A stretch of DNA of 64,000 bases from Vibrio cyclitrophicus (lineage in GTDB: Bacteria > Pseudomonadota > Gammaproteobacteria > Enterobacterales > Vibrionaceae): contig NZ_AP025480.1 of assembly GCF_024347435.1 (NCBI RefSeq), positions 2,728,001 through 2,792,000 of the forward strand, written 5' to 3'. Below the pieces are notes generated by a model. It did not search any database. It had not been told where the DNA came from and saw only the letters and a list, made by a program, of their open reading frames with translations. Each line of letters starts with the position of its first letter. Positions within the stretch are counted from its first letter, which is position 1. Shown in pieces: positions 1-64,000 of this stretch. The translations under genes and the position numbers were made by a program.

Positions 1-2
1 AA

Positions 3-785
3 GAAATGACGACTGGCCAATACCAGAAGCGTAACGAAACCAACGAACTGTTCATCCCACCGGGTGAGCGTTTAGGTGACAAGGTACTTGAAGTTAAGAA
101 CCTAACTAAGTCATTTGGTGATCGCGTTCTTATCGATGATCTATCATTCAGCATGCCTAAAGGCGCTATCGTTGGTATCGTTGGTGCCAACGGTGCAGGT
201 AAATCAACACTGTTTAAGATGCTAAGTGGTGCTGAACAGCCAGATTCAGGGACAGTTGAACTTGGCGAAACGGTAAAACTTGCTTCTGTTGATCAGTTCC
301 GTGACAGCATGGACGATACAAAAACAGTATTCCAAGAGATCTCTGAAGGCGCTGATATCATTAAGATCAACAACTTCGAAATCCCTGCACGTGCATACTG
401 CTCTCGCTTCAACTTCAAAGGCAACGACCAACAGAAAATCATCGGTCAGCTTTCTGGTGGTGAACGTAACCGTGTTCACCTAGCTAAACTGCTAAAAGCG
501 GGCGGTAACGTACTGTTACTCGATGAACCAACCAATGACCTTGATGTCGAAACTCTACGTGCACTTGAAGAGGCACTGCTTGAGTTCCCTGGCTGTGCAA
601 TGGTTATCTCGCATGACCGTTGGTTCCTTGACCGTATTGCGACCCATATCTTAGACTACCGTGATGAAGGTCAAGTTAACTTCTACGAAGGTAACTATAC
701 TGAGTACACTGAGTGGTTGAAGAAAACTCTGGGCGCACAGGCAGCAGAACCGCACCGTATCAAGTACAAGCGTATCGCTAAGTAA
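3..785 (+). CDS. ettA: Energy-dependent translational throttle protein EttA (3' part only)
   Basis: This is the C-terminal half of an ABC-F ATPase; the gene begins before the window and the frame is open from base 3. The second nucleotide-binding domain is complete: Walker A GANGAGKS near residue 60 of the visible part, signature LSGGE, Walker B LLLLDEP followed by TND, and the switch His in SHDRWFLDR. The segment before it (NELFIPPGERLGDKV) and the basic tail are typical of EttA, which binds the ribosomal E site and gates the first elongation step according to the ATP/ADP ratio. Full EttA is about 555 residues and about 260 are visible. The ATG at base 6 lies inside the linker and is not the start. 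A terminator follows. Confidence 0.93.
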   Translation, partial: EMTTGQYQKRNETNELFIPPGERLGDKVLEVKNLTKSFGDRVLIDDLSFSMPKGAIVGIVGANGAGKSTLFKMLSGAEQPDSGTVELGETVKLASVDQFRDSMDDTKTVFQEISEGADIIKINNFEIPARAYCSRFNFKGNDQQKIIGQLSGGERNRVHLAKLLKAGGNVLLLDEPTNDLDVETLRALEEALLEFPGCAMVISHDRWFLDRIATHILDYRDEGQVNFYEGNYTEYTEWLKKTLGAQAAEPHRIKYKRIAK

Positions 786-804
786 ATTCGCTTGCATTTT
801 GAAC

Positions 805-831
805 AAAGGCCGCAATAATAGCGGCCTTTGA
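805..831 (+). terminator. Rho-independent terminator after ettA
   Basis: A 9-bp stem (AAAGGCCGC / GCGGCCTTT) closes a 7-nt AT loop 20 bases after the ettA stop. The T run is short, so efficiency is uncertain. Confidence 0.7.
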
Positions 832-875
832 TATATCTAGCTTACACGTTACGCATCGATATAGAGAGATGAATT

Positions 876-1244
876 ATGATTGAAAGACGTCAGTTTTCAC
901 GAGTTGTTTATCAAGTGCCAACTGAATTATTACAAGGACCAGTAAATGTGTCCGGTTCGGTACAAGACTTATCTCTTCATGGTTTACTCATTCAGTGCGA
1001 TGACTTTCAGCAACTCAGCCATGATATTCCTGTTCAAGTCAGCTTTACGCTCGCAAACAGTGATATCAATATTCAGTTAGAAGCAACGATAGTCTCTACC
1101 ATCAATACCTCAATGCGTTTACGCATAGAGCATTTAGATATTGATAGTATCAGCCACCTTAAGCGTCTTATAGAACTTAACGTTGGTGACGATGAACTGC
1201 TTTATAGAGAGATTGAGCACCTTACCGATTTGGGTAAAGAATAA
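876..1244 (+). CDS. PilZ domain protein, predicted c-di-GMP receptor
   Basis: A 122-residue protein made almost wholly of one PilZ domain. The c-di-GMP binding motif is present: the N-terminal basic box ERRQFSR (RxxxR form) at residues 3-9, then DLSLHG (D/NxSxxG) near residues 32-37. It has no signal peptide or membrane segment, so it is a stand-alone cytoplasmic adaptor. The gene sits 49 bases before an M23 peptidase gene on the same strand with no terminator between, so the two are probably co-transcribed. The output partner cannot be told from sequence. PilZ family membership is clear; the biological role is unknown. Confidence 0.85.
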   Translation: MIERRQFSRVVYQVPTELLQGPVNVSGSVQDLSLHGLLIQCDDFQQLSHDIPVQVSFTLANSDINIQLEATIVSTINTSMRLRIEHLDIDSISHLKRLIELNVGDDELLYREIEHLTDLGKE

Positions 1245-1293
1245 TATCTCCATAATCCTTTTTCTATTAGAAGCATTTAGTTAATACAGAACC

Positions 1294-2304
1294 ATGTCTA
1301 AAAAAATTGCCATTACGATCCCCTCAAGCCAAGGGGAACAAACGTTTTACTTTGGCCGAAAAGCCGTGCTCTTATGCACCACTGCTCTTTTCTCTGTTCC
1401 AGCCTTGATCGGCGGAGCAACCTACATACACTTTGAAAGTCAGCAAGAGCTGGCATCACAAGCTGGTGATGCACAGCAGTTGATCGAAACGCTGATTGTT
1501 GAAAAAGAGCAAACTGAGTTTCTTTACGCTGAACAGGTAGAAACAAACCACTCGCTGTCACAAACATTGACTGAGAAAGAAGGTGCGATTCAATTACTTG
1601 GTAAGCGTGTTTTCGATGTTGAATCCGTGCTTGGCCTTGCCGATGAAGAACTGCTTACAGACGATGTCTCTTTAGAAGATCGCATTGATGCTGCTGCGAT
1701 AGATTCAGCAGTAAGAGCGACAATGTTCCGTTTGATTCCAAACGACAGTCCAATGACTTATCAACGAATCTCTTCGTCTTATGGTCGTCGCACAAACCCT
1801 ATTTCAGGTAAGCGCCATAACCATACCGGTATCGATTTAACGTGTAAGCGAGGTGAAGAGATCCTAGCACCTGCTGATGGTGTCATTGAAACCGTTCGTC
1901 CAAGTAACAAAGGGTTTGGTAACTTCCTAACCATGCGTCACTCATTTGGCTTCATGAGCTCTTACGCACACCTTCAGAAATTCAAAGTACGCAGCGGTCA
2001 ATTCGTCAGTAAAGGCGACGTAATTGCGAATTGTGGTAACTCAGGTAACTCTACCGGACCACACTTGCATTATGAGGTACGTTTCCTTGGCCGTTCATTG
2101 AACCCTCAATACTTGATGGATTGGACACCAGAGAACTTCAACTACGTGTTTGAAAAAGAAAAGAAAGTTAAGTGGGGCCCACTGGTTCAGTTGATTGATA
2201 ATGTGGTTCGCTTGCAGATCAACCTAACGAACGTGCCTTACATTAGCTCGACCATAGACACTGTATCGAGTGAAGATAACAAAAAACCAATCACGACTAA
2301 TTAG
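1294..2304 (+). CDS. M23 family (LytM-type) metallopeptidase
   Basis: A 336-residue envelope protein. One membrane segment lies near residues 25-46 after a basic N terminus, followed by a helical stretch (about 50-120) likely to form a coiled coil, then the M23 domain. Zinc ligands are visible: H and D in HNHTGID near residue 175 and the HLH of GPHLHYEV near residue 255, with SSYGRRTNP before them. Such enzymes cut peptide cross-links of peptidoglycan or act as activators of amidases. No LysM domain is seen. The membrane anchor suggests it works in the periplasm from the inner membrane. It shares a transcription unit with the PilZ gene upstream. I do not assign it to a named Vibrio endopeptidase. 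Confidence 0.85.
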   Translation: MSKKIAITIPSSQGEQTFYFGRKAVLLCTTALFSVPALIGGATYIHFESQQELASQAGDAQQLIETLIVEKEQTEFLYAEQVETNHSLSQTLTEKEGAIQLLGKRVFDVESVLGLADEELLTDDVSLEDRIDAAAIDSAVRATMFRLIPNDSPMTYQRISSSYGRRTNPISGKRHNHTGIDLTCKRGEEILAPADGVIETVRPSNKGFGNFLTMRHSFGFMSSYAHLQKFKVRSGQFVSKGDVIANCGNSGNSTGPHLHYEVRFLGRSLNPQYLMDWTPENFNYVFEKEKKVKWGPLVQLIDNVVRLQINLTNVPYISSTIDTVSSEDNKKPITTN

Positions 2305-2414
2305 TTGTTAGTGGCTAACTATTTGTTAATGACTAAGACCTGTTGGTTTGGCCTATGAAGATCTAATTGCTTTTAGCCTACAGTAGGCCAACTACTTTTA
2401 GTTCTGAATTAGAT

Positions 2415-2447
2415 AAAAAAAGAGCGACCATCAGGTCGCTCTTTTTT
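2415..2447. terminator. Bidirectional terminator between M23 gene and tyrA
   Basis: GAGCGACC (2422-2429) pairs with GGTCGCTC (2434-2441) around ATCA, flanked by A7 on the left and T6 on the right, so it can end transcription from both converging genes. Confidence 0.9.
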
Positions 2448-2464
2448 ATGATTTCAAATCAGTA

Positions 2465-3592
2465 TTAGCCACGATGAATCGAGTCATGCGCTTGCTTTAA
2501 AAGATTTTGGCTCTCTTGCAAGAACTGTTGCGAGTAGTCGCCAAACCAATCGCTCACTTGGTTAAAGCTATCAACAAATTTAGCTTTATCTTTGCCATCT
2601 AAGATTTCTAATGCTTCGCCGAAACAGCTATGGAAACGTCGAATCATCTCAATATTCTCATCCGAAGAAAGAATAATATCACCATACAAGTTCGGGTCTT
2701 GAGCAAACAGACGGCCAACCATCGCAATCTCAAGTCGGTAGATTGGCGAGCTTAGCTTCAGAAGCTGATCAATATTCGGGTTCTCTTTACTTAGGTGCAA
2801 GCCGTAAGCAAAAGAGGTGAAATGGCGTAGTGCTTGAATCAGAGTCATACCGTGATCGTGTTCAGCTGCATCCATCTGGCAAAGGCTCGCACCCCAAATA
2901 CCAAATTGATTCAATAGCCATTGGTAGCTTTCAGAGTCGCGACCATCACTGTAAACAATAACCTGCTTAGCAAGGCTTGGCACATCAGGACCAAACATTG
3001 GGTGCAATCCAACAACTGGGCCTTGGTGCATGTTCATCATGGCCTGCAGAGGCTTTGATTTAATCGACGTCAAATCACAAAGAATACAATCGCTTGGCAG
3101 ATTACCTAGCTTCGCAATCACACCTTCAGTTAAGTGAATTGGAACCGTAACAACCACAAGTCCGGCATTATCTAAAATCTCATCGGCTTTATCCCAATCT
3201 TGGCTGCCAAGGATTTTCACTTCATAACCAGAAAGCTTGAACATACGGCCAAACAGACCACCAAGTTGACCATTACCACCAACGATAACCACTGAACGTA
3301 ACTCTGGGTTAAGACACTTAAAACCAGAATCCTTTTCACTAGCGTAAGACTCACGCATCGTACGACGCAAAATATCTTCGATTAACTGCGGTGGAACCCC
3401 TATTTTCTCGGCTTCTTGACGACGAGACGCCAGCATCGCAGCTTCGCGCTCTGGTACATAAATAGGTAAACCATGTTCACTTTTTACTTCGCCCACTTTC
3501 TCTACTAGAGCGAGACGTTGAGCCAGTAAATCCAACATTTGTTTATCGACAACATCGATTTGGTCGCGTAATTCGTTCAGTTCAACGGCCAT
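2465..3592 (-). CDS. tyrA: Bifunctional chorismate mutase / prephenate dehydrogenase
   Basis: The 375-residue protein has the T-protein layout. Residues 1-90 form an AroQ-type chorismate mutase ([20 protein letters not shown] at the start). A prephenate dehydrogenase follows, with a nucleotide-binding loop [12 protein letters not shown] near residue 102. It turns chorismate into prephenate and then 4-hydroxyphenylpyruvate for tyrosine synthesis. Length matches the enterobacterial enzyme (373). It lies 118 bases downstream of the DAHP synthase gene with no strong terminator between, forming the aroF-tyrA operon, so control comes from the TyrR boxes beyond aroF. Confidence 0.96.
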
Positions 3593-3710
3593 TTTATTCC
3601 TTACTAAATCTATAAACCCGTACTAATCTATAAGCCCACCTGGCGCAGATTTGTTAGCAACAGATCTTAAAATGCCCCATTAGATGAGGCACTTAAATTT
3701 TAAACTCTGA

Positions 3711-4784
3711 CTAACCTTTCAAGCGGTTCTCTAAGAACGGGACTAATTCCGTATGTGCACGCTTCAATAGTGCCTCAGTTGAATCCCAATTGATACACGC
3801 GTCGGTAATAGAAACACCGTATTTCATCTCATTGAGAGGTATATCCGAGGATTGATTTCCTTCGTTAATATGGCTCTCAATCATCAAGCCGATAATCGAC
3901 TTGTTGCCTTCGCGAATTTGATGAATCACATCTTCAGCCACCAGTGGTTGACGACGGAAGTCTTTACGAGAGTTTGCATGGCTACAATCAACCATCAATG
4001 CCGCCTCTAATCCAGACTTACCAAGCTCTTGCTCACATTCATGTACTGACACTGAATCGTAGTTAGTCTGCTTGCCGCCACGTAAAATTACGTGACCATT
4101 TGGATTACCTTGCGTTGTTAATAACGCAACTTGACCTTCGCGGCTGATACCCATGAAACGGTGGCTCGAAGAAGCCGCCTGCATTGCATTGATTGCAGTG
4201 CCTAAATTACCGTCAGTGCCATTCTTAAAACCGATTGGCATTGAAAGGCCACTTGCCATTTCACGGTGAGTTTGAGATTCAGTAGTTCGTGCGCCAATCG
4301 CAGCCCAGCTGAAGGTATCTGCTAGGTATTGTGGACTAATTGGGTCTAGTGCTTCTGTCGCTAGTGGAATTTCCATCTCAGCTAGCTCAACTAAAAGCTC
4401 ACGACCAACATGCAGACCATGCTCAATATCGAACGTACCATCTAGATGTGGGTCATTGATCAAGCCTTTCCAACCCACAGTAGTACGAGGCTTTTCAAAG
4501 TAAACACGCATAACAATATACAGTTGATCGCTAAGTTGCTCAGATAAGGCTTTTAGACGTTTCGCGTACTCTTTCGCCGCCTCAATATCATGGATAGAGC
4601 ATGGGCCACATACTACAAGCATGCGATGATCTTTCTTGTGAATGATGTTTGCGATAGTTTGACGAGACTCTTGAATGAAACGACGAGCATTATCACTCAA
4701 AGGCAGTTTTGCTTTTAACTCTTCAGGAGTAATCAGTACCTGTTCGTCGATGATATTGACATTGCTTAATTCACTTTTCTGCAT
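3711..4784 (-). CDS. aroF: 3-deoxy-7-phosphoheptulonate (DAHP) synthase, AroF type
   Basis: A 357-residue class I DAHP synthase condensing phosphoenolpyruvate and erythrose 4-phosphate, the first step of the shikimate pathway. Diagnostic stretches are VVCGPCSIHD (metal-binding Cys), the KPRTTVGWKG loop, GARTTESQTHR and DCSHANS. Linkage to tyrA and the TyrR box pair upstream favour the tyrosine-responsive AroF branch over AroG or AroH, but the allosteric residue was not checked, so that is inference. Start ATG at 4784 gives the usual family length. Confidence 0.93.
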   Translation of the reverse strand: MQKSELSNVNIIDEQVLITPEELKAKLPLSDNARRFIQESRQTIANIIHKKDHRMLVVCGPCSIHDIEAAKEYAKRLKALSEQLSDQLYIVMRVYFEKPRTTVGWKGLINDPHLDGTFDIEHGLHVGRELLVELAEMEIPLATEALDPISPQYLADTFSWAAIGARTTESQTHREMASGLSMPIGFKNGTDGNLGTAINAMQAASSSHRFMGISREGQVALLTTQGNPNGHVILRGGKQTNYDSVSVHECEQELGKSGLEAALMVDCSHANSRKDFRRQPLVAEDVIHQIREGNKSIIGLMIESHINEGNQSSDIPLNEMKYGVSITDACINWDSTEALLKRAHTELVPFLENRLKG

Positions 4785-4848
4785 AACTCAACCTGTATAT
4801 TTATTTTTACACCCAACATTTCCATTTGGGCTAACAATCTTTAAAAAC

Positions 4849-4876
4849 ACAATAACAGCTACAAAAACGATTGCAA
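4849..4876 (-). promoter_or_regulatory. Possible sigma-70 promoter of aroF-tyrA
   Basis: On the minus strand TTGCAA (4876-4871) and TATTGT (4854-4849) are 16 bases apart, placed about 65 bases before the aroF start and just after the TyrR boxes. The match is moderate. Confidence 0.4.
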
Positions 4877-4877
4877 G

Positions 4878-4918
4878 TGTAAACAATAAAAAACATTTGA
4901 TGTAAATTATAATTTACA
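4878..4918 (-). promoter_or_regulatory. Tandem strong/weak TyrR boxes upstream of aroF
   Basis: TGTAAATTATAATTTACA at 4901-4918 is a perfect match to the TyrR consensus TGTAAA-N6-TTTACA. A weaker box, TGTAAA-N6-AAAACA, lies at 4878-4895. Their centres are 23 bp apart, the usual spacing for cooperative TyrR hexamer binding to a strong/weak pair. Expected effect: tyrosine-dependent repression of aroF-tyrA. Confidence 0.88.
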
Positions 4919-4976
4919 CTTACTATTTGGCTAGTTAGAAGATACATAGCGGCCAAAACCACACCCTATACATACA

Positions 4977-5004
4977 AAAAAGGCGATATTTCTCATATCG
5001 CCTT
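4977..5004 (-). terminator. Terminator after nagZ
   Basis: On the minus strand AAGGCGATAT pairs with ATATCGCCTT around a 5-base loop and is followed by a T7 run. It ends nagZ transcription and lies about 60 bases upstream of the TyrR boxes. Confidence 0.88.
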
Positions 5005-5030
5005 CTTCAAACTTATAGAGTGTTTATTTA

Positions 5031-6020
5031 TCACCCAGCGTTTAAAATTCGCTTAATTTGCTCTGAGGCCTCTTTCCACCGACTATCCGAGTGAAGCGTC
5101 GATAAATCGAAGCTGTGTTTTTTAAGCAATGAGTTAGCTAAAGGCACCTCTTGAATCGTTAAGTTGTCCAGAGCCTCTATTTGTGCATCTCGTTTATTAC
5201 ACATCAGCACCATGTCACAACCCGCACTTAAGGCCGCTTTTGCTCTGTCTGCCGGCCCCCCCATAATGGCAGCTCCTTCCATTGTTAAGTCATCAGAGAA
5301 TACCAAGCCTTTGAATCCAAGCTGCTGCTTCAATACTTTCTGCAACCAATACTCAGAGCCACTCGCTGGCTGATCATCATAGTGAGAAAAAACCACATGT
5401 GCAGGCATCATCGCATCTAATATTCCAGCTTCAATTTGAGCCTTGAAAATGGCCATATCAGTTTCAAAGATGTCGTTTCTAGGATCATAAGGCGTTTCAA
5501 GGTGTGAGTCAGCAATCACGCCGCCGTGTCCTGGAAAGTGCTTCCCTGTCGTAGCCATGCCAACCGATTTCATGCCATTAATAAAAGCACTACTGTGGCG
5601 AACGATGGTATCAATATCTTCACCAAACGCTCGGCTACCAATCGCTTTACACTCGTGACCTTTATCTAATACAGGCGCAAAGCTCAGATCGATATCATGG
5701 GCAATCAATTCCGCAGCCATCAACCAACCAGCTTGTTCTGCTAACTGCTCACCATTATTCTTAGTCGCGAATTCTTGAGCGGCAGGGATAATTGAAAAGC
5801 CGTCGCGAAAGCGTTGAACTCGACCACCTTCTTGGTCAACACCAATCAAAATAGGACGTTTCGCTACCTTGCGGATCTCTTTAGTTAACGCCGACAACTG
5901 TTGGCTATCGTGGTAGTTTCGAGTAAATAAGATGAGACCACCAACGGTTGGATGCTCTAAAATTTCTCTGTCTTCAGCTGTCAGTTCGTAGCCTGCAACA
6001 TCAACCCACAACGGTCCCAT
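5031..6020 (-). CDS. nagZ: Beta-N-acetylhexosaminidase NagZ
   Basis: A 329-residue cytoplasmic glycoside hydrolase family 3 enzyme. It removes N-acetylglucosamine from GlcNAc-1,6-anhydroMurNAc muropeptides during cell wall recycling. The family signature KHFPGHGG followed by SHLETP supplies the catalytic His and conserved acid, and [11 protein letters not shown] and [11 protein letters not shown] are also present. No signal peptide is seen, as expected for NagZ. It diverges from anmK-murQ, the next recycling steps, with 100 bases between the starts, so the two units could share control. Confidence 0.96.
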
Positions 6021-6120
6021 ATTTATTCCTTATTAAACCTAATTTCATAAACTTCCCGAGATTATTCTCTTTAAATTTGCTTTACAATGTTTTTAAAACA
6101 ATCTGTGGAAGACTTTAAGA

Positions 6121-7257
6121 ATGCAGGGTAAGAGCTTAGGAATGGATCATAAAGAACTGTATATCGGTGTGATGTCGGGGACGAGTATGGACGGTGTTGA
6201 TACTGCGTTAGTCTCGATTGAAGACGATAGCATTACATTGCTTGCTCATGATGAGTTCCCTATGCCAGATGGTCTCAAAGCGCGTCTGCTTGAAGTCTGT
6301 ATTGGTCAGAAAACCGATTTGATTGCCATTGGCGAACTCGACCACCAGCTTGGTCATCTATTTGCTGATGCGGTTCTACAACTTCTCAACAAGTCAGATA
6401 CGCCTGCATCATCCGTGACTGCGATTGGTAACCATGGCCAAACAGTATTCCATCAGCCAACCGGTGATTCGCCATTTACCATGCAGCTGGGTGATGCCAA
6501 TATCATTGCCGCTAAAACACAGATTCAAACAGTCGCAGATTTCCGACGCAAAGACATGGCGCTTGGCGGACAAGGGGCGCCGTTAGTACCAGCGTTTCAC
6601 CATACGATTTTTCACCCAAAAGACAGCTCGGTTGTGGTGTTGAACATTGGTGGTATCTCGAATATTTCAGTGCTGCGCCCGAATCAGCCAACTTTTGGTT
6701 ATGATACAGGCCCCGGCAATATGTTAATGGACGCTTGGGTAGATAAACACATCGGTGAGAAATTTGACCGTGATGCGCGATTCGCGCTTAAAGGCCAACT
6801 TAATCAAGCCTTGCTCGAACAGTTGCTAAATGAACCTTATCTATCTCAAATGCCACCGAAAAGCACTGGCAGAGAACTGTTTAATCTACCGTGGCTAGAG
6901 CAACAATTAACAGAATTTAAAGATCTTGCAGCAGAAGATGTTCAGCGCACGCTTTGTGAATACACCGCATTGACGATAGCCAATGAAGTAGAGACTTATC
7001 GCTTGGGTAGCCAAGCTGCACTGTATGTGTGTGGCGGTGGTACACGAAATCCATTGTTGATGAAGAGACTGTCTGGACTGCTTACAAGTTGGGAGGTTGA
7101 GTCGACAACCAGTAAAGGTGTTGATGCTGATTACATGGAAGCGATGGCCTTTGCGTGGCTTGCTCAACGTCATGTTCATCAACTGCCAAGCAATTTACCA
7201 GAAGTGACTGGCGCAAGCAGAGCGGCCTCTCTAGGCGTTCTATATCGTGCTGACTAA
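6121..7257 (+). CDS. anmK: Anhydro-N-acetylmuramic acid kinase
   Basis: The protein phosphorylates 1,6-anhydroMurNAc, opening the anhydro ring to give MurNAc-6-phosphate for MurQ. It opens with the family hallmark GVMSGTSMDGVDTAL; GNHGQT, GDANIIA and TGPGN follow in order. Size is 378 residues from the ATG at 6121, or 371 from the ATG at 6142 (MDHKELYIG), which fits the E. coli enzyme (369) slightly better; neither start has a clearly superior ribosome site. murQ follows after 45 bases on the same strand, giving an anmK-murQ operon opposite nagZ. Confidence 0.95.
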   Translation: MQGKSLGMDHKELYIGVMSGTSMDGVDTALVSIEDDSITLLAHDEFPMPDGLKARLLEVCIGQKTDLIAIGELDHQLGHLFADAVLQLLNKSDTPASSVTAIGNHGQTVFHQPTGDSPFTMQLGDANIIAAKTQIQTVADFRRKDMALGGQGAPLVPAFHHTIFHPKDSSVVVLNIGGISNISVLRPNQPTFGYDTGPGNMLMDAWVDKHIGEKFDRDARFALKGQLNQALLEQLLNEPYLSQMPPKSTGRELFNLPWLEQQLTEFKDLAAEDVQRTLCEYTALTIANEVETYRLGSQAALYVCGGGTRNPLLMKRLSGLLTSWEVESTTSKGVDADYMEAMAFAWLAQRHVHQLPSNLPEVTGASRAASLGVLYRAD

Positions 7258-7281
7258 ACAAATCTAGAACCATCATTTTAG

Positions 7282-8223
<942 letters not shown>

Positions 8224-8265
8224 TCGGCTTATGCTTATGCTGTTGAGAGTTACTCTCGCTACATA

Positions 8266-8301
8266 TAAAAAGACCAGCACACATAAAGTACTGGTCTTTT
8301 T
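8266..8301. terminator. Bidirectional terminator between murQ and the lipoprotein gene
   Basis: AAAAAGACCAG (8267-8277) pairs with CTGGTCTTTTT (8291-8301); A and T runs flank the stem on both sides. Confidence 0.88.
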
Positions 8302-8331
8302 ATATCTAATTTTCTTATTGCTAGCTTGGGC

Positions 8332-8682
8332 TTAATAGTCGTTTGAGAACTCATCCCAGCCGCGTTGCCATTCCATACGGAAACGTTGAGCGTCTTCCGT
8401 ACCAGAACACACACCTTCATATACCTGACCAGATAAACCAATCTGATAAGCATGGTTCGGATTACAATATTCAGTCACACCTAGGTGGTAACCTTCTGTG
8501 TAACTCGCTTGATCAACAGCACCAAGCGCAGTCATATCTGAATACGAACGCTGAGTGTGGCCTTTGATGCCATCACGGTAGCCGATCTCTTGCCAATTGC
8601 CTTCAGCGGCTAAATCTTGAACATTAGCGCTGCATCCTGCAAGGCTAAATGCCACAGTGAATAGTGCGATTATTTTTTTCAT
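8332..8682 (-). CDS. Small lipoprotein, DUF2799-like
   Basis: A 116-residue protein with a lipoprotein signal peptide (MKKIIALFTVAFSLAGC; lipobox LAGC, Cys 17). The mature part has several aromatic/Gly repeats of the type G-Y-x-D-G and YTEGYHLGV, characteristic of the DUF2799 family as I remember it. There is no Asp at +2 after the Cys (the residue is Ser), so outer-membrane sorting by Lol is expected. Function is unknown. It is transcribed alone, converging on murQ. Confidence 0.75.
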   Translation of the reverse strand: MKKIIALFTVAFSLAGCSANVQDLAAEGNWQEIGYRDGIKGHTQRSYSDMTALGAVDQASYTEGYHLGVTEYCNPNHAYQIGLSGQVYEGVCSGTEDAQRFRMEWQRGWDEFSNDY

Positions 8683-8824
8683 TTCAATCCTTTATTTTTA
8701 CAGAGCCACTTCCTGACGAAGCATTGCTTTGTTTGTGATTCTCCGCTGAACACCAGTCGATGTCCACTCATTGTCTAATCTTCGCCACTTTCGTCCAATA
8801 ACAAACCATTCAATCAGTCATAGC

Positions 8825-8852
8825 ACCACTAAATTTGCTATTCGACCACTCA
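8825..8852 (+). promoter_or_regulatory. Candidate BtsR (LytTR) direct-repeat operator
   Basis: ACCACTAA (8825-8832) and ACCACTCA (8845-8852) form a direct repeat of period 20, ending 80 bases before the CstA-family start. From memory, E. coli BtsR binds ACC(G/A)CT(C/T)A direct repeats with a spacer of about 13 bases in front of btsT. Here the second half-site matches fully, the first has one change, and the spacer is 12. A plausible -10 TAATAT lies at 8888-8893, a usual distance for LytTR activators. Confidence 0.6.
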
Positions 8853-8932
8853 CTCAGGAAGCGGAAGTTTCTTCTCTTCGACTTCTTTAATATACACCCT
8901 GACTTAATTAATACATTCAGGGATAACAAATT

Positions 8933-10426
8933 ATGATGTGGTTTCTTACCTGTGTTGCAGCACTCATTGGTGGCTACTTTATTTACGGTGCCTTTATCGA
9001 GAAAATTTTCGGTATCAATGAAAAGCGTCAAACACCTGCTCATACCAAGCAAGACGGCGTGGACTACGTTCCAATGTCGACCCCAAAGGTTTACCTAGTT
9101 CAGCTGCTTAACATTGCAGGTGTCGGTCCAATCTTCGGCCCTATCATGGGTGCCCTTTACGGCCCAGCAGCAATGCTTTGGATTGTACTAGGTTGTATAT
9201 TCGCAGGTGCAGTACACGACTACTTCTCAGGTATGTTATCTATCCGTAATGGCGGTGCTTCGGTTCCAACCATCACTGGACGTTACCTAGGCAATGGCGC
9301 AAAACACTTTATGAACATCTTTGCCATTGTTCTACTGCTTCTTGTTGGTGTGGTATTCGTTTCTGCTCCAGCAGGCATGATCACCAACCTAGTAAACGAC
9401 CAAACTGATTTTGTAATGTCGACAAGCACTATGGTTGTTATCATCTTTGCTTACTACATCATCGCAACGATTGTCCCTGTCGATAAAATCATTGGGCGCT
9501 TCTACCCACTGTTCGGTGCACTGCTTATCTTTATGTCTGTTGGCCTAATCACTGCGATTGGTCTATCTGACGAGCACCAAATTATGGGTGGCTTCGAGAT
9601 CAAAGACATGTTCACCAACATGAACCCGAATGACCTACCACTTTGGCCAGCTCTATTCATCACCATCGCATGTGGTGCTATCTCTGGCTTCCACGCAACT
9701 CAGTCCCCTTTGATGGCGCGTTGTATGGAAAACGAGAAGAACGGTCGCTTCGTATTCTACGGTGCAATGATTGGTGAAGGCATCATCGCTCTAATCTGGT
9801 GTGCACTTGCTCTATCATTCTTCGGTTCAGTTGAGTCTTTGTCTGACGCGATTGCAAACGGCGGCCCAGGTAACGTGGTATACAGCGCTTCATTTGGTCT
9901 ATTGGGTGTGTTCGGCGGTATCCTTGCTTTCCTTGGCGTGGTTATCCTACCTATCACTTCTGGTGACACTGCGTTCCGTTCAAGCCGTCTTATCCTTGCT
10001 GAATACTTCAACATGGAACAGAAAACTCTGCGTAACCGCCTACTAATGGCTCTACCATTGTTCGTTCTTGGTGGCATCCTGACTCAAGTAGATTTCGGTA
10101 TCATCTGGCGCTACTTCGGTTTTGCTAACCAATCAACGGCAGTAATGATGTTATGGACCGCTTCAGCTTACCTACTTCGTCACAACAAACTGCACTGGGT
10201 AACAACGGTTCCAGCTATCTTCATGACGTCTGTATGTATCACATTCATCCTCAACAACAGCCAACTAGGCTTTGATCTACCAATGCAGCTTTCAACCATC
10301 ATCGGTGTGGTGAGTGCATTCGGTGTTGCGGCTTACGTTATCAAAATCTCGAAAGGCAAAGGCGATATCGATCTTGCTGATGAACAAGAAGAGAAAGAAG
10401 CAAAGGGCGTGACTAAAACCGCCTAG
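8933..10426 (+). CDS. CstA-family transporter (putative pyruvate uptake)
   Basis: A polytopic membrane protein of 497 residues from the CstA/BtsT family. It begins with a membrane segment and contains the family stretches GVGPIFGPIMGALYGPAAM (near 63-81), SGFHATQSPLMARC and LPITSGDTAFRSSR. E. coli CstA and BtsT are about 700 residues, so this is the short version of the family. The BtsS/BtsR pyruvate two-component genes follow 298 bases downstream, and a BtsR-like site lies upstream. Together these suggest pyruvate import; as I recall, a similar BtsSR-linked transporter is described in Vibrio campbellii. The substrate is inferred, not shown. Confidence 0.85.
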   Translation: MMWFLTCVAALIGGYFIYGAFIEKIFGINEKRQTPAHTKQDGVDYVPMSTPKVYLVQLLNIAGVGPIFGPIMGALYGPAAMLWIVLGCIFAGAVHDYFSGMLSIRNGGASVPTITGRYLGNGAKHFMNIFAIVLLLLVGVVFVSAPAGMITNLVNDQTDFVMSTSTMVVIIFAYYIIATIVPVDKIIGRFYPLFGALLIFMSVGLITAIGLSDEHQIMGGFEIKDMFTNMNPNDLPLWPALFITIACGAISGFHATQSPLMARCMENEKNGRFVFYGAMIGEGIIALIWCALALSFFGSVESLSDAIANGGPGNVVYSASFGLLGVFGGILAFLGVVILPITSGDTAFRSSRLILAEYFNMEQKTLRNRLLMALPLFVLGGILTQVDFGIIWRYFGFANQSTAVMMLWTASAYLLRHNKLHWVTTVPAIFMTSVCITFILNNSQLGFDLPMQLSTIIGVVSAFGVAAYVIKISKGKGDIDLADEQEEKEAKGVTKTA

Positions 10427-10537
10427 TTCTTGAAAGCTCTTTTAAGAAGAGACAAGTCTTCATAGAAAGACAAAAGAACAAGCCAAACATACTTCGCTTG
10501 CTCCCGTAATCACTCGCTGATTCGTGGAAAATAAGAC

Positions 10538-10566
10538 TAAAGCCCATCCACCGTGATGGGCTTTAC
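10538..10566 (+). terminator. Terminator-like hairpin after the CstA-family gene
   Basis: AAAGCCCATC (10539-10548) pairs with GATGGGCTTT (10555-10564). The T run is poor, so it may be partial and allow read-through into btsS. Confidence 0.6.
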
Positions 10567-10724
10567 TGTATCTCAACTTAGTTCAATCAACATTAGTACA
10601 TCAACTTGGATACTTCAGCTTTCTGAAGCAATAACCAAGCAATATAACCAACGAAAACACAAGCAAAGCTACCGTTACTACGCAATGAGCTTTACACTTA
10701 ACACGCGTCTCAATAGGTGAAAAT

Positions 10725-12395
10725 ATGGAACTCATTCTCTCTCTGCTGCAACAAACCTGTGTCTACTTAGTGATTGCTTACATGCTAAGTAAAACTCCAC
10801 TGATTCTGCCTTTGTTGAGCATATCTTCACGCTTAAGCCATAAAGTCAGCTGTTATGTTCTGTTTTCTCTGTTCTGTATTATGGGCACCTATTTTGGATT
10901 GCAGATCAATGATGCCATTGCCAACACACGTGCGATGGGAGCGGTCATGGGTGGCTTGTTTGGTGGTCCGGTTGTCGGCTTTGCGGTCGGTTTTACTGGC
11001 GGTATCCATCGTTACTCTTTGGGTGGATTCACCGATCTAGCTTGTGCTATCTCCACTACGGCAGAAGGCTTAATTGGTGGCCTATTACACGTTTACTTAG
11101 TCAGAAAAAACAAAGCCAGCCAGTTGTTTAATCCGATGGTGGTTTTCTCGATAACCCTGTTTGCAGAGATTATTCAGATGCTGATTCTGCTTGCTGTCGC
11201 GAAACCATTTGAGCAATCCTATGCTCTGGTTTCCGATATTGCGGCTCCAATGATCATTGCTAACTCAGTCGGTGCTGCGCTGTTTATGAGTATCATCCAA
11301 GACCGTAAAACCATCTTCGAAAAATACTCAGCGACCTTCTCACGTCGCGCATTAACCATCGCCGAACGTTCGGTAGGTATTCTGCATGGTGGGTTTAATT
11401 CCGATAACGCACAAAAAATCGTACGTATCGTTTATGAAGAGACCAATGTTGGGGCGGTCGCGATTACCGACCGAGAAAAAATTCTCGCGTTCGTCGGCAT
11501 TGGTGATGAACACCATATTCCCAATACGCCGATTTCATCACAAAGCACACTCACTTCGATGGAAAAGAACGACATTATCTACCTTGATGGCAAAGAGAAT
11601 CCATACCAATGCTCACTGTCGCAGGATTGTAAATTAGGCTCTGCTCTAATTATCCCACTGCGCGCGGGTAACGAGGTCGTCGGCACCATCAAACTGTATG
11701 AGCCAAAACTAAAACTATTCTCGACTATCAACATGTCGATGGGTGAAGGTATCGCTCAACTCTTGTCGAGCCAAATCCTGTTTAGTAACTATCAGCAACA
11801 GCAAACGCTACTTACCCAAGCAGAAATAAAACTGCTGCACGCTCAAGTGAATCCACACTTCTTGTTCAATGCGCTTAACACCATCAGCGCAGTGACACGT
11901 CGCGACCCAGATAAAGCTCGGGAGTTGATTCAGCATCTGTCCCACTTCTTTAGAAGTAACCTAAAGCAGAACATCAACACCGTAAAGCTCAAAGATGAAC
12001 TTGCACACGTCAACGCTTACCTGACCATAGAAAAAGCACGCTTTACCGACCGACTGGAAGTGGAATGGGATATCGATCCGCAACTGTATGAGTCACAGCT
12101 ACCAAGCTTTACCTTGCAGCCATTAGTTGAAAACGCGATAAAACATGGGATTTCCAATATGCTCGAAGGTGGTCAAGTTAAGATTTACAGCGAGGCTTTC
12201 AAAGGTGGCTTCAAGTTGGTTGTTGAGGATAATGCCGGGACTTATCAAAAGCCGTCACCAGACCATGTCGGTTTAGGAATGGAAATTGTTGATAAACGAC
12301 TCACTAATTTCTTTGGACAAGATTCAGCGCTAAAAATAGAATCTCAACCACAGCAATTTACTCGAATGAGCTTTATCATACCTAAATTAAAATAA
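10725..12395 (+). CDS. btsS: Sensor histidine kinase BtsS (LytS family)
   Basis: The 556-residue kinase has the LytS layout: an N-terminal 5TM-5TMR_LYT membrane domain (about 1-190) with the glycine-rich stretch GAVMGGLFGGPVVG, a GAF-like domain (about 220-350), then the kinase. The phospho-acceptor His is in NPHFLFNALNTI, and the ATPase N-box is FTLQPLVENAIKHG. Similarity to E. coli BtsS (YehU) is high along the length I remember (for example CIMGTYFGLQINDAIANTRAMG). BtsS senses external pyruvate. Its cognate regulator gene follows 104 bases downstream. Confidence 0.92.
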   Translation: MELILSLLQQTCVYLVIAYMLSKTPLILPLLSISSRLSHKVSCYVLFSLFCIMGTYFGLQINDAIANTRAMGAVMGGLFGGPVVGFAVGFTGGIHRYSLGGFTDLACAISTTAEGLIGGLLHVYLVRKNKASQLFNPMVVFSITLFAEIIQMLILLAVAKPFEQSYALVSDIAAPMIIANSVGAALFMSIIQDRKTIFEKYSATFSRRALTIAERSVGILHGGFNSDNAQKIVRIVYEETNVGAVAITDREKILAFVGIGDEHHIPNTPISSQSTLTSMEKNDIIYLDGKENPYQCSLSQDCKLGSALIIPLRAGNEVVGTIKLYEPKLKLFSTINMSMGEGIAQLLSSQILFSNYQQQQTLLTQAEIKLLHAQVNPHFLFNALNTISAVTRRDPDKARELIQHLSHFFRSNLKQNINTVKLKDELAHVNAYLTIEKARFTDRLEVEWDIDPQLYESQLPSFTLQPLVENAIKHGISNMLEGGQVKIYSEAFKGGFKLVVEDNAGTYQKPSPDHVGLGMEIVDKRLTNFFGQDSALKIESQPQQFTRMSFIIPKLK

Positions 12396-12499
12396 TGATA
12401 TTTGCGAAGACGAATAGCTCCGAGTAGACATATTTAAAGCTAACATTTAAAAACATAACGTGAATAAAACAGGGATGAAATCAAGATGAAGATTGTAGG

Positions 12500-13231
12500 A
12501 TGTTAAAGGCATTAGTTGTCGATGATGAGCTATTTGCTCGCGAAGAACTGATTGAACTACTAACCGAAACCGGAGAAGTGGAAGTCATCGGCCAAGCGAG
12601 CAACGCGATAGAAGGGCTTAAGCAGATTAATCTTCTCAAGCCAGATGTGGTGTACTTGGATATTCAAATGCCTCAGGTTACCGGGATCGAACTGCTGAGT
12701 ATGCTTGACCCAGACACAATGCCTTACGTGGTATTCGTTACCGCCTACGACCAATATGCTATTCAAGCCTTTGAAGATAACGCTTTTGATTACCTACTTA
12801 AGCCAGTCGAGCCTTGTCGATTAAACAAGAGCGTTTGTCGCCTAAATAAGGTCATAAAACAAAATCAGAAAGCACCAGACCAGAACATCTCAGCGATTGC
12901 TCCCTGTCATTTAGAGCAGATTCCATGTATTGGACATAACCGTATTGTGATAATGGCAAGTCAAACGGTCGAGTGCGCGTATTCCGATATCAGCGGTGTC
13001 CACGTACGTAGCTCATCGCAAACCGCAACCTCACAGTTAACACTAAAAATCCTCGAAGAAAAAACCGACTTGATCCGCTGTCACCGACAGTATTTGATCA
13101 ACATAAAATCGATCCAAGAAATCAAATTATTAGAAAATGGATTAGCAGAGATCATTACCCTGACCGGCTTTGAAGTACCTGTCAGTCGTCGTTATCTCAA
13201 GACGTTAAAAGAGCAACTCGGTCTCCAGTAA
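12500..13231 (+). CDS. btsR: LytTR response regulator BtsR
   Basis: A 243-residue response regulator with an N-terminal receiver (acidic DDE at 8-10, phospho-acceptor Asp 54 in YLDIQMP, Thr and Lys in FVTAY and LLKP) and a C-terminal LytTR DNA-binding domain (CHRQYLINI, VSRRYLK). The C-terminal half closely resembles E. coli BtsR (YehT). It probably activates the CstA-family gene upstream through the direct repeat at 8825-8852. The ATG at 12500 has only a modest ribosome site (TGTAGG). Confidence 0.92.
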   Translation: MLKALVVDDELFAREELIELLTETGEVEVIGQASNAIEGLKQINLLKPDVVYLDIQMPQVTGIELLSMLDPDTMPYVVFVTAYDQYAIQAFEDNAFDYLLKPVEPCRLNKSVCRLNKVIKQNQKAPDQNISAIAPCHLEQIPCIGHNRIVIMASQTVECAYSDISGVHVRSSSQTATSQLTLKILEEKTDLIRCHRQYLINIKSIQEIKLLENGLAEIITLTGFEVPVSRRYLKTLKEQLGLQ

Positions 13232-13267
13232 CCCGTTAGAAGTTCGACGCCCTGTTCCAAAGCACGA

Positions 13268-13297
13268 TCAAAAAAGCCAACGTATCACGTTGGCTTA
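13268..13297 (-). terminator. Terminator after ispH
   Basis: AAGCCAACGT pairs with ACGTTGGCTT around ATC; on the minus strand a T6 run follows. On the plus strand the T run is weak, so it mainly serves ispH but could also help end btsR. Confidence 0.85.
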
Positions 13298-13338
13298 CTG
13301 CTGTTTACAAATCAATAGTGTTTACGAATCACTAGAGA

Positions 13339-14298
13339 TCAGTCGACTTGCTTAATCTGTAGCTCTTTGGGTACTTCGAAGAACATGTTCTCTTCGCGAC
13401 CTTGAATCTCTTCAACCTCGGTAGCACCCAACTCACGAATCCGATCTAAGATCTGGTTTACTAGCTCTTCAGGAGCAGAGGCTCCGGCTGTTACACCTAT
13501 TTTCTTTTTCCCTTCAACCCATTCAGTTTGAATGTCTTCAGGGCAGTCTGTTAGATAACCTGGCGTGCCTAGCTTCTCAGCCAGCTCTTTTAAACGAGTT
13601 GAGTTCGATGAGTTCTTAGAACCAACGACAATTACAACGTCTACATCGTTTGCCATTTCACGAATTGCGTCTTGACGGTTTTGAGTCGCGTAGCAGATAT
13701 CGTCCTTACGTGGACCTTGGATCTCAGGGAACACGCGACGTAGCTCTTCAATCACATCTGCTGTTTCATCAACTGATAGCGTTGTTTGGCTAACGTAGTG
13801 CAGATTACTCGGGTCGTTCACTACTAGGTTCTGTACGTCTTCTGGCCTTTCAACCAAGTACATACCACCGGTTTGGCTAGCGTATTGACCCATGGTGCCT
13901 TCCACTTCAGGGTGGCCCGCGTGACCAATCAGTACCACTTCCATATGTTTGCGGCTCGCACGAGCAACCTCCATATGAACTTTAGTCACCAAAGGACACG
14001 TCGCATCAAATACCGTTAACTCACGCTCTTTCGCTTCTTTACGAACCGCTTGAGAAACACCGTGAGCCGAGAATATCACGATGTTGTCGTCTGGCACTTC
14101 ACTCAGTTCTTCGACAAAAATAGCACCACGCTGCTTGAGCCCCTCAACAACAAAGCGGTTATGTACCACTTCATGGCGAACATAAATCGGTGGCTGATAC
14201 ATTTCAAGTGCACGCTCTACGATACTGATCGCACGATCGACACCGGCACAAAAGCCACGAGGGTTAGCTAACATTATTTTCATTTCATTGCTCATCAT
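13339..14298 (-). CDS. ispH: 4-hydroxy-3-methylbut-2-enyl diphosphate reductase
   Basis: A 319-residue iron-sulfur enzyme, the last step of the MEP isoprenoid pathway. The three cluster-ligand cysteines are visible in [12 protein letters not shown] (near 18), [11 protein letters not shown] (near 100) and [11 protein letters not shown] (near 201), with the active-site stretch VVHNRFVV between. Length agrees with the E. coli enzyme (316). It is the last gene of the ileS-lspA-fkpB-ispH series. Between it and fkpB lie 172 bases of repetitive DNA. Confidence 0.96.
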
Positions 14299-14355
14299 TT
14301 ACCGCGGAACTAAGGTTGTTTCTATAGAGTTCGCCGTCAGCGAGGTTCGCATTCT

Positions 14356-14387
14356 ACAGTGAAGCGTCTAGACAGTGAAGCTCTGGG
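14356..14387. repeat. 16-bp direct repeat, two copies
   Basis: The sequence ACAGTGAAGC recurs at 14356-14365 and 14372-14381, a period of 16 bases, in the fkpB-ispH spacer next to the 20-bp array. Confidence 0.65.
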
Positions 14388-14410
14388 TTACATCACAGCT
14401 GTAGGCGGTG

Positions 14411-14490
14411 CTACTCTAACGTTAAGATGGTTATTCTACCGTTAAGATAGCTACTCCACCGTAAAGATAATTATTCAACCGCTAAGATGT
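14411..14490. repeat. Four-copy 20-bp imperfect tandem array derived from the fkpB 3' end
   Basis: Units start at 14411, 14431, 14451 and 14471, for example TTATTCTACCGTTAAGATAG, with about four to six differences between neighbours. The unit at 14471 is the last six codons plus stop of fkpB read on the minus strand (NILAVE-stop). The other three lie past the stop and keep a TAA or TAG at the same place, so the array looks like repeated duplication of the gene tail. Confidence 0.8.
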
Positions 14491-14902
14491 TGACATCGAA
14501 AGTAACGTCTTGACCTGCTAATGGGTGATTAAAATCAACCGTCACTGAATCACCCGCGATCTCGGTGATAATCCCAGGGATTTCCATACCGTCAGGACCG
14601 GAGAAAGCCATGATAGTGCCCACTTCAACTTCAGAGTCACCAACAAACTTCGCGCGATCCATATAGTGAATATGATCAGGATTCGGCATACCAAACGCAT
14701 CTTGCGCCTTCAATTCGATAGACTTTTCAGTCCCCGTTTCAAGACCAATCAGGCACTGTTCAAAGTTCTCACTTAGGCTGCCATCACCCATAACGAACTT
14801 CGCAGGTTTGCCCATATTTTCGGTGCTATCGGCAACTGAACCATCTTTCATTTTAATCGTAAAATGTAAGGTTACTGCTGAATCATTTTTAATTGTTGCC
14901 AC
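14471..14902 (-). CDS. fkpB: FKBP-type peptidyl-prolyl cis-trans isomerase, FkpB/SlpA type
   Basis: A 143-residue FKBP. The PPIase fold is seen in VTLHFTIKMKDGSVADST, KFVMGDGSLSENFEQCLIGLETG and the inserted-flap region that gives SlyD-like proteins their chaperone activity. The start chosen is GTG at 14902, preceded by AAGGAA six bases away. A longer ATG frame from 14995 would run through a terminator hairpin and add 31 residues foreign to the family. E. coli FkpB has 149 residues. Gene order ileS-lspA-fkpB-ispH is as in E. coli. The 3' end is part of a 20-bp tandem array. Confidence 0.92.
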   Translation of the reverse strand: MATIKNDSAVTLHFTIKMKDGSVADSTENMGKPAKFVMGDGSLSENFEQCLIGLETGTEKSIELKAQDAFGMPNPDHIHYMDRAKFVGDSEVEVGTIMAFSGPDGMEIPGIITEIAGDSVTVDFNHPLAGQDVTFDVNILAVE

Positions 14903-14971
14903 GTTACTTTCCTTAGATTTCTTTATTATTTGAAGGGGCATTCTGTTTTGCTTCCTTATTAAGAGCAGCAT

Positions 14972-15007
14972 AAAAAAAAGCGCCGTCGGAATCAACCGAC
15001 AGCGCTT
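14972..15007 (-). terminator. Terminator between lspA and fkpB
   Basis: On the minus strand AAGCGC-T-GTCGG pairs with CCGAC-G-GCGCTT, one internal mismatch, followed by T8. It sits within a co-directional gene cluster and should lower read-through from lspA into fkpB-ispH. Confidence 0.82.
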
Positions 15008-15096
15008 AGGGCTATTCTAATCTGTGAGTCATAGACTGACTTTAAGGCCATCTAGTTCAAAGCAATTTACTTTATACTCATTACTATTAGAGTCGC

Positions 15097-15597
15097 CTAT
15101 TTGCTTTCGTCTTTCTTACGGAAACCATCTAAGATGATCATCGCTGCACCGATACAGATCCCCATATCCGCTAAGTTAAACGCAGGCCAGTGGTAAGTAC
15201 CCCAGTAGAAATCTAAGTAATCGACAACAAAGCCGTGTACTACTCGGTCAAATACGTTACCAACAGCGCCACCAATGATGATCGCATAAGCAATGTTATT
15301 CCACTTCTCTGCCGCAGGTAGTTTACTCATCCAGTATGTCAGCATGCCAGTTACCGCAAAGGCGATACCAGTAAACAACCAACGCTGCCAGCCACTCTGA
15401 TCACTCAGAAAGCTAAATGCCGCGCCGTAGTTATGAACATACAAAAAATTAAAGAATGGCAGCACCTCAATACGGTTTGCCCAGCCATAACCCATGTTGT
15501 CCATGACGAAAAGTTTGATGCCGATATCTGCAACGAAAACCAGCAGAGCCAACCATAACCAACGCACACCAGATTGTTTTAACGAAACTTCACTCAT
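15097..15597 (-). CDS. lspA: Lipoprotein signal peptidase (signal peptidase II)
   Basis: A 166-residue inner-membrane aspartic protease that cleaves the signal peptide of diacylglyceryl-prolipoproteins just before the lipidated Cys. Four membrane segments are evident. The two catalytic aspartates fall in [19 protein letters not shown] and [11 protein letters not shown]. Length matches E. coli LspA (164). It lies 162 bases downstream of ileS instead of overlapping it, and that spacer contains a terminator-like hairpin. Lgt, the preceding step in lipoprotein maturation, is encoded at 26121-26942. Confidence 0.96.
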
Positions 15598-15691
15598 TTC
15601 TATTCCTAGTATCTACTCAGTCAAATCATCTCATTATCCATTCTCAATGGATGAACACGAGAAGTCAGCTTGGTTAAACACATTTCCTATA

Positions 15692-15722
15692 ATTAAAAAT
15701 AACCCCAGTTGATACTGGGGCT
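15692..15722 (-). terminator. Terminator-like hairpin between ileS and lspA
   Basis: On the minus strand GCCCCAGT-ATCA-ACTGGGGTT is followed by ATTTTTAATT. The stem is 7-8 bp and GC-rich. It would act as an attenuating terminator between ileS and lspA. Confidence 0.7.
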
Positions 15723-15759
15723 ATGATTTTTACAAAAAGTTCAGTCTTTCTCTGAGTCG

Positions 15760-18636
15760 TTATGCGAACTTACGCACTTCGCCTTCACCGTCGATGTTCG
15801 ACACACAACGACCACAAATTTTCTCGTGACCTTCAATTGTGCCTACATCTGGAGTGTGGTGCCAGCAACGGTCACACTTCTCAGCTTCAGTTGCTGCAAC
15901 TTCAACGTACAGACCTTCAACGTCTGTCGCTTGAGCTGTATCAGACTTATCGCTAAGTGGCTTAACAACAGCAGCAGAAGTGATAAGTACGAAACGTAGC
16001 TCATCTTCTAGCTTGTTGATTTTAGCCGCTAGTGCATCGTCAGCGTATAGAGTAACTTCAGCCTGCAGTGCACCACCGATTGTTTTCTCTTTACGAGCAT
16101 CTTCAAGAAGCTTGTTCACTGCGCCACGAACTGACTGGATTTCAGTCCAAAATTCGTTGCTTAGCTCTTCGTCGTCAGCAAGACCAAATAGGCCTTCGAA
16201 CCACTCGCCAGTGAATACAAACGTGTCGCGCTGCTCTCCAGTTGGTAAAGAGCTTGGCATCTCGTTCCAGATTTCATCTGCAGTGAACGACATGATAGGC
16301 GCCATCCAACGAACTAAAGCTTCTACGATGTAGTAAAGCGCCGTTTGACAGCTACGTTGAGCATGGCTGCCCTGTTTTGCTGTGTACTGACGGTCTTTGA
16401 TTACGTCTAGGTAGAAAGAACCCATTTCGATAGAACAGAACTGCATTAGACGTTGAGTCACACCGTGAGTGTTGTACTCACCGTATGCTTTAACAATCTC
16501 TTCTTGTGCAGCTTGAGCACGGCCAACAGCCCAGCGATCAAGTGCAACCATTTCTTCAGCTGGAACTAGGTCAGTTTCAGGATTGAAACCGTTCAAGTTC
16601 GCTAGGAAGAAACGAGCCGTGTTACGAATACGACGGTATGCATCAGCAGAACGCTTAAGGATTTCGTCAGAAACCGCAACTTCGTTAGTGTAATCCGTAG
16701 AAGCAACCCATAGACGTAGAATATCTGCGCCTAGCTTGTTCGTTACATCTTTAGGAGCAACAACGTTACCGATAGATTTAGACATCTTACGGCCGTTACC
16801 ATCAACCACGAAACCGTGCGTTAGCACTTGCTTGTATGGTGCTTCGTCTTTCATCGCGATAGATGAAATCAAAGATGACTGGAACCAGCCACGGTGTTGG
16901 TCAGAGCCTTCAAGGTAAAGATCAGCACTGTGCGTTCTTTCTTCATTTGGGAAGTTGTACTCTTCACGAGAGTCCACAACAGAGAAGTGAGTTACACCTG
17001 AGTCGAACCATACGTCTAGCGTATCAAGTACTTTCTCGTACTTGTCAGCGTCTTCAGCACCCATCAGTTCAGCAGCGTCTACATCCCACCAAGCTTGAAT
17101 GCCTTTTTCTTCCACAAGCTTCGCTACTTTTTCAATAAGAGCTGGGCTATCTGGGTGAAGTTCTGATGTTTCTTTATGAACGAAGAGAGCAATTGGCACG
17201 CCCCAAGTACGTTGACGAGAGATACACCACTCAGGGCGACCTTCGATCATACCTTCGATACGGCTTTGACCCCATTCTGGCATCCATTCAACACTCTTTG
17301 TTGACTCTAGTGCTTTTGCACGTAGGCCTGCTTGATCCATAGAGATGAACCATTGTGGTGTGGCACGGAAAATGATTGGCGTTTTGTGTCTCCAGCAGTG
17401 TGGGTAGCTATGCTCGTAAGCGTGGTGATGCAATAGTGCACCTTTCTCTTTTAGAACTTCTAAAACAGAATCGTTCGCTTTGAATACATGCTGACCAGCG
17501 AATAGCTCAGTATCTGGCAGGTAAACGCCGTTTGAACCTACTGGGTTAGCGATTTCTAGGTTGTACTTCTTACCAACCACGAAATCCTCTTGACCATGAC
17601 CAGGCGCAGTATGAACGACACCAGTACCCGAATCAGTAGTAACGTGGTCACCAAGAACGGCAGGAACAGTAAAATCGTAGAACGGGTGGTTGAACTGAGA
17701 AAGCTCAAGATCAGCACCAGTCGCAAAACCAAGATTATGGAAGTGCTCAATACCTGCACGATCCATTACGTCTTTTGCTAATTCAGAAGCAACAACGATA
17801 CGTTGAGCAGGTTGTTCGCCATTCGCTTCAACTTGGATAAGCACGTATTCAAGATCATCACGTAGACATACTGCGCGGTTTGCTGGCAGAGTCCATGGTG
17901 TTGTCGTCCAGATAACGATTGAGATTTCGCCTTGACCCGCGTGACCTTCCGCTAGAGTAAATTTCTCTAGAAGTGCCGCTTCGTCAGCTGCAGTAAATTT
18001 CACATCGATAGATGGCGAAACCTTATCTTTATATTCAACTTCAGCTTCAGCCAGAGCAGAACCACAGTCAGTACACCAGTGAACTGGTTTGAAACCTTTA
18101 AGAAGGTGACCTTTGTCTGCGATTTTGCCTAGAGAACGAATGATGTTCGCTTCTGTGCCGAAATCCATAGTGCGGTAAGGTTTATCCCACTCGCCCATGA
18201 TACCAAGACGTTTGAAGCTCTCTTTCTGACCTTCAACTTGGCCCGCAGCGTACTTACGACACTCTTCGCGGAATTCAGCAGCCGAAATCTTCTGACCAGG
18301 CTTACCTTTCTTCTTCTCAACCATCAACTCGATTGGAAGACCGTGACAGTCCCACCCTGGGATGTACGGTGCATCAAAACCAGAAAGGGTCTTAGATTTA
18401 ATAATAATGTCTTTAAGAATCTTGTTCAGCGCGTGGCCAATGTGAATGTCGCCGTTCGCGTATGGAGGGCCGTCATGCAGCACGAAAGATTTTTTGCCTT
18501 TCTTTGCCTTACGGATTTCACCGTAAAGGTCTTCTTTGTACCAACGCTTAAGCATTTCTGGTTCACGATTTGCCAGATTGCCGCGCATTGGGAACCCTGT
18601 TTCTGGTAAGTTCAGGGTATCTTTATAATCACTCAT
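15760..18636 (-). CDS. ileS: Isoleucyl-tRNA synthetase
   Basis: A 958-residue class Ia synthetase charging tRNA-Ile. HIGH motif appears as HIGH in [11 protein letters not shown] near residue 68 and the KMSKS loop as [11 protein letters not shown] near residue 617. The CP1 editing domain lies between, with [12 protein letters not shown]. The C-terminal zinc knuckle has paired cysteines (CDRCWHH and CGRC). Slightly longer than the E. coli protein (938), as in other vibrios from memory. ribF lies 63 bases upstream on the same strand. Confidence 0.97.
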
Positions 18637-18699
18637 CGATTCTTAATTCCGTTATATTGGGCGAAGTTAGACATTATGTTAATCGGTGGAATCATCCGA

Positions 18700-19635
18700 C
18701 TAATTCTTTAGCTGAAGCAGCCACACCCTTGCGGCTTCAGCATCCAATTCTATTTGATTTTTTAATGCGTCGAACGACTCAAACTTTATCTCGTCGCGCA
18801 GTTTGTGCAAAAGTCGCACTTCTAACTGTTTACCATATAAATTGGCTTTAAAGTCAAAAAAATGTACTTCTAATTGCTGCCTTACCCCATTAACTGTTGG
18901 TCGTTGTCCAATGTTAGCAACACCACCGACAGGAACACCGTCGATATCTAATGCTTCAACAACATACACTCCCGACACAGGAGAAACACAACGTTTTAAT
19001 GGAATATTAGCGGTAGGGAAACCGATAGTTCTCCCTAGTTTACGACCATGAGAAACACGACCACTGATACTGTAGTCACGCCCAAGCATAGTAGCACTAG
19101 AAGCCAAGTCATTGGCCGCTAACGCATTTCGTATCTCAGTGCTGCTTACTCGTAATTGGTTTAAGCAATAGCTTTGGGTGCTCACCACCTCAAAACCATA
19201 TTTTTCACCCGCTTCTTTAAGCATAGCGAAATTACCTGTTCGGCCTTTGCCAAAGCAAAAATCGTCACCAACCACCAAGAATTTCACACCAAGCTTATCA
19301 ACCAAAAGCTCCTTAACGAATGCTTCCGCGGATAAACTAGCAAAATACTGATTAAAATTAACACACAATAAACGACTGATATCTAGCTTACTCAATTGCA
19401 CATATTTATCTCGTAAACGAGTTAAACGCGCTGGCGCTCGACCTTTAGCAAACAACTCCATAGGTTGCGGCTCAAACGTCATAACAACAGAAGGGAGCCC
19501 TAATGCTGCAGCTTGATTAGAAACCTGACTCAGAACTTCTTGATGCCCTAAATGAACACCATCGAAGTTACCTATGGTTAATACACAGCCATGATGCTGC
19601 GCTTTAATATTATGTATACCTCGGATCAGTTCCAT
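18700..19635 (-). CDS. ribF: Bifunctional riboflavin kinase / FAD synthetase
   Basis: The 311-residue enzyme makes FMN from riboflavin and then FAD. The N-terminal adenylyltransferase domain has GNFDGVHLGHQEV (near residue 22) and the S/TST motif in VSSTEIRNAL; the C-terminal flavokinase domain has GRKLGRTIGFPTANI. Length equals the E. coli protein (313). It is followed by ileS and preceded by murJ, all on the minus strand, as in many gammaproteobacteria (ribF-ileS-lspA). Confidence 0.96.
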   Translation of the reverse strand: MELIRGIHNIKAQHHGCVLTIGNFDGVHLGHQEVLSQVSNQAAALGLPSVVMTFEPQPMELFAKGRAPARLTRLRDKYVQLSKLDISRLLCVNFNQYFASLSAEAFVKELLVDKLGVKFLVVGDDFCFGKGRTGNFAMLKEAGEKYGFEVVSTQSYCLNQLRVSSTEIRNALAANDLASSATMLGRDYSISGRVSHGRKLGRTIGFPTANIPLKRCVSPVSGVYVVEALDIDGVPVGGVANIGQRPTVNGVRQQLEVHFFDFKANLYGKQLEVRLLHKLRDEIKFESFDALKNQIELDAEAARVWLLQLKN

Positions 19636-19705
19636 TATGATCAGCTAAAACCTGTAATTTGCATCATTTATTGTGTGAAACCGACGGATTATATACTAAT
19701 CAGCA

Positions 19706-21283
19706 TTAATCTGTCGCTGCTTTTAAATGTTTTACTCGGATACCTAAAATCAGTACCGAAACAATATAAACAAAGCCACCAAGTCCGATCAAGCCTGTTA
19801 ATGTCAGTGCTCTCTGACTGAAGCCCCAATCCAGCCACTGTTGCATATTATCCAACTGCCATAAAATGGCTGCGACCATCACTACACCGGAGACAAGCAA
19901 CTTGGCACTAAACAACAAGGTTGTCTTAGTTAATTGATAGACACCCGCAAGATGCAAACCCCGATATAGCAAGGCCATATTCACAAAGGCAGACAAGGCC
20001 GTCGCAATCGCCAAACCAACATAACCATAGAAGTAAGCAAAGATCGCGTTGAACACCATGTTAGTCACCATAGCGATAATGCCGTACTTAACTGGTGTTT
20101 TGGTATCTTGGCGAGAGTAATAACCCGGAGCTAATACTTTAATCAACATGAAGTTAAGCAGACCTGATGCATAAGCCACTAGCGACATCGACGCCTGTTG
20201 TACATCGTGGGGAGAAAACTCACCACGCATAAACAGCACCATTAACATGGGTTTAGCCAAAACAATCAGACCCAACATAGCAGGAATACCAAGCAGTAAA
20301 ACCATGCGTACGCCCCAATCCATGGTATGCGCAAATCCTTCTCCTTGAGCGTCTACGTGTTTACGAGACAAAGCAGGAAGAATCACCGTCGCAATCGCGA
20401 TCCCGAATAACCCTAATGGAAATTCAAGCAATCGATCTGAGTAGTACAACCAACTGATAGAACCTGTCGCTAGGAAACTAGCAATGAAGGTATCAAACAG
20501 TAAGTTGATTTGGCTGACCGATACACCAAAAAGCGCAGGGATCATTAGTGTGCGGATCTTAACGACACCCGGATCTCTCCAACCCCACTTAGGTTTAACC
20601 AACACACCTGCTTTTATTAAGAACGGCATTTGGAAAAGGAATTGGACTAATCCACCGAGAAATACACCGATAGCTAATCCAATTTCTGGTTGATCTAAAT
20701 TAGGAGAGATAAACCATGCTGCGCCAATGATCATCACATTCAAGAACACAGGTGTAAAAGAAGAGACGGCGAACTTACCTAATGTATTGAGAATCGCACC
20801 AGATAAAGCAACAAAGGTGATAAACCATAAATAAGGGAAGGTAATCTTAAGCATAAAGCTCGCAAGTTCGAATTTTGGGGCTGCAGGTCCGTCATTCAGC
20901 CAGTCGATAAACCAACCGGCACCAAACATCGCAGTGATCACACCGGAGCCCAATACCCCAATAACGGTTACTATAGATACTAAAACTCCGAGAGTACCCG
21001 ACACCTTAGCAATTAAATCTCGTGTCTTATCTTTGTCACCTGCAGCGTGATATTCCGTTAGTACCGGTACAAACGCTTGAGAAAAAGCACCTTCTGCAAA
21101 AAGTCGACGTAAAAAATTAGGAATTTTATTAGCGAAGAAAAATACGTCGGCACTCGCTCCTGCTCCCATTAAATTTGCTACTACTACATCACGTACTAGC
21201 CCCAATACACGGGAAACAAAAGTCATTGCACTGACAATCAGGCCTGACTTTAATAGTCTTTTACTCACAGAAACCTCTGACAC
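19706..21283 (-). CDS. murJ: Lipid II flippase MurJ
   Basis: A 525-residue MOP-superfamily transporter with about 14 membrane segments that moves the peptidoglycan precursor lipid II across the inner membrane. Family marks are the N-terminal SRVLGLVRDVVVANLMGAG, NKIPNFLRRLFAEGAFSQAFVPVL and the basic loop GYYSRQDTKTPV. The gene lies 70 bases upstream of ribF and diverges from rpsT, as in E. coli-like orders. Confidence 0.96.
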   Translation of the reverse strand: MSEVSVSKRLLKSGLIVSAMTFVSRVLGLVRDVVVANLMGAGASADVFFFANKIPNFLRRLFAEGAFSQAFVPVLTEYHAAGDKDKTRDLIAKVSGTLGVLVSIVTVIGVLGSGVITAMFGAGWFIDWLNDGPAAPKFELASFMLKITFPYLWFITFVALSGAILNTLGKFAVSSFTPVFLNVMIIGAAWFISPNLDQPEIGLAIGVFLGGLVQFLFQMPFLIKAGVLVKPKWGWRDPGVVKIRTLMIPALFGVSVSQINLLFDTFIASFLATGSISWLYYSDRLLEFPLGLFGIAIATVILPALSRKHVDAQGEGFAHTMDWGVRMVLLLGIPAMLGLIVLAKPMLMVLFMRGEFSPHDVQQASMSLVAYASGLLNFMLIKVLAPGYYSRQDTKTPVKYGIIAMVTNMVFNAIFAYFYGYVGLAIATALSAFVNMALLYRGLHLAGVYQLTKTTLLFSAKLLVSGVVMVAAILWQLDNMQQWLDWGFSQRALTLTGLIGLGGFVYIVSVLILGIRVKHLKAATD

Positions 21284-21443
21284 TGGTTGATTACTTTCAA
21301 GCGAGGATAAATACTATCCTGTCCTAAGAAGCATATTTATTAGCATTGGTCTAAAAATGCTGTTAGAATCCCCGCCATCTTAACCGCGATGACCTTTCCA
21401 TACCAAAGTTTGTTTGGCTACGATTGGTTTTTGCACAAATCAT

Positions 21444-21472
21444 TTGACAATTAAGCGCTAATGAGGGATAGT
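21444..21472 (+). promoter_or_regulatory. rpsT promoter
   Basis: A consensus -35 TTGACA (21444-21449), a 17-base spacer and GATAGT (21467-21472) precede a GC-rich discriminator (CCTCGCCC) of the kind found at stringently controlled ribosomal promoters. A second weaker promoter may lie near 21340-21369. Confidence 0.65.
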
Positions 21473-21519
21473 CCTCGCCCTTAAATTGTCACCGAACTAA
21501 GTTTTTGGGAGTTAGACCC

Positions 21520-21780
21520 TTGGCAAACAGTAAATCTGCTAAGAAGCGCGCTATCCAAGCTGAGAAACGTCGCCAGCACAATGCTAGCCGTCGTTCTATG
21601 ATGCGCACTTACATGAAAAAGACTATCGCAGCTATCGCAGCTGGTGATAAAGAAGCTGCAACTGCTGCTCTTGTAGAAGTTACACCACTTCTAGACCGTA
21701 TGGCGACTAAAGGCCTTATTCATAAGAATAAAGCTGCACGTCATAAGTCTCGTTTCGCTGCTGCAATCAAAGCTCTTTAA
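21520..21780 (+). CDS. rpsT: 30S ribosomal protein S20
   Basis: An 86-residue basic protein binding 16S rRNA, recognised from [21 protein letters not shown] and the [10 protein letters not shown] stretch. The start is TTG at 21520, with GGGAG upstream. E. coli rpsT also starts with UUG, a feature tied to its autoregulation by free S20. A TTG five codons earlier is in frame but would add residues not present in the family. It diverges from murJ. Confidence 0.96.
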
Positions 21781-21808
21781 TAGAAATTTGATTACAACGC
21801 AAAACGAA

Positions 21809-21836
21809 AAAAACCGGCCTTGGCCGGTTTTTTTAT
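21809..21836 (+). terminator. Terminator after rpsT
   Basis: AAACCGGCC-TT-GGCCGGTTT is followed by a T run. The stem is strong, GC-rich and perfect. Confidence 0.92.
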
Positions 21837-22106
21837 ATCTAAATTTTGAGTAACGCTGTTATTTTTCTCGCTGAACGTTGTTTTTTTACTAACAGCTATT
21901 GGTTTATTACAAAATATTTTTCTTACTAAAAATTGTTTCGTTGACCGATAGACAAATAAGTAGACAAACAAACGTCTAACAAATCGATCAAAGAGAGTAG
22001 ATTGATAAAAGATAACTGATAGGTACTAACGTTCGACGTGAAATATTGACACTTCCTTGTGTCGACCTTATTCCTGATAAGAGATTACCCTCCTACCAAC
22101 AACAAG

Positions 22107-22400
22107 CTACTTGCAGTACATACCGTGCAGTAGGTTAATCATTGCTTTTACTTCTTCGCTACTCAATGTGTAATATACAGTTTGAGCCTCTTTACGAGTA
22201 TCAACCAAGCCATCCCTTCTCAACCACGCAAGGTGCTGAGATAAAGCAGACTGACTCAGTTCTAACTTGCCACACAACTCCCCAACCGACAGCTCAGTAC
22301 CATGTAACAGGCACAAGATTTGTAAGCGACGCTCGTTGGCCATGGCTTTAAGTAGAATCACAGCTTGCGCTGAGTTCTTCTCCATCTCTTTTAAGTTCAT
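22107..22400 (-). CDS. hlyU: ArsR-family transcriptional regulator HlyU
   Basis: A 97-residue winged-helix regulator. The helix-turn-helix is in LSVGELCGKLELSQSALSQHL (near 35-55) and the wing in KEAQTVYYTL. It resembles V. cholerae HlyU, an activator of haemolysin and RTX toxin genes that counteracts H-NS. It lacks the metal-binding motif of ArsR/SmtB sensors; cysteines are present (near 29, 41 and 96), in keeping with a proposed redox response of HlyU. The order rpsT, hlyU, nhaR, nptA matches what I recall from V. cholerae chromosome 1. Confidence 0.9.
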   Translation of the reverse strand: MNLKEMEKNSAQAVILLKAMANERRLQILCLLHGTELSVGELCGKLELSQSALSQHLAWLRRDGLVDTRKEAQTVYYTLSSEEVKAMINLLHGMYCK

Positions 22401-22500
22401 AGTTTGGCTCCCTACAACCTTTACGCCAACTACGGGCTATCAGAATTTCCGGCATATGGTAGGGTTATGATAATCGATATCAATTCATTAACAAACAACC

Positions 22501-23391
22501 TCACTCGAACAATTTGCTAAAATCTGCGTCACATACATTTTTTACTGCTGGATGTTGGATCATCCTCTCAGCAAATATGACGTAGTACTCTTCTTTTAAC
22601 TCTTCGATGCCACCCAACAGCTGTAACGATGTGTCTTCTTCAACTTCAGATATATAGAGAGTAGGTGCTAAAAAAATAGCGTCATGATGATAACGAGCAA
22701 AAGCTTTCATCAGTGCCGCATCATCAAATTCGCCTAAAATATCGGGCTTTAGACCCTGCCTATCAAACCACTGTAGTACCTTTCGTCCCATAGAAGTTCG
22801 ACTTCCGGGGATAAGAAGCTTCCTTTGCTCCAATACAGCGGGGAAACTCACATCTTCTACATTACCAGAACAGAAAAAAGTCATACCACTCTCACCCAGC
22901 TTCTTACTAAACAAGCCAGGGCTTTGACTAGAATCCACCGGACAGTCAGACAAGATCATATCGAGCTTATGTTGAGAGAGTTGTTCAAGAAGCATTTCAT
23001 GAGTCGATTCAAAACAGCGAAGGTGGATACTGTTATCTTCTGGAATCGTCGACATCAAGATCTTGCTCACGAGCCTTTTTGACAGCGCATCCGCTACACC
23101 CACATCAAACAGAATATTTGAGTGCTGGCTGTAATTCACAATATCCAACATTTCATAACTTAAGCCAAACATACGATCAGCATACTTAAACACCAGCTGA
23201 CCAAGCTCAGTAGGTTCAACACTGCGACCATTGCGCTTAGTTAACTTGCCATCCATGCGCTCTTCTAACGCTTTAATCTGACCTGTAACCGTTTGAGGTG
23301 TGAGAAATAGGGCTTCTGCAGCTTTAGTAACAGAACCTTGCTTGCAAACCATCCAGAAGTAATAGAGGTGGTTGTAGTTGAGGTGCGACAT
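22501..23391 (-). CDS. nhaR: LysR-family activator NhaR
   Basis: A 296-residue LysR-type regulator with an N-terminal HTH ([22 protein letters not shown], near 21-42) and a substrate-binding effector domain. The start [21 protein letters not shown] is that of NhaR, the sodium-responsive activator of the Na+/H+ antiporter gene nhaA. nhaA itself is not in the window. The adjacent nptA encodes a sodium-coupled phosphate transporter, a possible second target in theory. Confidence 0.9.
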
Positions 23392-23782
23392 AGATGTGCC
23401 GTAATAATAAAAGAGAAGATATCCTTTATATCAAATATGACGCACTCACTCAACAAACTCGGAAAAACCTAACTTATACATCGATTACTACTTATTTTTT
23501 CGAAGTGTCTAATTTCATAATGTAATATTTAAGCGATTATTTTCAATTTTTTTCTAACTTTTAAGATCTATATCACCTCTCAAAAATCAAAATAAAATCA
23601 TTTAAAAACAACAATTTAACCAACCACCATTTAAAGTTTTGATATTTAAACAGCAAATCATCACAAAAAAGTCTCACCTAAACCAAAATGTAATATTACT
23701 GAAATATTTCCCCTCTAACATCACGCTCAGATTAAACAAACAGACCAAACACAGACTTAAACGGTCCAATGGAGAAAACATT
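23392..23782. other. AT-rich divergent spacer nhaR / nptA
   Basis: About 390 bases, very rich in A+T, between divergent nhaR and nptA. It should hold both promoters. An open frame reaches back from nptA to 23639 but has no ribosome site and no family support. I see no clear operator. Confidence 0.5.
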
Positions 23783-24928
23783 ATGAACCAAGCTACTACT
23801 GCAGCAGCGCCGATTTCGAGCACTACTCGTTGGCTACGCTGGGCTAACTTGGCATTCATGCTTTACCTACTATTACTTTCAGTTTCAATGGTTGGTACAG
23901 GCTTCAAATGGGCAACAGGCGAACAAGCAAAGGTTCTTTTCGAATTTGCTTCACACCCAGTTGCAGGCTTAATGATCGGCTTAGTGGCAACAGCACTTAT
24001 TCAATCATCAAGTACAGTTACTTCAATTATCGTTGGCCTTGTGGCAGGTGGTTTACCTGTTGAGCTAGCAATCCCTATGATCATGGGTGCAAACATTGGT
24101 ACAACAGTAACCAATACACTTGTTAGTCTTGGTCATGTTCGTTGTAAAGAAGAATTCAAACGTGCATTCGCAAGTGCGACCATTCACGACTTCTTTAACT
24201 TATTAGCCGTCGCTATCTTCCTACCATTAGAGATGGCATTTGGTATTCTAGAGAAAATTTCTCACTGGTTAGTATCACCGATGCTAGCAACAGGTGATAT
24301 GAGCATGGGTGGTCTTAACTTCATCAAGCCAATCACTAAACCAGTAGTCAGTGCGATTAAAGAACCACTATCAACGTTTGGCGACACTGTAGGCGGCGTC
24401 ATGCTTATCGTTCTTGGTATCGCAACAATCTTCGTAGCTATCACTGTAATGGGTAAGCTAATGAAGAGCCTGATGGTTGGTCGTGCTCGTGAGATTCTAA
24501 AGAATGCAATCGGTCGTGGTCCTATCCACGGTATCGCTTCTGGCTCTATCGTGACTATCCTTGTTCAGTCATCTTCTACGACAACAAGCTTGATGGTTCC
24601 GCTAGTAGGCTCAGGTGTTCTTAAAGTACGTGACGTTTACCCATTCACTCTGGGTGCAAACATTGGTACTTGTATTACCGCTCTACTTGCAGCTACAGCA
24701 GTATCTGGTGAGTTTGCAGTATTCGCACTACAGATTGCTCTAGTACACTTGGTGTTCAACATCATGGCAACGGTATTCATCTTCGGTATTCCGTTCCTAC
24801 GTGAACTTCCAGTGAAAGCTTCTGACATCATTTCTGATATGGCTGTGAAGAATAAGTCTGTAGTCGCTGGTTACCTTGTTGCAGTATTCCTTGTACTGCC
24901 TGGTACTGTGTTAGCACTGACTGCTTGA
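23783..24928 (+). CDS. nptA: Sodium-dependent phosphate cotransporter NptA
   Basis: A 381-residue NptA/PNaS family membrane transporter importing phosphate with Na+. The two inverted-repeat halves each carry the QSSS signature: TALIQSSSTVTS near residue 72 and TILVQSSSTTTS near residue 256, each followed by a GANIGT motif. The start at 23783 has GGAG upstream and gives the length of V. cholerae NptA (about 382). It fits a marine organism using sodium gradients. A strong terminator follows. Confidence 0.95.
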   Translation: MNQATTAAAPISSTTRWLRWANLAFMLYLLLLSVSMVGTGFKWATGEQAKVLFEFASHPVAGLMIGLVATALIQSSSTVTSIIVGLVAGGLPVELAIPMIMGANIGTTVTNTLVSLGHVRCKEEFKRAFASATIHDFFNLLAVAIFLPLEMAFGILEKISHWLVSPMLATGDMSMGGLNFIKPITKPVVSAIKEPLSTFGDTVGGVMLIVLGIATIFVAITVMGKLMKSLMVGRAREILKNAIGRGPIHGIASGSIVTILVQSSSTTTSLMVPLVGSGVLKVRDVYPFTLGANIGTCITALLAATAVSGEFAVFALQIALVHLVFNIMATVFIFGIPFLRELPVKASDIISDMAVKNKSVVAGYLVAVFLVLPGTVLALTA

Positions 24929-24979
24929 TAGCTAAAGAATTAGATAGCTTAACCGCTAGAAAGACACATCGCTTATAGC

Positions 24980-25017
24980 AAAGCCCGCAACTTCCTAGGT
25001 TGCGGGCTTTTTCTTTT
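24980..25017 (+). terminator. Terminator after nptA
   Basis: AAAGCCCGCAAC pairs with GTTGCGGGCTTT around a 7-base loop, followed by TTCTTTTT. Confidence 0.93.
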
Positions 25018-25259
25018 TAGGAGCCGATGAGGGAAGAAAAAGAAGGTGTGGGATTCGAGTAGCGAGTGACGAAAAGCAAAAGCAGATGCGTGATTCGAGT
25101 AAACGAGTAAAAAAAAAGCGACTCCCCTCATTATCTGCGTTTGATATTTCGTATATCACTGACTCAAATCTAAACACGCTCTTCGTATCTCGTTACCGAG
25201 CTACAGGTACAAAAAAAGCCGCACAATGGCAGCCTTTTAATCAAATAAAACGGATTGCA
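25018..25259. repeat. Non-coding spacer with duplicated GATTCGAGTA element
   Basis: Between converging nptA and thyA. GATTCGAGTA occurs at 25052-25061 and 25092-25101 (period 40), each followed by a variant of CGAGT. The sequence resembles short intergenic CGAGT-rich elements I recall from other vibrios. A weak hairpin near 25210-25240, with a T run on the minus strand, may end thyA. Confidence 0.5.
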
Positions 25260-26111
25260 TTAAACCGAGAATGGGTACTTAATCGCCTCGTGGCATTCGT
25301 AACCTTCAACCCAGAAGTCATCCATCGTTACCCATGTTTCTAAATCTTCTAGAGACTTAATCTCAGGATTGATATGGAATGTAGGGCCAGCTAACGGCTC
25401 ACGCTTCAACTGAACATCGCGCATTGGTGCAAGTTGATCTTCATAGATATGAGCGTTAACAAGCTTGTGGTAAGCCACGCCCGCCTTCTTGCCGGTGATC
25501 TGCGCCATGATAGCGAGGAACACATACACTTGAACCATATTGAAATTCAAACCTAAAGGGACATCACAAGAGCGCTGAGTACTATTTAAGTACAGGGTGT
25601 CACCAAGCAGAGAGAAGTGGTGGCTGTACATACACGGACGCAAACAACCCATGTGAAACTCGCCTGGGTTGTAGAAGTTTAAAATCTCGCCACGGTCATC
25701 AATACCGTTAGTTAAATCATCAACAATCTTCTTCAGTTGGTCGATATGACCGCCGTCAGGTTTTGCCCATGCACGTCCTTGAACGCCGTAAACACGGCCC
25801 ATGTCGTCTTCACCCTTGCGGTAAGGATTATTCAGCCATGCCTCGTTCAGGTTCGAATTCGCATCCCAGGTTTTAGTCCCTAGCTTGCGAAAATCTTCAG
25901 CATTATCGTAACCACGGATATAACCAAGCAGTTCAGCAACTGCCGCTTTCCAAAAGCTTTTACGCGTTGTTACCAGTGGGAATTGGTTATTACCAACATC
26001 ATATTCAAGGTCAGCATTGATCACAGTTAGGCAGCGCTTGCCAGTGCGTTCATTTTCAATCCAAGTACCGTCATCAACGATACGCTGACAGAGGTCTAAA
26101 TACTGTTTCAC
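25260..26111 (-). CDS. thyA: Thymidylate synthase
   Basis: A 283-residue enzyme methylating dUMP to dTMP with methylene-tetrahydrofolate. The active-site Cys is in LRPCMYSHH, and the folate/dUMP-binding stretch [14 protein letters not shown] follows, with [13 protein letters not shown] later. It is the longer 280-residue type compared with E. coli (264). It is the last gene of the rppH-ptsP-TSUP-lgt-thyA operon, nine bases after lgt; lgt-thyA linkage is also seen in E. coli. Confidence 0.96.
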
Positions 26112-26120
26112 ACCAGTTCC

Positions 26121-26942
26121 TTACTTCGTTTGTTGTGGTAATTCATCTTTGTAGTGACCACGCTTGTATGCCCACACCATCATCAGCACACCGATGATAA
26201 CCATTGGCAGTGACAAAATTTGTCCCATAGAGATAAATCCACCGAACAAACCTAGATGAGCATCAGGTTCACGTACGTATTCTACTAAGAAGCGGAATGT
26301 ACCATATCCTGCGAGGAATAACCCTGACACAGAACCAAGAGGACGCGGCTTTTTGATAAACCAGTTCAAGATGAAGAACAGCACAATACCTTCAAGCGCC
26401 ATCTCGTAAAGTTGAGATGGGTGACGAGGAAGTGGACCACCATTAGGGAATACGATTGCCCATGGCACATCAGTCACACGGCCCCAAAGCTCGCTGTTCA
26501 TGAAGTTACCTAAACGCCCCATGCCCAAACCAAATGGAACCAATGGCGCGATCATGTCAGCTACACCAAAGAAGGTTCGACCGTTCTTTTTCGCATACCA
26601 GAACATCGCAGTGATAACACCAAGCAAACCACCGTGGAAAGACATACCACCCGTCCATACCTTAAAGAGGTAAAGAGGGTCTGCTAGGAAAAGGTCAAAG
26701 TTATAGAAAAGTACGTAGCCAATACGACCGCCAAGTACTACACCTAGAAAGCCTGCAAATAACAAATCTGATACTTGCTCTCGGGTCCAACCACTGTCTG
26801 GTTGATCAGCTCGGCGATTTGCTAGCCAAAGAGCAAACATAAAGCCAACAAGGTACATTAAGCCATACCAGCGAACTGAAATTGGTCCTAGTTCGATAAG
26901 AACAGGATCGATATTTGGGAATTCGATAAAACCCTGAGACAT
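26121..26942 (-). CDS. lgt: Prolipoprotein diacylglyceryl transferase
   Basis: A 273-residue inner-membrane enzyme with about seven membrane segments. It transfers diacylglycerol from phosphatidylglycerol to the lipobox cysteine of prolipoproteins, the step before LspA. The Lgt signature [19 protein letters not shown] (near 139-157) and the HPSQLYE motif are present, along with HGGLLG carrying the conserved active-site His. Nine bases separate it from thyA. Confidence 0.96.
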
Positions 26943-26999
26943 ACGTGGCTCTCTATCTAAATTGAATAACGGTCAGCTCAGCAGCTGACAAAAAAGACA

Positions 27000-27791
27000 C
27001 TACAGCAGCATTGTAGCTGCTATAAACATTAAAAATATTGCAAAGAATTTCTTTAGCACGGGAGTTGGCAATTGCGTCGCCAGTTTCGCACCAACTCGAG
27101 TAGTTAGAACTGAAGTACAAGATATTGCGACCAAAGCTGGTAGGTAAACATAGCCCAAACTAAACGCTGGAAGATCATCTACAGACGAACCATGCCAAAT
27201 AAACCCGAGCATTCCTGAAATAGCAATAACAAAGCCGCACACCGAAGAGGAACCCACGGCCTTGCGCATTTCTACACCATGATGGTTAAGAAAAGGCACA
27301 GATAAAGATCCACCACCAATACCAGCCAAGCTTGAGACTAAGCCAATACCGCCACCACATAACATCGTTTTTGCAGAGCCTGGCATCGCTTTCTGACTCG
27401 TAGAACGAATCGATAACAGCATTTGTAATGCCAATACCAATACAATCACACCAAAGACTTTCGGTAGATATTGAGCTGGAATGATGTCGGCGACAAAAGA
27501 ACCGAGAAAACCACCCACGACCACACCTGGCATCAACCATTTAACGACAAATATCTCTACGTTACCCAACTTTAAGTGGTTAATCGCAGACGATCCTGAC
27601 GTAACAATAATGGTTGATAACGAAGTCGCCAATGCCATCTGCATCGCAAACTCTTGAGGGATGCCCGCTTTAGGAAGCAAAAACAATAAGGCAGGCACCA
27701 CCAGCAAGCCACCGCCAATGCCCAGCAAACCCGCTAAAACACCAACAACAGCACCAAGACCTGCTAACAAGCCTATTAGTTCATATGACAC
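27000..27791 (-). CDS. TSUP (TauE/SafE) family membrane transporter
   Basis: A 263-residue protein with about eight membrane segments. The two-repeat architecture shows in the glycine-rich loops GLLGIGGGLLVVPALLF (near 21-37) and SLAGIGGGSLSVPFL (near 154-168). The TSUP family moves sulfur-containing or other small anions, often outward; the substrate here is unknown. The gene is eight bases after ptsP and 57 bases before lgt, so it belongs to the same operon, as in E. coli where an unrelated-function neighbour sits there. Confidence 0.85.
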   Translation of the reverse strand: MSYELIGLLAGLGAVVGVLAGLLGIGGGLLVVPALLFLLPKAGIPQEFAMQMALATSLSTIIVTSGSSAINHLKLGNVEIFVVKWLMPGVVVGGFLGSFVADIIPAQYLPKVFGVIVLVLALQMLLSIRSTSQKAMPGSAKTMLCGGGIGLVSSLAGIGGGSLSVPFLNHHGVEMRKAVGSSSVCGFVIAISGMLGFIWHGSSVDDLPAFSLGYVYLPALVAISCTSVLTTRVGAKLATQLPTPVLKKFFAIFLMFIAATMLL

Positions 27792-27799
27792 GTCAAATC

Positions 27800-30049
27800 C
27801 TATTTTTTACCTGCTCGAATGAAGCCTGTAAATTCACGCTCTTCGAAATAGTTGAGCATCATACTATAGATGTCACGACCATACGGTTTTGAAAGTGCCT
27901 TATTTGCTAAATCCTGTAATTCACTCAGGTTAGATTGGCGAATCAAGTATTTGGTTCTAGCGACATTTGAGGTATTCATACTTAACGTTTCGTACCCTAG
28001 CCCAATCAACAGTAATGCGCCCATAGGATCACCAGCTAGCTCGCCACAAATACACACAGGTAATTGATATTGCTTACATGTATCATGAATTTGTTTTAAT
28101 GCCATGATCACCGCAGGGTGCATGGATTCATAGACATCAGATACGCGGGAATTGTTCCGATCAACCGCCAATAAATATTGGGTTAAGTCATTGGTACCCA
28201 CAGAAACAAAATCGACCTTGTCTGCGATTAACGGCAGCAAATACAGCATTGATGGCACTTCGATCATGATACCAATGCGAGGCATGCGTACTCTATTATC
28301 AAGCTCGTGTACTTCATCGTAAGCCTGTTCTATAAGCTGAACCGCATCATCCAGCTCTTGAGCACCCGAAATCATTGGTAATAGGATACTTAAATTCTGA
28401 CTATCACAGCTCGCACGCAACATGGCGCGTAGTTGAATAATAAAGATATCTGGGTGATCGAGTGTAAAACGAATACCACGCCAGCCAAGAAACGGATTGT
28501 CCTCTTCAATCGGGAAATAAGGTAATGCCTTATCACCACCAATATCCAACGTACGCATCACCACTTGCTTCTCGGGATAGCTCGATAATACAGAACGGTA
28601 CTGCTTGAACTGTTCGTCTTCTGACGGGAATCTCTGCTGTAACAAGAAAGAAATTTCCGTTCGATACAAGCCTACGCCGTCAACCCCTTGGTTAATCGCT
28701 ATATTAGTATCCGCACTCAAACCAGCATTGAGCAAGATCTCTATTTGCTGATCATCTTGCGTTCTTGCTGGTAAATATAATTCTCGGTTGACCATAGAAG
28801 AGAGTTCACTTTCTTCTAGAATCAGCCCTTGGTATTCACTAAGTAAGTTATGACTCGGCTCAATAAAAATCTCACCGCTATACCCATCGACAATCGCTTG
28901 CTTACCATTAGCTTGGGCAAGGTTGAAATTGACCCCCATCACCGAAGGAATGCCAAGCGCACGAGATAAGATCGCTGCGTGAGAGTTCGCCGCCCCTTCC
29001 AAGGAAATGACCGCCAACAATTTTTCTTTTGGAATAGACGCCAAAACAGAGGCCGTTAGTTCACGTACCACCAGAATAATGGGCTTGTCTAACGTGCGGA
29101 GTTCATGCTCAGAGTTATGAAGGAAATACAGCAGCCTTTGTCCGAGCTCTCGAATGTCTTGTGCTCTCTCGCGAAGATAGACATCAGACATACGAGCAAA
29201 GCGATTAGAGTAACTTTCAACAACTTGTCTTAGTGCCCAATCAGCTTTATCGCCCTTCTGAATTTGGCTTTTCAGATCCTTACGCAACATGGGATCGTTG
29301 AGTAAGTGAGTAAACAGGTCAAAGATCGCCAACGCATCTTTGTTTATTTCGCTATCCAAACGCTTGCGCATGCGCTTAAAGTCATTCAGAGCATTTTCGA
29401 CAGCAACCGCCAGCAACTCATGCTCTCTTTCAACATTAAGCGTCGAAGCCGGATAAACATCGGTTAATTCAGGTTGCGTGTTGTCCCACCACAAATCACC
29501 AATCGCTACACCTGATGACGCTGCGATACCTTTCGTCGCCGGCAACTTTTGTTGTTCTAATAACCAATGACCTTGGGTTTGGGCATGCGCCACAATAACC
29601 GCAAGTTGTGCTGAAAGAGTGACAAGGAAAGACTCTTCCATTTCACTGAATAAACGAGGAGATTTCTGTTGAATAACCAAAACACCAAGCACTTGCTTGC
29701 GATGGATAATCGGAGTACCGAGAAAAGAGTGATAAACCTTTTCTCCCAACTCCGGAAAAAATTTATAAGCAGGGTGAGCAGACGCTTGTGCAAGGTTGAT
29801 AGGTTCAGCGCTTCTTTTAACAAGGCCAACCAGGCCTTCGTCAAAACCAATGTGAATACTATTGCCTTTGAAGATCAGGCCTTGAGTTGCCATCAACTCA
29901 AGGCGCTGCATATCATTATTTGCCAAATACACGGTGCAACATTCCGTCTGCATCGCACTGCATGTCTCTTTAACTAAAATATCAAGAGCCGTCGACACAT
30001 CTTCAACTCTTGATACGTGTTCAACTATTTCCCTTAGTTGACTGAGCAT
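27800..30049 (-). CDS. ptsP: Phosphoenolpyruvate-protein phosphotransferase PtsP (EI-Ntr)
   Basis: A 749-residue enzyme I of the nitrogen phosphotransferase system. An N-terminal GAF domain (1-160) senses signals such as glutamine. Next come the phosphohistidine domain (active His in GGAANSHAAILSRALGIP, near 357) and the PEP-binding TIM barrel (GLYRTEISFL, DIGGDKALPYF, GIMIEVPS, SVGTNDLTQY and the Cys motif ICGELAGDP). It passes phosphate to NPr. It lies two bases after rppH, as in E. coli rppH-ptsP. Confidence 0.97.
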   Translation of the reverse strand: MLSQLREIVEHVSRVEDVSTALDILVKETCSAMQTECCTVYLANNDMQRLELMATQGLIFKGNSIHIGFDEGLVGLVKRSAEPINLAQASAHPAYKFFPELGEKVYHSFLGTPIIHRKQVLGVLVIQQKSPRLFSEMEESFLVTLSAQLAVIVAHAQTQGHWLLEQQKLPATKGIAASSGVAIGDLWWDNTQPELTDVYPASTLNVEREHELLAVAVENALNDFKRMRKRLDSEINKDALAIFDLFTHLLNDPMLRKDLKSQIQKGDKADWALRQVVESYSNRFARMSDVYLRERAQDIRELGQRLLYFLHNSEHELRTLDKPIILVVRELTASVLASIPKEKLLAVISLEGAANSHAAILSRALGIPSVMGVNFNLAQANGKQAIVDGYSGEIFIEPSHNLLSEYQGLILEESELSSMVNRELYLPARTQDDQQIEILLNAGLSADTNIAINQGVDGVGLYRTEISFLLQQRFPSEDEQFKQYRSVLSSYPEKQVVMRTLDIGGDKALPYFPIEEDNPFLGWRGIRFTLDHPDIFIIQLRAMLRASCDSQNLSILLPMISGAQELDDAVQLIEQAYDEVHELDNRVRMPRIGIMIEVPSMLYLLPLIADKVDFVSVGTNDLTQYLLAVDRNNSRVSDVYESMHPAVIMALKQIHDTCKQYQLPVCICGELAGDPMGALLLIGLGYETLSMNTSNVARTKYLIRQSNLSELQDLANKALSKPYGRDIYSMMLNYFEEREFTGFIRAGKK

Positions 30050-30051
30050 GC

Positions 30052-30570
30052 TTAACCTCTACGCAATTTGCGTTTTCCTTTTGTTTTTCGCTCTTTAAAC
30101 GGCATTGCCAAAGATGCGAATTCTTTCATCGCTCGACGGTACACATCTCGCTTAAAAGAAACAACTTGTCGAACAGGGTACCAGTAACTCACCCAACGCC
30201 AACCATCAAATTCAGGTGTACTTCCACGCTGCATATTGATCTGCGATTCATCGCAATCTAAGCGTAAAAGGAACCACTTCTGTTTTTGTCCAATACAGAC
30301 AGGTTTAGAATCCCACCGAACCAGTCGTTTGGGTAGCTTATAGCGTAACCAATGACGACTTGTCGCGACGATCTTTACATCCTTTTTAGTAAGGCCAACC
30401 TCTTCATACAACTCACGGTACATTGCCTGTTCCGGAGTTTCACCTTCATCTATTCCCCCTTGAGGGAATTGCCATGAATGTTGCCCGTATCGTTTAGCCC
30501 AGAAGACCTGACCATGGTTGTTACAGATTACAATACCAACATTTAATCGGTAACCATCGCCATCTATCAC
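30052..30570 (-). CDS. rppH: RNA pyrophosphohydrolase RppH
   Basis: A Nudix hydrolase that removes pyrophosphate from 5'-triphosphorylated mRNA and so triggers RNase E decay. The Nudix box runs [22 protein letters not shown], with all catalytic glutamates. The start chosen is GTG at 30570 (reads [12 protein letters not shown] after initiation), with GAGG seven bases upstream, giving 172 residues as in related proteins (E. coli 176). An in-frame ATG at 30633 would add 21 residues without family support. It is the first gene of the operon running to thyA, divergent from mutH. Confidence 0.93.
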
Positions 30571-30606
30571 TGGCCAACCTCTATCTAAATTTTTAATTAC
30601 TCTGAT

Positions 30607-31084
30607 TTTTCCACATATCCCCAATCGGAGCAAACTTAGTGACGTGATAAGCGCTATATTTATGAATATTAACTACGAATATGGATAAGTTTTGCTCAAA
30701 TTCTAGTTACCCACACAATAGTGAGACATAGACCACATTTATTCACCTTTTCTGTGAATAACTATGTGAAGAATTCCCCGCAATCGTTTTTTTTAATCCA
30801 TAGATTCATCAACACCTTAAACAACAAATCAATTATCAACATTTTAAACCATTAAAAATCAACAAATTAAAATCATAATCATAATTTTAAAAACATTTAG
30901 AAAGCAAAAGATCTTTCAAAAATCGAACGTGGTTAAAGATCAACCACTCAGGTGTTTATCCACACTAGCAACTGAAAGATTCATTTTGCCCCCTATTTAG
31001 CAAGCATTTTATCCACCACAAACCCCTGTTTATTTATACACTAAATTAATATTTCAATTAATTACCTTTATGTCCTGTGGATAA
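30607..31084. promoter_or_regulatory. DARS2-like DnaA-box cluster in the rppH-mutH spacer
   Basis: DnaA-box-like 9-mers are crowded into this AT-rich spacer. TTATCCACA is perfect at 30956-30964 (+) and 31076-31084 (-). One-mismatch boxes are 30607-30615, 30680-30688 (-), 30707-30715, 30753-30761 (-) and 31009-31017. Weaker are 30739-30747 and 31034-31042. Two full matches to the IHF consensus WATCAANNNNTTR lie at 30834-30846 and 30857-30869, and a near-consensus Fis site (only the central base off) at 30931-30945. As I recall, E. coli DARS2, which regenerates ATP-DnaA with IHF and Fis, lies in this same mutH-rppH spacer. Promoters for both genes must also be here. Confidence 0.72.
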
Positions 31085-31186
31085 CCACGAGTTTGATCCC
31101 TTTTTAAGTAAGGAGATCATTTCTTAACCAGTCGTCATATGGTGATAACTTCTGGTAAAATCGTTTTTTTGATTATGCTTTTTATT

Positions 31187-31852
31187 ATGAAACCAGAACC
31201 ACAAACACAACAAGAGCTATTAGACAGAGCGTATACTATTGCAGGGATGACCTTCAAAGAGCTCTCCGATGAAGCCGAGATGGTGATGCCAAGCGACCTT
31301 AAGCGTGATAAAGGTTGGGTTGGGCAGCTGTTAGAATGGCATTTAGGTGCACCCGCTGGCAGTAAGCCAGAACAGGATTTTGCAAAGCTGGGCATCGAAC
31401 TTAAAAGCATTCCGATTGGTTATTCTGGAAAGCCACTCGAAACAACGTTTGTTTGTGTTGCGCCACTGATGGGCGTACAAGGCATAACATGGGAAACTAG
31501 CCACGTTAGAAATAAACTGTCTAAAGTGCTGTGGATCCCAGTTGAAGGAGAAAGAGAAATCCCGTTGGCAGAAAGGCATGTTGGTTCACCTTTATTATGG
31601 ACGCCAAGCCAAGAAGAAGATGAACTTCTAAAAAGAGATTGGGAAGAGCTGATGGAGTTGATTGTTTTAGGCAATGTTGAACAGATAACAGCAAGGCACG
31701 GTGAAGCACTCCATTTACGCCCTAAGGCCGCAAACAGTCGTGTGTTAACGGAAGCTTACGGTGCAAGCGGTAAACCCATAAAAACCAAACCTCGTGGTTT
31801 TTACTTAAGAACCCAGTTCACCCATAAACTGCTGACTGCACACTATGCATAA
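31187..31852 (+). CDS. mutH: DNA mismatch repair endonuclease MutH
   Basis: A 221-residue endonuclease that nicks the unmethylated strand at hemimethylated GATC during mismatch repair. The catalytic triad D-x6-E-x-K is in [14 protein letters not shown] (near 62-75). GSPLLWTP and the [11 protein letters not shown] stretch agree with the E. coli protein (229). The start at 31187 ([12 protein letters not shown]) fits the family best, although its ribosome site is weak; in-frame ATGs at 31175 and 31139 are alternatives. It implies Dam methylation in this organism. Confidence 0.95.
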
Positions 31853-31905
31853 CTGTCGAGAACGAAAGTCGAACATACTGATTATAAGTACGCTGTAAAT
31901 TCCCT

Positions 31906-32217
31906 CTAATGAGGTTTAAGCGCTAATTCAATATCGCAGTAACTCTGGCTAGGTTCATTACCAAACTCATCATACGCGTTGTGCAAGCGAAGGTAAGCCT
32001 TTTCAAAGCCGAGCCGGAGTAACTCCTCTTTCACTTGATCCAAGGATCCAAAGTGAAGCGGCTCGCCGTCTTGCTTTACAGGTTCTAGCTTGTGTTTGTA
32101 CTCCACCGCCAATAGATACTCTGAGATATCAGAACAACCAATAACGTACACTTTGGGTGTTTGATAAGAGTCTTTGTGCTCTCCATGTAACCACATGTCT
32201 AATTGATGCTTTTGCAT
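31906..32217 (-). CDS. Conserved small protein of unknown function (DUF6482-like)
   Basis: A 103-residue soluble acidic protein, starting MQKHQLDMWLHGEHKDSY and containing YVIGCSDISEYLLAVEYKHKLEP. I recall similar proteins in other vibrios, possibly filed as DUF6482, but have not verified this. No signal peptide, membrane segment or catalytic motif is apparent. The start at 32217 has a usable GGGGAGGA upstream. It lies convergent to mutH with 53 bases between stops, and a terminator-like hairpin lies upstream at 32288-32317. Confidence 0.65.
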   Translation of the reverse strand: MQKHQLDMWLHGEHKDSYQTPKVYVIGCSDISEYLLAVEYKHKLEPVKQDGEPLHFGSLDQVKEELLRLGFEKAYLRLHNAYDEFGNEPSQSYCDIELALKPH

Positions 32218-32287
32218 AACCGTCCTCCCCTGCTCTTTAAAGAGTAGTAGAACTCTTTTCCTTTACTAGGTAACGACTTAAAAAAGC

Positions 32288-32317
32288 AAAAAAGAGAAGT
32301 AAGTGCTTCTCTTTTTT
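32288..32317. terminator. Bidirectional terminator upstream of the 103-residue gene
   Basis: AAAAAAGAGAAG (32288-32299) pairs with CTTCTCTTTTTT (32306-32317). On the minus strand it follows the DUF1127-like gene. Confidence 0.88.
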
Positions 32318-32409
32318 GGCCAGTTCTAATTCAAAAGTTTGCACTTTCGACGCCATAACTATCACTGTGATTTATCCTAGGGGTTGAAAGGTGCTATCAA
32401 CCCCGCAGA

Positions 32410-32661
32410 TTACGTCGGTATTCGCGCACTTAAGACACGACGAAGGTGACGTACTCGACGTTCAATCGTAACAACTTCGGGTTCAGAAAAACCAATAGGT
32501 CGACCATCGGCTTCAAGACCAATATCTCTTAGTAAGTGAGTATTGTTCCATGGTAGATCATATGAACTGCGACGAACTTTTCGTTGCCATTCACGCTCTT
32601 CACGACGAAGGTCTGCACGGATAAGGACTGTTGCTAATTTTAAATATACTGAGTGACGCAT
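32410..32661 (-). CDS. DUF1127-like small basic protein
   Basis: An 83-residue arginine-rich protein. The segment NNTHLLRDIGLEADGRPIGF contains the LLxDIGL core seen in DUF1127/YjiS-type proteins, small helical proteins linked in some bacteria to RNA-related phosphate and carbon metabolism. The start has GGAGAG eight bases upstream. A terminator follows at 32288-32317. A 40-codon gene lies 109 bases upstream on the same strand and may be co-transcribed. Confidence 0.7.
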   Translation of the reverse strand: MRHSVYLKLATVLIRADLRREEREWQRKVRRSSYDLPWNNTHLLRDIGLEADGRPIGFSEPEVVTIERRVRHLRRVLSARIPT

Positions 32662-32770
32662 AATAACTCTCCAGTTGTTGAATAAACTGAGGAAAAATAG
32701 CGTGTTAGATCGTATGAGGGTTTCTCACTTAGCTGCTATTTTTCCGCAGCCAAATAAGGATACGGATCTA

Positions 32771-32893
32771 TTAGTTAGGTTTATCTTGGGTGTTTCGATC
32801 GGCCATGGCTGATGTTTGTGACATAACAGTCACCATGTCAGAACACGGATCAAACGAAGCGCAAATATGCTGTATAAAATCGAAATGTTTCAT
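32771..32893 (-). CDS. Candidate 40-residue small protein
   Basis: A short frame starting ATG at 32893, with a near-perfect ribosome site (TTGGAGG, six bases before the ATG). The predicted peptide starts MKHFDFIQHICASFDPCSD and has two cysteines eight residues apart, no membrane segment and a polar tail. The open frame extends further up to 33010 but that part has no ribosome site. I know no family for it. It sits between vpsR and the DUF1127-like gene, all on the minus strand. A frame on the plus strand (32790-33017) overlaps but lacks such a site. Confidence 0.5.
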   Translation of the reverse strand: MKHFDFIQHICASFDPCSDMVTVMSQTSAMADRNTQDKPN

Positions 32894-33176
32894 TTGCGCC
32901 TCCAAGCTAACTAAAAAATCCAAAAAGAAATGGGGTAGTGAAAGCAGACAAGTCTTTGTTAAAACGCTGCTTTTACGGTTAAAGTCTAACCAAGTGAGTA
33001 TATTATTCAACCGCTAATTGGCTCACATTTTTAAAACAATGCATTCACCTGGAATATCAGTTGCATATTCATTTATATATAAGATATTCACTATTATTAT
33101 ATAAAATCACAGAACATATCTCTTAGTGACCTAGGGGGCATCTCTCAATTGTTCGAATGTGAACACAGCGACTAAC
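32894..33176. other. AT-rich spacer between vpsR terminator and small genes
   Basis: A run of about 280 bases, very AT-rich around 33060-33110. It should contain the promoter of the 40-codon gene. I see no clear operator or gene. Confidence 0.4.
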
Positions 33177-33209
33177 AACAAAAAGAGCCACGCATGATGC
33201 GTCGCTCTT
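33177..33209 (-). terminator. Terminator after vpsR
   Basis: On the minus strand GAGC-G-ACGCA-TCA-TGCGT-G-GCTC, one internal mismatch, followed by TTTTTGTTG. Confidence 0.82.
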
Positions 33210-33248
33210 AAATTTACACTAACAGATTGAATCACTTAGCAAAGAATT

Positions 33249-34583
33249 CTAAATAACGCCCTCAGAAATAAGGCTGTGTTTATTCAATAAACGGTACATC
33301 GTTGCTCGTGATACTCCGAGCTCCTTAGCAGCCAACGAGACCTGTCCACCGTAAGATTCCAATACAATCAACAATGCATCGCGCTCTGAACGCTCACGAA
33401 TGCTTTTCAAACTGCGACGTTCATCATTCTGTTTTGGTAAATCAAGTTGGTGATCTTCTATGATCACGGCATCCGACATCAGAACAACACGCTTTATCTG
33501 ATTCATCAGCTCACGAACGTTGCCTGGCCAGTGGTAGCGATTCATTGAACGAATAGCATCCTCTGAGAAACTCTTAGCCTGAGCATTAAACTCTTTCGAG
33601 TACTCACGTAAGAAATGATTCGCTAACACAGAAATATCGCTCACACGCTCTTTCAGACTCGGAACATGAATACGCAACACATTAATGTAATGATACAATT
33701 CTTCATTGAAGTCACCTTCAATCAATGCTTTTTCGATATCAGAAGAGTTCGCCGCCAGAATACGTACATCGATAGATTTTGGCCCTGCCGCAGTTTCAAT
33801 TTTGCCTTCTTGTAAAAAGCGAAGTAGATTCAATTGTTGATTACGGGGCATCGCCAACACATCATTGAGTAAGATAGTTCCGCCGTCTGCTTCTTCTAAT
33901 ATACACGGTGCCGAAGTTTGCTGTGTTGAAATACCAAACACTTCAGCTTCTATTCTCATTTCAGACAAGGCACGGCAATTAACCGTTAGAAATGGATTCT
34001 GTGCTCGCGAAGAGTTTTGATGAATAGAACGTGCGATCGTCTCTTTACCTGCCCCACTCTCTCCGTAAATTAAGATACTGACATCAGTAGGCCCAATGCG
34101 CTTTACTTGGTCTCTCAAGCGCTTCACAGCCACAGAGTCACCCAATAGGCCCATATTGTTGTTAATGCCGTAGTTTGGCCATACTTTCTGCTCAAGCTTG
34201 AGCATACCCAACTGGTGACCAATAGTACTCAGTAGCTGAGCATCAGGGATTGGTGCCGTGAAAAAGTCGATACAGAAGTTAACGATAAATTGGCAGATCG
34301 TATCAGAGCTCAATTGAGATTCACGAATAAAGGCGAGCCATCGCACCTGCTTGTTATTGCTTACGAGGTTAGCAATACCGTTAAGACTAAACTCATCATG
34401 GCTAAGATCAACAATACCGATACATGGACCAATGTCAGCAATCAAGGCATCGGCTTTTCGTAGATCTGCACACTGGGTACACTGCCAACCCACTTGTTCT
34501 AACACTGATAACCAGGGTTCGTACGCACCACCAACCACGATAAGAGAACCTGGTAAGGAATCCATCTTAAATTGAGTTCCCAT
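33249..34583 (-). CDS. vpsR: Biofilm regulator VpsR (NtrC-like)
   Basis: A 444-residue regulator closely resembling V. cholerae VpsR, the c-di-GMP-responsive activator of the vps polysaccharide genes. Order: degenerate receiver domain (Asp 59 in GIVDLSHDE), AAA+ domain with Walker A GESGAGKE (near 174-181), and a Fis-type HTH at the end (SLAAKELGVSRATMYRLLNKH). The GAFTGA loop that contacts sigma-54 is missing, in line with VpsR working with sigma-70 RNA polymerase. The gene stands alone with its own terminator. No vps genes are in the window. Start could be residue 1 or the ATG at residue 7. Confidence 0.93.
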   Translation of the reverse strand: MGTQFKMDSLPGSLIVVGGAYEPWLSVLEQVGWQCTQCADLRKADALIADIGPCIGIVDLSHDEFSLNGIANLVSNNKQVRWLAFIRESQLSSDTICQFIVNFCIDFFTAPIPDAQLLSTIGHQLGMLKLEQKVWPNYGINNNMGLLGDSVAVKRLRDQVKRIGPTDVSILIYGESGAGKETIARSIHQNSSRAQNPFLTVNCRALSEMRIEAEVFGISTQQTSAPCILEEADGGTILLNDVLAMPRNQQLNLLRFLQEGKIETAAGPKSIDVRILAANSSDIEKALIEGDFNEELYHYINVLRIHVPSLKERVSDISVLANHFLREYSKEFNAQAKSFSEDAIRSMNRYHWPGNVRELMNQIKRVVLMSDAVIIEDHQLDLPKQNDERRSLKSIRERSERDALLIVLESYGGQVSLAAKELGVSRATMYRLLNKHSLISEGVI

Positions 34584-34794
34584 CCTTCTTCCTTATTCTA
34601 TTTTTATTTAAATCAGACTAATACGAGTTTAATGCTGATAACTCTACAAAATGCCACGAGATCGTATTCAGCGCCGAGGCGTATAATAATGAGACTATCT
34701 TAGATTTTTCGTCTCAATAGTAAGACTATGTCAGAAATAGTGATTTTTCGAATCAAGAGTGCGGTGCAAGCAAGGTTTTAAAGTCATAAAAGCA

Positions 34795-34820
34795 GAAAAG
34801 CCACCCGAAGGTGGCTTTTC
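34795..34820 (-). terminator. Terminator after lysS
   Basis: GAAAAGCCACC-TTCG-GGTGGCTTTTC on the minus strand, with a tetraloop and a T-rich tail. Confidence 0.9.
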
Positions 34821-34854
34821 AATTAACGCGTTTGTTACAAACCGTAAGCGAAAA

Positions 34855-36387
34855 TTACGCTTGTGGGCGCATTGCCGGGAACAAAATCACATCACGAATT
34901 GTGTGCGTGTTTGTAAATAGCATCGCTAGACGGTCGATACCGATACCTTGACCCGCTGTTGGCGGTAGGCCGTGCTCTAGTGCTGTAATGTAGTCTGCAT
35001 CGTAGTACATAGCTTCATCATCACCCGCGTCTTTCGCGTTAACTTGCGCTTTGAAACGTTCGTCTTGATCTTGTGCATCGTTAAGCTCAGAGAAACCGTT
35101 CGCGACTTCACGGCCACCGATGAAGAACTCAAAACGGTCTGTGAAGAATGGGTTGTCATCGCTACGACGTGCTAGAGGAGAGATGTCCGCTGGGTAGCCA
35201 GTGATGAACGTTGGTTGAATTAGCTGAGGCTCAGCCGTTTCACCAAAGATCTCTTCAAGAAGCTGACCACACGTCCAAAACTTCTCAACGTACAGACCTA
35301 CTTCTTCTGCAATTTTAACCATCAATTCTCTGTTCTGAAGATCATCTTCAGTCAAAGCTTGAATGTTTGCATTTTCAGGAGTGTAGTGTTTGATTGCATC
35401 GAACATGCTCATGCGAGCGTAAGTGCCACCGAACTCAACTGTTTCCTCACCGTAAGGCATAGAAGTAGAACCAAGAACGTCCATTGCTGCTGTGCTTAGC
35501 ATCTCTTCCGTTAGATCCATTAGATCTTTGTAGTCAGAGTACGCTTGGTAGAATTCCATCATTGTGAATTCTGGGTTGTGACGTGGAGAGAGACCTTCGT
35601 TACGGAAGTTACGGTTGATCTCGAATACACGGTCAAAACCACCAACCACTAGACGCTTAAGGTAAAGCTCAGGTGCAACACGTAGGTACATGTCGATGTC
35701 TAGTGCGTTGTGATGAGTGATGAATGGACGTGCTGTTGCACCGCCTGGGATCACGTGCATCATTGGCGTTTCAACTTCTAGGTAGCCTTTTGAGCTCATG
35801 AAGTTACGGATTGAAGACACAAGCTTAGAACGCACGATGAATGTGTTACGAGAGTCTTCGTTCACGATTAGATCAACGTAACGCTGACGGTAACGCATCT
35901 CTTGGTCAGTTAGACCGTGGAACTTCTCTGGCAGAGGACGAAGTGCTTTCGTTAGCAATTCAAACTCTTCCATGTTCACGTAAAGGTCGCCTTTACCTGA
36001 TTTGTGAAGCGCACCTTTAACACCGATGATGTCACCGATATCTAGGCCTTGGTACTTCTCTTTTAGTACTTTTTGAACATCTTTCGCTGCGTATGCTTGG
36101 ATACGACCAGAAGTTTCTTGAATCGCAAGGAATGGACCACGCTTCGCCATAATACGACCAGCGATCGCAACGATGTGGTTAAGCTCTTCGAGCTCTTCCT
36201 TAGTCTTCTCACCGAATTCCGCTTGAAGGTCGCCAGCTAGGTGCTCACGACGGAAGTCATTTGGGTGACCGTTAGCTTTGCAGTTTTGGCGGATGTGATC
36301 CAGCTTGCTGCGGCGCTCAGCGATTAGTTTGTTCTCTTCAGGTGAAGAAGCTTCTTGTGCGTTTTCGTTTTGAACAGCATCAGTCAT
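34855..36387 (-). CDS. lysS: Lysyl-tRNA synthetase (class II)
   Basis: A 510-residue class II synthetase. The N-terminal OB-fold (about 65-155) binds the anticodon; class II motif 2 appears as [29 protein letters not shown] and motif 3 as [11 protein letters not shown]. Length matches E. coli (505). It follows prfB by 98 bases as in the E. coli prfB-lysS operon. Confidence 0.97.
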
Positions 36388-36485
36388 TAGAGATGTACCC
36401 TGCTTTTATAATTTGGACAGCTATATTTTTTCAAATATAGGCATTTTTACCAATATTATTGGTAAAGCTTAATAGTTGATAAAGC

Positions 36486-37584
36486 TTACAGACCTGATTT
36501 CAGGCTAGCTTCAATAAACTTGTCTAAGTCACCGTCAAGAACCGCTTGAGTGTTACGGTTTTCGATGCCGGTGCGTAAATCTTTGATACGAGAATCATCC
36601 AGTACGTAAGAGCGGATCTGACTGCCCCAACCGATGTCTGATTTCGTTTCTTCGCTCGCTTGTTTTTCAGCATTTTGTTTTTGAATCTCAAGTTCAAAAA
36701 GCTTAGCACGTAGCTGCTTCATCGCTTGATCTTTGTTCTTATGCTGCGAACGGTCATTCTGACACTGAACCACGGTGTTAGTCGGAACGTGAGTAATACG
36801 TACCGCTGATTCCGTGGTGTTTACGTGCTGACCACCAGCGCCAGAGGCACGGTATACATCAATACGTAAGTCAGAAGGATTAATGTCGATCGTAATGTTG
36901 TCATCAATCTCAGGATAGATAAACGCAGAGGCAAATGAAGTATGACGACGACCACTTGAATCAAATGGTGACTTACGAACTAGACGGTGAACACCAGTCT
37001 CTGTACGTAACCAACCGTAAGCGTACTCACCAGAGATACGTACCGTTGCACCTTTAAGGCCAGCAACATCACCATCAGACACCTCGATAACTTCAGTCTT
37101 GAAGCCTTTCGAATCAGCCCAACGTAAGTACATACGCAACATCATTGAAGTCCAGTCTTGAGCTTCTGTACCGCCCGAGCCTGACTGTAAATCGATGTAG
37201 CAATCTGATGCATCGTGATCACCAGAGAACATACGACGGAATTCCAGCTTCTCTAGCTTAGCTTCAAGCTCGGCGAGTTCTGGTTCAATCTCATCGAACG
37301 TTTCTTGATCTTCTTCTTCAACCGCAAGCTCTAATAGGCCATCAACATCCTCAACGCCCTGGTCAAGTTGGTCGATTGTTTCTACTACCGCTTCCAATGC
37401 AGAACGTTCTTTACCTAGCGCTTGAGCACGCTCAGGTTCGTTCCATACATCCGGTTGTTCTAATTCTGCGTTTACTTCTTCTAGACGCTCTTTCTTAGCG
37501 TCATAGTCAAAGATACCCCCTCAGGATATTTGTGCGCTCAGACACATCCTGCAGACGGTTTTTTATAGGATTGATTTCAAACAT
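36486..37584 (-). CDS. prfB: Peptide chain release factor 2 (programmed +1 frameshift)
   Basis: RF2 recognises UGA and UAA. The gene is in two frames: 25 codons from ATG 37584 ([11 protein letters not shown]...) reach CTT at 37512-37510 followed by in-frame TGA (37509-37507). A +1 slip onto GAC continues to 36486, for about 365 residues as in E. coli. The shift site CTT-TGA-C is preceded by the internal SD-like AGGGGG at the usual distance. The GGQ motif ([12 protein letters not shown]) for peptide release and the SPF codon-recognition motif ([10 protein letters not shown]) are present. Annotation from 37397 alone would miss the N terminus. Confidence 0.96.
37506..37522 (-). promoter_or_regulatory. 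prfB +1 frameshift signal
   Basis: Minus strand GAGGGGGTATCTTTGAC: an SD-like AGGGGG three bases before CTT, in-frame TGA, then C. Low RF2 lets the ribosome slip, giving autoregulation. Confidence 0.95.
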
Positions 37585-37820
37585 TTTAGCTCATCATTTA
37601 TGAGTAGAATTTAACCGAAGAATTGTACTCAAAAGTGTGACGGAGATACAGAATTTTTTAGAGCGGTGAACCAAGATTCAATAACTTAATGGGATATAAA
37701 ATTGACAGGCAGAAAAAACACGTAAAATTTGTAAGGGAAGGGAAGAGAACAAGCTCTGTTTTTGAACAAAGCTTGTTGAATTTGGCGCTATATGATGAGA
37801 ATTGTTGAGTCTAAAAAGAA

Positions 37821-39557
37821 CTATTTGGCCTCGATGTAATCAATCATCAGCTGCAAAGATTGGTTGCCACGAAACTCGTTAATATCGAGCTTAAATGCAA
37901 GGTGCACAGTTTTCACCGAAGCATCAGGCCAGCGGCGTAGGTCCACATTAAAGGCGATACCATCAATCATCACATTGGTCGGGTGACCTTTGTAGAGCGG
38001 CTCCAACATCAACTTAAGATGTTTTTCACCCACCAACTTTTGATGCAGTACTTTAAATTCACCATCGAAGATTGGCTCAGGGAAAGCTTGTCCCCACGGA
38101 CCACCTGAACGAAGCGTTTCGGCGGTGTGCATTGAGAACTCTTCAGGTAACAACTCACCATCAGACAAGATAATGCCCTTCAGTGCTGTTTCTCCAAGCT
38201 CATTCTTCACGACATCGTTAAACAGCTTACTGAAGCGATCAAAGTCCTTTTCCATGATGGTTAAGCCTGCCGCCATCGCATGGCCACCAAACTTCAAGAT
38301 CAAACCTGGGTTTTGAGTGTCGATTCGGTCCAACGCATCACGCATATGTAAACCCGGAATCGAACGACAAGAGCCCTTTATGCTCCCTTCCCCACCATCA
38401 GCGAAAGCAATCACTGGACGATGGTATTTATCTTTGATGCGCGAAGCCAAGATACCAATCACACCTTGATGCCAATCACGCTGGAACAACGCTAAACCCG
38501 AAGGCAGATCGTCTTTACCAAACTCAAGGCGCTCACAAAAAGCCATCGCTTCTTGCTTCATACCCTCTTCGATCTCTTTACGTGTTTGGTTCAAACCATC
38601 CAGCTCACTCGCCATTCGACGTGCAGCATGGATGTTGTTACTCATTAGCAACTCAACACCAAAAGACATATCGTCCAGTCTGCCGGCCGCATTAATGCGA
38701 GGACCAAGTGCAAAGCCAAAATCAGATGCGACTAAACGCTTAGCGTCTCGCTTGGCAATTTCAATCAAAGCTTGAATACCCGGACGAGCTTTACCTGCAC
38801 GAATACGCTGCAACCCTTGATGTACCAAAATTCGGTTGTTTTCATCAAGCGGGACTACATCGGCAACGGTGCCCAGAGCCACAAGGTCAATCAGTTCCAT
38901 CAACTTAGGTTCTGTCATGCCGCGTTCTGCAAACCAATTCAACTTACGCATATGAACACAAAGCGCCATCATCAAATAAAAGGCGACACCAACCCCCGCT
39001 AAAGCCTTTGATGGAAAAGCGCAGCTTTCAAGGTTCGGATTGACCATCGCATCGACGATGGGCAACTCATGACCCGGTAAATGATGGTCAGTAACTAAAA
39101 CTTCTAATCCTTTCTCTTTAGCAAAACGAACCCCTTCAATCGAAGAGACACCGTTGTCGACCGTCATGATGACCTCAGCGCCAAGTTCGATAGCCTGTAC
39201 GACAACTTCAGGACTCAAACCATAGCCATCTTCAAAACGGTTTGGTACCAGATAATCAACATTCGAACTACCCAGCATGCGCAGTGCCAATACCGACAAA
39301 GCAGAACTGGTCGCACCATCAGCATCAAAATCACCAACGATGATAATGCGTTTTTGCTGCTGAATGGCTTTGAACAATAATTCAACCGCAGCATCGATAC
39401 CACCCAGTTTTTGATAAGAGTGTAGGCCTTTCGCTGCTGTCTCTAATTGGTCGGCACTGTTGATTCCGCGACTCACATAGATGCGCTTTAACAAGTCAGG
39501 TAAATGAGCAGGTAAAACTGAAGTATCGACCTCAGGACGGCGTTGGATCTCTATCAT
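37821..39557 (-). CDS. recJ: Single-stranded-DNA exonuclease RecJ
   Basis: A 578-residue DHH-family 5'-3' exonuclease for recombination and mismatch repair. Conserved motifs in order: GDFDADGATS (motif I, near 77), VDNGVSS, VTDHHLPG (the DHH motif, near 157), and GPRINAAGRLDD. The GGHAMAAGLTI stretch of the DHHA1 domain is near 425. Length agrees with E. coli (577). It is downstream of dsbC by 80 bases in the xerD-dsbC-recJ order. Confidence 0.97.
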   Translation of the reverse strand: MIEIQRRPEVDTSVLPAHLPDLLKRIYVSRGINSADQLETAAKGLHSYQKLGGIDAAVELLFKAIQQQKRIIIVGDFDADGATSSALSVLALRMLGSSNVDYLVPNRFEDGYGLSPEVVVQAIELGAEVIMTVDNGVSSIEGVRFAKEKGLEVLVTDHHLPGHELPIVDAMVNPNLESCAFPSKALAGVGVAFYLMMALCVHMRKLNWFAERGMTEPKLMELIDLVALGTVADVVPLDENNRILVHQGLQRIRAGKARPGIQALIEIAKRDAKRLVASDFGFALGPRINAAGRLDDMSFGVELLMSNNIHAARRMASELDGLNQTRKEIEEGMKQEAMAFCERLEFGKDDLPSGLALFQRDWHQGVIGILASRIKDKYHRPVIAFADGGEGSIKGSCRSIPGLHMRDALDRIDTQNPGLILKFGGHAMAAGLTIMEKDFDRFSKLFNDVVKNELGETALKGIILSDGELLPEEFSMHTAETLRSGGPWGQAFPEPIFDGEFKVLHQKLVGEKHLKLMLEPLYKGHPTNVMIDGIAFNVDLRRWPDASVKTVHLAFKLDINEFRGNQSLQLMIDYIEAK

Positions 39558-39637
39558 ATAAAAATGGGCCCGATATCAATCAGGCCACTCCTTAAATCAA
39601 AAACATGGGGAATATGTTGGTAATACAGAAATGAAGA

Positions 39638-40426
39638 TTACTGCTCTAAACGTTGAAGCAGTTGTGCTGGTGGTAAGTAACCACTCACCAATTCACCACT
39701 TGCTAGCACGATAGCTGGAGTGCCATTAATACCAAGCTCACGGCCTAATTGGTATTGCTTAGCGATGATCTGCTTTTGCTCTGCTAGGTTTTTACCAGAA
39801 GCTGGCATTTGACGATTGACTTTCACATCGTGCATGGCTTCTTTTGGATCGTCAGAAGCCCAAATTGCCGCCATTTGGTCGGCAACTTGTCCAGTTGCGC
39901 CTTGGCGCGGGTAAGCCATGTAGCGAACAGTAATTCCTAAGTCGTTATAGCCTTGCATTTGGCTATGCAGACGAACACAGTAACCACACGTAATGTCAGT
40001 AAATACAGTCACAAAGTACTTTTCATTATCGGCTTTATATTCGATAACCGTATCTGACATTGCCGCGACTTTTTCAGCATTCAACGGCGCTTGACGCTCA
40101 GCCAAAACATCACTGAACTTGCCGTTGTCGTCCAAAGAGTAAAGAGTACCCGCGATAAAATGATCACCTTCTGGAGAAGAAAAGATAATGCCGCTGTTCG
40201 TTTGAACCTCCAGCAGGCCATCAATATCTGAAGGAACGATCTTATCGACTTTAATACCGATTTTTTCAAAGCGCTTAGTTAACGCAGCGGTATCAATAGC
40301 TTGAGCTGAAGCAACTTCTACGGCTGTTGATGTTGGTTCTACTTTCGCTTCTGATGCATTACATGCAGTAATCATAAGAGGAAACGCTAATAGAGGAAGA
40401 CGGCGTAATACGCTCATTAAGTTCAC
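39638..40426 (-). CDS. dsbC: Protein disulfide isomerase DsbC
   Basis: A 262-residue periplasmic disulfide isomerase: signal sequence, N-terminal dimerisation domain (about 50-110), then a thioredoxin fold with the active site CGYC in DITCGYCVRLH (near 149) and the cis-Pro in NGTPAIVL. The signal ends in LMITAC-N, which satisfies the lipobox pattern, so it may be lipid-anchored, unlike soluble E. coli DsbC (236). It shuffles wrong disulfides with DsbD as reductant. Between xerD (17 bases) and recJ. Confidence 0.94.
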   Translation of the reverse strand: MNLMSVLRRLPLLAFPLMITACNASEAKVEPTSTAVEVASAQAIDTAALTKRFEKIGIKVDKIVPSDIDGLLEVQTNSGIIFSSPEGDHFIAGTLYSLDDNGKFSDVLAERQAPLNAEKVAAMSDTVIEYKADNEKYFVTVFTDITCGYCVRLHSQMQGYNDLGITVRYMAYPRQGATGQVADQMAAIWASDDPKEAMHDVKVNRQMPASGKNLAEQKQIIAKQYQLGRELGINGTPAIVLASGELVSGYLPPAQLLQRLEQ

Positions 40427-40443
40427 CTTAAAAATAAATGGAT

Positions 40444-41358
40444 TTAAGCACGTGGATGATGCTGAGCGTGAATTTGCTTCAGCCTCTCGGTCGCCACGTG
40501 AGTATAAATTTGGGTTGTCGATAAGTCACTATGCCCCAGCAACATCTGTACGACCCTGAGATCTGCGCCATAGTTCAGTAAATGCGTGGCAAAAGCGTGT
40601 CTTAATACGTGTGGTGACAGTAATTCAGTATCAATACCAGCCACAACTGAATAGTGCTTAATACGATACCAAAACGTCTGACGGGTCATTTGCTTGGCAC
40701 GCTTGCTCGGAAAAACCACATCAGAGCTATTGTCGCCGAGTAGTTGTGGGCGACCTTGTTCAATAAAAGTCTCTATCCAATCCACGGCATTTTCGCCCAT
40801 GGGAACCAAGCGTTCTTTACCGCCTTTACCGATAACACGTACTACGCCTTGTCTTAAGCTGATGTTTTCCATGGTTAAGCTGACCAGTTCCGTAACACGT
40901 AAACCCGTCGCATAGAGTAATTCAAGCATCGCCTTATCACGAAGCTCAATAGGATCGTCCGGATCAGGCGCTTCAAGCAAGGCATCAACCTGTTCTTCGC
41001 TCAAATCTTTCGGTAAGCGTTGCGGCAACTTAGGGCTGATCAACAAGGCACTGGGATCATCTCCTCGAATTTTCTCGCGGTGTAAATATTGAAATAAGCG
41101 ACGAATTGCCGACAGCATGCGAGCACGAGAAGTCTGCTTAAAATCAGCGTCAGCTAACCAGCCTTGATAATCCTGTAAACCAGAAAGGCTAATGAAGTCG
41201 AGGCGATAATTGTTCTTTTCCATCCACGCTAATAACTTGGATAAATCAGTACGATACGAGACGAGGGTATTTTCAGATAATCCTCGCTCCATCCACATAG
41301 CATCTAAAAACTGCTCAACGAGACCGTGGTCTGCGCTCTGCCCTTGAGGCGACTGCAT
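40444..41358 (-). CDS. xerD: Tyrosine recombinase XerD
   Basis: A site-specific recombinase that with XerC resolves chromosome dimers at dif. The catalytic residues are visible: Arg in ATGLRVTELV, Lys in GKGGKERLVP, HxxR in SPHVLRHAFATHLL, His in LGHSDLSTTQIY, and the nucleophile Tyr in IYTH. The start at 41358 (MQSPQGQSADHG) gives 304 residues; E. coli XerD has 298. An ATG at 41406 would add 16 residues and is less likely. No dif site lies in the window. Confidence 0.94.
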   Translation of the reverse strand: MQSPQGQSADHGLVEQFLDAMWMERGLSENTLVSYRTDLSKLLAWMEKNNYRLDFISLSGLQDYQGWLADADFKQTSRARMLSAIRRLFQYLHREKIRGDDPSALLISPKLPQRLPKDLSEEQVDALLEAPDPDDPIELRDKAMLELLYATGLRVTELVSLTMENISLRQGVVRVIGKGGKERLVPMGENAVDWIETFIEQGRPQLLGDNSSDVVFPSKRAKQMTRQTFWYRIKHYSVVAGIDTELLSPHVLRHAFATHLLNYGADLRVVQMLLGHSDLSTTQIYTHVATERLKQIHAQHHPRA

Positions 41359-41508
41359 AGTGTTACTCACAATATTGGAAACTGTTTTGAGAGTATGCCA
41401 GAGCAAATATGAATGCCATAAAAATTACGACTTGAGCGGATAATCGCTGCAATCGAAGTCGATTTATGGTTAGAATTCGCCATCTGAAATTAAAATCGAA
41501 CGTTTGCT

Positions 41509-42030
41509 ATGAAAATTGGATTATTTTACGGCTCAACCACCTGCTACACAGAAATGGCAGCAGAAAAAATTCGCGGCATAATTGGTGAAGACCTAGTTGA
41601 TATCCATAACGTGAAAGAAACCCCTCTTTCATTGATGGCGGACTACGACCTTTTGTTGCTAGGGATTTCTACTTGGGATTTCGGTGAAATTCAAGAAGAT
41701 TGGAATGAGCTGTGGGAAGACATCGCAACCACGCCAATGAAAGGCAAGGTTGTGGCTCTGTTTGGTCTAGGTGATCAAGAGGGCTACGGTGAATGGTTCT
41801 TAGATGCGATGGGACTATTGCATGATGAACTGAAAACCGCAGGCGCTGAATTTGTCGGCTTCTGGCCAAACGATGACAGCTACGAGTTTGAAGCATCTAA
41901 AGCGTTAACGGAAGACAAATCTCAGTTCGTCGGCTTAGCTCTGGATGAAGATTCACAGTACGAACTCAGCGACGAACGCATCGCAACTTGGGTTGAACAA
42001 GTACTCGTCGAGTACAGCGAAAAGCTTTAA
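41509..42030 (+). CDS. fldB: Flavodoxin FldB
   Basis: A 173-residue FMN-binding electron carrier. The phosphate loop is [12 protein letters not shown] (near 3-14), with Cys in place of the usual GNT of FldA, typical of FldB, and the isoalloxazine-contact stretches [12 protein letters not shown] and [12 protein letters not shown] follow. It diverges from xerD as in E. coli (fldB-xerD-dsbC-recJ-prfB-lysS), which supports the FldB assignment over FldA. Confidence 0.94.
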
Positions 42031-42111
42031 GTTCAGTTTTCTTAAAGCTAAGCGTTAAGAATTAAGCGCGAGTTTCTAACCCTAAGCCGAAAAAACATGA
42101 TCGATTAGATA

Positions 42112-42152
42112 CAAAAAGGCCTCATCACTGCAAAGTAATGAGGCCTTTTCTA
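42112..42152. terminator. Bidirectional terminator between fldB and brnQ
   Basis: AAAAGGCCTCAT (42115-42126) pairs with ATGAGGCCTTTT (42139-42150), flanked by A and T runs. Confidence 0.9.
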
Positions 42153-42200
42153 TTCAACTTTATATTGAATACGGGCTAACGATTTAATCTTAACGGAAGA

Positions 42201-43514
42201 TTAAACAGTCTCTTCAGCCATCTCTTGCTCTGTTGCTTTACCAACAAAGAACATACAGATGATTGCTGCAGTCGTTGGCAATAACCAACCCATACCGAAC
42301 TCAAATAGCGGAAGCATGTTAAGTGCAGATACATCGATACCCGCAACTTTAGCGCCATCAATAAGAGCAAACATCAGTGACACTAAAACAACCACACGGT
42401 AAGCCGCTTTTGGATTAGGGAAGCGGCTGCGCAAGAACGTCAGTGCTACCAATGCGATTGCTACTGGGTACAGTGCAAACAGTACTGGAACAGATAGAGA
42501 AATCAGCTGAGAAAGGCCAACGTTCGCAACGGTTGCACAAGCTACACCATTGATGATTACCCAAGTCTTGTAAGACAGAGGCGTTAGCGAGCTGAAATAA
42601 TCAGAACATGCTGAAACAAGGCCGATTGCCGTTGTTAGACATGCTAGCAATACGATCACTGAAAGTACTAGCTGACCAGATGGGCCAAATAGTGATTGAA
42701 CGTAAAGGCTTAGGATAGCACCGCCATTGTCAGCACCTGCAGCTACTGTTGCACTCGTTGCGCCTAAGAAGAACAAAGAGATGTAAACAAACGCTAGACC
42801 AGCTGCAGCAATACAACCTGCGCTGATTAAATACTTAGTCGTTGCCGCGCGATCAGTAATTCCTTTGCTGCGAATCGCATCAACAATCAGCATGCCGAAC
42901 ATCAAAGAAGCAAAAGTATCCATGGTGTTGTAACCTTCAAGGAAACCTTTGGTTAGTGGCTGAGTGATATATTCTCCGTGTGCCGCAAAAATGTCGCCTT
43001 GAGGGTTAACAAACACAGCAATCGCCAATACAACTAAACCAACGAATAGTACAGGTGTAAGCACCTTACCAATAACGTCGATTAGCTTACCTTGAGACCA
43101 TGAGAAGAACATCGCTACAACAAAAAATGCAATCGAAAAGAACGTAAGGTGAGCTTGAGAGGCATCGATGAAGAACGGTTTCACCGCCATCTCATAAGCA
43201 ACAAGACCGGTACGCGGTGCAGCAAATGCAGGACCAATGATAATAAAGATCAGCACAGCCATAATGGTAGCTGCTCGCTTAGGAAGATCTTTGGTTAGAT
43301 GACCCCAAGAGCCACCAGCCACAGCCACAGCAACGATAGTGATTAATGGCAGACCAACGGCGGTCAGCAAGAAACCAAACATCGCTGGAAGGAAATGGTC
43401 ACCAGCTAATTGACCAGCAAGAGGTGGGAAGATGATATTACCCGCACCTAAGAAAAACGCAAAAAGCATAAAGCCCAATGCCATTATATCTGTTAGTTTT
43501 AGACTCTGTTTCAC
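42201..43514 (-). CDS. brnQ: Branched-chain amino acid:cation symporter BrnQ
   Basis: A 437-residue membrane protein with about 12 segments importing Leu, Ile and Val with Na+ or H+. Family features: N-terminal GAGNIIFPPLAGQLAG (near 23-38), the PRTGLVAYE loop and the KGFLEGYNTMDTFASLMFG stretch. Monocistronic, bounded by a terminator. Residual ambiguity is only about which of several BrnQ paralogues of a Vibrio it is. Confidence 0.94.
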   Translation of the reverse strand: MKQSLKLTDIMALGFMLFAFFLGAGNIIFPPLAGQLAGDHFLPAMFGFLLTAVGLPLITIVAVAVAGGSWGHLTKDLPKRAATIMAVLIFIIIGPAFAAPRTGLVAYEMAVKPFFIDASQAHLTFFSIAFFVVAMFFSWSQGKLIDVIGKVLTPVLFVGLVVLAIAVFVNPQGDIFAAHGEYITQPLTKGFLEGYNTMDTFASLMFGMLIVDAIRSKGITDRAATTKYLISAGCIAAAGLAFVYISLFFLGATSATVAAGADNGGAILSLYVQSLFGPSGQLVLSVIVLLACLTTAIGLVSACSDYFSSLTPLSYKTWVIINGVACATVANVGLSQLISLSVPVLFALYPVAIALVALTFLRSRFPNPKAAYRVVVLVSLMFALIDGAKVAGIDVSALNMLPLFEFGMGWLLPTTAAIICMFFVGKATEQEMAEETV

Positions 43515-43828
43515 AGATAATCCTTAATTATATTTATGAGTTTATGTTGTGCTTACATGAATGTTACAGCTCAAAGCTGCCAATCAATCTATAAAATAGT
43601 CGCGCATAATGACGAAACACTTGGCTAGCTGCAAGTCACCACAAAAAAACACCATATAAATTTGCATATGAGAACCAAAAGCAGTGGATTCCACTGGATA
43701 CAGAAAAATAGACGCAATTATAAACTAACCACAATTTACAACAATAGCTTTCCAAACAGAACATTGATTCATACAACTAATTAACATTAGAGCTAATCAC
43801 TTAAAAATTCTCGATACTCAGAACATTC
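43515..43828. other. Divergent spacer brnQ / trmN6
   Basis: About 310 bases of AT-rich DNA that should carry both promoters. I see no further gene or distinct operator. Confidence 0.4.
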
Positions 43829-44557
43829 ATGAAAGACAAAACAATAGAAACCAAAAGCTTCAATTTTAAAAAATTCTCTATTTACGGTGGACAAAGCGGC
43901 ATGCCCGTTAGCACCGATGGCGTACTACTTGGAGCGTGGACTAACCTTGCACCGAAATCATCGGTACTCGACATAGGGACAGGAACAGGCTTATTAGCCT
44001 TGATGACGGCACAACGCTATGAAGATGCCTCTATCTTTGCGATCGATATTGATCTGCACGCGATTGATGCGGCGACAATCAACATTGAGCAGTCGCAGTG
44101 GCAAGATCGCATCTCTCTTCATCATGGCAGTGTGTTAACGGCGGATTTTTCACAAAGATTTGATGCGATTATCTGTAACCCACCCTACTTCAACTCTGGT
44201 GAACAGGCGCAGCAAAGCCAAAGAGCAACGGCCAGACATACAGGAAGCTTGGATCACCTTCAGCTTGCCATGCGTTGTTTCGAACTTACCACAGAAAATG
44301 CAACCGCAAGCTTCATACTGCCGACTCCAGAAGGAGAAGGTTTCATCAAGCTTGCCCAGCAATGTGGTTGGTATCTAGCAAAACGCCTTGATGTGAAAAC
44401 AACAAACAAAAAACCCGCTAGCCGAATTTTGTTTGAGTTATCTAAAGATCCTGCTTGCGAGCAAGATTTGCAGTGTGAATCGCTCACGATCCACAACAAT
44501 AATGGTTATAGCGAGGCATTTATTGCCCTTACTAAAGATTTTTATCTCAAGATGTAG
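43829..44557 (+). CDS. trmN6: tRNA1(Val) (adenine(37)-N6)-methyltransferase
   Basis: A 242-residue SAM-dependent methyltransferase. The SAM loop is [13 protein letters not shown] (near 48-60) and the amino-methylating NPPYF motif is in [11 protein letters not shown] (near 112-122). The N-terminal [27 protein letters not shown] pattern is that of TrmN6 (YfiC), which modifies A37 of tRNA-Val. In E. coli yfiC is adjacent to srmB, and srmB follows here too, although on the same strand. Confidence 0.9.
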
Positions 44558-44664
44558 CAAATACCATGTGATCCTAATCACTAATGCTTCTATAATGTCC
44601 GACTACTCTTTTTTATCGTCTGCTTTTTGAGGCAGAAACATTTATTGCTTGTGGAGAAACAACA

Positions 44665-45930
44665 GTGATCAGAACCTTTGCAGAACTCGATCTAAACCAA
44701 GAGCTGCTTAAAGCAATTGACGAAATGGGCTACGAACGCCCAACACAGATACAAGCTGAAGCAATCCCACAAGCGTTAGATGGAAGAGACGTTTTGGCTT
44801 CTGCGCCAACAGGTACTGGTAAAACAGCATCATTTGTATTGCCAGCACTGCAATACCTACTGGATTTCCCACGTAAGAAATCTGGCCCTGCACGTATGCT
44901 TATCCTAACGCCAACGCGCGAGCTGGCAATGCAGATCACCGAACAAGCACGTGAACTTGCTAAATACACCAGCCTGAACATCTTCACGATCACGGGCGGT
45001 GTGATGTACCAAGAGCACGCAGATATCTTAAGTACAACTCAAGATATCGTAGTCGCAACACCTGGTCGTTTAATGGAATACATTGAAGGTGAGCGTTTCG
45101 ATTGTCGTGCGATTGAATGGTTAGTTCTGGATGAAGCAGACCGCATGCTAGACATGGGCTTTGGTCCTGTCGTTGACCGTTTGTCAGCAGAGTGTCGCTG
45201 GCGTAAACAAACTTTACTGTTCTCAGCAACACTAGAAGGTAAAGGTATTGAGGGCTTCACTGAAGATCTACTTAAAAACCCAGCGGAGATCGATGCTAAA
45301 TCATCGCTTCGTGAGCGTAAGAAGATCACTCAGTGGTATCACCGTGCCGATTCAGCTAAACACAAACTTGATATCCTAAAACATATCATCACTGAACAAG
45401 CTGAGCGCAGCATCATCTTCTTGAAAACTCGTGATCGCCTAGGTGATCTACGAGCTCAACTTGAAAGCGCGCAAATCCCATGTGCATGGATCCAAGGTGA
45501 AATGCCTCAAGATCGCCGTAACAATGCGATTGCTCGTTTTCGTGACGGTTCGGTAAACGTACTTCTCGCGACTGACGTTGCTGCACGTGGTATCGACCTT
45601 CCAGACGTAAGCCACGTAATCAACTACGACATGCCACGTACTGCTGATGTCTACCTGCACCGTATTGGCCGTACTGCTCGTGCTGGTAAAAAAGGTAACG
45701 CGGTTTCTATCATTGAAGCGCACGACCAGCTGATGATTGAGCGTGTAGCTCGTTACACTGAAGAACCGATCAAAGAGCGCTTTGTCGAAGGTATGCGTCC
45801 AACACATAAGAAAGCGGCCGTGACTAAGAAGAAGAAACCGAAGAAAGAAGACAAGAAAGCGGTAGAGAAACAAAAAATCGCGAAGAAGAAAAAAATCGCT
45901 AAGAAAAAGAAAGCAGCAAAGAAGAAATAA
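44665..45930 (+). CDS. srmB: DEAD-box RNA helicase SrmB
   Basis: A 421-residue helicase acting in early 50S subunit assembly. Motifs in order: Q motif (GYERPTQIQAEAIP), I (APTGTGKTAS), Ia (PTRELAMQ), II (LDEADRMLDMG), III (SATLEG), V (ATDVAARGIDLPD) and VI (HRIGRTARAGKKG). The C terminus is a run of lysines and alanines typical of RNA-binding tails. The start is GTG at 44665, with GGAG eight bases upstream. trmN6 lies 107 bases before it. Confidence 0.94.
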   Translation: MIRTFAELDLNQELLKAIDEMGYERPTQIQAEAIPQALDGRDVLASAPTGTGKTASFVLPALQYLLDFPRKKSGPARMLILTPTRELAMQITEQARELAKYTSLNIFTITGGVMYQEHADILSTTQDIVVATPGRLMEYIEGERFDCRAIEWLVLDEADRMLDMGFGPVVDRLSAECRWRKQTLLFSATLEGKGIEGFTEDLLKNPAEIDAKSSLRERKKITQWYHRADSAKHKLDILKHIITEQAERSIIFLKTRDRLGDLRAQLESAQIPCAWIQGEMPQDRRNNAIARFRDGSVNVLLATDVAARGIDLPDVSHVINYDMPRTADVYLHRIGRTARAGKKGNAVSIIEAHDQLMIERVARYTEEPIKERFVEGMRPTHKKAAVTKKKKPKKEDKKAVEKQKIAKKKKIAKKKKAAKKK

Positions 45931-45953
45931 TCTAACTGCTTCAACGATTCCAT

Positions 45954-45991
45954 AAAAAAGCCCCATGCAGTTCGCTGCATGGGGCTTTTCT
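45954..45991. terminator. Bidirectional terminator between srmB and yaaA
   Basis: AAAAGCCCCATGCAG-TTCG-CTGCATGGGGCTTTT: a 15-bp perfect stem with a stable TTCG tetraloop and A/T tails. Confidence 0.95.
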
Positions 45992-46092
45992 TTGTCTAGC
46001 TTATTATTGTCTGGCCTGTTATCTGGCTAAATAATTCGTCTCTAATTTTAATTACAGGCTAAAGCCGAGACTAACTCGTTAGCCAAGGGCTG

Positions 46093-46869
46093 CTAGTTTT
46101 GCTCTTCACGCTTGAAAACAAGCTCTTTCGCATTCGACTCTTCTTCAACGAAATAGTAACCCGCCGTATCAAATTGAGTTAGCGCTTCTACCGAATCAAT
46201 TTTGTTCTCGATAATGTAGCGAGCCATCATGCCGCGCGCTTTCTTCGCGTAGAAACTGATCACCTTGTATTGACCGTTCTTACAATCTTTAAATACTGGG
46301 GTAATCACTTGGCCGTCAAGGTTCTTCGGCTTCACGGCTTTAAAGTATTCGTTCGACGCTAGATTGATCAGCACATTATCACCCTGAGCATTCAACGCTT
46401 CATTGAGCTTGTCTGTGATGATGTTACCCCAGAACTGATACAAGTTAGTACCACGAGCATTCGCCAAGCGTGTCCCCATCTCTAGGCGGTATGGCTGCAT
46501 CAAATCTAACGGCTTAAGCAAACCATATAACCCAGAAAGCATGCGCAGGTGGTTTTGTGCGTAGTCAAAATCTTCATCCGATAAAGTCTCAGCGTCTAGG
46601 CCAGTGTAGACATCGCCCTTAAAGGCTAGGATTGCTTGGCGTGCGTTGTCTTGGGTAAAAGTCTCGCTCCACTGCTCAAAGCGCGCTACGTTCAACCCTG
46701 CGATTTTATCGCTGACTTTCATCAGTGTAGAAACATCTACTGGCGTCAGCTTACGGCACTCTTCAATCAGCTCAGCAGAGTGTTCAACAAACTCAGGCTG
46801 ACTAAAGCGTTCAGTCGCTAATGGTGATTCGTAATCAAGTGTTTTGGCTGGAGAAACGACAACTAACAT
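46093..46869 (-). CDS. yaaA: Peroxide stress protein YaaA
   Basis: A 258-residue cytoplasmic protein of the YaaA (DUF328/UPF0246) family that limits free iron and DNA damage during H2O2 stress. It is recognised from the N terminus [17 protein letters not shown] and from [17 protein letters not shown] and [16 protein letters not shown]. Length equals the E. coli protein (258). It is monocistronic and no OxyR site was identified. Confidence 0.93.
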
Positions 46870-47007
46870 AACTTTACCCTAATCGGTTATCTAACTGGAT
46901 GCTGCTAGAGTATAGAAAAAACATCAACTTGTCTTTATGACTCTTCCTATTACTTCGATAGGGAGAATGAGCTTTGATAGACAGAATTAGGCAAATGACA
47001 GGCAAAG

Positions 47008-47040
47008 AAAAAGGCTAAGGTCGAAACCTTAGCCTTTCTA
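47008..47040. terminator. Terminator after the AGCS symporter
   Basis: AAAGGCTAAGGT (47010-47021) pairs with ACCTTAGCCTTT (47026-47037). The tail on the minus strand is TTTCTTT. Confidence 0.85.
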
Positions 47041-47077
47041 ATCACTTTAGGATGAGCTGTTTATCGCTCCAACAAGA

Positions 47078-48505
47078 TTACTTCTTGTTGTTGTCCCAAA
47101 TACCGTCTTCCAGCTGAGACTTAAGCTCTGGGAAGTCATTCGAATCAAATGTTGGTACTTTACCTGCGTCTAGTTGACGGTTGTAGTCTTTCGCTAGCTT
47201 AATCACGATACCCGATAGCAGGATAATTGCCGCCAAGTTTACAATCGCCATTAGGCCCATCGATACGTCAGCCAGTGCCCATACTGTTGGCAATGTCGCT
47301 AGAGAACCGAACATAACCATACCCAGAACAACGATACGGAATAGCACTAGGCCTTTCTTGTTGTTGTGCTCAAGGAAGATAAGGTTCGTTTCAGCGTACG
47401 AGTAGTTTGCAATGATTGAAGTGAAAGCGAAGAAGAAAATCGCTACCGCTACAAAGATGCCGCCCCATTCGCCCACTTGTGCCGTTAGTGCACGTTGCGT
47501 GAGTTCGATACCCGTTACTTCACCATGTGGTACATACTCACCAGACATTAGGATGATTGCTACTGTTGCTGAACAGATAACAATTGTGTCCATGAATACG
47601 CCTAGCATTTGCACGTAACCTTGCGATGCTGGATGCGGTGGGTAAGGCGTAGCAGAAGCTGCTGCGTTTGGCGCAGAACCCATACCCGCTTCGTTCGAGA
47701 ACAAACCACGTTTGATGCCGTTAATCATTGCTTGTGCGATCGCGTAACCTAGGCCACCCGCGGCTGCTTCTTGCAGACCAAAAGCACTCTTGAAGATAAG
47801 AGCCAGAACTTCAGGCACTTTCTCAATGTTCATTAGCATTACGTAGATAGCGATAGCTAAATAAGCCAGTGCCATGATTGGAACAATGATTTCTGCAGTA
47901 CGAGCGATCTTACGGATACCACCGAAGATAACGAATGCAGAGATAATTACGATACCAACACCAACGTAGCCGCGCTCAAAGTCGAATGCCGTATTCATTG
48001 CGCTTGCAATTGCGTTTGCTTGAACCGCGTTGAATACTAGACCAAATGCGATGATTAGGAAGATAGAGAATAGAACCCCCATCCAACGCATACCTAGGCC
48101 TTTCTCCATGTAGTATGCAGGGCCGCCACGGTAGTTACCGTCGTTATCACGCGTTTTGTATAGCTGTGCTAGAGTGCTTTCAGCAAATGATGTTGCCATA
48201 CCTAGCATGGCGATTAGCCACATCCAGAAGATAGCACCAGGGCCACCGGCGGTTAGTGCTACAGCAACACCTGCCATGTTACCTGTACCGACACGAGCAG
48301 CAAGACTAGTACAAAGAGCTTGGAAAGAAGAGATACCAGCACTGTCTGCTTTACGGCTGTTTCTGAGAACAGAGAACATGTGGCCGAAATGGCGGAATTG
48401 AATGAAGCCTAGTCGTACAGTGAAGTAGATACCCACACCAACGAGTAAGTAAACTAAGATAGATCCCCAAAGGAGATCGTTCATCAAATTGATTAAGTCT
48501 GTCAC
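47078..48505 (-). CDS. Alanine/glycine:cation symporter (AGCS family)
   Basis: A 475-residue Na+-coupled amino acid transporter with about 11 membrane segments. Family signatures include ARVGTGNMAGVAVALTAGGPGAIFWMW (near 62-88) and KRGLFSNEAGMGSAPNAAA. The start chosen is GTG at 48505, with GAGG five bases upstream; an ATG at 48532 lacks one. Some vibrios place a glycine riboswitch before an AGCS gene. I looked for its conserved core in the 200 bases upstream and did not find it. Confidence 0.92.
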   Translation of the reverse strand: MTDLINLMNDLLWGSILVYLLVGVGIYFTVRLGFIQFRHFGHMFSVLRNSRKADSAGISSFQALCTSLAARVGTGNMAGVAVALTAGGPGAIFWMWLIAMLGMATSFAESTLAQLYKTRDNDGNYRGGPAYYMEKGLGMRWMGVLFSIFLIIAFGLVFNAVQANAIASAMNTAFDFERGYVGVGIVIISAFVIFGGIRKIARTAEIIVPIMALAYLAIAIYVMLMNIEKVPEVLALIFKSAFGLQEAAAGGLGYAIAQAMINGIKRGLFSNEAGMGSAPNAAASATPYPPHPASQGYVQMLGVFMDTIVICSATVAIILMSGEYVPHGEVTGIELTQRALTAQVGEWGGIFVAVAIFFFAFTSIIANYSYAETNLIFLEHNNKKGLVLFRIVVLGMVMFGSLATLPTVWALADVSMGLMAIVNLAAIILLSGIVIKLAKDYNRQLDAGKVPTFDSNDFPELKSQLEDGIWDNNKK

Positions 48506-49217
48506 GTGAACCTCGTAATTGAGTTTAAGCACTGATCTTGCTTCCGAGCCTTCCTCTAGATCACCTATGCCAGTGTCAATAGTTGTGTCGGCATTAGTTT
48601 TATATTTATTTGCTGCGATCTAGATTGTAAATGTCGCTTCATGCATCCATTTTACGTATCAGTGTATTTTTTGACGGGCGGATAATGCAGCGAGACGGCC
48701 TAAAAATCAATATGCAATAGAGTTTATATTTAAATGACATTTCACTAATAACACACCTTTTGTTAACACAATTCTCAACAATTAAGCCCAATAAAAGTCA
48801 CATTACCGGGACATAATATCAACAAAAATCAGTCCTCCAACAAAACAAGGACGCCATGTTATATAAATACCGTCAGCCTAGGCTTTACAAGGTATAGTGA
48901 AGATATGTGCATTTTTCTAGAACAATGAGATTCCCATACCGCGCAGCGCAGTGTGCAACTGAATGCACCACTATCAGAATGCTATCCCTTTCGCACAATG
49001 AATTAACATTCAATAACCACTAATTTAATCGTTTACTCATGTTTGTTTGCTCATTTTTTGTACACAAAAATCACCACAATGTGTGAGCATGCATAAAAAA
49101 ATAGAACAAAAGCTTCATGGATTTGAAACAAATGAGAAACAAATCAAGGTTATTGTAGACTTAAATATGATATTTAATGGTTCGTAAGAACGAGTCCCAC
49201 GGAAGGAGATATGGCTT
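48506..49217. other. Long divergent spacer AGCS / DUF3545 gene
   Basis: About 710 bases without a convincing gene. A 13-codon frame at 48856-48897 follows an AAGGA but is too short to judge. The sequence should hold promoters for both neighbours. Confidence 0.45.
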
Positions 49218-49406
49218 ATGGATAGCTTTCAATTTGATGAAATATCAGAACTAGAAATACCTCGTGCAACTCAAAAAACACGCTCCAAACCACTCAAGCG
49301 TAAATGGCGTGAAATCGAAGCAATCAACGACCGTAGACAGCTTGAAAAAGAGTTGAGAGAGATGAACCTAGGCCTCGACTTCAGCCTCGACGATATAAAG
49401 CTTTAA
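49218..49406 (+). CDS. DUF3545-like small protein
   Basis: A 62-residue highly charged protein (MDSFQFDEISELEIP at the start, then a KTRSKPLKRKWREIEAINDRR stretch). I recall this pattern from the DUF3545 family of Vibrionaceae and relatives; function unknown. A good AAGGAG precedes the start by nine bases; an out-of-frame ATG at 49211 lies closer to it and might reduce initiation. The Arg/Lys-rich helix could bind nucleic acid, but this is only a guess. A terminator follows. Confidence 0.75.
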   Translation: MDSFQFDEISELEIPRATQKTRSKPLKRKWREIEAINDRRQLEKELREMNLGLDFSLDDIKL

Positions 49407-49431
49407 TCAGCACGACAATAGAATAAAAACT

Positions 49432-49459
49432 AAAAGGCACCTATAAAGGTGCTTTTTTA
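49432..49459 (+). terminator. Terminator after the DUF3545 gene
   Basis: AAAAGGCACC pairs with GGTGCTTTTTT around TATAAA, with one G-U pair, and a T7 run. Confidence 0.82.
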
Positions 49460-49618
49460 TTCTATTTGTACCGTCCTAAATATGATTACTCGCCAATTCA
49501 AAGCATCGTTTTGAACGCCTATGACCGAAGATAAAGAGTCAACAAGTATCAAGCGACTAATACAGAAGACACCTCAACATAGAGGTGCTTCAAAACTCAT
49601 ATTAGCTGTACTGATAGA

Positions 49619-50185
49619 CTAAACGCACTCTTGTTCATTTTGTCGTACACGAGCTGCAAGCTGGCGGTATTGATCAGCAATCGTCTCTCCAAAGACAGGG
49701 TCGTTTTCAGGTTGAAGCCATTGCGATTCAACCTCTTGCCAATCTTTCACAGTAAATTCCTCAATAATCATTGGCAATACATGCTTCTCTTCATATTCCA
49801 TGTGCTTTCTCTGCGCCTTTACAAAAGCTTCAAGCTGTTCAATAAACACTTGCTGAGGAACTACCGCATCTTGGAGGATCATATCGACTAACCCCAAAAA
49901 GTCGGCGGTTTTTTCCGAAAGCAATTGATGCTCTAGCTCCAAGTCTTCAATCACTTGGTCACTTCCATATTGCTTAAGGTAATACCGATAAATGACATCT
50001 TCTTTAGGATGATGCACCTTTTCCGAATGATTCATCAAATAATGAACCACCTCAGCGATCAGGCTGTAGTTTATTTCACGCTCTTGTTTTAGACACTCTA
50101 ACTTATTATTGAGAATCGCGAGCAAACGAGCCATATAGCCATGCTCTCGTCTTATCCTTTCAATCATCATAGTATTGCACTCCAT
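49619..50185 (-). CDS. Hemerythrin-like (HHE) domain protein
   Basis: A 188-residue helical protein. The iron-ligand pattern of hemerythrin-like domains is visible: His in RREHGYM (near 15), HHPKED (near 58-63, with a preceding His in MNHSEKV), H in LELEHQLL (near 85) and HMEYEEKHVLP (near 132-140). Such domains bind a non-haem di-iron centre and sense or buffer O2, NO or iron. It is monocistronic and cytoplasmic. The exact role is unknown. ATGs at residues 1, 6 and 7 all compete as starts. Confidence 0.83.
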   Translation of the reverse strand: MECNTMMIERIRREHGYMARLLAILNNKLECLKQEREINYSLIAEVVHYLMNHSEKVHHPKEDVIYRYYLKQYGSDQVIEDLELEHQLLSEKTADFLGLVDMILQDAVVPQQVFIEQLEAFVKAQRKHMEYEEKHVLPMIIEEFTVKDWQEVESQWLQPENDPVFGETIADQYRQLAARVRQNEQECV

Positions 50186-50256
50186 TACACCTACTATTTA
50201 CAAGTGTATACGAAGATGCTTATTTATGGTTTGACCCTGCTCAGAAAACCATCAAT

Positions 50257-50937
50257 CTATAATTCTGTTGGTAGCCGCCAATCGATAGGTTGTTGATCAA
50301 TAGAAGAAAGCAGCTGATTAGTTGTTGAGAAATGCTGACAACCGAAGAAACCACGACGTGCAGATAATGGCGATGGGTGAGGTGCAACCAACACATGATG
50401 TTTTTTGGCATCAATCACTTGGCCTTTCTTTTGAGCATGCGCTCCCCAAAGCAAGAAGATGATAGGTTCAGAACGCTGATTCAACTCAGCGATGATCGCA
50501 TCAGTAAAGCTCTCCCAACCACACTTTGCATGTGAGTGTGCTTTCGCCTCTTCTACCGTTAGGACTGTATTCAACATTAACACCCCTTGCGATGCCCAAG
50601 ATTCAAGAAAACCATGACTAGGAGCCTCAAAACCCTTTATATCTTGTGCAAGCTCTTTGTACATATTACGTAGCGAAGGTGGAATTTTTACACCTGGCAG
50701 TACAGAAAAAGCTAAGCCATGCGCTTGATTGGCACCGTGATAAGGGTCTTGACCTAAGATAACCACTCGCACCGACTCAAAAGGTGTCATATCAAAGGCA
50801 CTGAACACCTGATCTTGTGGAGGGTAGACAGTTTTCCCACTATTACGTTGCTGTTCGACAAAAGTGAGAACATTTTGGAAATACTCTTTCTCACGTTCAT
50901 CATTAATGATGGATTCCCATGTCTTTGGTGCGCTCAT
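50257..50937 (-). CDS. ung: Uracil-DNA glycosylase
   Basis: A 226-residue family 1 glycosylase removing uracil from DNA. The catalytic Asp lies in [16 protein letters not shown] (near 60-75), the uracil-binding [11 protein letters not shown] follows, and the minor-groove loop [10 protein letters not shown] carries the second catalytic His. The start at 50937 ([10 protein letters not shown]) has GGGAAG seven bases upstream; a TTG five codons earlier is unlikely. Between it and nfo lies the small His-rich gene, so ung has its own transcription start. Confidence 0.96.
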
Positions 50938-50990
50938 CGTATTACTTCCCAATCATCAAGGTTTCTAGAGGTTGCCGACCTTTCGCTACA

Positions 50991-51054
50991 CAAAAAAATA
51001 GCTGTATCGGCTAACTATCCTAAATAAGGATCTAGTTATACCTCATACAGCTAT
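50991..51054 (-). terminator. Long-hairpin terminator after the His-rich small gene
   Basis: On the minus strand ATAGCTGTAT (51054-51045) pairs with ATACAGCTAT (51007-50998). A second stem-loop, AACTA-TCCT / AGGA-TC-TAGTT in plus-strand form (51013-51037), sits inside it. T7 follows directly. It ends the 36-codon gene at 51126-51236 and lies about 55 bases before the ung start. Confidence 0.8.
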
Positions 51055-51125
51055 CAATAAACATGATGTGTAGGGTTCACTTGTTGATGAATCATAATAA
51101 TCAGTTCAAGTTGTGTTTATCTCTA

Positions 51126-51236
51126 TTAACCACTTTTCTGCTGTGTACGATGATGACCATGGTTATGTACATGACGGTTTGGTGTCGGTAAACGACTTGC
51201 GACAGAAACAGTTTGAGTTTGGGCTATTGAATACAT
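51126..51236 (-). CDS. His-rich 36-residue small protein or leader peptide
   Basis: The frame starts ATG at 51236 with an ideal ribosome site (AGGAGGTG, five bases before the ATG) and ends at TAA 51128-51126. The peptide is polar and basic; six histidines are crowded into residues 22-29 (H-V-H-N-H-G-H-H and neighbours). No membrane segment is predicted. It has its own terminator and a possible sigma-54-like promoter. It could be a metal-binding small protein, or a leader peptide controlling ung. I know no family for it, and the case rests on signals rather than homology. Confidence 0.62.
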   Translation of the reverse strand: MYSIAQTQTVSVASRLPTPNRHVHNHGHHRTQQKSG

Positions 51237-51286
51237 AAAAGCACCTCCTATAAGACTTCGTGAACTACATATTCACTTTAAGACTA

Positions 51287-51302
51287 TGAAAGAAAGGTGC
51301 CA
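51287..51302 (-). promoter_or_regulatory. Possible sigma-54-like promoter of the His-rich gene
   Basis: On the minus strand TGGCAC-CTTTC-TTTCA: the -24 element matches fully, the spacer is right, but the key G of the -12 TTGCA is T. The predicted start is about 39 bases before the ATG. Alternatively TTGGCA acts as a sigma-70 -35. Confidence 0.35.
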
Positions 51303-51318
51303 ATTATTAGAAATAGAA

Positions 51319-51332
51319 GGAAATTAATTTCC
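51319..51332 (-). terminator. Weak hairpin after nfo
   Basis: GGAAATTAATTTCC is palindromic, followed on the minus strand by TTCTATTTCT. A modest terminator for nfo. Confidence 0.4.
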
Positions 51333-51343
51333 GCCTCTATATA

Positions 51344-52252
51344 TTACATTTCTTCACTCATAGCCGTTGCTGAGTGATGAAACATTCTAAGTTGTTGAAT
51401 TTCCTCATTCCATATTGTTGAATCAATGGTTTCCAAGATAAGAGGGATACCATTAAAACGAGAATCCGAGGCAATATATTCAAAACAGTCCCAGCCAATC
51501 TCACCTTTTCCTAAAGAATGATGTCTATCTACTCGGCTTGCGAACTCAGCTTTTGAATCATTGATGTGCATTGCTCTTAGATAGTGCATGCCCACGATAC
51601 GGTCGAACTCAGCAAAAGTATGCTCACACGCTTCTTTTGTTCTTAGGTCATAACCGGCAGTAAAGGTATGGCAAGTATCTAAACACACACCGACGCGTGA
51701 CTTATCGTCTACTTGATCGATGATCTCTGCTAGGTGCTCAAACTTCCAACCAAGATTAGAGCCTTGCCCAGACGTATTCTCGATCACCGCAATCACATCA
51801 GGCACCGCTTGGTGAGCCAAATTAATCGACTCAGCGATCTTGGCCAAGCATTCGGTTTCAGAGATCTTCTTTAAATGACTCCCTGGATGAAAATTCAAAA
51901 GCGTTAAACCAAGTTGATTACAACGCTCCATTTCATCGATAAAAGCCGCGCGTGACTTTTCTAGCTTCTCTTCTTCTGGTGCCCCTAAGTTAATAAGGTA
52001 AGAATCATGAGGAAGAATATGTTCAGCAGTAAAGCCTAACATTTTGCAGTTGGCTTTAAAGGCGCTGATGGTTTTGGCTTCTAGCGGCTTTGCCGCCCAT
52101 TGTCTCTGGTTCTTAGTAAACAATGCAAAAGCATTGGCGCCAATCTCACGAGCGCGCATTGGCGCTTGATCAACACCGCCCGCTGCAGACACATGAGCAC
52201 CAATAAACTTGATATTTGTTTGAGGCTTTGAGGCTGAATTATTGTTTGTCAT
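51344..52252 (-). CDS. nfo: Endonuclease IV
   Basis: A 302-residue AP endonuclease of the xylose isomerase-like TIM-barrel family, cutting 5' to abasic sites in base excision repair, downstream of enzymes such as the adjacent Ung. Family signatures are [22 protein letters not shown] near the N terminus, [23 protein letters not shown] and [17 protein letters not shown], supplying the zinc ligands. It is a little longer than E. coli Nfo (285) owing to the first 15 or so residues, so the start could be slightly further in. Confidence 0.95.
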
Positions 52253-52413
52253 TAAATCACTTTACACTTTCAGAATGCTTAATAAATAAAGGGTCGTATC
52301 AGTTGTAGTTCAATAAAAACACAACAAATGTAGTAAAATTACTACATATGTAACTGTTAAATATTTTTTATACTTTAAAATATTTTGTAATTACTTTGTT
52401 TTCAAAGGTTTTA

Positions 52414-52427
52414 TTGATTTACCTCAA
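52414..52427 (+). promoter_or_regulatory. FNR box II of grcA
   Basis: TTGATTTACCTCAA: one mismatch to TTGATNNNNATCAA. Its centre is 53 bp upstream of the second box, about -93 from the inferred start. Confidence 0.8.
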
Positions 52428-52466
52428 TATAATTACCTTTGTAAAAATATGGTTTTTGGTTGTTTT

Positions 52467-52480
52467 TTGACTTAAATCAA
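52467..52480 (+). promoter_or_regulatory. FNR box I of grcA
   Basis: TTGACTTAAATCAA: one mismatch to the FNR consensus. A -10-like GTATAT lies at 52502-52507, which places this box at about -40.5, the class II activating position. Confidence 0.85.
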
Positions 52481-52578
52481 TGTTAACCTTACTAATATTA
52501 GGTATATATTACCCAGCTCAATAAAAATCGAAAGTTAACACCATAATCAAACCACATTCAGTGGACTAGGAGATAGTT

Positions 52579-52956
52579 ATGATCCAAGGTATTCAAATTA
52601 CTAAAGCAGCGAACGATGACCTACTAAACTCAATCTGGCTACTAGATAGCGAGAAGAATGAAGCTCGTTGTGTTGTTGCTACTTCAGGTTTCGAAGCTGA
52701 CCAAGTTATCTCAGCTGCAGACCTAGGCGAGTACGAAAGCCGTGAAGTTGCAATCGAAGCAGCACCACGCATCGAAGGTGGCCAACACCTAAACGTTAAC
52801 GTTCTTAAGCGTGAAACGTTAGAAGATGCAGTTGCTCACCCAGAGAACTACCCACAACTAACTATCCGTGTATCGGGTTACGCTGTACGTTTCAACTCTC
52901 TAACTACTGAACAGCAACGTGACGTTATCGCACGTACGTTCACTGAGTCTCTATAA
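52579..52956 (+). CDS. grcA: Autonomous glycyl radical cofactor GrcA
   Basis: A 125-residue protein like E. coli YfiD (127). The C-terminal [26 protein letters not shown] matches the glycyl-radical domain of pyruvate formate-lyase, with the radical-bearing Gly in SGYAV. It can replace the damaged C terminus of PflB after oxidative cleavage, restoring anaerobic pyruvate use. AGGAG lies seven bases before the ATG. Two FNR boxes upstream predict strong induction without oxygen. A strong terminator follows. Confidence 0.96.
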
Positions 52957-52980
52957 TTTTTTAGAGCTTGAATTAGAATA

Positions 52981-53013
52981 CAAAAACGGCGCTCATTGAG
53001 CGCCGTTTTTATT
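52981..53013. terminator. Bidirectional terminator between grcA and thrC
   Basis: AAAAACGGCGCTC (52982-52994) pairs with GAGCGCCGTTTTT (52998-53010) around ATT. Confidence 0.94.
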
Positions 53014-53035
53014 TGTTCAACAATACATATGTACG

Positions 53036-54319
53036 TTACGGTTGAACTCGGCGTAGTACCGTTTTCAGAGCTTCAAAATCATTGTCTAGATCTTCAGACA
53101 ACAATTCCATCGCCGCGTGCTTAGCCAGTGGACCAGGTAACTCAATATCTGTACCTAAAATATCATCAACCACTTCTTTGAACTTCGCAGGGTGCGCAGT
53201 ACACAGGAACAAGCCAGTTTCGTTTTCTTGCAGTTGCTCTTCCAGTAGGCGGTAAGCAATCGCACCATGTGGTTCACAAAGGTAACCTTGTGCTTTTAAG
53301 TCGCGCACTGACTCAGCGCTCTGCTCGTCAGAGACCTTACCTTTCCCTAGTGTATCTAAACCCCAACCTTTCAGTTGGCAAAGCTCTTCGATACGAGGCC
53401 AGTTGTTTGGTTGGCTAACGTCCATCGCGTTTGATGTTGTCGCAACCGTTGGTTTTGGATCCCATTTCCCCGTTTCAAGGTAGCGAGGAACCGTATCATT
53501 TTCATTGGTCGCTGCAATGAAGCGCTTCACTGGCAAACCAAGAGCTTTAGCCAATAGGCCAGCCGTTAGATTACCGAAGTTACCACTTGGGACTGAAATA
53601 ACGAGGTTCTCACGCTGTTCTTTGGTGAGCTGAGATGCAGCCTCAAAGTAGTAACAGATTTGAGCCATTAAACGACTGATGTTGATTGAGTTTGCTGAGT
53701 TTAAGCCAATCTCTTTACGCAATTCAGCGTCATCAAATGCGTCTTTAACCAACGCCTGACACGCATCAAAATCACCATCGATTGCCACAGTGTGGATGTT
53801 TTTACCTAGCGTACAGAACAGCTTTTCTTGTAGTGGGCTGATCTTGCCTTTCGGGTAAAGGATCACAACATTGATGTCTTTCATACCGTAGAAAGCATGC
53901 GCAACCGCAGCGCCAGTATCACCAGATGTCGCGGTTAAGATTGTGATTTGACCACCATCAGATACCGCTGCTAAAGATTGAGCCATGAAACGGCCACCGA
54001 AATCTTTAAATGCCAGTGTTGGACCGTGGAACAATTCAAGCGCGTAGACGCCGTCTTTTACTTGATTGATCGGTGCTGGGAATTGGAATGCCGCATCCAC
54101 TAATTGATCAATCTGTTCCTTTGGTAATTCATCACCGATTAAAGCCGATAGGATCTTTGAGCTACGAGGGACAAAGTCCTCTGCTAGCAGCGCATCGATA
54201 TCATCAAACTTCGGCAGCTCTGATGGGAAAAATAGACCTTGATTACGACCTAAACCTTGACGAACGGCTTGGCCAAAAGAGACTTGCTCATCGTTTTCTT
54301 TGATGTTGTACAGCTTCAT
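53036..54319 (-). CDS. thrC: Threonine synthase
   Basis: A 427-residue PLP enzyme converting O-phosphohomoserine to threonine. The PLP lysine is in [15 protein letters not shown] (near 107), and [15 protein letters not shown] and the phosphate-binding [12 protein letters not shown] follow. Length equals E. coli ThrC (428). Its start overlaps the thrB stop by four bases (54316-54319), so the two are translationally coupled. Last gene of thrLABC. Confidence 0.97.
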
Positions 54320-55287
54320 AACTCACTTCCTGTAACGATCGAACCTTGTTTGTCTAAACGACAAACGTGGACGAATCCTTCTTCATTTTGTACGTAATTT
54401 TGTTCTAACCAACGTGCAACACGCTCGGCGACATCTTGTTCTTTGCAAATGCTAAACAGAGTTGGGCCACTACCGGAAATACCAGTAGCCAGTGCACCGG
54501 CTGAAGTTGCGTACTTACGCGCATCAGCAAACCCTGGAAGCAGTTTCTCACGATATGGTTCAGCAATCACGTCTTTGATCATCTTAGCTGCCAGTTCAGG
54601 TTGGCCTGAGTGGCAAGCGTGGATGAAACCAGCTAAATGGCGACCATGTGCAATCACATCTTGACGACGGTATTGAGATGGTAGGATTTCTCTCGCCTCA
54701 GCGGTTGAAACCTTAATGCCCGGATAAGCCATTACCCAGAACCAATCATCAAAACACGGTACTTCTTGGCTAATGATGCCTAACTCTTCAAGCATAAGCT
54801 GGACACCACCAAGGTAGCATGGCGCAACGTTATCGTAATGTATACCGCCTGAAATCTTACCTTCCATTTCACCCATTAGGGCAAGGAGTTCGGTTTCATC
54901 CAGTGGTTGTCCGTGAAAACGGTTCAGAGCATCAAGCGCCGCTACAATTGAACATGCACTTGAACCTAAACCAGAACCGATAGGCATGTTCTTCTCTAGT
55001 GTCATCTCCAAAGGCTTAACCGAAACGCCTTTCTTATCTAACTCTCTAGAGAACACCACCCAACAGTCATAAACGATATTTTCTTTGGTTTCAGTTGGCA
55101 GTTTAGAAACAAAGCTACCCGCTGTTTTTAGTGAAAACGCTTGATCACCAGCTTTAACCATTACTCGATCACCAAGTAATGTGCCATCCACTGGAGACAC
55201 AGCGGCCCCCAGCACATCAAACCCTACACTGACATTACCGATTGATGCAGGAGCATAAACGACAACATCCATATCACTTGAACTCAT
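54316..55287 (-). CDS. thrB: Homoserine kinase
   Basis: A GHMP-family kinase phosphorylating homoserine. The ATP loop [17 protein letters not shown] and the N-terminal [17 protein letters not shown] are present. The start chosen is ATG 55287, with AGGAG seven bases before it and only two bases between it and the thrA stop, giving 323 residues. The ATG at 55272 (MDVVVYAP) gives 318 and is an alternative. The frame is open to 55308 but that overlaps thrA without a ribosome site. Confidence 0.95.
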
Positions 55288-55289
55288 TC

Positions 55290-57749
55290 CTAAACTCCTA
55301 ATTTCCAACCAAGAGTACGCATCACATCAGAGAATACGCCTGCTGCTGTTACTTCAGTACCCGCACCGTAACCACGAAGTACAAGAGGGATTGGTTGGTA
55401 GTAACGACTGTAGAATGCCAGCGCATTCTCGCCATCTTTAATCTTGAACATTGGGTCGTCGCCATCAACAGCTGCGATACGAACTTTACACTTACCATCG
55501 GTGATTTCACCGACATAGCGAAGTACTTTGCCTTCTTCTGCGGCGATAGCTGACTGCTCTTTGAAATAAGCATCCGCTTCTGGCAAACGAGCCATAAACT
55601 CTTCCACTGTACCTGAATCATCAAAACCCGGTGGCAATGCTTGGTCAACTTCAACGTCTTCAAGCTCAAGCGCCATACCAGCTTCACGAGCAAGAATAAG
55701 CAGCTTACGTGCGACATCCATACCAGATAGGTCATCACGAGGATCAGGTTCAGTAAAGCCGTTATCTTTAGCAATGTTTGTTGCTTGGCTAAGTGTCATA
55801 CCTTCATCAAGCTTACCGAAGATGTAAGACAGAGAACCAGAAAGAATACCGTTGAATTTTTCAAGCTCATCACCTGCAGAGATTAGGTTCTGTAGGTTTT
55901 CGATTACCGGTAGACCTGCGCCTACTGTTGTCTCGTACATCAACTTACGACGAGAGTTACGTGCAACTTCACGAAGCTGATGGTAGTAAGCCATGCTTGC
56001 TGTGTTGGCTTTTTTGTTTGGTGTTACAACATGGAAACCAGCCGCTAGGAAGTCCGCGTATTGAGCAGCAATACCTTCGCTAGACGTACAATCAACCAAC
56101 ACAGGGTTGATGATGTGGTTACGTTGAACTAGAGCCGCTAAACGCGCTAGGCTGAACTCTTCTGTCGCGCTCGACATACGATCACGCCATTGCTCTAACG
56201 GCAGACCATCGCTGTCTAACAACAAACCTTTGCTGTTTGCTAAACCACACACGCGAATCACAATACCTTTCTCAGCCAGTTTGCCTTGTTGACGTTGGAT
56301 CTGGTCAACAAGTTCACCGCCAACACCACCAACACCGACAACGAATACGTCAAGGAAGTGCTTCGAGTTAAATAGATTCTCGTGACACGCTTTTATCGCT
56401 TCTGAGATTTTATCTTCAGGGATAACCGCAGAGATCGCGCGTTCTGATGAGCCTTGAGCGATAGCAACAATGTTGACATTTACTTCAGCTAAAGAAGAGA
56501 AGAACTGAGAAGCAACACCACGTGATGTGCGCATACCGTCACCCACCAGTGTAACAATCGCTACGTCGTCCATGAACTCGACTGGCTCTAACAAGCCATC
56601 TTTTAATTCAAGTTCAAACGCCTCTGATAGCACTTGCTTTGCTCTTACTTTATCAGCCGATTCAATACAGAAGCTGATACTGTACTCAGAAGAAGATTGA
56701 GTAATAAGGACAATAGATACACCCGCAGAAGACATCGCGCCAAACACACGGCTCGCCATGCCTACCATGCCTTTCATACCAGGGCCAGATACGTTAACCA
56801 TCGTTAGGTCACTAAGAGTTGTGATGCCTTTGATCGCTAGGTTATCTTCGCCAGTGTCTTGACCAATCAAAGTACCTGCACCCTGTGGGTTAAAGCTGTT
56901 TTTGATTAGGCAAGGGATATGAAATTGCGCGATAGGAGCAATAGTTTTCGGATGTAGAACCGAAGCACCAAAATAAGAAAGCTCCATCGCTTCTTGGTAG
57001 CTAAGCGATTTAAGAAGACGAGCGTCATGCACCAAACGTGGGTCACAGTTGTAAACACCGTCTACATCTGTCCAGATCTCACAACAATCCGCGCGTAGAC
57101 ACGCCGCTAGAACCGCTGCTGAGTAATCAGAGCCGTTACGACCAAGCGTTACTAACTCACCTTTTTCATTACCGGCCGTGAAGCCCGGCATGATGTTTAC
57201 GTGACCTTGTGGAAGGGGTGATTGACGGAAGTTCTGAGTAGAAACATCCACATCAACCATCGCTTCAAGGTGATCACCTTTAGCGTATAAGTACTGAACT
57301 GGGTCAATCAGGCTTGCTGGTTGGCCTTTCGCTTCAAGTACCGCTTTCATTAACTGGATGGAGATTCGCTCACCTTTACTGATGATACGAGCATTAACAT
57401 GATTCGGGCACATACCTAAGAGGTTAATGCCATTTACAAACTGTTTTAGTTGAGCAAGAGACGTATCCACTTGCTCTTGAAATGCAGAACCATCAACACC
57501 CGGTAATACAGCCTGAATCTCTGTAAACAGATTCGCAAATGATGATTCGATTTCTGCAATTTGTGCTTCTGCTTCACCATTTTTTAGTGCCGCTTCAATA
57601 ACAGCAACTAGCTTATTGGTTGTTTTTCCTGGAGCCGATAGTACAACGGCTAGCTCTTCTTGCTGGGCATTATTAGCGATGATATCAGCCGCTCGTAAAA
57701 AACGATCTGCATCAGCTAATGATGAACCTCCAAATTTTAAAACGCGCAT
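55290..57749 (-). CDS. thrA: Bifunctional aspartokinase I / homoserine dehydrogenase I
   Basis: An enzyme of about 819 residues controlling entry to threonine synthesis. The aspartokinase domain begins [18 protein letters not shown] and has [13 protein letters not shown]. Two ACT-type regulatory units follow (about 310-460), then homoserine dehydrogenase with [14 protein letters not shown] and the GLANSKG and [12 protein letters not shown] stretches. The start at 57749 has GGAG six bases upstream and matches E. coli (820); the ATG at 57761 has none. Control: thrL attenuation upstream, and feedback inhibition by threonine from family knowledge. Confidence 0.96.
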
Positions 57750-57779
57750 CCCTTTCTCCATAAGTCATAAAAATGGTAC

Positions 57780-57820
57780 AAAAAAAGGCCTGTATCTTGT
57801 GGGATACAGGCCTTTTTTTT
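57780..57820 (-). terminator. thr operon attenuator
   Basis: AAAAAAGGCCTGTATC pairs with GATACAGGCCTTTTTT around a 6-base loop, T-rich on the minus strand, between thrL and thrA. Stalling in thrL would prevent its formation. Confidence 0.92.
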
Positions 57821-57832
57821 AAAATCCGTTAC

Positions 57833-57910
57833 TTAGCAGCCTGCCCCAACAATGTGAATGTCGGTAATAATAATGGTGGTGGTCATTACTAGGTGGCTTA
57901 GGTGCTGCAT
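57833..57910 (-). CDS. thrL: thr operon leader peptide ThrL
   Basis: A 25-codon frame ending just before the attenuator. The second half is a run of regulatory codons: ACC ACC ACC ATT ATT ATT ACC GAC ATT CAC ATT, that is four Thr and five Ile. Shortage of charged tRNA-Thr or tRNA-Ile stalls the ribosome and prevents termination before thrA. The start at 57910 has GAGAA upstream; ATG 57886 would give a 17-codon version without a ribosome site. Confidence 0.9.
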   Translation of the reverse strand: MQHLSHLVMTTTIIITDIHIVGAGC

Positions 57911-57941
57911 ATCAAATTCTCTGCTTGTGCTTTACTCTACG

Positions 57942-57969
57942 TGTATCAATTTTTACCACTAGACGTCAA
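57942..57969 (-). promoter_or_regulatory. Candidate thrLABC promoter
   Basis: On the minus strand TTGACG (57969-57964), 16 bases, then GATACA (57947-57942), placing the start about 25 bases before thrL. Confidence 0.55.
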
Positions 57970-58214
57970 TGAAAAGTTGCGTTTTTTTTACATTCACGTC
58001 ATTTTTCAGAGCAAACAGCCATTTCAGCGACAAAACGTCCTAAAACAGCTCCCAACTTAAAAGCGGAATTAGATTGCTAGATGAAGCGAAGTCATAAGTT
58101 GCATATATAGTCATAACAAAATGCTATATCGATTGTACAGCGAACGCACAACTTCTGTGCTTTAATTGAACGATAACGTTCGTAAAACAATAATAATGAC
58201 ATCAGGAGTGGGAA
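57970..58214. other. Spacer thr promoter / secreted protein gene
   Basis: About 245 bases of divergent control DNA. A short palindrome GAACG-ATAA-CGTTC lies at 58168-58181, 34 bases before the next start, and might be an operator. No gene is seen. Confidence 0.45.
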
Positions 58215-58691
58215 GTGAAGAGATTATTTATTCTTTTAGCCTTTGCTATGCCTGTCATTTGTTCAGCGAATAGTTTGCCTCTACTGAGTGGTTTACCATT
58301 ACTTCCCAGTCAAATCGATCGTTCGTCTCATAAATTCTTCATCTCAACGCAAAATGCCTCAAGTGAAAGCTTCGACACTTGGAAAATCGACAGTGGTTAC
58401 TCATACAGTCTGTTTGCTGATGTTGACCTTTATGTAGGTACACGAATCAACAGCGATTCACTTAAGTATGAAAGCGGATTTTTAAGTGGTGTCAGTTATC
58501 AGTTCTCAGAAAGGATCTCTTTTAACAGTTCTCTGCACACCTATAAAGACGAAGAAGAAGACAACGAAAAGTCATTAGCTGCAGAAGTTTCAAGCCGAGT
58601 ACAACTTACCGATAATTTGGATTTGCATGCCACCCTTGATTACGAAGAGTGGCAGCAAGGTGTTGAAGTGGGGTTAGGATTTCGATTTTAA
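58215..58691 (+). CDS. Small secreted protein, possible outer-membrane beta-barrel
   Basis: A 158-residue protein with a signal peptide (cleavage likely after CSA, near residue 18). The mature part has alternating polar/aromatic strands (YSYSLFADVDLYVGTRI, SGVSYQFSERISFNSSLHTY, VEVGLGFRF) and ends in Phe, features of small outer-membrane barrels. I do not know the family. The start is GTG at 58215, with AGGAG seven bases before it. It diverges from the thr operon. Function unknown. Confidence 0.7.
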   Translation: MKRLFILLAFAMPVICSANSLPLLSGLPLLPSQIDRSSHKFFISTQNASSESFDTWKIDSGYSYSLFADVDLYVGTRINSDSLKYESGFLSGVSYQFSERISFNSSLHTYKDEEEDNEKSLAAEVSSRVQLTDNLDLHATLDYEEWQQGVEVGLGFRF

Positions 58692-58822
58692 TCGAATTCG
58701 GTTGTCCTTCATGAGTTCGCATGCGTTTTGATTTTTCAGTAGCTCAAGATCTTAGCGTCAACCTGTGCACGCAACAAACCGTTCCTCAATCCAATAATTC
58801 CAGCCTATTGTACTTAAACCTG

Positions 58823-59308
58823 TTAAGATTCAATTAACAATTCAGATGAAATTAATACACCATTCCAATCCGCATAAATGTAATCACCAGGTTGAATCAA
58901 CTGATTGTGGACAGAAAGAGTGACATTAACCTGACCAACACCGCGTTTCTCTGTTTTGAATGGAGATGCACCAAGCGCCTGCACCCCAAGGTCCATTTGC
59001 GACATCATGCCGACATCGCGCACGGCACCGTTCACAATCACGCCTTCCCATCCATTTTCTATTGCTAGAATGGCGAGCTGATCGCCAAGAAGCGCTTTCT
59101 GGCACGAGCCATTTCCATCGACAACAAGCACTTTACCAATGCCATCAGTCTCTAAAACCTCGCGAACCTTGGAATTATCGTGATAACAACGAACTGTTAC
59201 AATTTTTCCAAAGAACGCACCACGTTGACCGAAGTTCTGTAATGGTAGGTTAAGTAATGTGACTTTGCTTTCAAACTCATCACACAAGTCGGGTGTTATA
59301 TCGTGCAT
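58823..59308 (-). CDS. rraA: Ribonuclease E activity regulator RraA
   Basis: A 161-residue protein, the same length as E. coli RraA, which binds RNase E and its degradosome partners and lowers mRNA turnover. Recognised from [33 protein letters not shown] and [14 protein letters not shown]. The fold is that of demethylmenaquinone methyltransferase-like proteins without methylation activity. A family caution: related proteins are HMG/CHA aldolases. The length and close similarity favour RraA. Confidence 0.93.
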
Positions 59309-59886
59309 ATATCCTCCGTGAGTAAGGCGTTACCTGTTAAGTCAGGCGAACCTCTATGCTTTTATATGTTATTAAAATTAATCCTTTGTTTTCATTGTTC
59401 TATGTTCAATCTAATAATAATAAAAAGTTGATTGAGCATATTTATCTACTAGACTCTAAGGACTGCTTTCAGCTTCCTTGGTTCATATTCTTGCCTTTAG
59501 CAGGTGAGATGTGAGAGCCATCTCGAATAATCATTCTTGTTTTGCTGCTAAATAATCACCATAGCATTGGTTAAGTTGTAGCCATACTATTAAAGTTTGT
59601 TGCGATACGGCAATTGATGTAAATCAACAAAGTGAATGGAATTAACATTCTCGCATTGTTAGCATGCTGTTAACATTATAGAATCCTCTGCAATCACTAA
59701 AAGAATGATTAAAAGGCGTACTGGATCTACGTTATTGGGCAATACTTCAAGGAAGGCAGATAGCTGGAAGTAAGTGTTTTTTTGAAAACTTTAAGTTATC
59801 ATCAAAATTACATTACCTGTATGTTATGTTTTTGCCTAGAATTTATTCTATTAGCACAGTTTCGTCACAAATTTAGGTACCGCCAA
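59309..59886. other. Long divergent control region rraA / arcA
   Basis: About 580 bases, AT-rich, holding the arcA promoters and an FNR box. E. coli arcA also has a long leader with several promoters. The open frame upstream of arcA (from 59782) has no family support. I see no separate gene. Confidence 0.55.
59614..59627 (+). promoter_or_regulatory. Perfect FNR box upstream of arcA
   Basis: TTGATGTAAATCAA fits TTGATNNNNATCAA at every position. It lies 260 bases before arcA, so FNR probably raises arcA expression without oxygen, as in E. coli. Confidence 0.85.
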
Positions 59887-60603
59887 ATGCAAACCCCGCA
59901 GATTCTGATCGTTGAAGATGAGCAAGTAACTCGTAACACTCTAAAGAGTATTTTTGAAGCAGAGGGATATGCTGTTTTTGAGGCTAGCGACGGTGAAGAG
60001 ATGCACCAAGTGCTATCTGACAACCAAGTTAACCTTGTAATTATGGACATCAACCTTCCGGGTAAGAATGGCCTACTACTTGCGCGTGAACTGCGTGAGC
60101 AAGCAAATGTAGCGCTTATGTTCTTAACGGGTCGTGATAACGAAGTTGATAAGATCCTTGGCCTTGAGATTGGCGCTGATGACTACATCACTAAGCCTTT
60201 CAACCCACGTGAATTGACTATCCGTGCACGTAACCTTCTGAACCGTTCAATGAGCACTAGCTCAGTTCAAGAAGAAAAGCGTAGCGTTGAAAAGTACGAG
60301 TTCAACGGTTGGGTACTCGATATCAACAGTCGTTCTCTGGTTAGCCCAGATGGCGAAGGCTACAAACTACCTCGTTCAGAGTTCCGTGCTCTACTTCACT
60401 TCTGTGAGAACCCAGGTAAAATCCAAACACGTGCAGACCTTCTTAAGAAGATGACTGGCCGTGAACTTAAGCCACACGATCGTACTGTAGACGTAACAAT
60501 CCGTCGTATTCGTAAACACTTTGAGTCTGTTTCTGGTACGCCAGAAATCATCGCAACGATTCACGGTGAAGGCTACCGCTTTTGTGGTGACCTAGAAGAC
60601 TAA
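59887..60603 (+). CDS. arcA: Response regulator ArcA
   Basis: A 238-residue OmpR-type regulator, equal in length to E. coli ArcA. Receiver: acidic pair in VEDEQ, phospho-acceptor Asp 54 in VIMDINLPG, and KPFNPREL. The winged-helix DNA-binding domain ends [18 protein letters not shown]...[12 protein letters not shown], close to the E. coli protein. With ArcB it represses aerobic respiratory and TCA genes under low oxygen. The start at 59887 ([12 protein letters not shown]) is fixed by homology; a frame from 59782 would add 35 residues. Confidence 0.97.
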
Positions 60604-60696
60604 TTCGATAAAGCTTCTGAACGCTGAGTTCCTGTAGTTGGTGAGCACTTCTAACTAGCTAGTACTCCTAACAGTCGAAGCGTAATCAATAATTAT

Positions 60697-60733
60697 TAAA
60701 AAGGGAGAATGCCAACGCATTCTCCCTTTTTTA
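60697..60733. terminator. Bidirectional terminator between arcA and the lipoprotein gene
   Basis: AAAAAGGGAGAATGC (60698-60712) pairs with GCATTCTCCCTTTTT (60717-60731) around CAAC. Confidence 0.94.
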
Positions 60734-60755
60734 TTGTTCTTAATTGAATGAGTTT

Positions 60756-61199
60756 TTAGTAAACCGTATCAACTTTAACGTCTTTCTCCACCAGCCACTT
60801 AACTGTTTCGCCATCTTTCAGCTCAACCGCTACATCTACCGGCTTGTCACTGTCGATCTCTAGCTGCCATACAAAAGCGACTTCCCATTGAGTTTCACTG
60901 TGAGTTCTTAAATCAAGATCGTCAGCCGTTACCAACAAGGTATCTGCACCCTGCTTAACCGTGACGCTCTCAACTGCAAGCGTTGCTGGCAATTGTGAGT
61001 CTGACTCTAGGTAGATGGAACCGTGTAGTGTCTTATCTTGAGCCTCTCCAATCGTTGGCATTTTGTTGTGCCACAGGTTACTTTTCATTGTGACTGTCGA
61101 CGCAGAGACTTCAACTTGGTTACCTTGCTGCCATTCTACTTGTGGGGCAGAGCAGCCCGCTAATGCCACTACGCATGCGGCGAATGCTAATTTTTTCAT
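60756..61199 (-). CDS. Lipoprotein of unknown function
   Basis: A 147-residue protein with a lipoprotein signal (MKKLAFAACVVALAGC; Cys 16, Ser at +2, so outer-membrane sorting expected). The mature part is beta-rich with no known motif. It begins seven bases after the arcB stop, so it is probably in the arcB operon, a link to redox control that may be only positional. I do not recognise the family. Confidence 0.75.
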   Translation of the reverse strand: MKKLAFAACVVALAGCSAPQVEWQQGNQVEVSASTVTMKSNLWHNKMPTIGEAQDKTLHGSIYLESDSQLPATLAVESVTVKQGADTLLVTADDLDLRTHSETQWEVAFVWQLEIDSDKPVDVAVELKDGETVKWLVEKDVKVDTVY

Positions 61200-61206
61200 T
61201 ATTCTT

Positions 61207-63612
61207 CTACCTTTGATTTAACCAACTCTTTAATACTTCAATATCATTCTGGTATTCGTTATTAATTTCATCGACCCAATCTGAGATATTTTCCCACCAC
61301 GCTGGCATATCTGGAGATTGAGCTTTCTGAGCGACTTGTTGTATGCGCTTCAAACCAATCGAACCGGCCGCACCTTTAATCTTATGAGCTTCAGAAACGA
61401 TGCTGTCTTGATCTTTTGCGACCATGTTAGAGTTCAAGATTTCCATATACTCCGGCATCATATTTTCAAACATCACGATACTATCCAAAACCGGTTTCGG
61501 TCCAACAATGTCAACATAAGACTCTAGCATATCAATATCAAGCAGGGCCGTATCAACCGAAGAAAGAACCGGCTTCCTCGCTACTACTTTTTCAACACCG
61601 GTTGCTTTCTCAACACCAGTAGCTTTCTCAACATCCTTTACTGTATCAATACCCTTGGCTTTCTCATTAACCTCTGGGGCATCCTCAATAAGCTCGCTGA
61701 TGACATCTTGAATAGCGCGAACCGACAGCGGCTTGCTGATCGCCTCGTCCATACCTTTCTGAAAATATTCTTGCTTGTTGCTTAAAACGTTCGCCGTCAA
61801 AGCAACTAAAGGAGGTAACTGGCTATATTTCTCTCGGTAGTACTGAGCGATGTCGAAACCTGTCATATCTGGTAACTGAATATCCAGAAGCACCAAATCA
61901 TAGTCTTTAGGGTTGAAGACAATTTGCGCTTCTTTACCAGTCATCACCACCGTCACTTCATGGCCAAGGCTTTCAAGTAGAGAGCGAGCAACCGTGATAT
62001 TGAGTTCAATATCTTCCACCATAAAGATTTTAAGGTTCGACTGCTTTCTTGGTGTTTTAATCAGTGCCTGAGTATCGTGATTCACCGGCACGCGAATCGA
62101 AACGGTAAATGTGCTACCAAAGCCTTCTTCACTGGTGACATCAATGTCGCCATCCATCATGTTGATCAATTGCTTAGATACAGCAAGACCAATACCAGTA
62201 CCAACAGCGTGCAGGTTGTCGGCTCCTGACTTCACTTGATAGTACATTGCAAAGATCTTCTCGATTTCACTCTCTGGAATACCAATACCGGTATCCTCAA
62301 CTTCCATCGTGATGTCAGCAAAATCACCATCGATATCGGCGCTGACCGTCATTACTACACCACCACCTTTGGTGAACTTCATCGCGTTACTGACAAGGTT
62401 CCACAGCACCTGTCTCAAGCGCGTACCATCGACTTCGACAGATGCAGGAAGATCGGACAACCTTTCTAGATCAAACCTCAACCCTTTTTGCTCTGCCATC
62501 AATGCAGAAATACTCTCAATCTCGACAACGAAATCTTCAAAGTTAATCGGGGTTGGGAATAACTCTAGCTTGCGGCGATCAAACTTATCCATATCGATAA
62601 TATCGTTAAAGATATTACCCAGCGTTACGGCGCTAACCTTAATGGTTTGCATGTGTTTACGCTGCTCGGGTGTCAGTTGACTGTCCAGTAGCATGCGGCT
62701 CAAGCCGATGATCCCGTTAAGTGGGGTTCTTAATTCATGGCTGATGGTTGAGATAAAGGTAGTCTTATCACGACTGGCTTTCTCTAACGATTCTTGATGC
62801 TCTTTACGCTCGGTAATATCACGACCAAAGCCGACTAAGCCTAAGTGGCGGCCATCTTTACTGTAGAAAGGTACCTTACGCAGCTCGAAGTAGCTCTTAC
62901 GACCATCAGGGTATTCCAACCATTGGTCGTAGGTCAGGGCTTGGTTATCAGAAAAGACTTTCTTATCAGTTTCAACAACCTGCTGAGCGATTTCTTTGCT
63001 GTAAACATCCCAAGGCGTTAAGCCAACCAGATCTTTTTCTGTTTTGCCGGTAAGTTCTTCTACTGCGCGGTTACAACCAGAGAACACACCATCTTCGTTT
63101 CGGTAGTAAATAAGGTCAGGAGAAGCGTCGATAAACGAACGCAGTAGTGCGGTACGCTCTGCGAGTTCAAGCTGAGTTCGTTCACGTTGAAAGACTTCAT
63201 TTTCGAGATCATGCATAGCTTCAGCACGCGCTTCTTCCGCTTTCTCACGTTCTTCAATTTCTTGGTTAAGCTTCTCGATATTGAGCTGCAGTTTATTGTT
63301 GAGCTCTTGGTCTCGCTCACGCATATCGCCAAGTTTAGATACTAGCTTCGCCAATCTTTGTCGGGACTCTTCCAGTTGGTCAACAACTACTGACAAGAAA
63401 TAGACCGCCCAAGGCGTGATGACTAAACCGAAGAAAACCGAACGTACAATGTCGATGTCATCAACATTGCCTTTGAGTGCGAGGGTAATACCGACTTGCA
63501 CAACAACAGCGAGGGCAACAAGCGCTAAGGCGAGTAAGATAGAAAAGCGGACAATCCCCAGTTTTACGAGTAGATCTACGTAATACTGAGCGAGATTTTT
63601 CATGGGTTTCAT
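61207..63612 (-). CDS. arcB: Hybrid sensor kinase ArcB
   Basis: An 801-residue tripartite kinase: two membrane segments (about 22-46 and 58-77), coiled coil (80-150), PAS domain (about 155-265), HisKA with His 292 (ISHELRTP), HATPase, receiver (Asp in LLDIQLPD, near 573), and HPt (HKIKGAAGS, near 740). It senses quinone redox state and phosphorylates ArcA. Only one cysteine is present in the whole chain, Cys 180; the E. coli partner Cys 241 is Tyr here. A hexapeptide repeat (about 645-675, KATGVE type) lengthens the linker before HPt, explaining the size above E. coli (778). Confidence 0.96.
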   Translation of the reverse strand: MKPMKNLAQYYVDLLVKLGIVRFSILLALALVALAVVVQVGITLALKGNVDDIDIVRSVFFGLVITPWAVYFLSVVVDQLEESRQRLAKLVSKLGDMRERDQELNNKLQLNIEKLNQEIEEREKAEEARAEAMHDLENEVFQRERTQLELAERTALLRSFIDASPDLIYYRNEDGVFSGCNRAVEELTGKTEKDLVGLTPWDVYSKEIAQQVVETDKKVFSDNQALTYDQWLEYPDGRKSYFELRKVPFYSKDGRHLGLVGFGRDITERKEHQESLEKASRDKTTFISTISHELRTPLNGIIGLSRMLLDSQLTPEQRKHMQTIKVSAVTLGNIFNDIIDMDKFDRRKLELFPTPINFEDFVVEIESISALMAEQKGLRFDLERLSDLPASVEVDGTRLRQVLWNLVSNAMKFTKGGGVVMTVSADIDGDFADITMEVEDTGIGIPESEIEKIFAMYYQVKSGADNLHAVGTGIGLAVSKQLINMMDGDIDVTSEEGFGSTFTVSIRVPVNHDTQALIKTPRKQSNLKIFMVEDIELNITVARSLLESLGHEVTVVMTGKEAQIVFNPKDYDLVLLDIQLPDMTGFDIAQYYREKYSQLPPLVALTANVLSNKQEYFQKGMDEAISKPLSVRAIQDVISELIEDAPEVNEKAKGIDTVKDVEKATGVEKATGVEKVVARKPVLSSVDTALLDIDMLESYVDIVGPKPVLDSIVMFENMMPEYMEILNSNMVAKDQDSIVSEAHKIKGAAGSIGLKRIQQVAQKAQSPDMPAWWENISDWVDEINNEYQNDIEVLKSWLNQR
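61589..61678 (-). repeat. 18-bp in-frame tandem repeat in arcB linker
   Basis: Five units of 18 bases from 61589, two of them nearly identical (TTCTCAACACCAGTAGCT type). They encode EKATGV, EKATGV and degenerate copies. Frame-neutral expansion. Confidence 0.8.
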
Positions 63613-63801
63613 TTAGCGCTCCATGCGATAAGACTAGCAACATTCTACCCTGTTTGAAGATAGGAGGTAAGCTAGCTGCATCACACGCAGCAAGAGATCC
63701 ACAGCAATATCATGGTCAAACAATCAATATAGTGGTAACCAATCAAGATAGTGCTAAGCAACACCAAAAAGACAGGTTAACCCAACCATAAATTTATAGA
63801 A

Positions 63802-63999
63802 CTAGCTAATTGAAGAAGGATGTACCATTGAACGATTTCGACCGTCAGATTTAGCTTGGTAGAGTGCACTGTCAGCCATCGCAACTGCGGACTCCATTTC
63901 GTCATCAGGTGATGGAATATAAGAAATAATGCCAATACTCACCGTGATAAATTCAGAGACCGCTGATTTTTCGTGTATCAGACCTAACTTAAGTACTTC
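63802..63999 (-). CDS. GGDEF domain protein (C-terminal end only)
   Basis: The last 65 codons of a gene running off the right edge, stop at 63802-63804. The sequence VSIGIISYIPSPDDEM followed by MADSALYQAKSDGRNR is the C-terminal part of a diguanylate cyclase domain (D-x-A-L-Y-x-A-K-x-x-G-R-N). The GG[D/E]EF active site itself lies outside the window, so activity cannot be judged. It is on the minus strand, upstream in position of arcB, with 190 bases between. Confidence 0.85.
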   Translation of the reverse strand, partial: EVLKLGLIHEKSAVSEFITVSIGIISYIPSPDDEMESAVAMADSALYQAKSDGRNRSMVHPSSIS

Positions 64000-64000
64000 A

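Follow-up and report, generated by a model that had tools for sequence, protein, structure and literature searches.

Does the cluster of DnaA boxes between rppH and mutH of Vibrio cyclitrophicus act on DnaA as DARS2 does in Escherichia coli? The original prediction placed a DARS2 counterpart in this spacer on the letters of the window (the whole 64-kb stretch of DNA that was analysed). We compared the locus with E. coli and with other Vibrionaceae. The neighbouring genes are where the prediction had them, with the rppH homology start at 30570 (minus strand) and the mutH ATG at 31187 (plus strand):

30052-30570, minus strand: rppH (RNA pyrophosphohydrolase), GTG start placed by homology, 77% identity to E. 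coli RppH in tblastn.
30571-31186, no strand: rppH-mutH intergenic spacer, 616 bp, delimited by the rppH homology start and the mutH ATG and containing the entire element.
30607-30615, plus strand: upstream perfect DnaA box TTTTCCACA, found in a scan with TTWTNCACA.
31187-31852, plus strand: mutH, ATG at 31187, 65% identity to E. coli MutH in tblastn.

The list of open reading frames puts the rppH start at a TTG at 30633, where homology instead favours the GTG at 30570; with the latter start, the box at 30607 is probably outside coding sequence. In a homology check, rppH and mutH flanked the core described below in 31 of 31 Vibrionaceae loci (30 loci and our own). The core-to-mutH distance is ∼1.3 kb in one Vibrionaceae genome (L049), pointing to an insertion in the right-hand portion of its spacer.

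The 478 bp from 30607 to 31084 (31% G+C) contain 12 DnaA-box-like 9-mers at no more than one mismatch to TTWTNCACA. Four of these are perfect, at 30607 (TTTTCCACA, plus strand), 30753 (TTATTCACA, minus), 30956 (TTATCCACA, plus) and 31076 (TTATCCACA, minus). The earlier count of nine boxes, two of them perfect, was thus too low, but both copies of TTATCCACA on which it relied lie where it placed them. Nowhere else in the window does a 478-bp stretch surpass this box count (mean 0.84), and neither the total nor the number of perfect boxes was equalled in any of 1,000 dinucleotide shuffles, which held on average 2.56 boxes at up to one mismatch and 0.15 perfect ones.

The decisive part of the element is a core of three boxes that the original prediction had not singled out:

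30739-30773, plus strand: DARS core, boxes I, II and III with gaps of 5 and 3 bp, located by box scan against E. coli.
30739-30747, plus strand: DnaA box I, TTATTCACC, identical to E. coli box I.
30753-30761, minus strand: DnaA box II, TTATTCACA, inverted, a perfect box.
30765-30773, minus strand: DnaA box III, TTCTTCACA, inverted, identical to E. coli box III.

Box orientations and the 5/3 gaps equal those of both E. coli K-12 DARS2 (L001:2636-2670; boxes at 2636, 2650 and 2662) and E. coli DARS1 (L002:608-642; boxes at 608, 622 and 634), two sites described in passages of PMC8682772 as having in common a core whose three boxes are arranged in a unique way. Allowing up to three mismatches, the core pattern has a single match in our genome, at 30739-30773. 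The prediction had cautioned that box order and spacing differ from E. coli; this does not hold, since the gaps in the core are the same as in E. coli and the distal modules are shifted outward by only 6-7 bp. The modules beyond the core are:

30834-30846, plus strand: first IHF consensus match, TATCAACATTTTA, offset 95 from box I, outside the conserved alignment blocks.
30857-30869, plus strand: second IHF consensus match, AATCAACAAATTA, offset 118, its TCAA and TTA columns partly conserved.
30931-30946, plus strand: Fis-site-like block with AAAGATCAACCA (30935-30946), counterpart of FBS2-3, the 12-mer identical in E. coli.
30956-30964, plus strand: counterpart of DnaA box V, TTATCCACA, starting 21 bp after the Fis 12-mer starts, a spacing shared with E. 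coli.
31026-31041, no strand: conserved element CTGT-N8-ACAC, defined by conserved alignment columns and lying 50 bp ahead of the right box.
31076-31084, minus strand: right DnaA box, inverted, TTATCCACA, 337 bp from box I (330 in E. coli).

The order of these modules, Fis motif first, then box V, then the right inverted box, is that of E. coli. Measured from box I, the Fis 12-mer AAAGATCAACCA lies at 196 here and 190 in E. coli, and box V at 217 and 211, respectively. The near-consensus Fis site predicted at 30931-30945 was found by eye to match GNNYANNNNNTRNNC with one mismatch, and the genome encodes a Fis homologue (83% identity). Among 57 Vibrionaceae spacers chosen for having the core (our own, 30 + 6 loci and 20 from the list of core matches), 51 had the Fis motif in place at up to two mismatches and 51 had box V in place at up to one mismatch, 22 of these with a perfect copy. 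The Fis-to-box V spacing of 21 bp was kept in 47. The right box was in place at up to one mismatch in 55 and perfect in 51. Control scans at six positions displaced by 40 to 100 bp gave 0-10 of these 57. All distal features were present in 7 of 7 loci from E. coli and its order relatives, which with the 57 make up our 64-locus comparison set. In an alignment of 35 of the 64 sequences the conserved blocks were the core, some of the second IHF match, the Fis-site-like block, box V, the CTGT element and the right box; between them lay variable AT-rich DNA. At the position of the 30607 box the alignment majority is TTTTTCACA, and E. coli has no box there. The division of the Vibrionaceae spacers into 22 with a perfect box V and 35 without fits a statement in parts of PMC8682772 that some species have a full box V and others weak boxes alone.

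Both predicted IHF matches are full matches to WATCAANNNNTTR at the positions given for them. A strict IHF consensus occurs within the first 300 bp in 13 of the 64 loci and is missing from 51; E. coli has none under the same pattern. Where a locus has any, it usually lies at offset 117-120 (11 of 13). Judged by sequence, support for the putative IHF sites is weaker than for the other modules and is the weakest link of the DARS2 reading. Sections of PMC4245941 report that IHF and Fis sites are conserved in related species.

The CTGT element was followed further in a 110-bp stretch of the 64 loci, where CTGT-N8-ACAG was exact in 12, carried one mismatch in 24 and more in 28. Shuffled sequences gave 0.03% exact and 1.9% one-mismatch occurrences, far below these counts, which argues that the element at 31026-31041 is real. 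We rejected its assignment as a LexA box, because the palindrome that E. coli fits is absent from most Vibrionaceae, the right half not being conserved; a pair of weak DnaA boxes is an equally likely explanation.

The sequence, order, spacing, conservation and synteny described above, together with the fis gene, lead us to read 30607-31084 as the Vibrio orthologue of E. coli DARS2, with the same proposed mechanism, at a probability of about 0.92. A DARS1-like core in this genome and chromosomal positions close to those in E. coli, both given below, add to the support. The counterpart that was predicted is upheld in its location, its core geometry, its Fis/box V module and its right box, all collinear with E. 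coli and conserved in Vibrionaceae, and the sequence comparison supports the DARS2 reading more firmly than the original prediction held it.

How such an element would work we infer from published E. coli work (parts of PMC4245941 and PMC8682772), both for the binding and exchange steps and for an effect on chromosome 1 initiation. ADP-DnaA would bind the core boxes, where the opposed boxes I and II, which bind ADP-DnaA head to head according to a passage of PMC8682772, would hold two DnaA molecules in that arrangement and so loosen the ADP. Bending of the AT-rich middle by IHF would bring the Fis-bound distal module to the core, and on this contact ADP would leave and apo-DnaA be released, which would then rebind ATP. 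Once ATP-DnaA is plentiful it would fill box V and displace Fis, and the site would be turned off. Compared with E. coli, the distance from core to Fis is 6 bp longer, more than half a turn of the helix. The bending model does not predict such a difference, and this counts against the DARS2 reading, as do the small number of loci with a strict IHF consensus or a perfect box V and the 10 Vibrionaceae genomes in which the core was not found.

The core is widespread in the family. With up to three mismatches, its fixed pattern was present in 187 of 197 Vibrionaceae genomes; among the 10 without it are two genomes of 1.0-1.1 Mb and one that is 74% complete. Our own genome has a second core, listed next, and a related pattern (up to one mismatch) was found in 103 of 150 Vibrionaceae genomes:

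C1:1030999-1031033 (L086 1501-1535): DARS1-like core with exact 5/3 gaps, ∼350 bp before uvrB.

No match to bioD was found within 1.5 kb of this core, unlike E. coli DARS1, and without that neighbour we class the site as DARS1-like only. On the side opposite uvrB there is, by eye, a tRNA-like stretch. When 30 related-core loci, none of them further from our own genus, were checked for uvrB, the gene adjoined the core in 14, all outside a Vibrionaceae genus labelled g279 (perhaps Photobacterium), and did not in 16, all within g279. The DARS2 element and the DARS1-like site lie on opposite sides of oriC, resembling E. coli; their distances from oriC as fractions of the chromosome, computed by hand from coordinates with mnmG (C1:3405544-3407424) as the oriC mark, are 0.19 for DARS2 (0.21 in E. 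coli) and 0.30 for the DARS1-like site (0.33 in E. coli).

To look beyond the family we used a pattern of three boxes in which each gap was free to vary from 0 to 12 bp (169 combinations). It matched 117 of 369 Gammaproteobacteria genomes, from 95 of 272 genera, leaving 252 genomes without a match; 31 of the 117 had two or three matches each, and the reversed control gave 0 of 369. Among the class-wide matches listed, 146 of 150 had exactly the 5/3 gaps, and in 132 of these 146 the base preceding box II was C, though the pattern left it free; the 146 include related genomes and are not 146 independent events. In other classes of the phylum the 5/3 spacing accounted for 11 of the 23 matches listed, and given these mixed spacings we make no claim of DARS there. 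Within the order the pattern matched 83 of 375 genomes, with several families giving none and one genome (G673) matching the reversed control; the non-matches mean either that the pattern is too strict or that DARS is absent.

The class-wide cores recur beside particular genes. Among 50 class loci (26 found by the Vibrio/E. coli form of the core and 24 by the free-gap pattern), 12 lay within 450 bp of priA, 6 within 450 bp of rpmE/hemW and 32 near neither. A contig scan of at least 119 loci, overlapping in part with the 50, placed priA within 450 bp of 31 and at 0.45-1.5 kb from 7, rpmE/hemW near 22, origin genes near 1 and none of these near 58. Orientation to priA was the same at every close site, in 12 of 12 class loci and 31 of 31 contig-scan loci. 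The contig-scan matches listed include Xanthomonas, Lysobacter, Luteibacter, Nitrosomonas, Methylomonas, Halomonas and Duganella; three loci (L127, L150 and L194) come from metagenome bins labelled Actinobacteria or Alphaproteobacteria. Some loci among L004-L029, L062-L085 and L118-L236 have common sequence to the right of the core. Neighbouring genes lend no support to the idea that these matches are pieces of oriC: dnaA, dnaN, rpmH, rnpA, mnmG, rsmG and mioC were found in 0 of the 50 class loci within ∼1.5 kb (some loci end earlier, at contig ends). In the contig scan, L194 has matches to dnaN and recF within 2.5 kb, and weak rsmG matches occur at L147 (1.4 kb) and L149 (2.3 kb). We read the class-wide core as a candidate DARS-like element of wide spread, and its 5/3 geometry may serve as a sequence signature for DARS candidates elsewhere in Gammaproteobacteria.

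These recurrences bear on what else the rppH-mutH cluster could be. Two divergently oriented genes flank it, and DnaA is able to regulate transcription (passages of PMC11317965), so that a promoter region of mutH and/or rppH under DnaA and Fis control, instead of a nucleotide-exchange site, deserves consideration. Such a gene-specific operator would not be expected to share its core geometry with sites beside the unrelated genes uvrB, priA and rpmE-hemW. The order here also equals that of a site with demonstrated exchange activity in E. coli, and we consider an operator improbable. A cluster that merely titrates DnaA, or a datA-like site of ATP hydrolysis, would also offer many boxes and IHF sites, and E. 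coli datA has five boxes and one IHF site (PMC4585315, in part). We judge this very improbable: titration has no need of the fixed 5/3 spacing with opposed boxes that predominates among the class-wide matches listed, and the Fis/box V module is typical of DARS2, datA being set apart here by its description rather than by sequence. A chance cluster is hardly credible, for all the AT-richness of the DNA, given that no shuffle equalled its box count and that the core and the distal modules keep their positions across the spacers compared.

Further cores turned up on the smaller replicon of genus g279. Eight g279 loci (L303, L304, L306, L308, L310, L312, L314 and L316) have a core with 5/3 gaps whose right flank is partly conserved and whose upstream sequence varies. 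In 10 g279 genomes, chosen for having sites on contigs C2 and C1 (G512, which likewise qualified, was left out), the contig with the extra core measures 1.16-1.94 Mb and the one with the DARS2 core 2.3-3.8 Mb. Seven of the 10 have dnaA on C1, and in the other 3, which are more fragmented, the gene is on a third contig; three of the genomes (G375, G459 and G415) consist of two contigs only. A match on chromosome 2 of our own genome (C2:696792, three mismatches) was rejected, with a poor box III and a flank that by eye is unlike those of the g279 smaller-replicon sites. If the g279 copies act as DARS, an activator of chromosome 1 would increase in dose as chromosome 2 replicates, a signal from one chromosome to the other that these copies make testable. 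Our tentative wider proposal, to which we give slightly less than even odds, is that DARS is a control unit found throughout Gammaproteobacteria, with an exact-5/3 core upstream of priA, at rpmE-hemW, at uvrB, at rppH-mutH and in places as yet unsorted, sometimes two or three to a genome, and that one Vibrionaceae genus has a smaller-replicon copy whose dose would rise as chromosome 2 replicates, with feedback on DnaA-driven initiation of chromosome 1. A literature search of open-licence papers returned nothing on DARS at priA or rpmE-hemW, on a second replicon, or beyond E. coli relatives and V. cholerae, and the DARS passages of PMC13220808 and PMC12371093 mention neither priA/rpmE-hemW nor second-replicon DARS.

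DARS-like sites in Vibrio have been noted before. Part of PMC6090056, citing Fujimitsu 2009, places DARS-like sequences of V. cholerae at uvrB and mutH, so that such sites in Vibrio are already published, and the legend to the DARS2 Figure 8 of PMC8682772 lists V. cholerae N16961 and Shewanella denitrificans. The V. cholerae sequences belong to the same family and lie in the same two places as ours; what the present data add is the measured conservation of the layout within Vibrionaceae. E. coli DARS1, at bioD-uvrB, shares the orientation and 5/3 gaps of the core but occupies a different locus from rppH-mutH, and has only minimal accessory regions and does not require both IHF and Fis (PMC8682772, in part). 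The likeness to E. coli DARS2 extends to the neighbouring genes, the core orientation and gaps, the Fis 12-mer, the 21-bp Fis-to-box V spacing, the right inverted box and an aligned IHF-like site. The E. coli element differs in a core-to-Fis distance 6 bp shorter than in Vibrio, in its box II (CTATCCACA as against TTATTCACA here), in a box at L001:2942 that has no counterpart here, and in having no strict IHF consensus match under the pattern that finds two here. Vibrionaceae and E. coli share the DARS2 layout: the gaps within the core are the same, and the modules hardly differ in order or distance. This conservation makes the E. coli model of DnaA recharging directly testable in two-chromosome bacteria.
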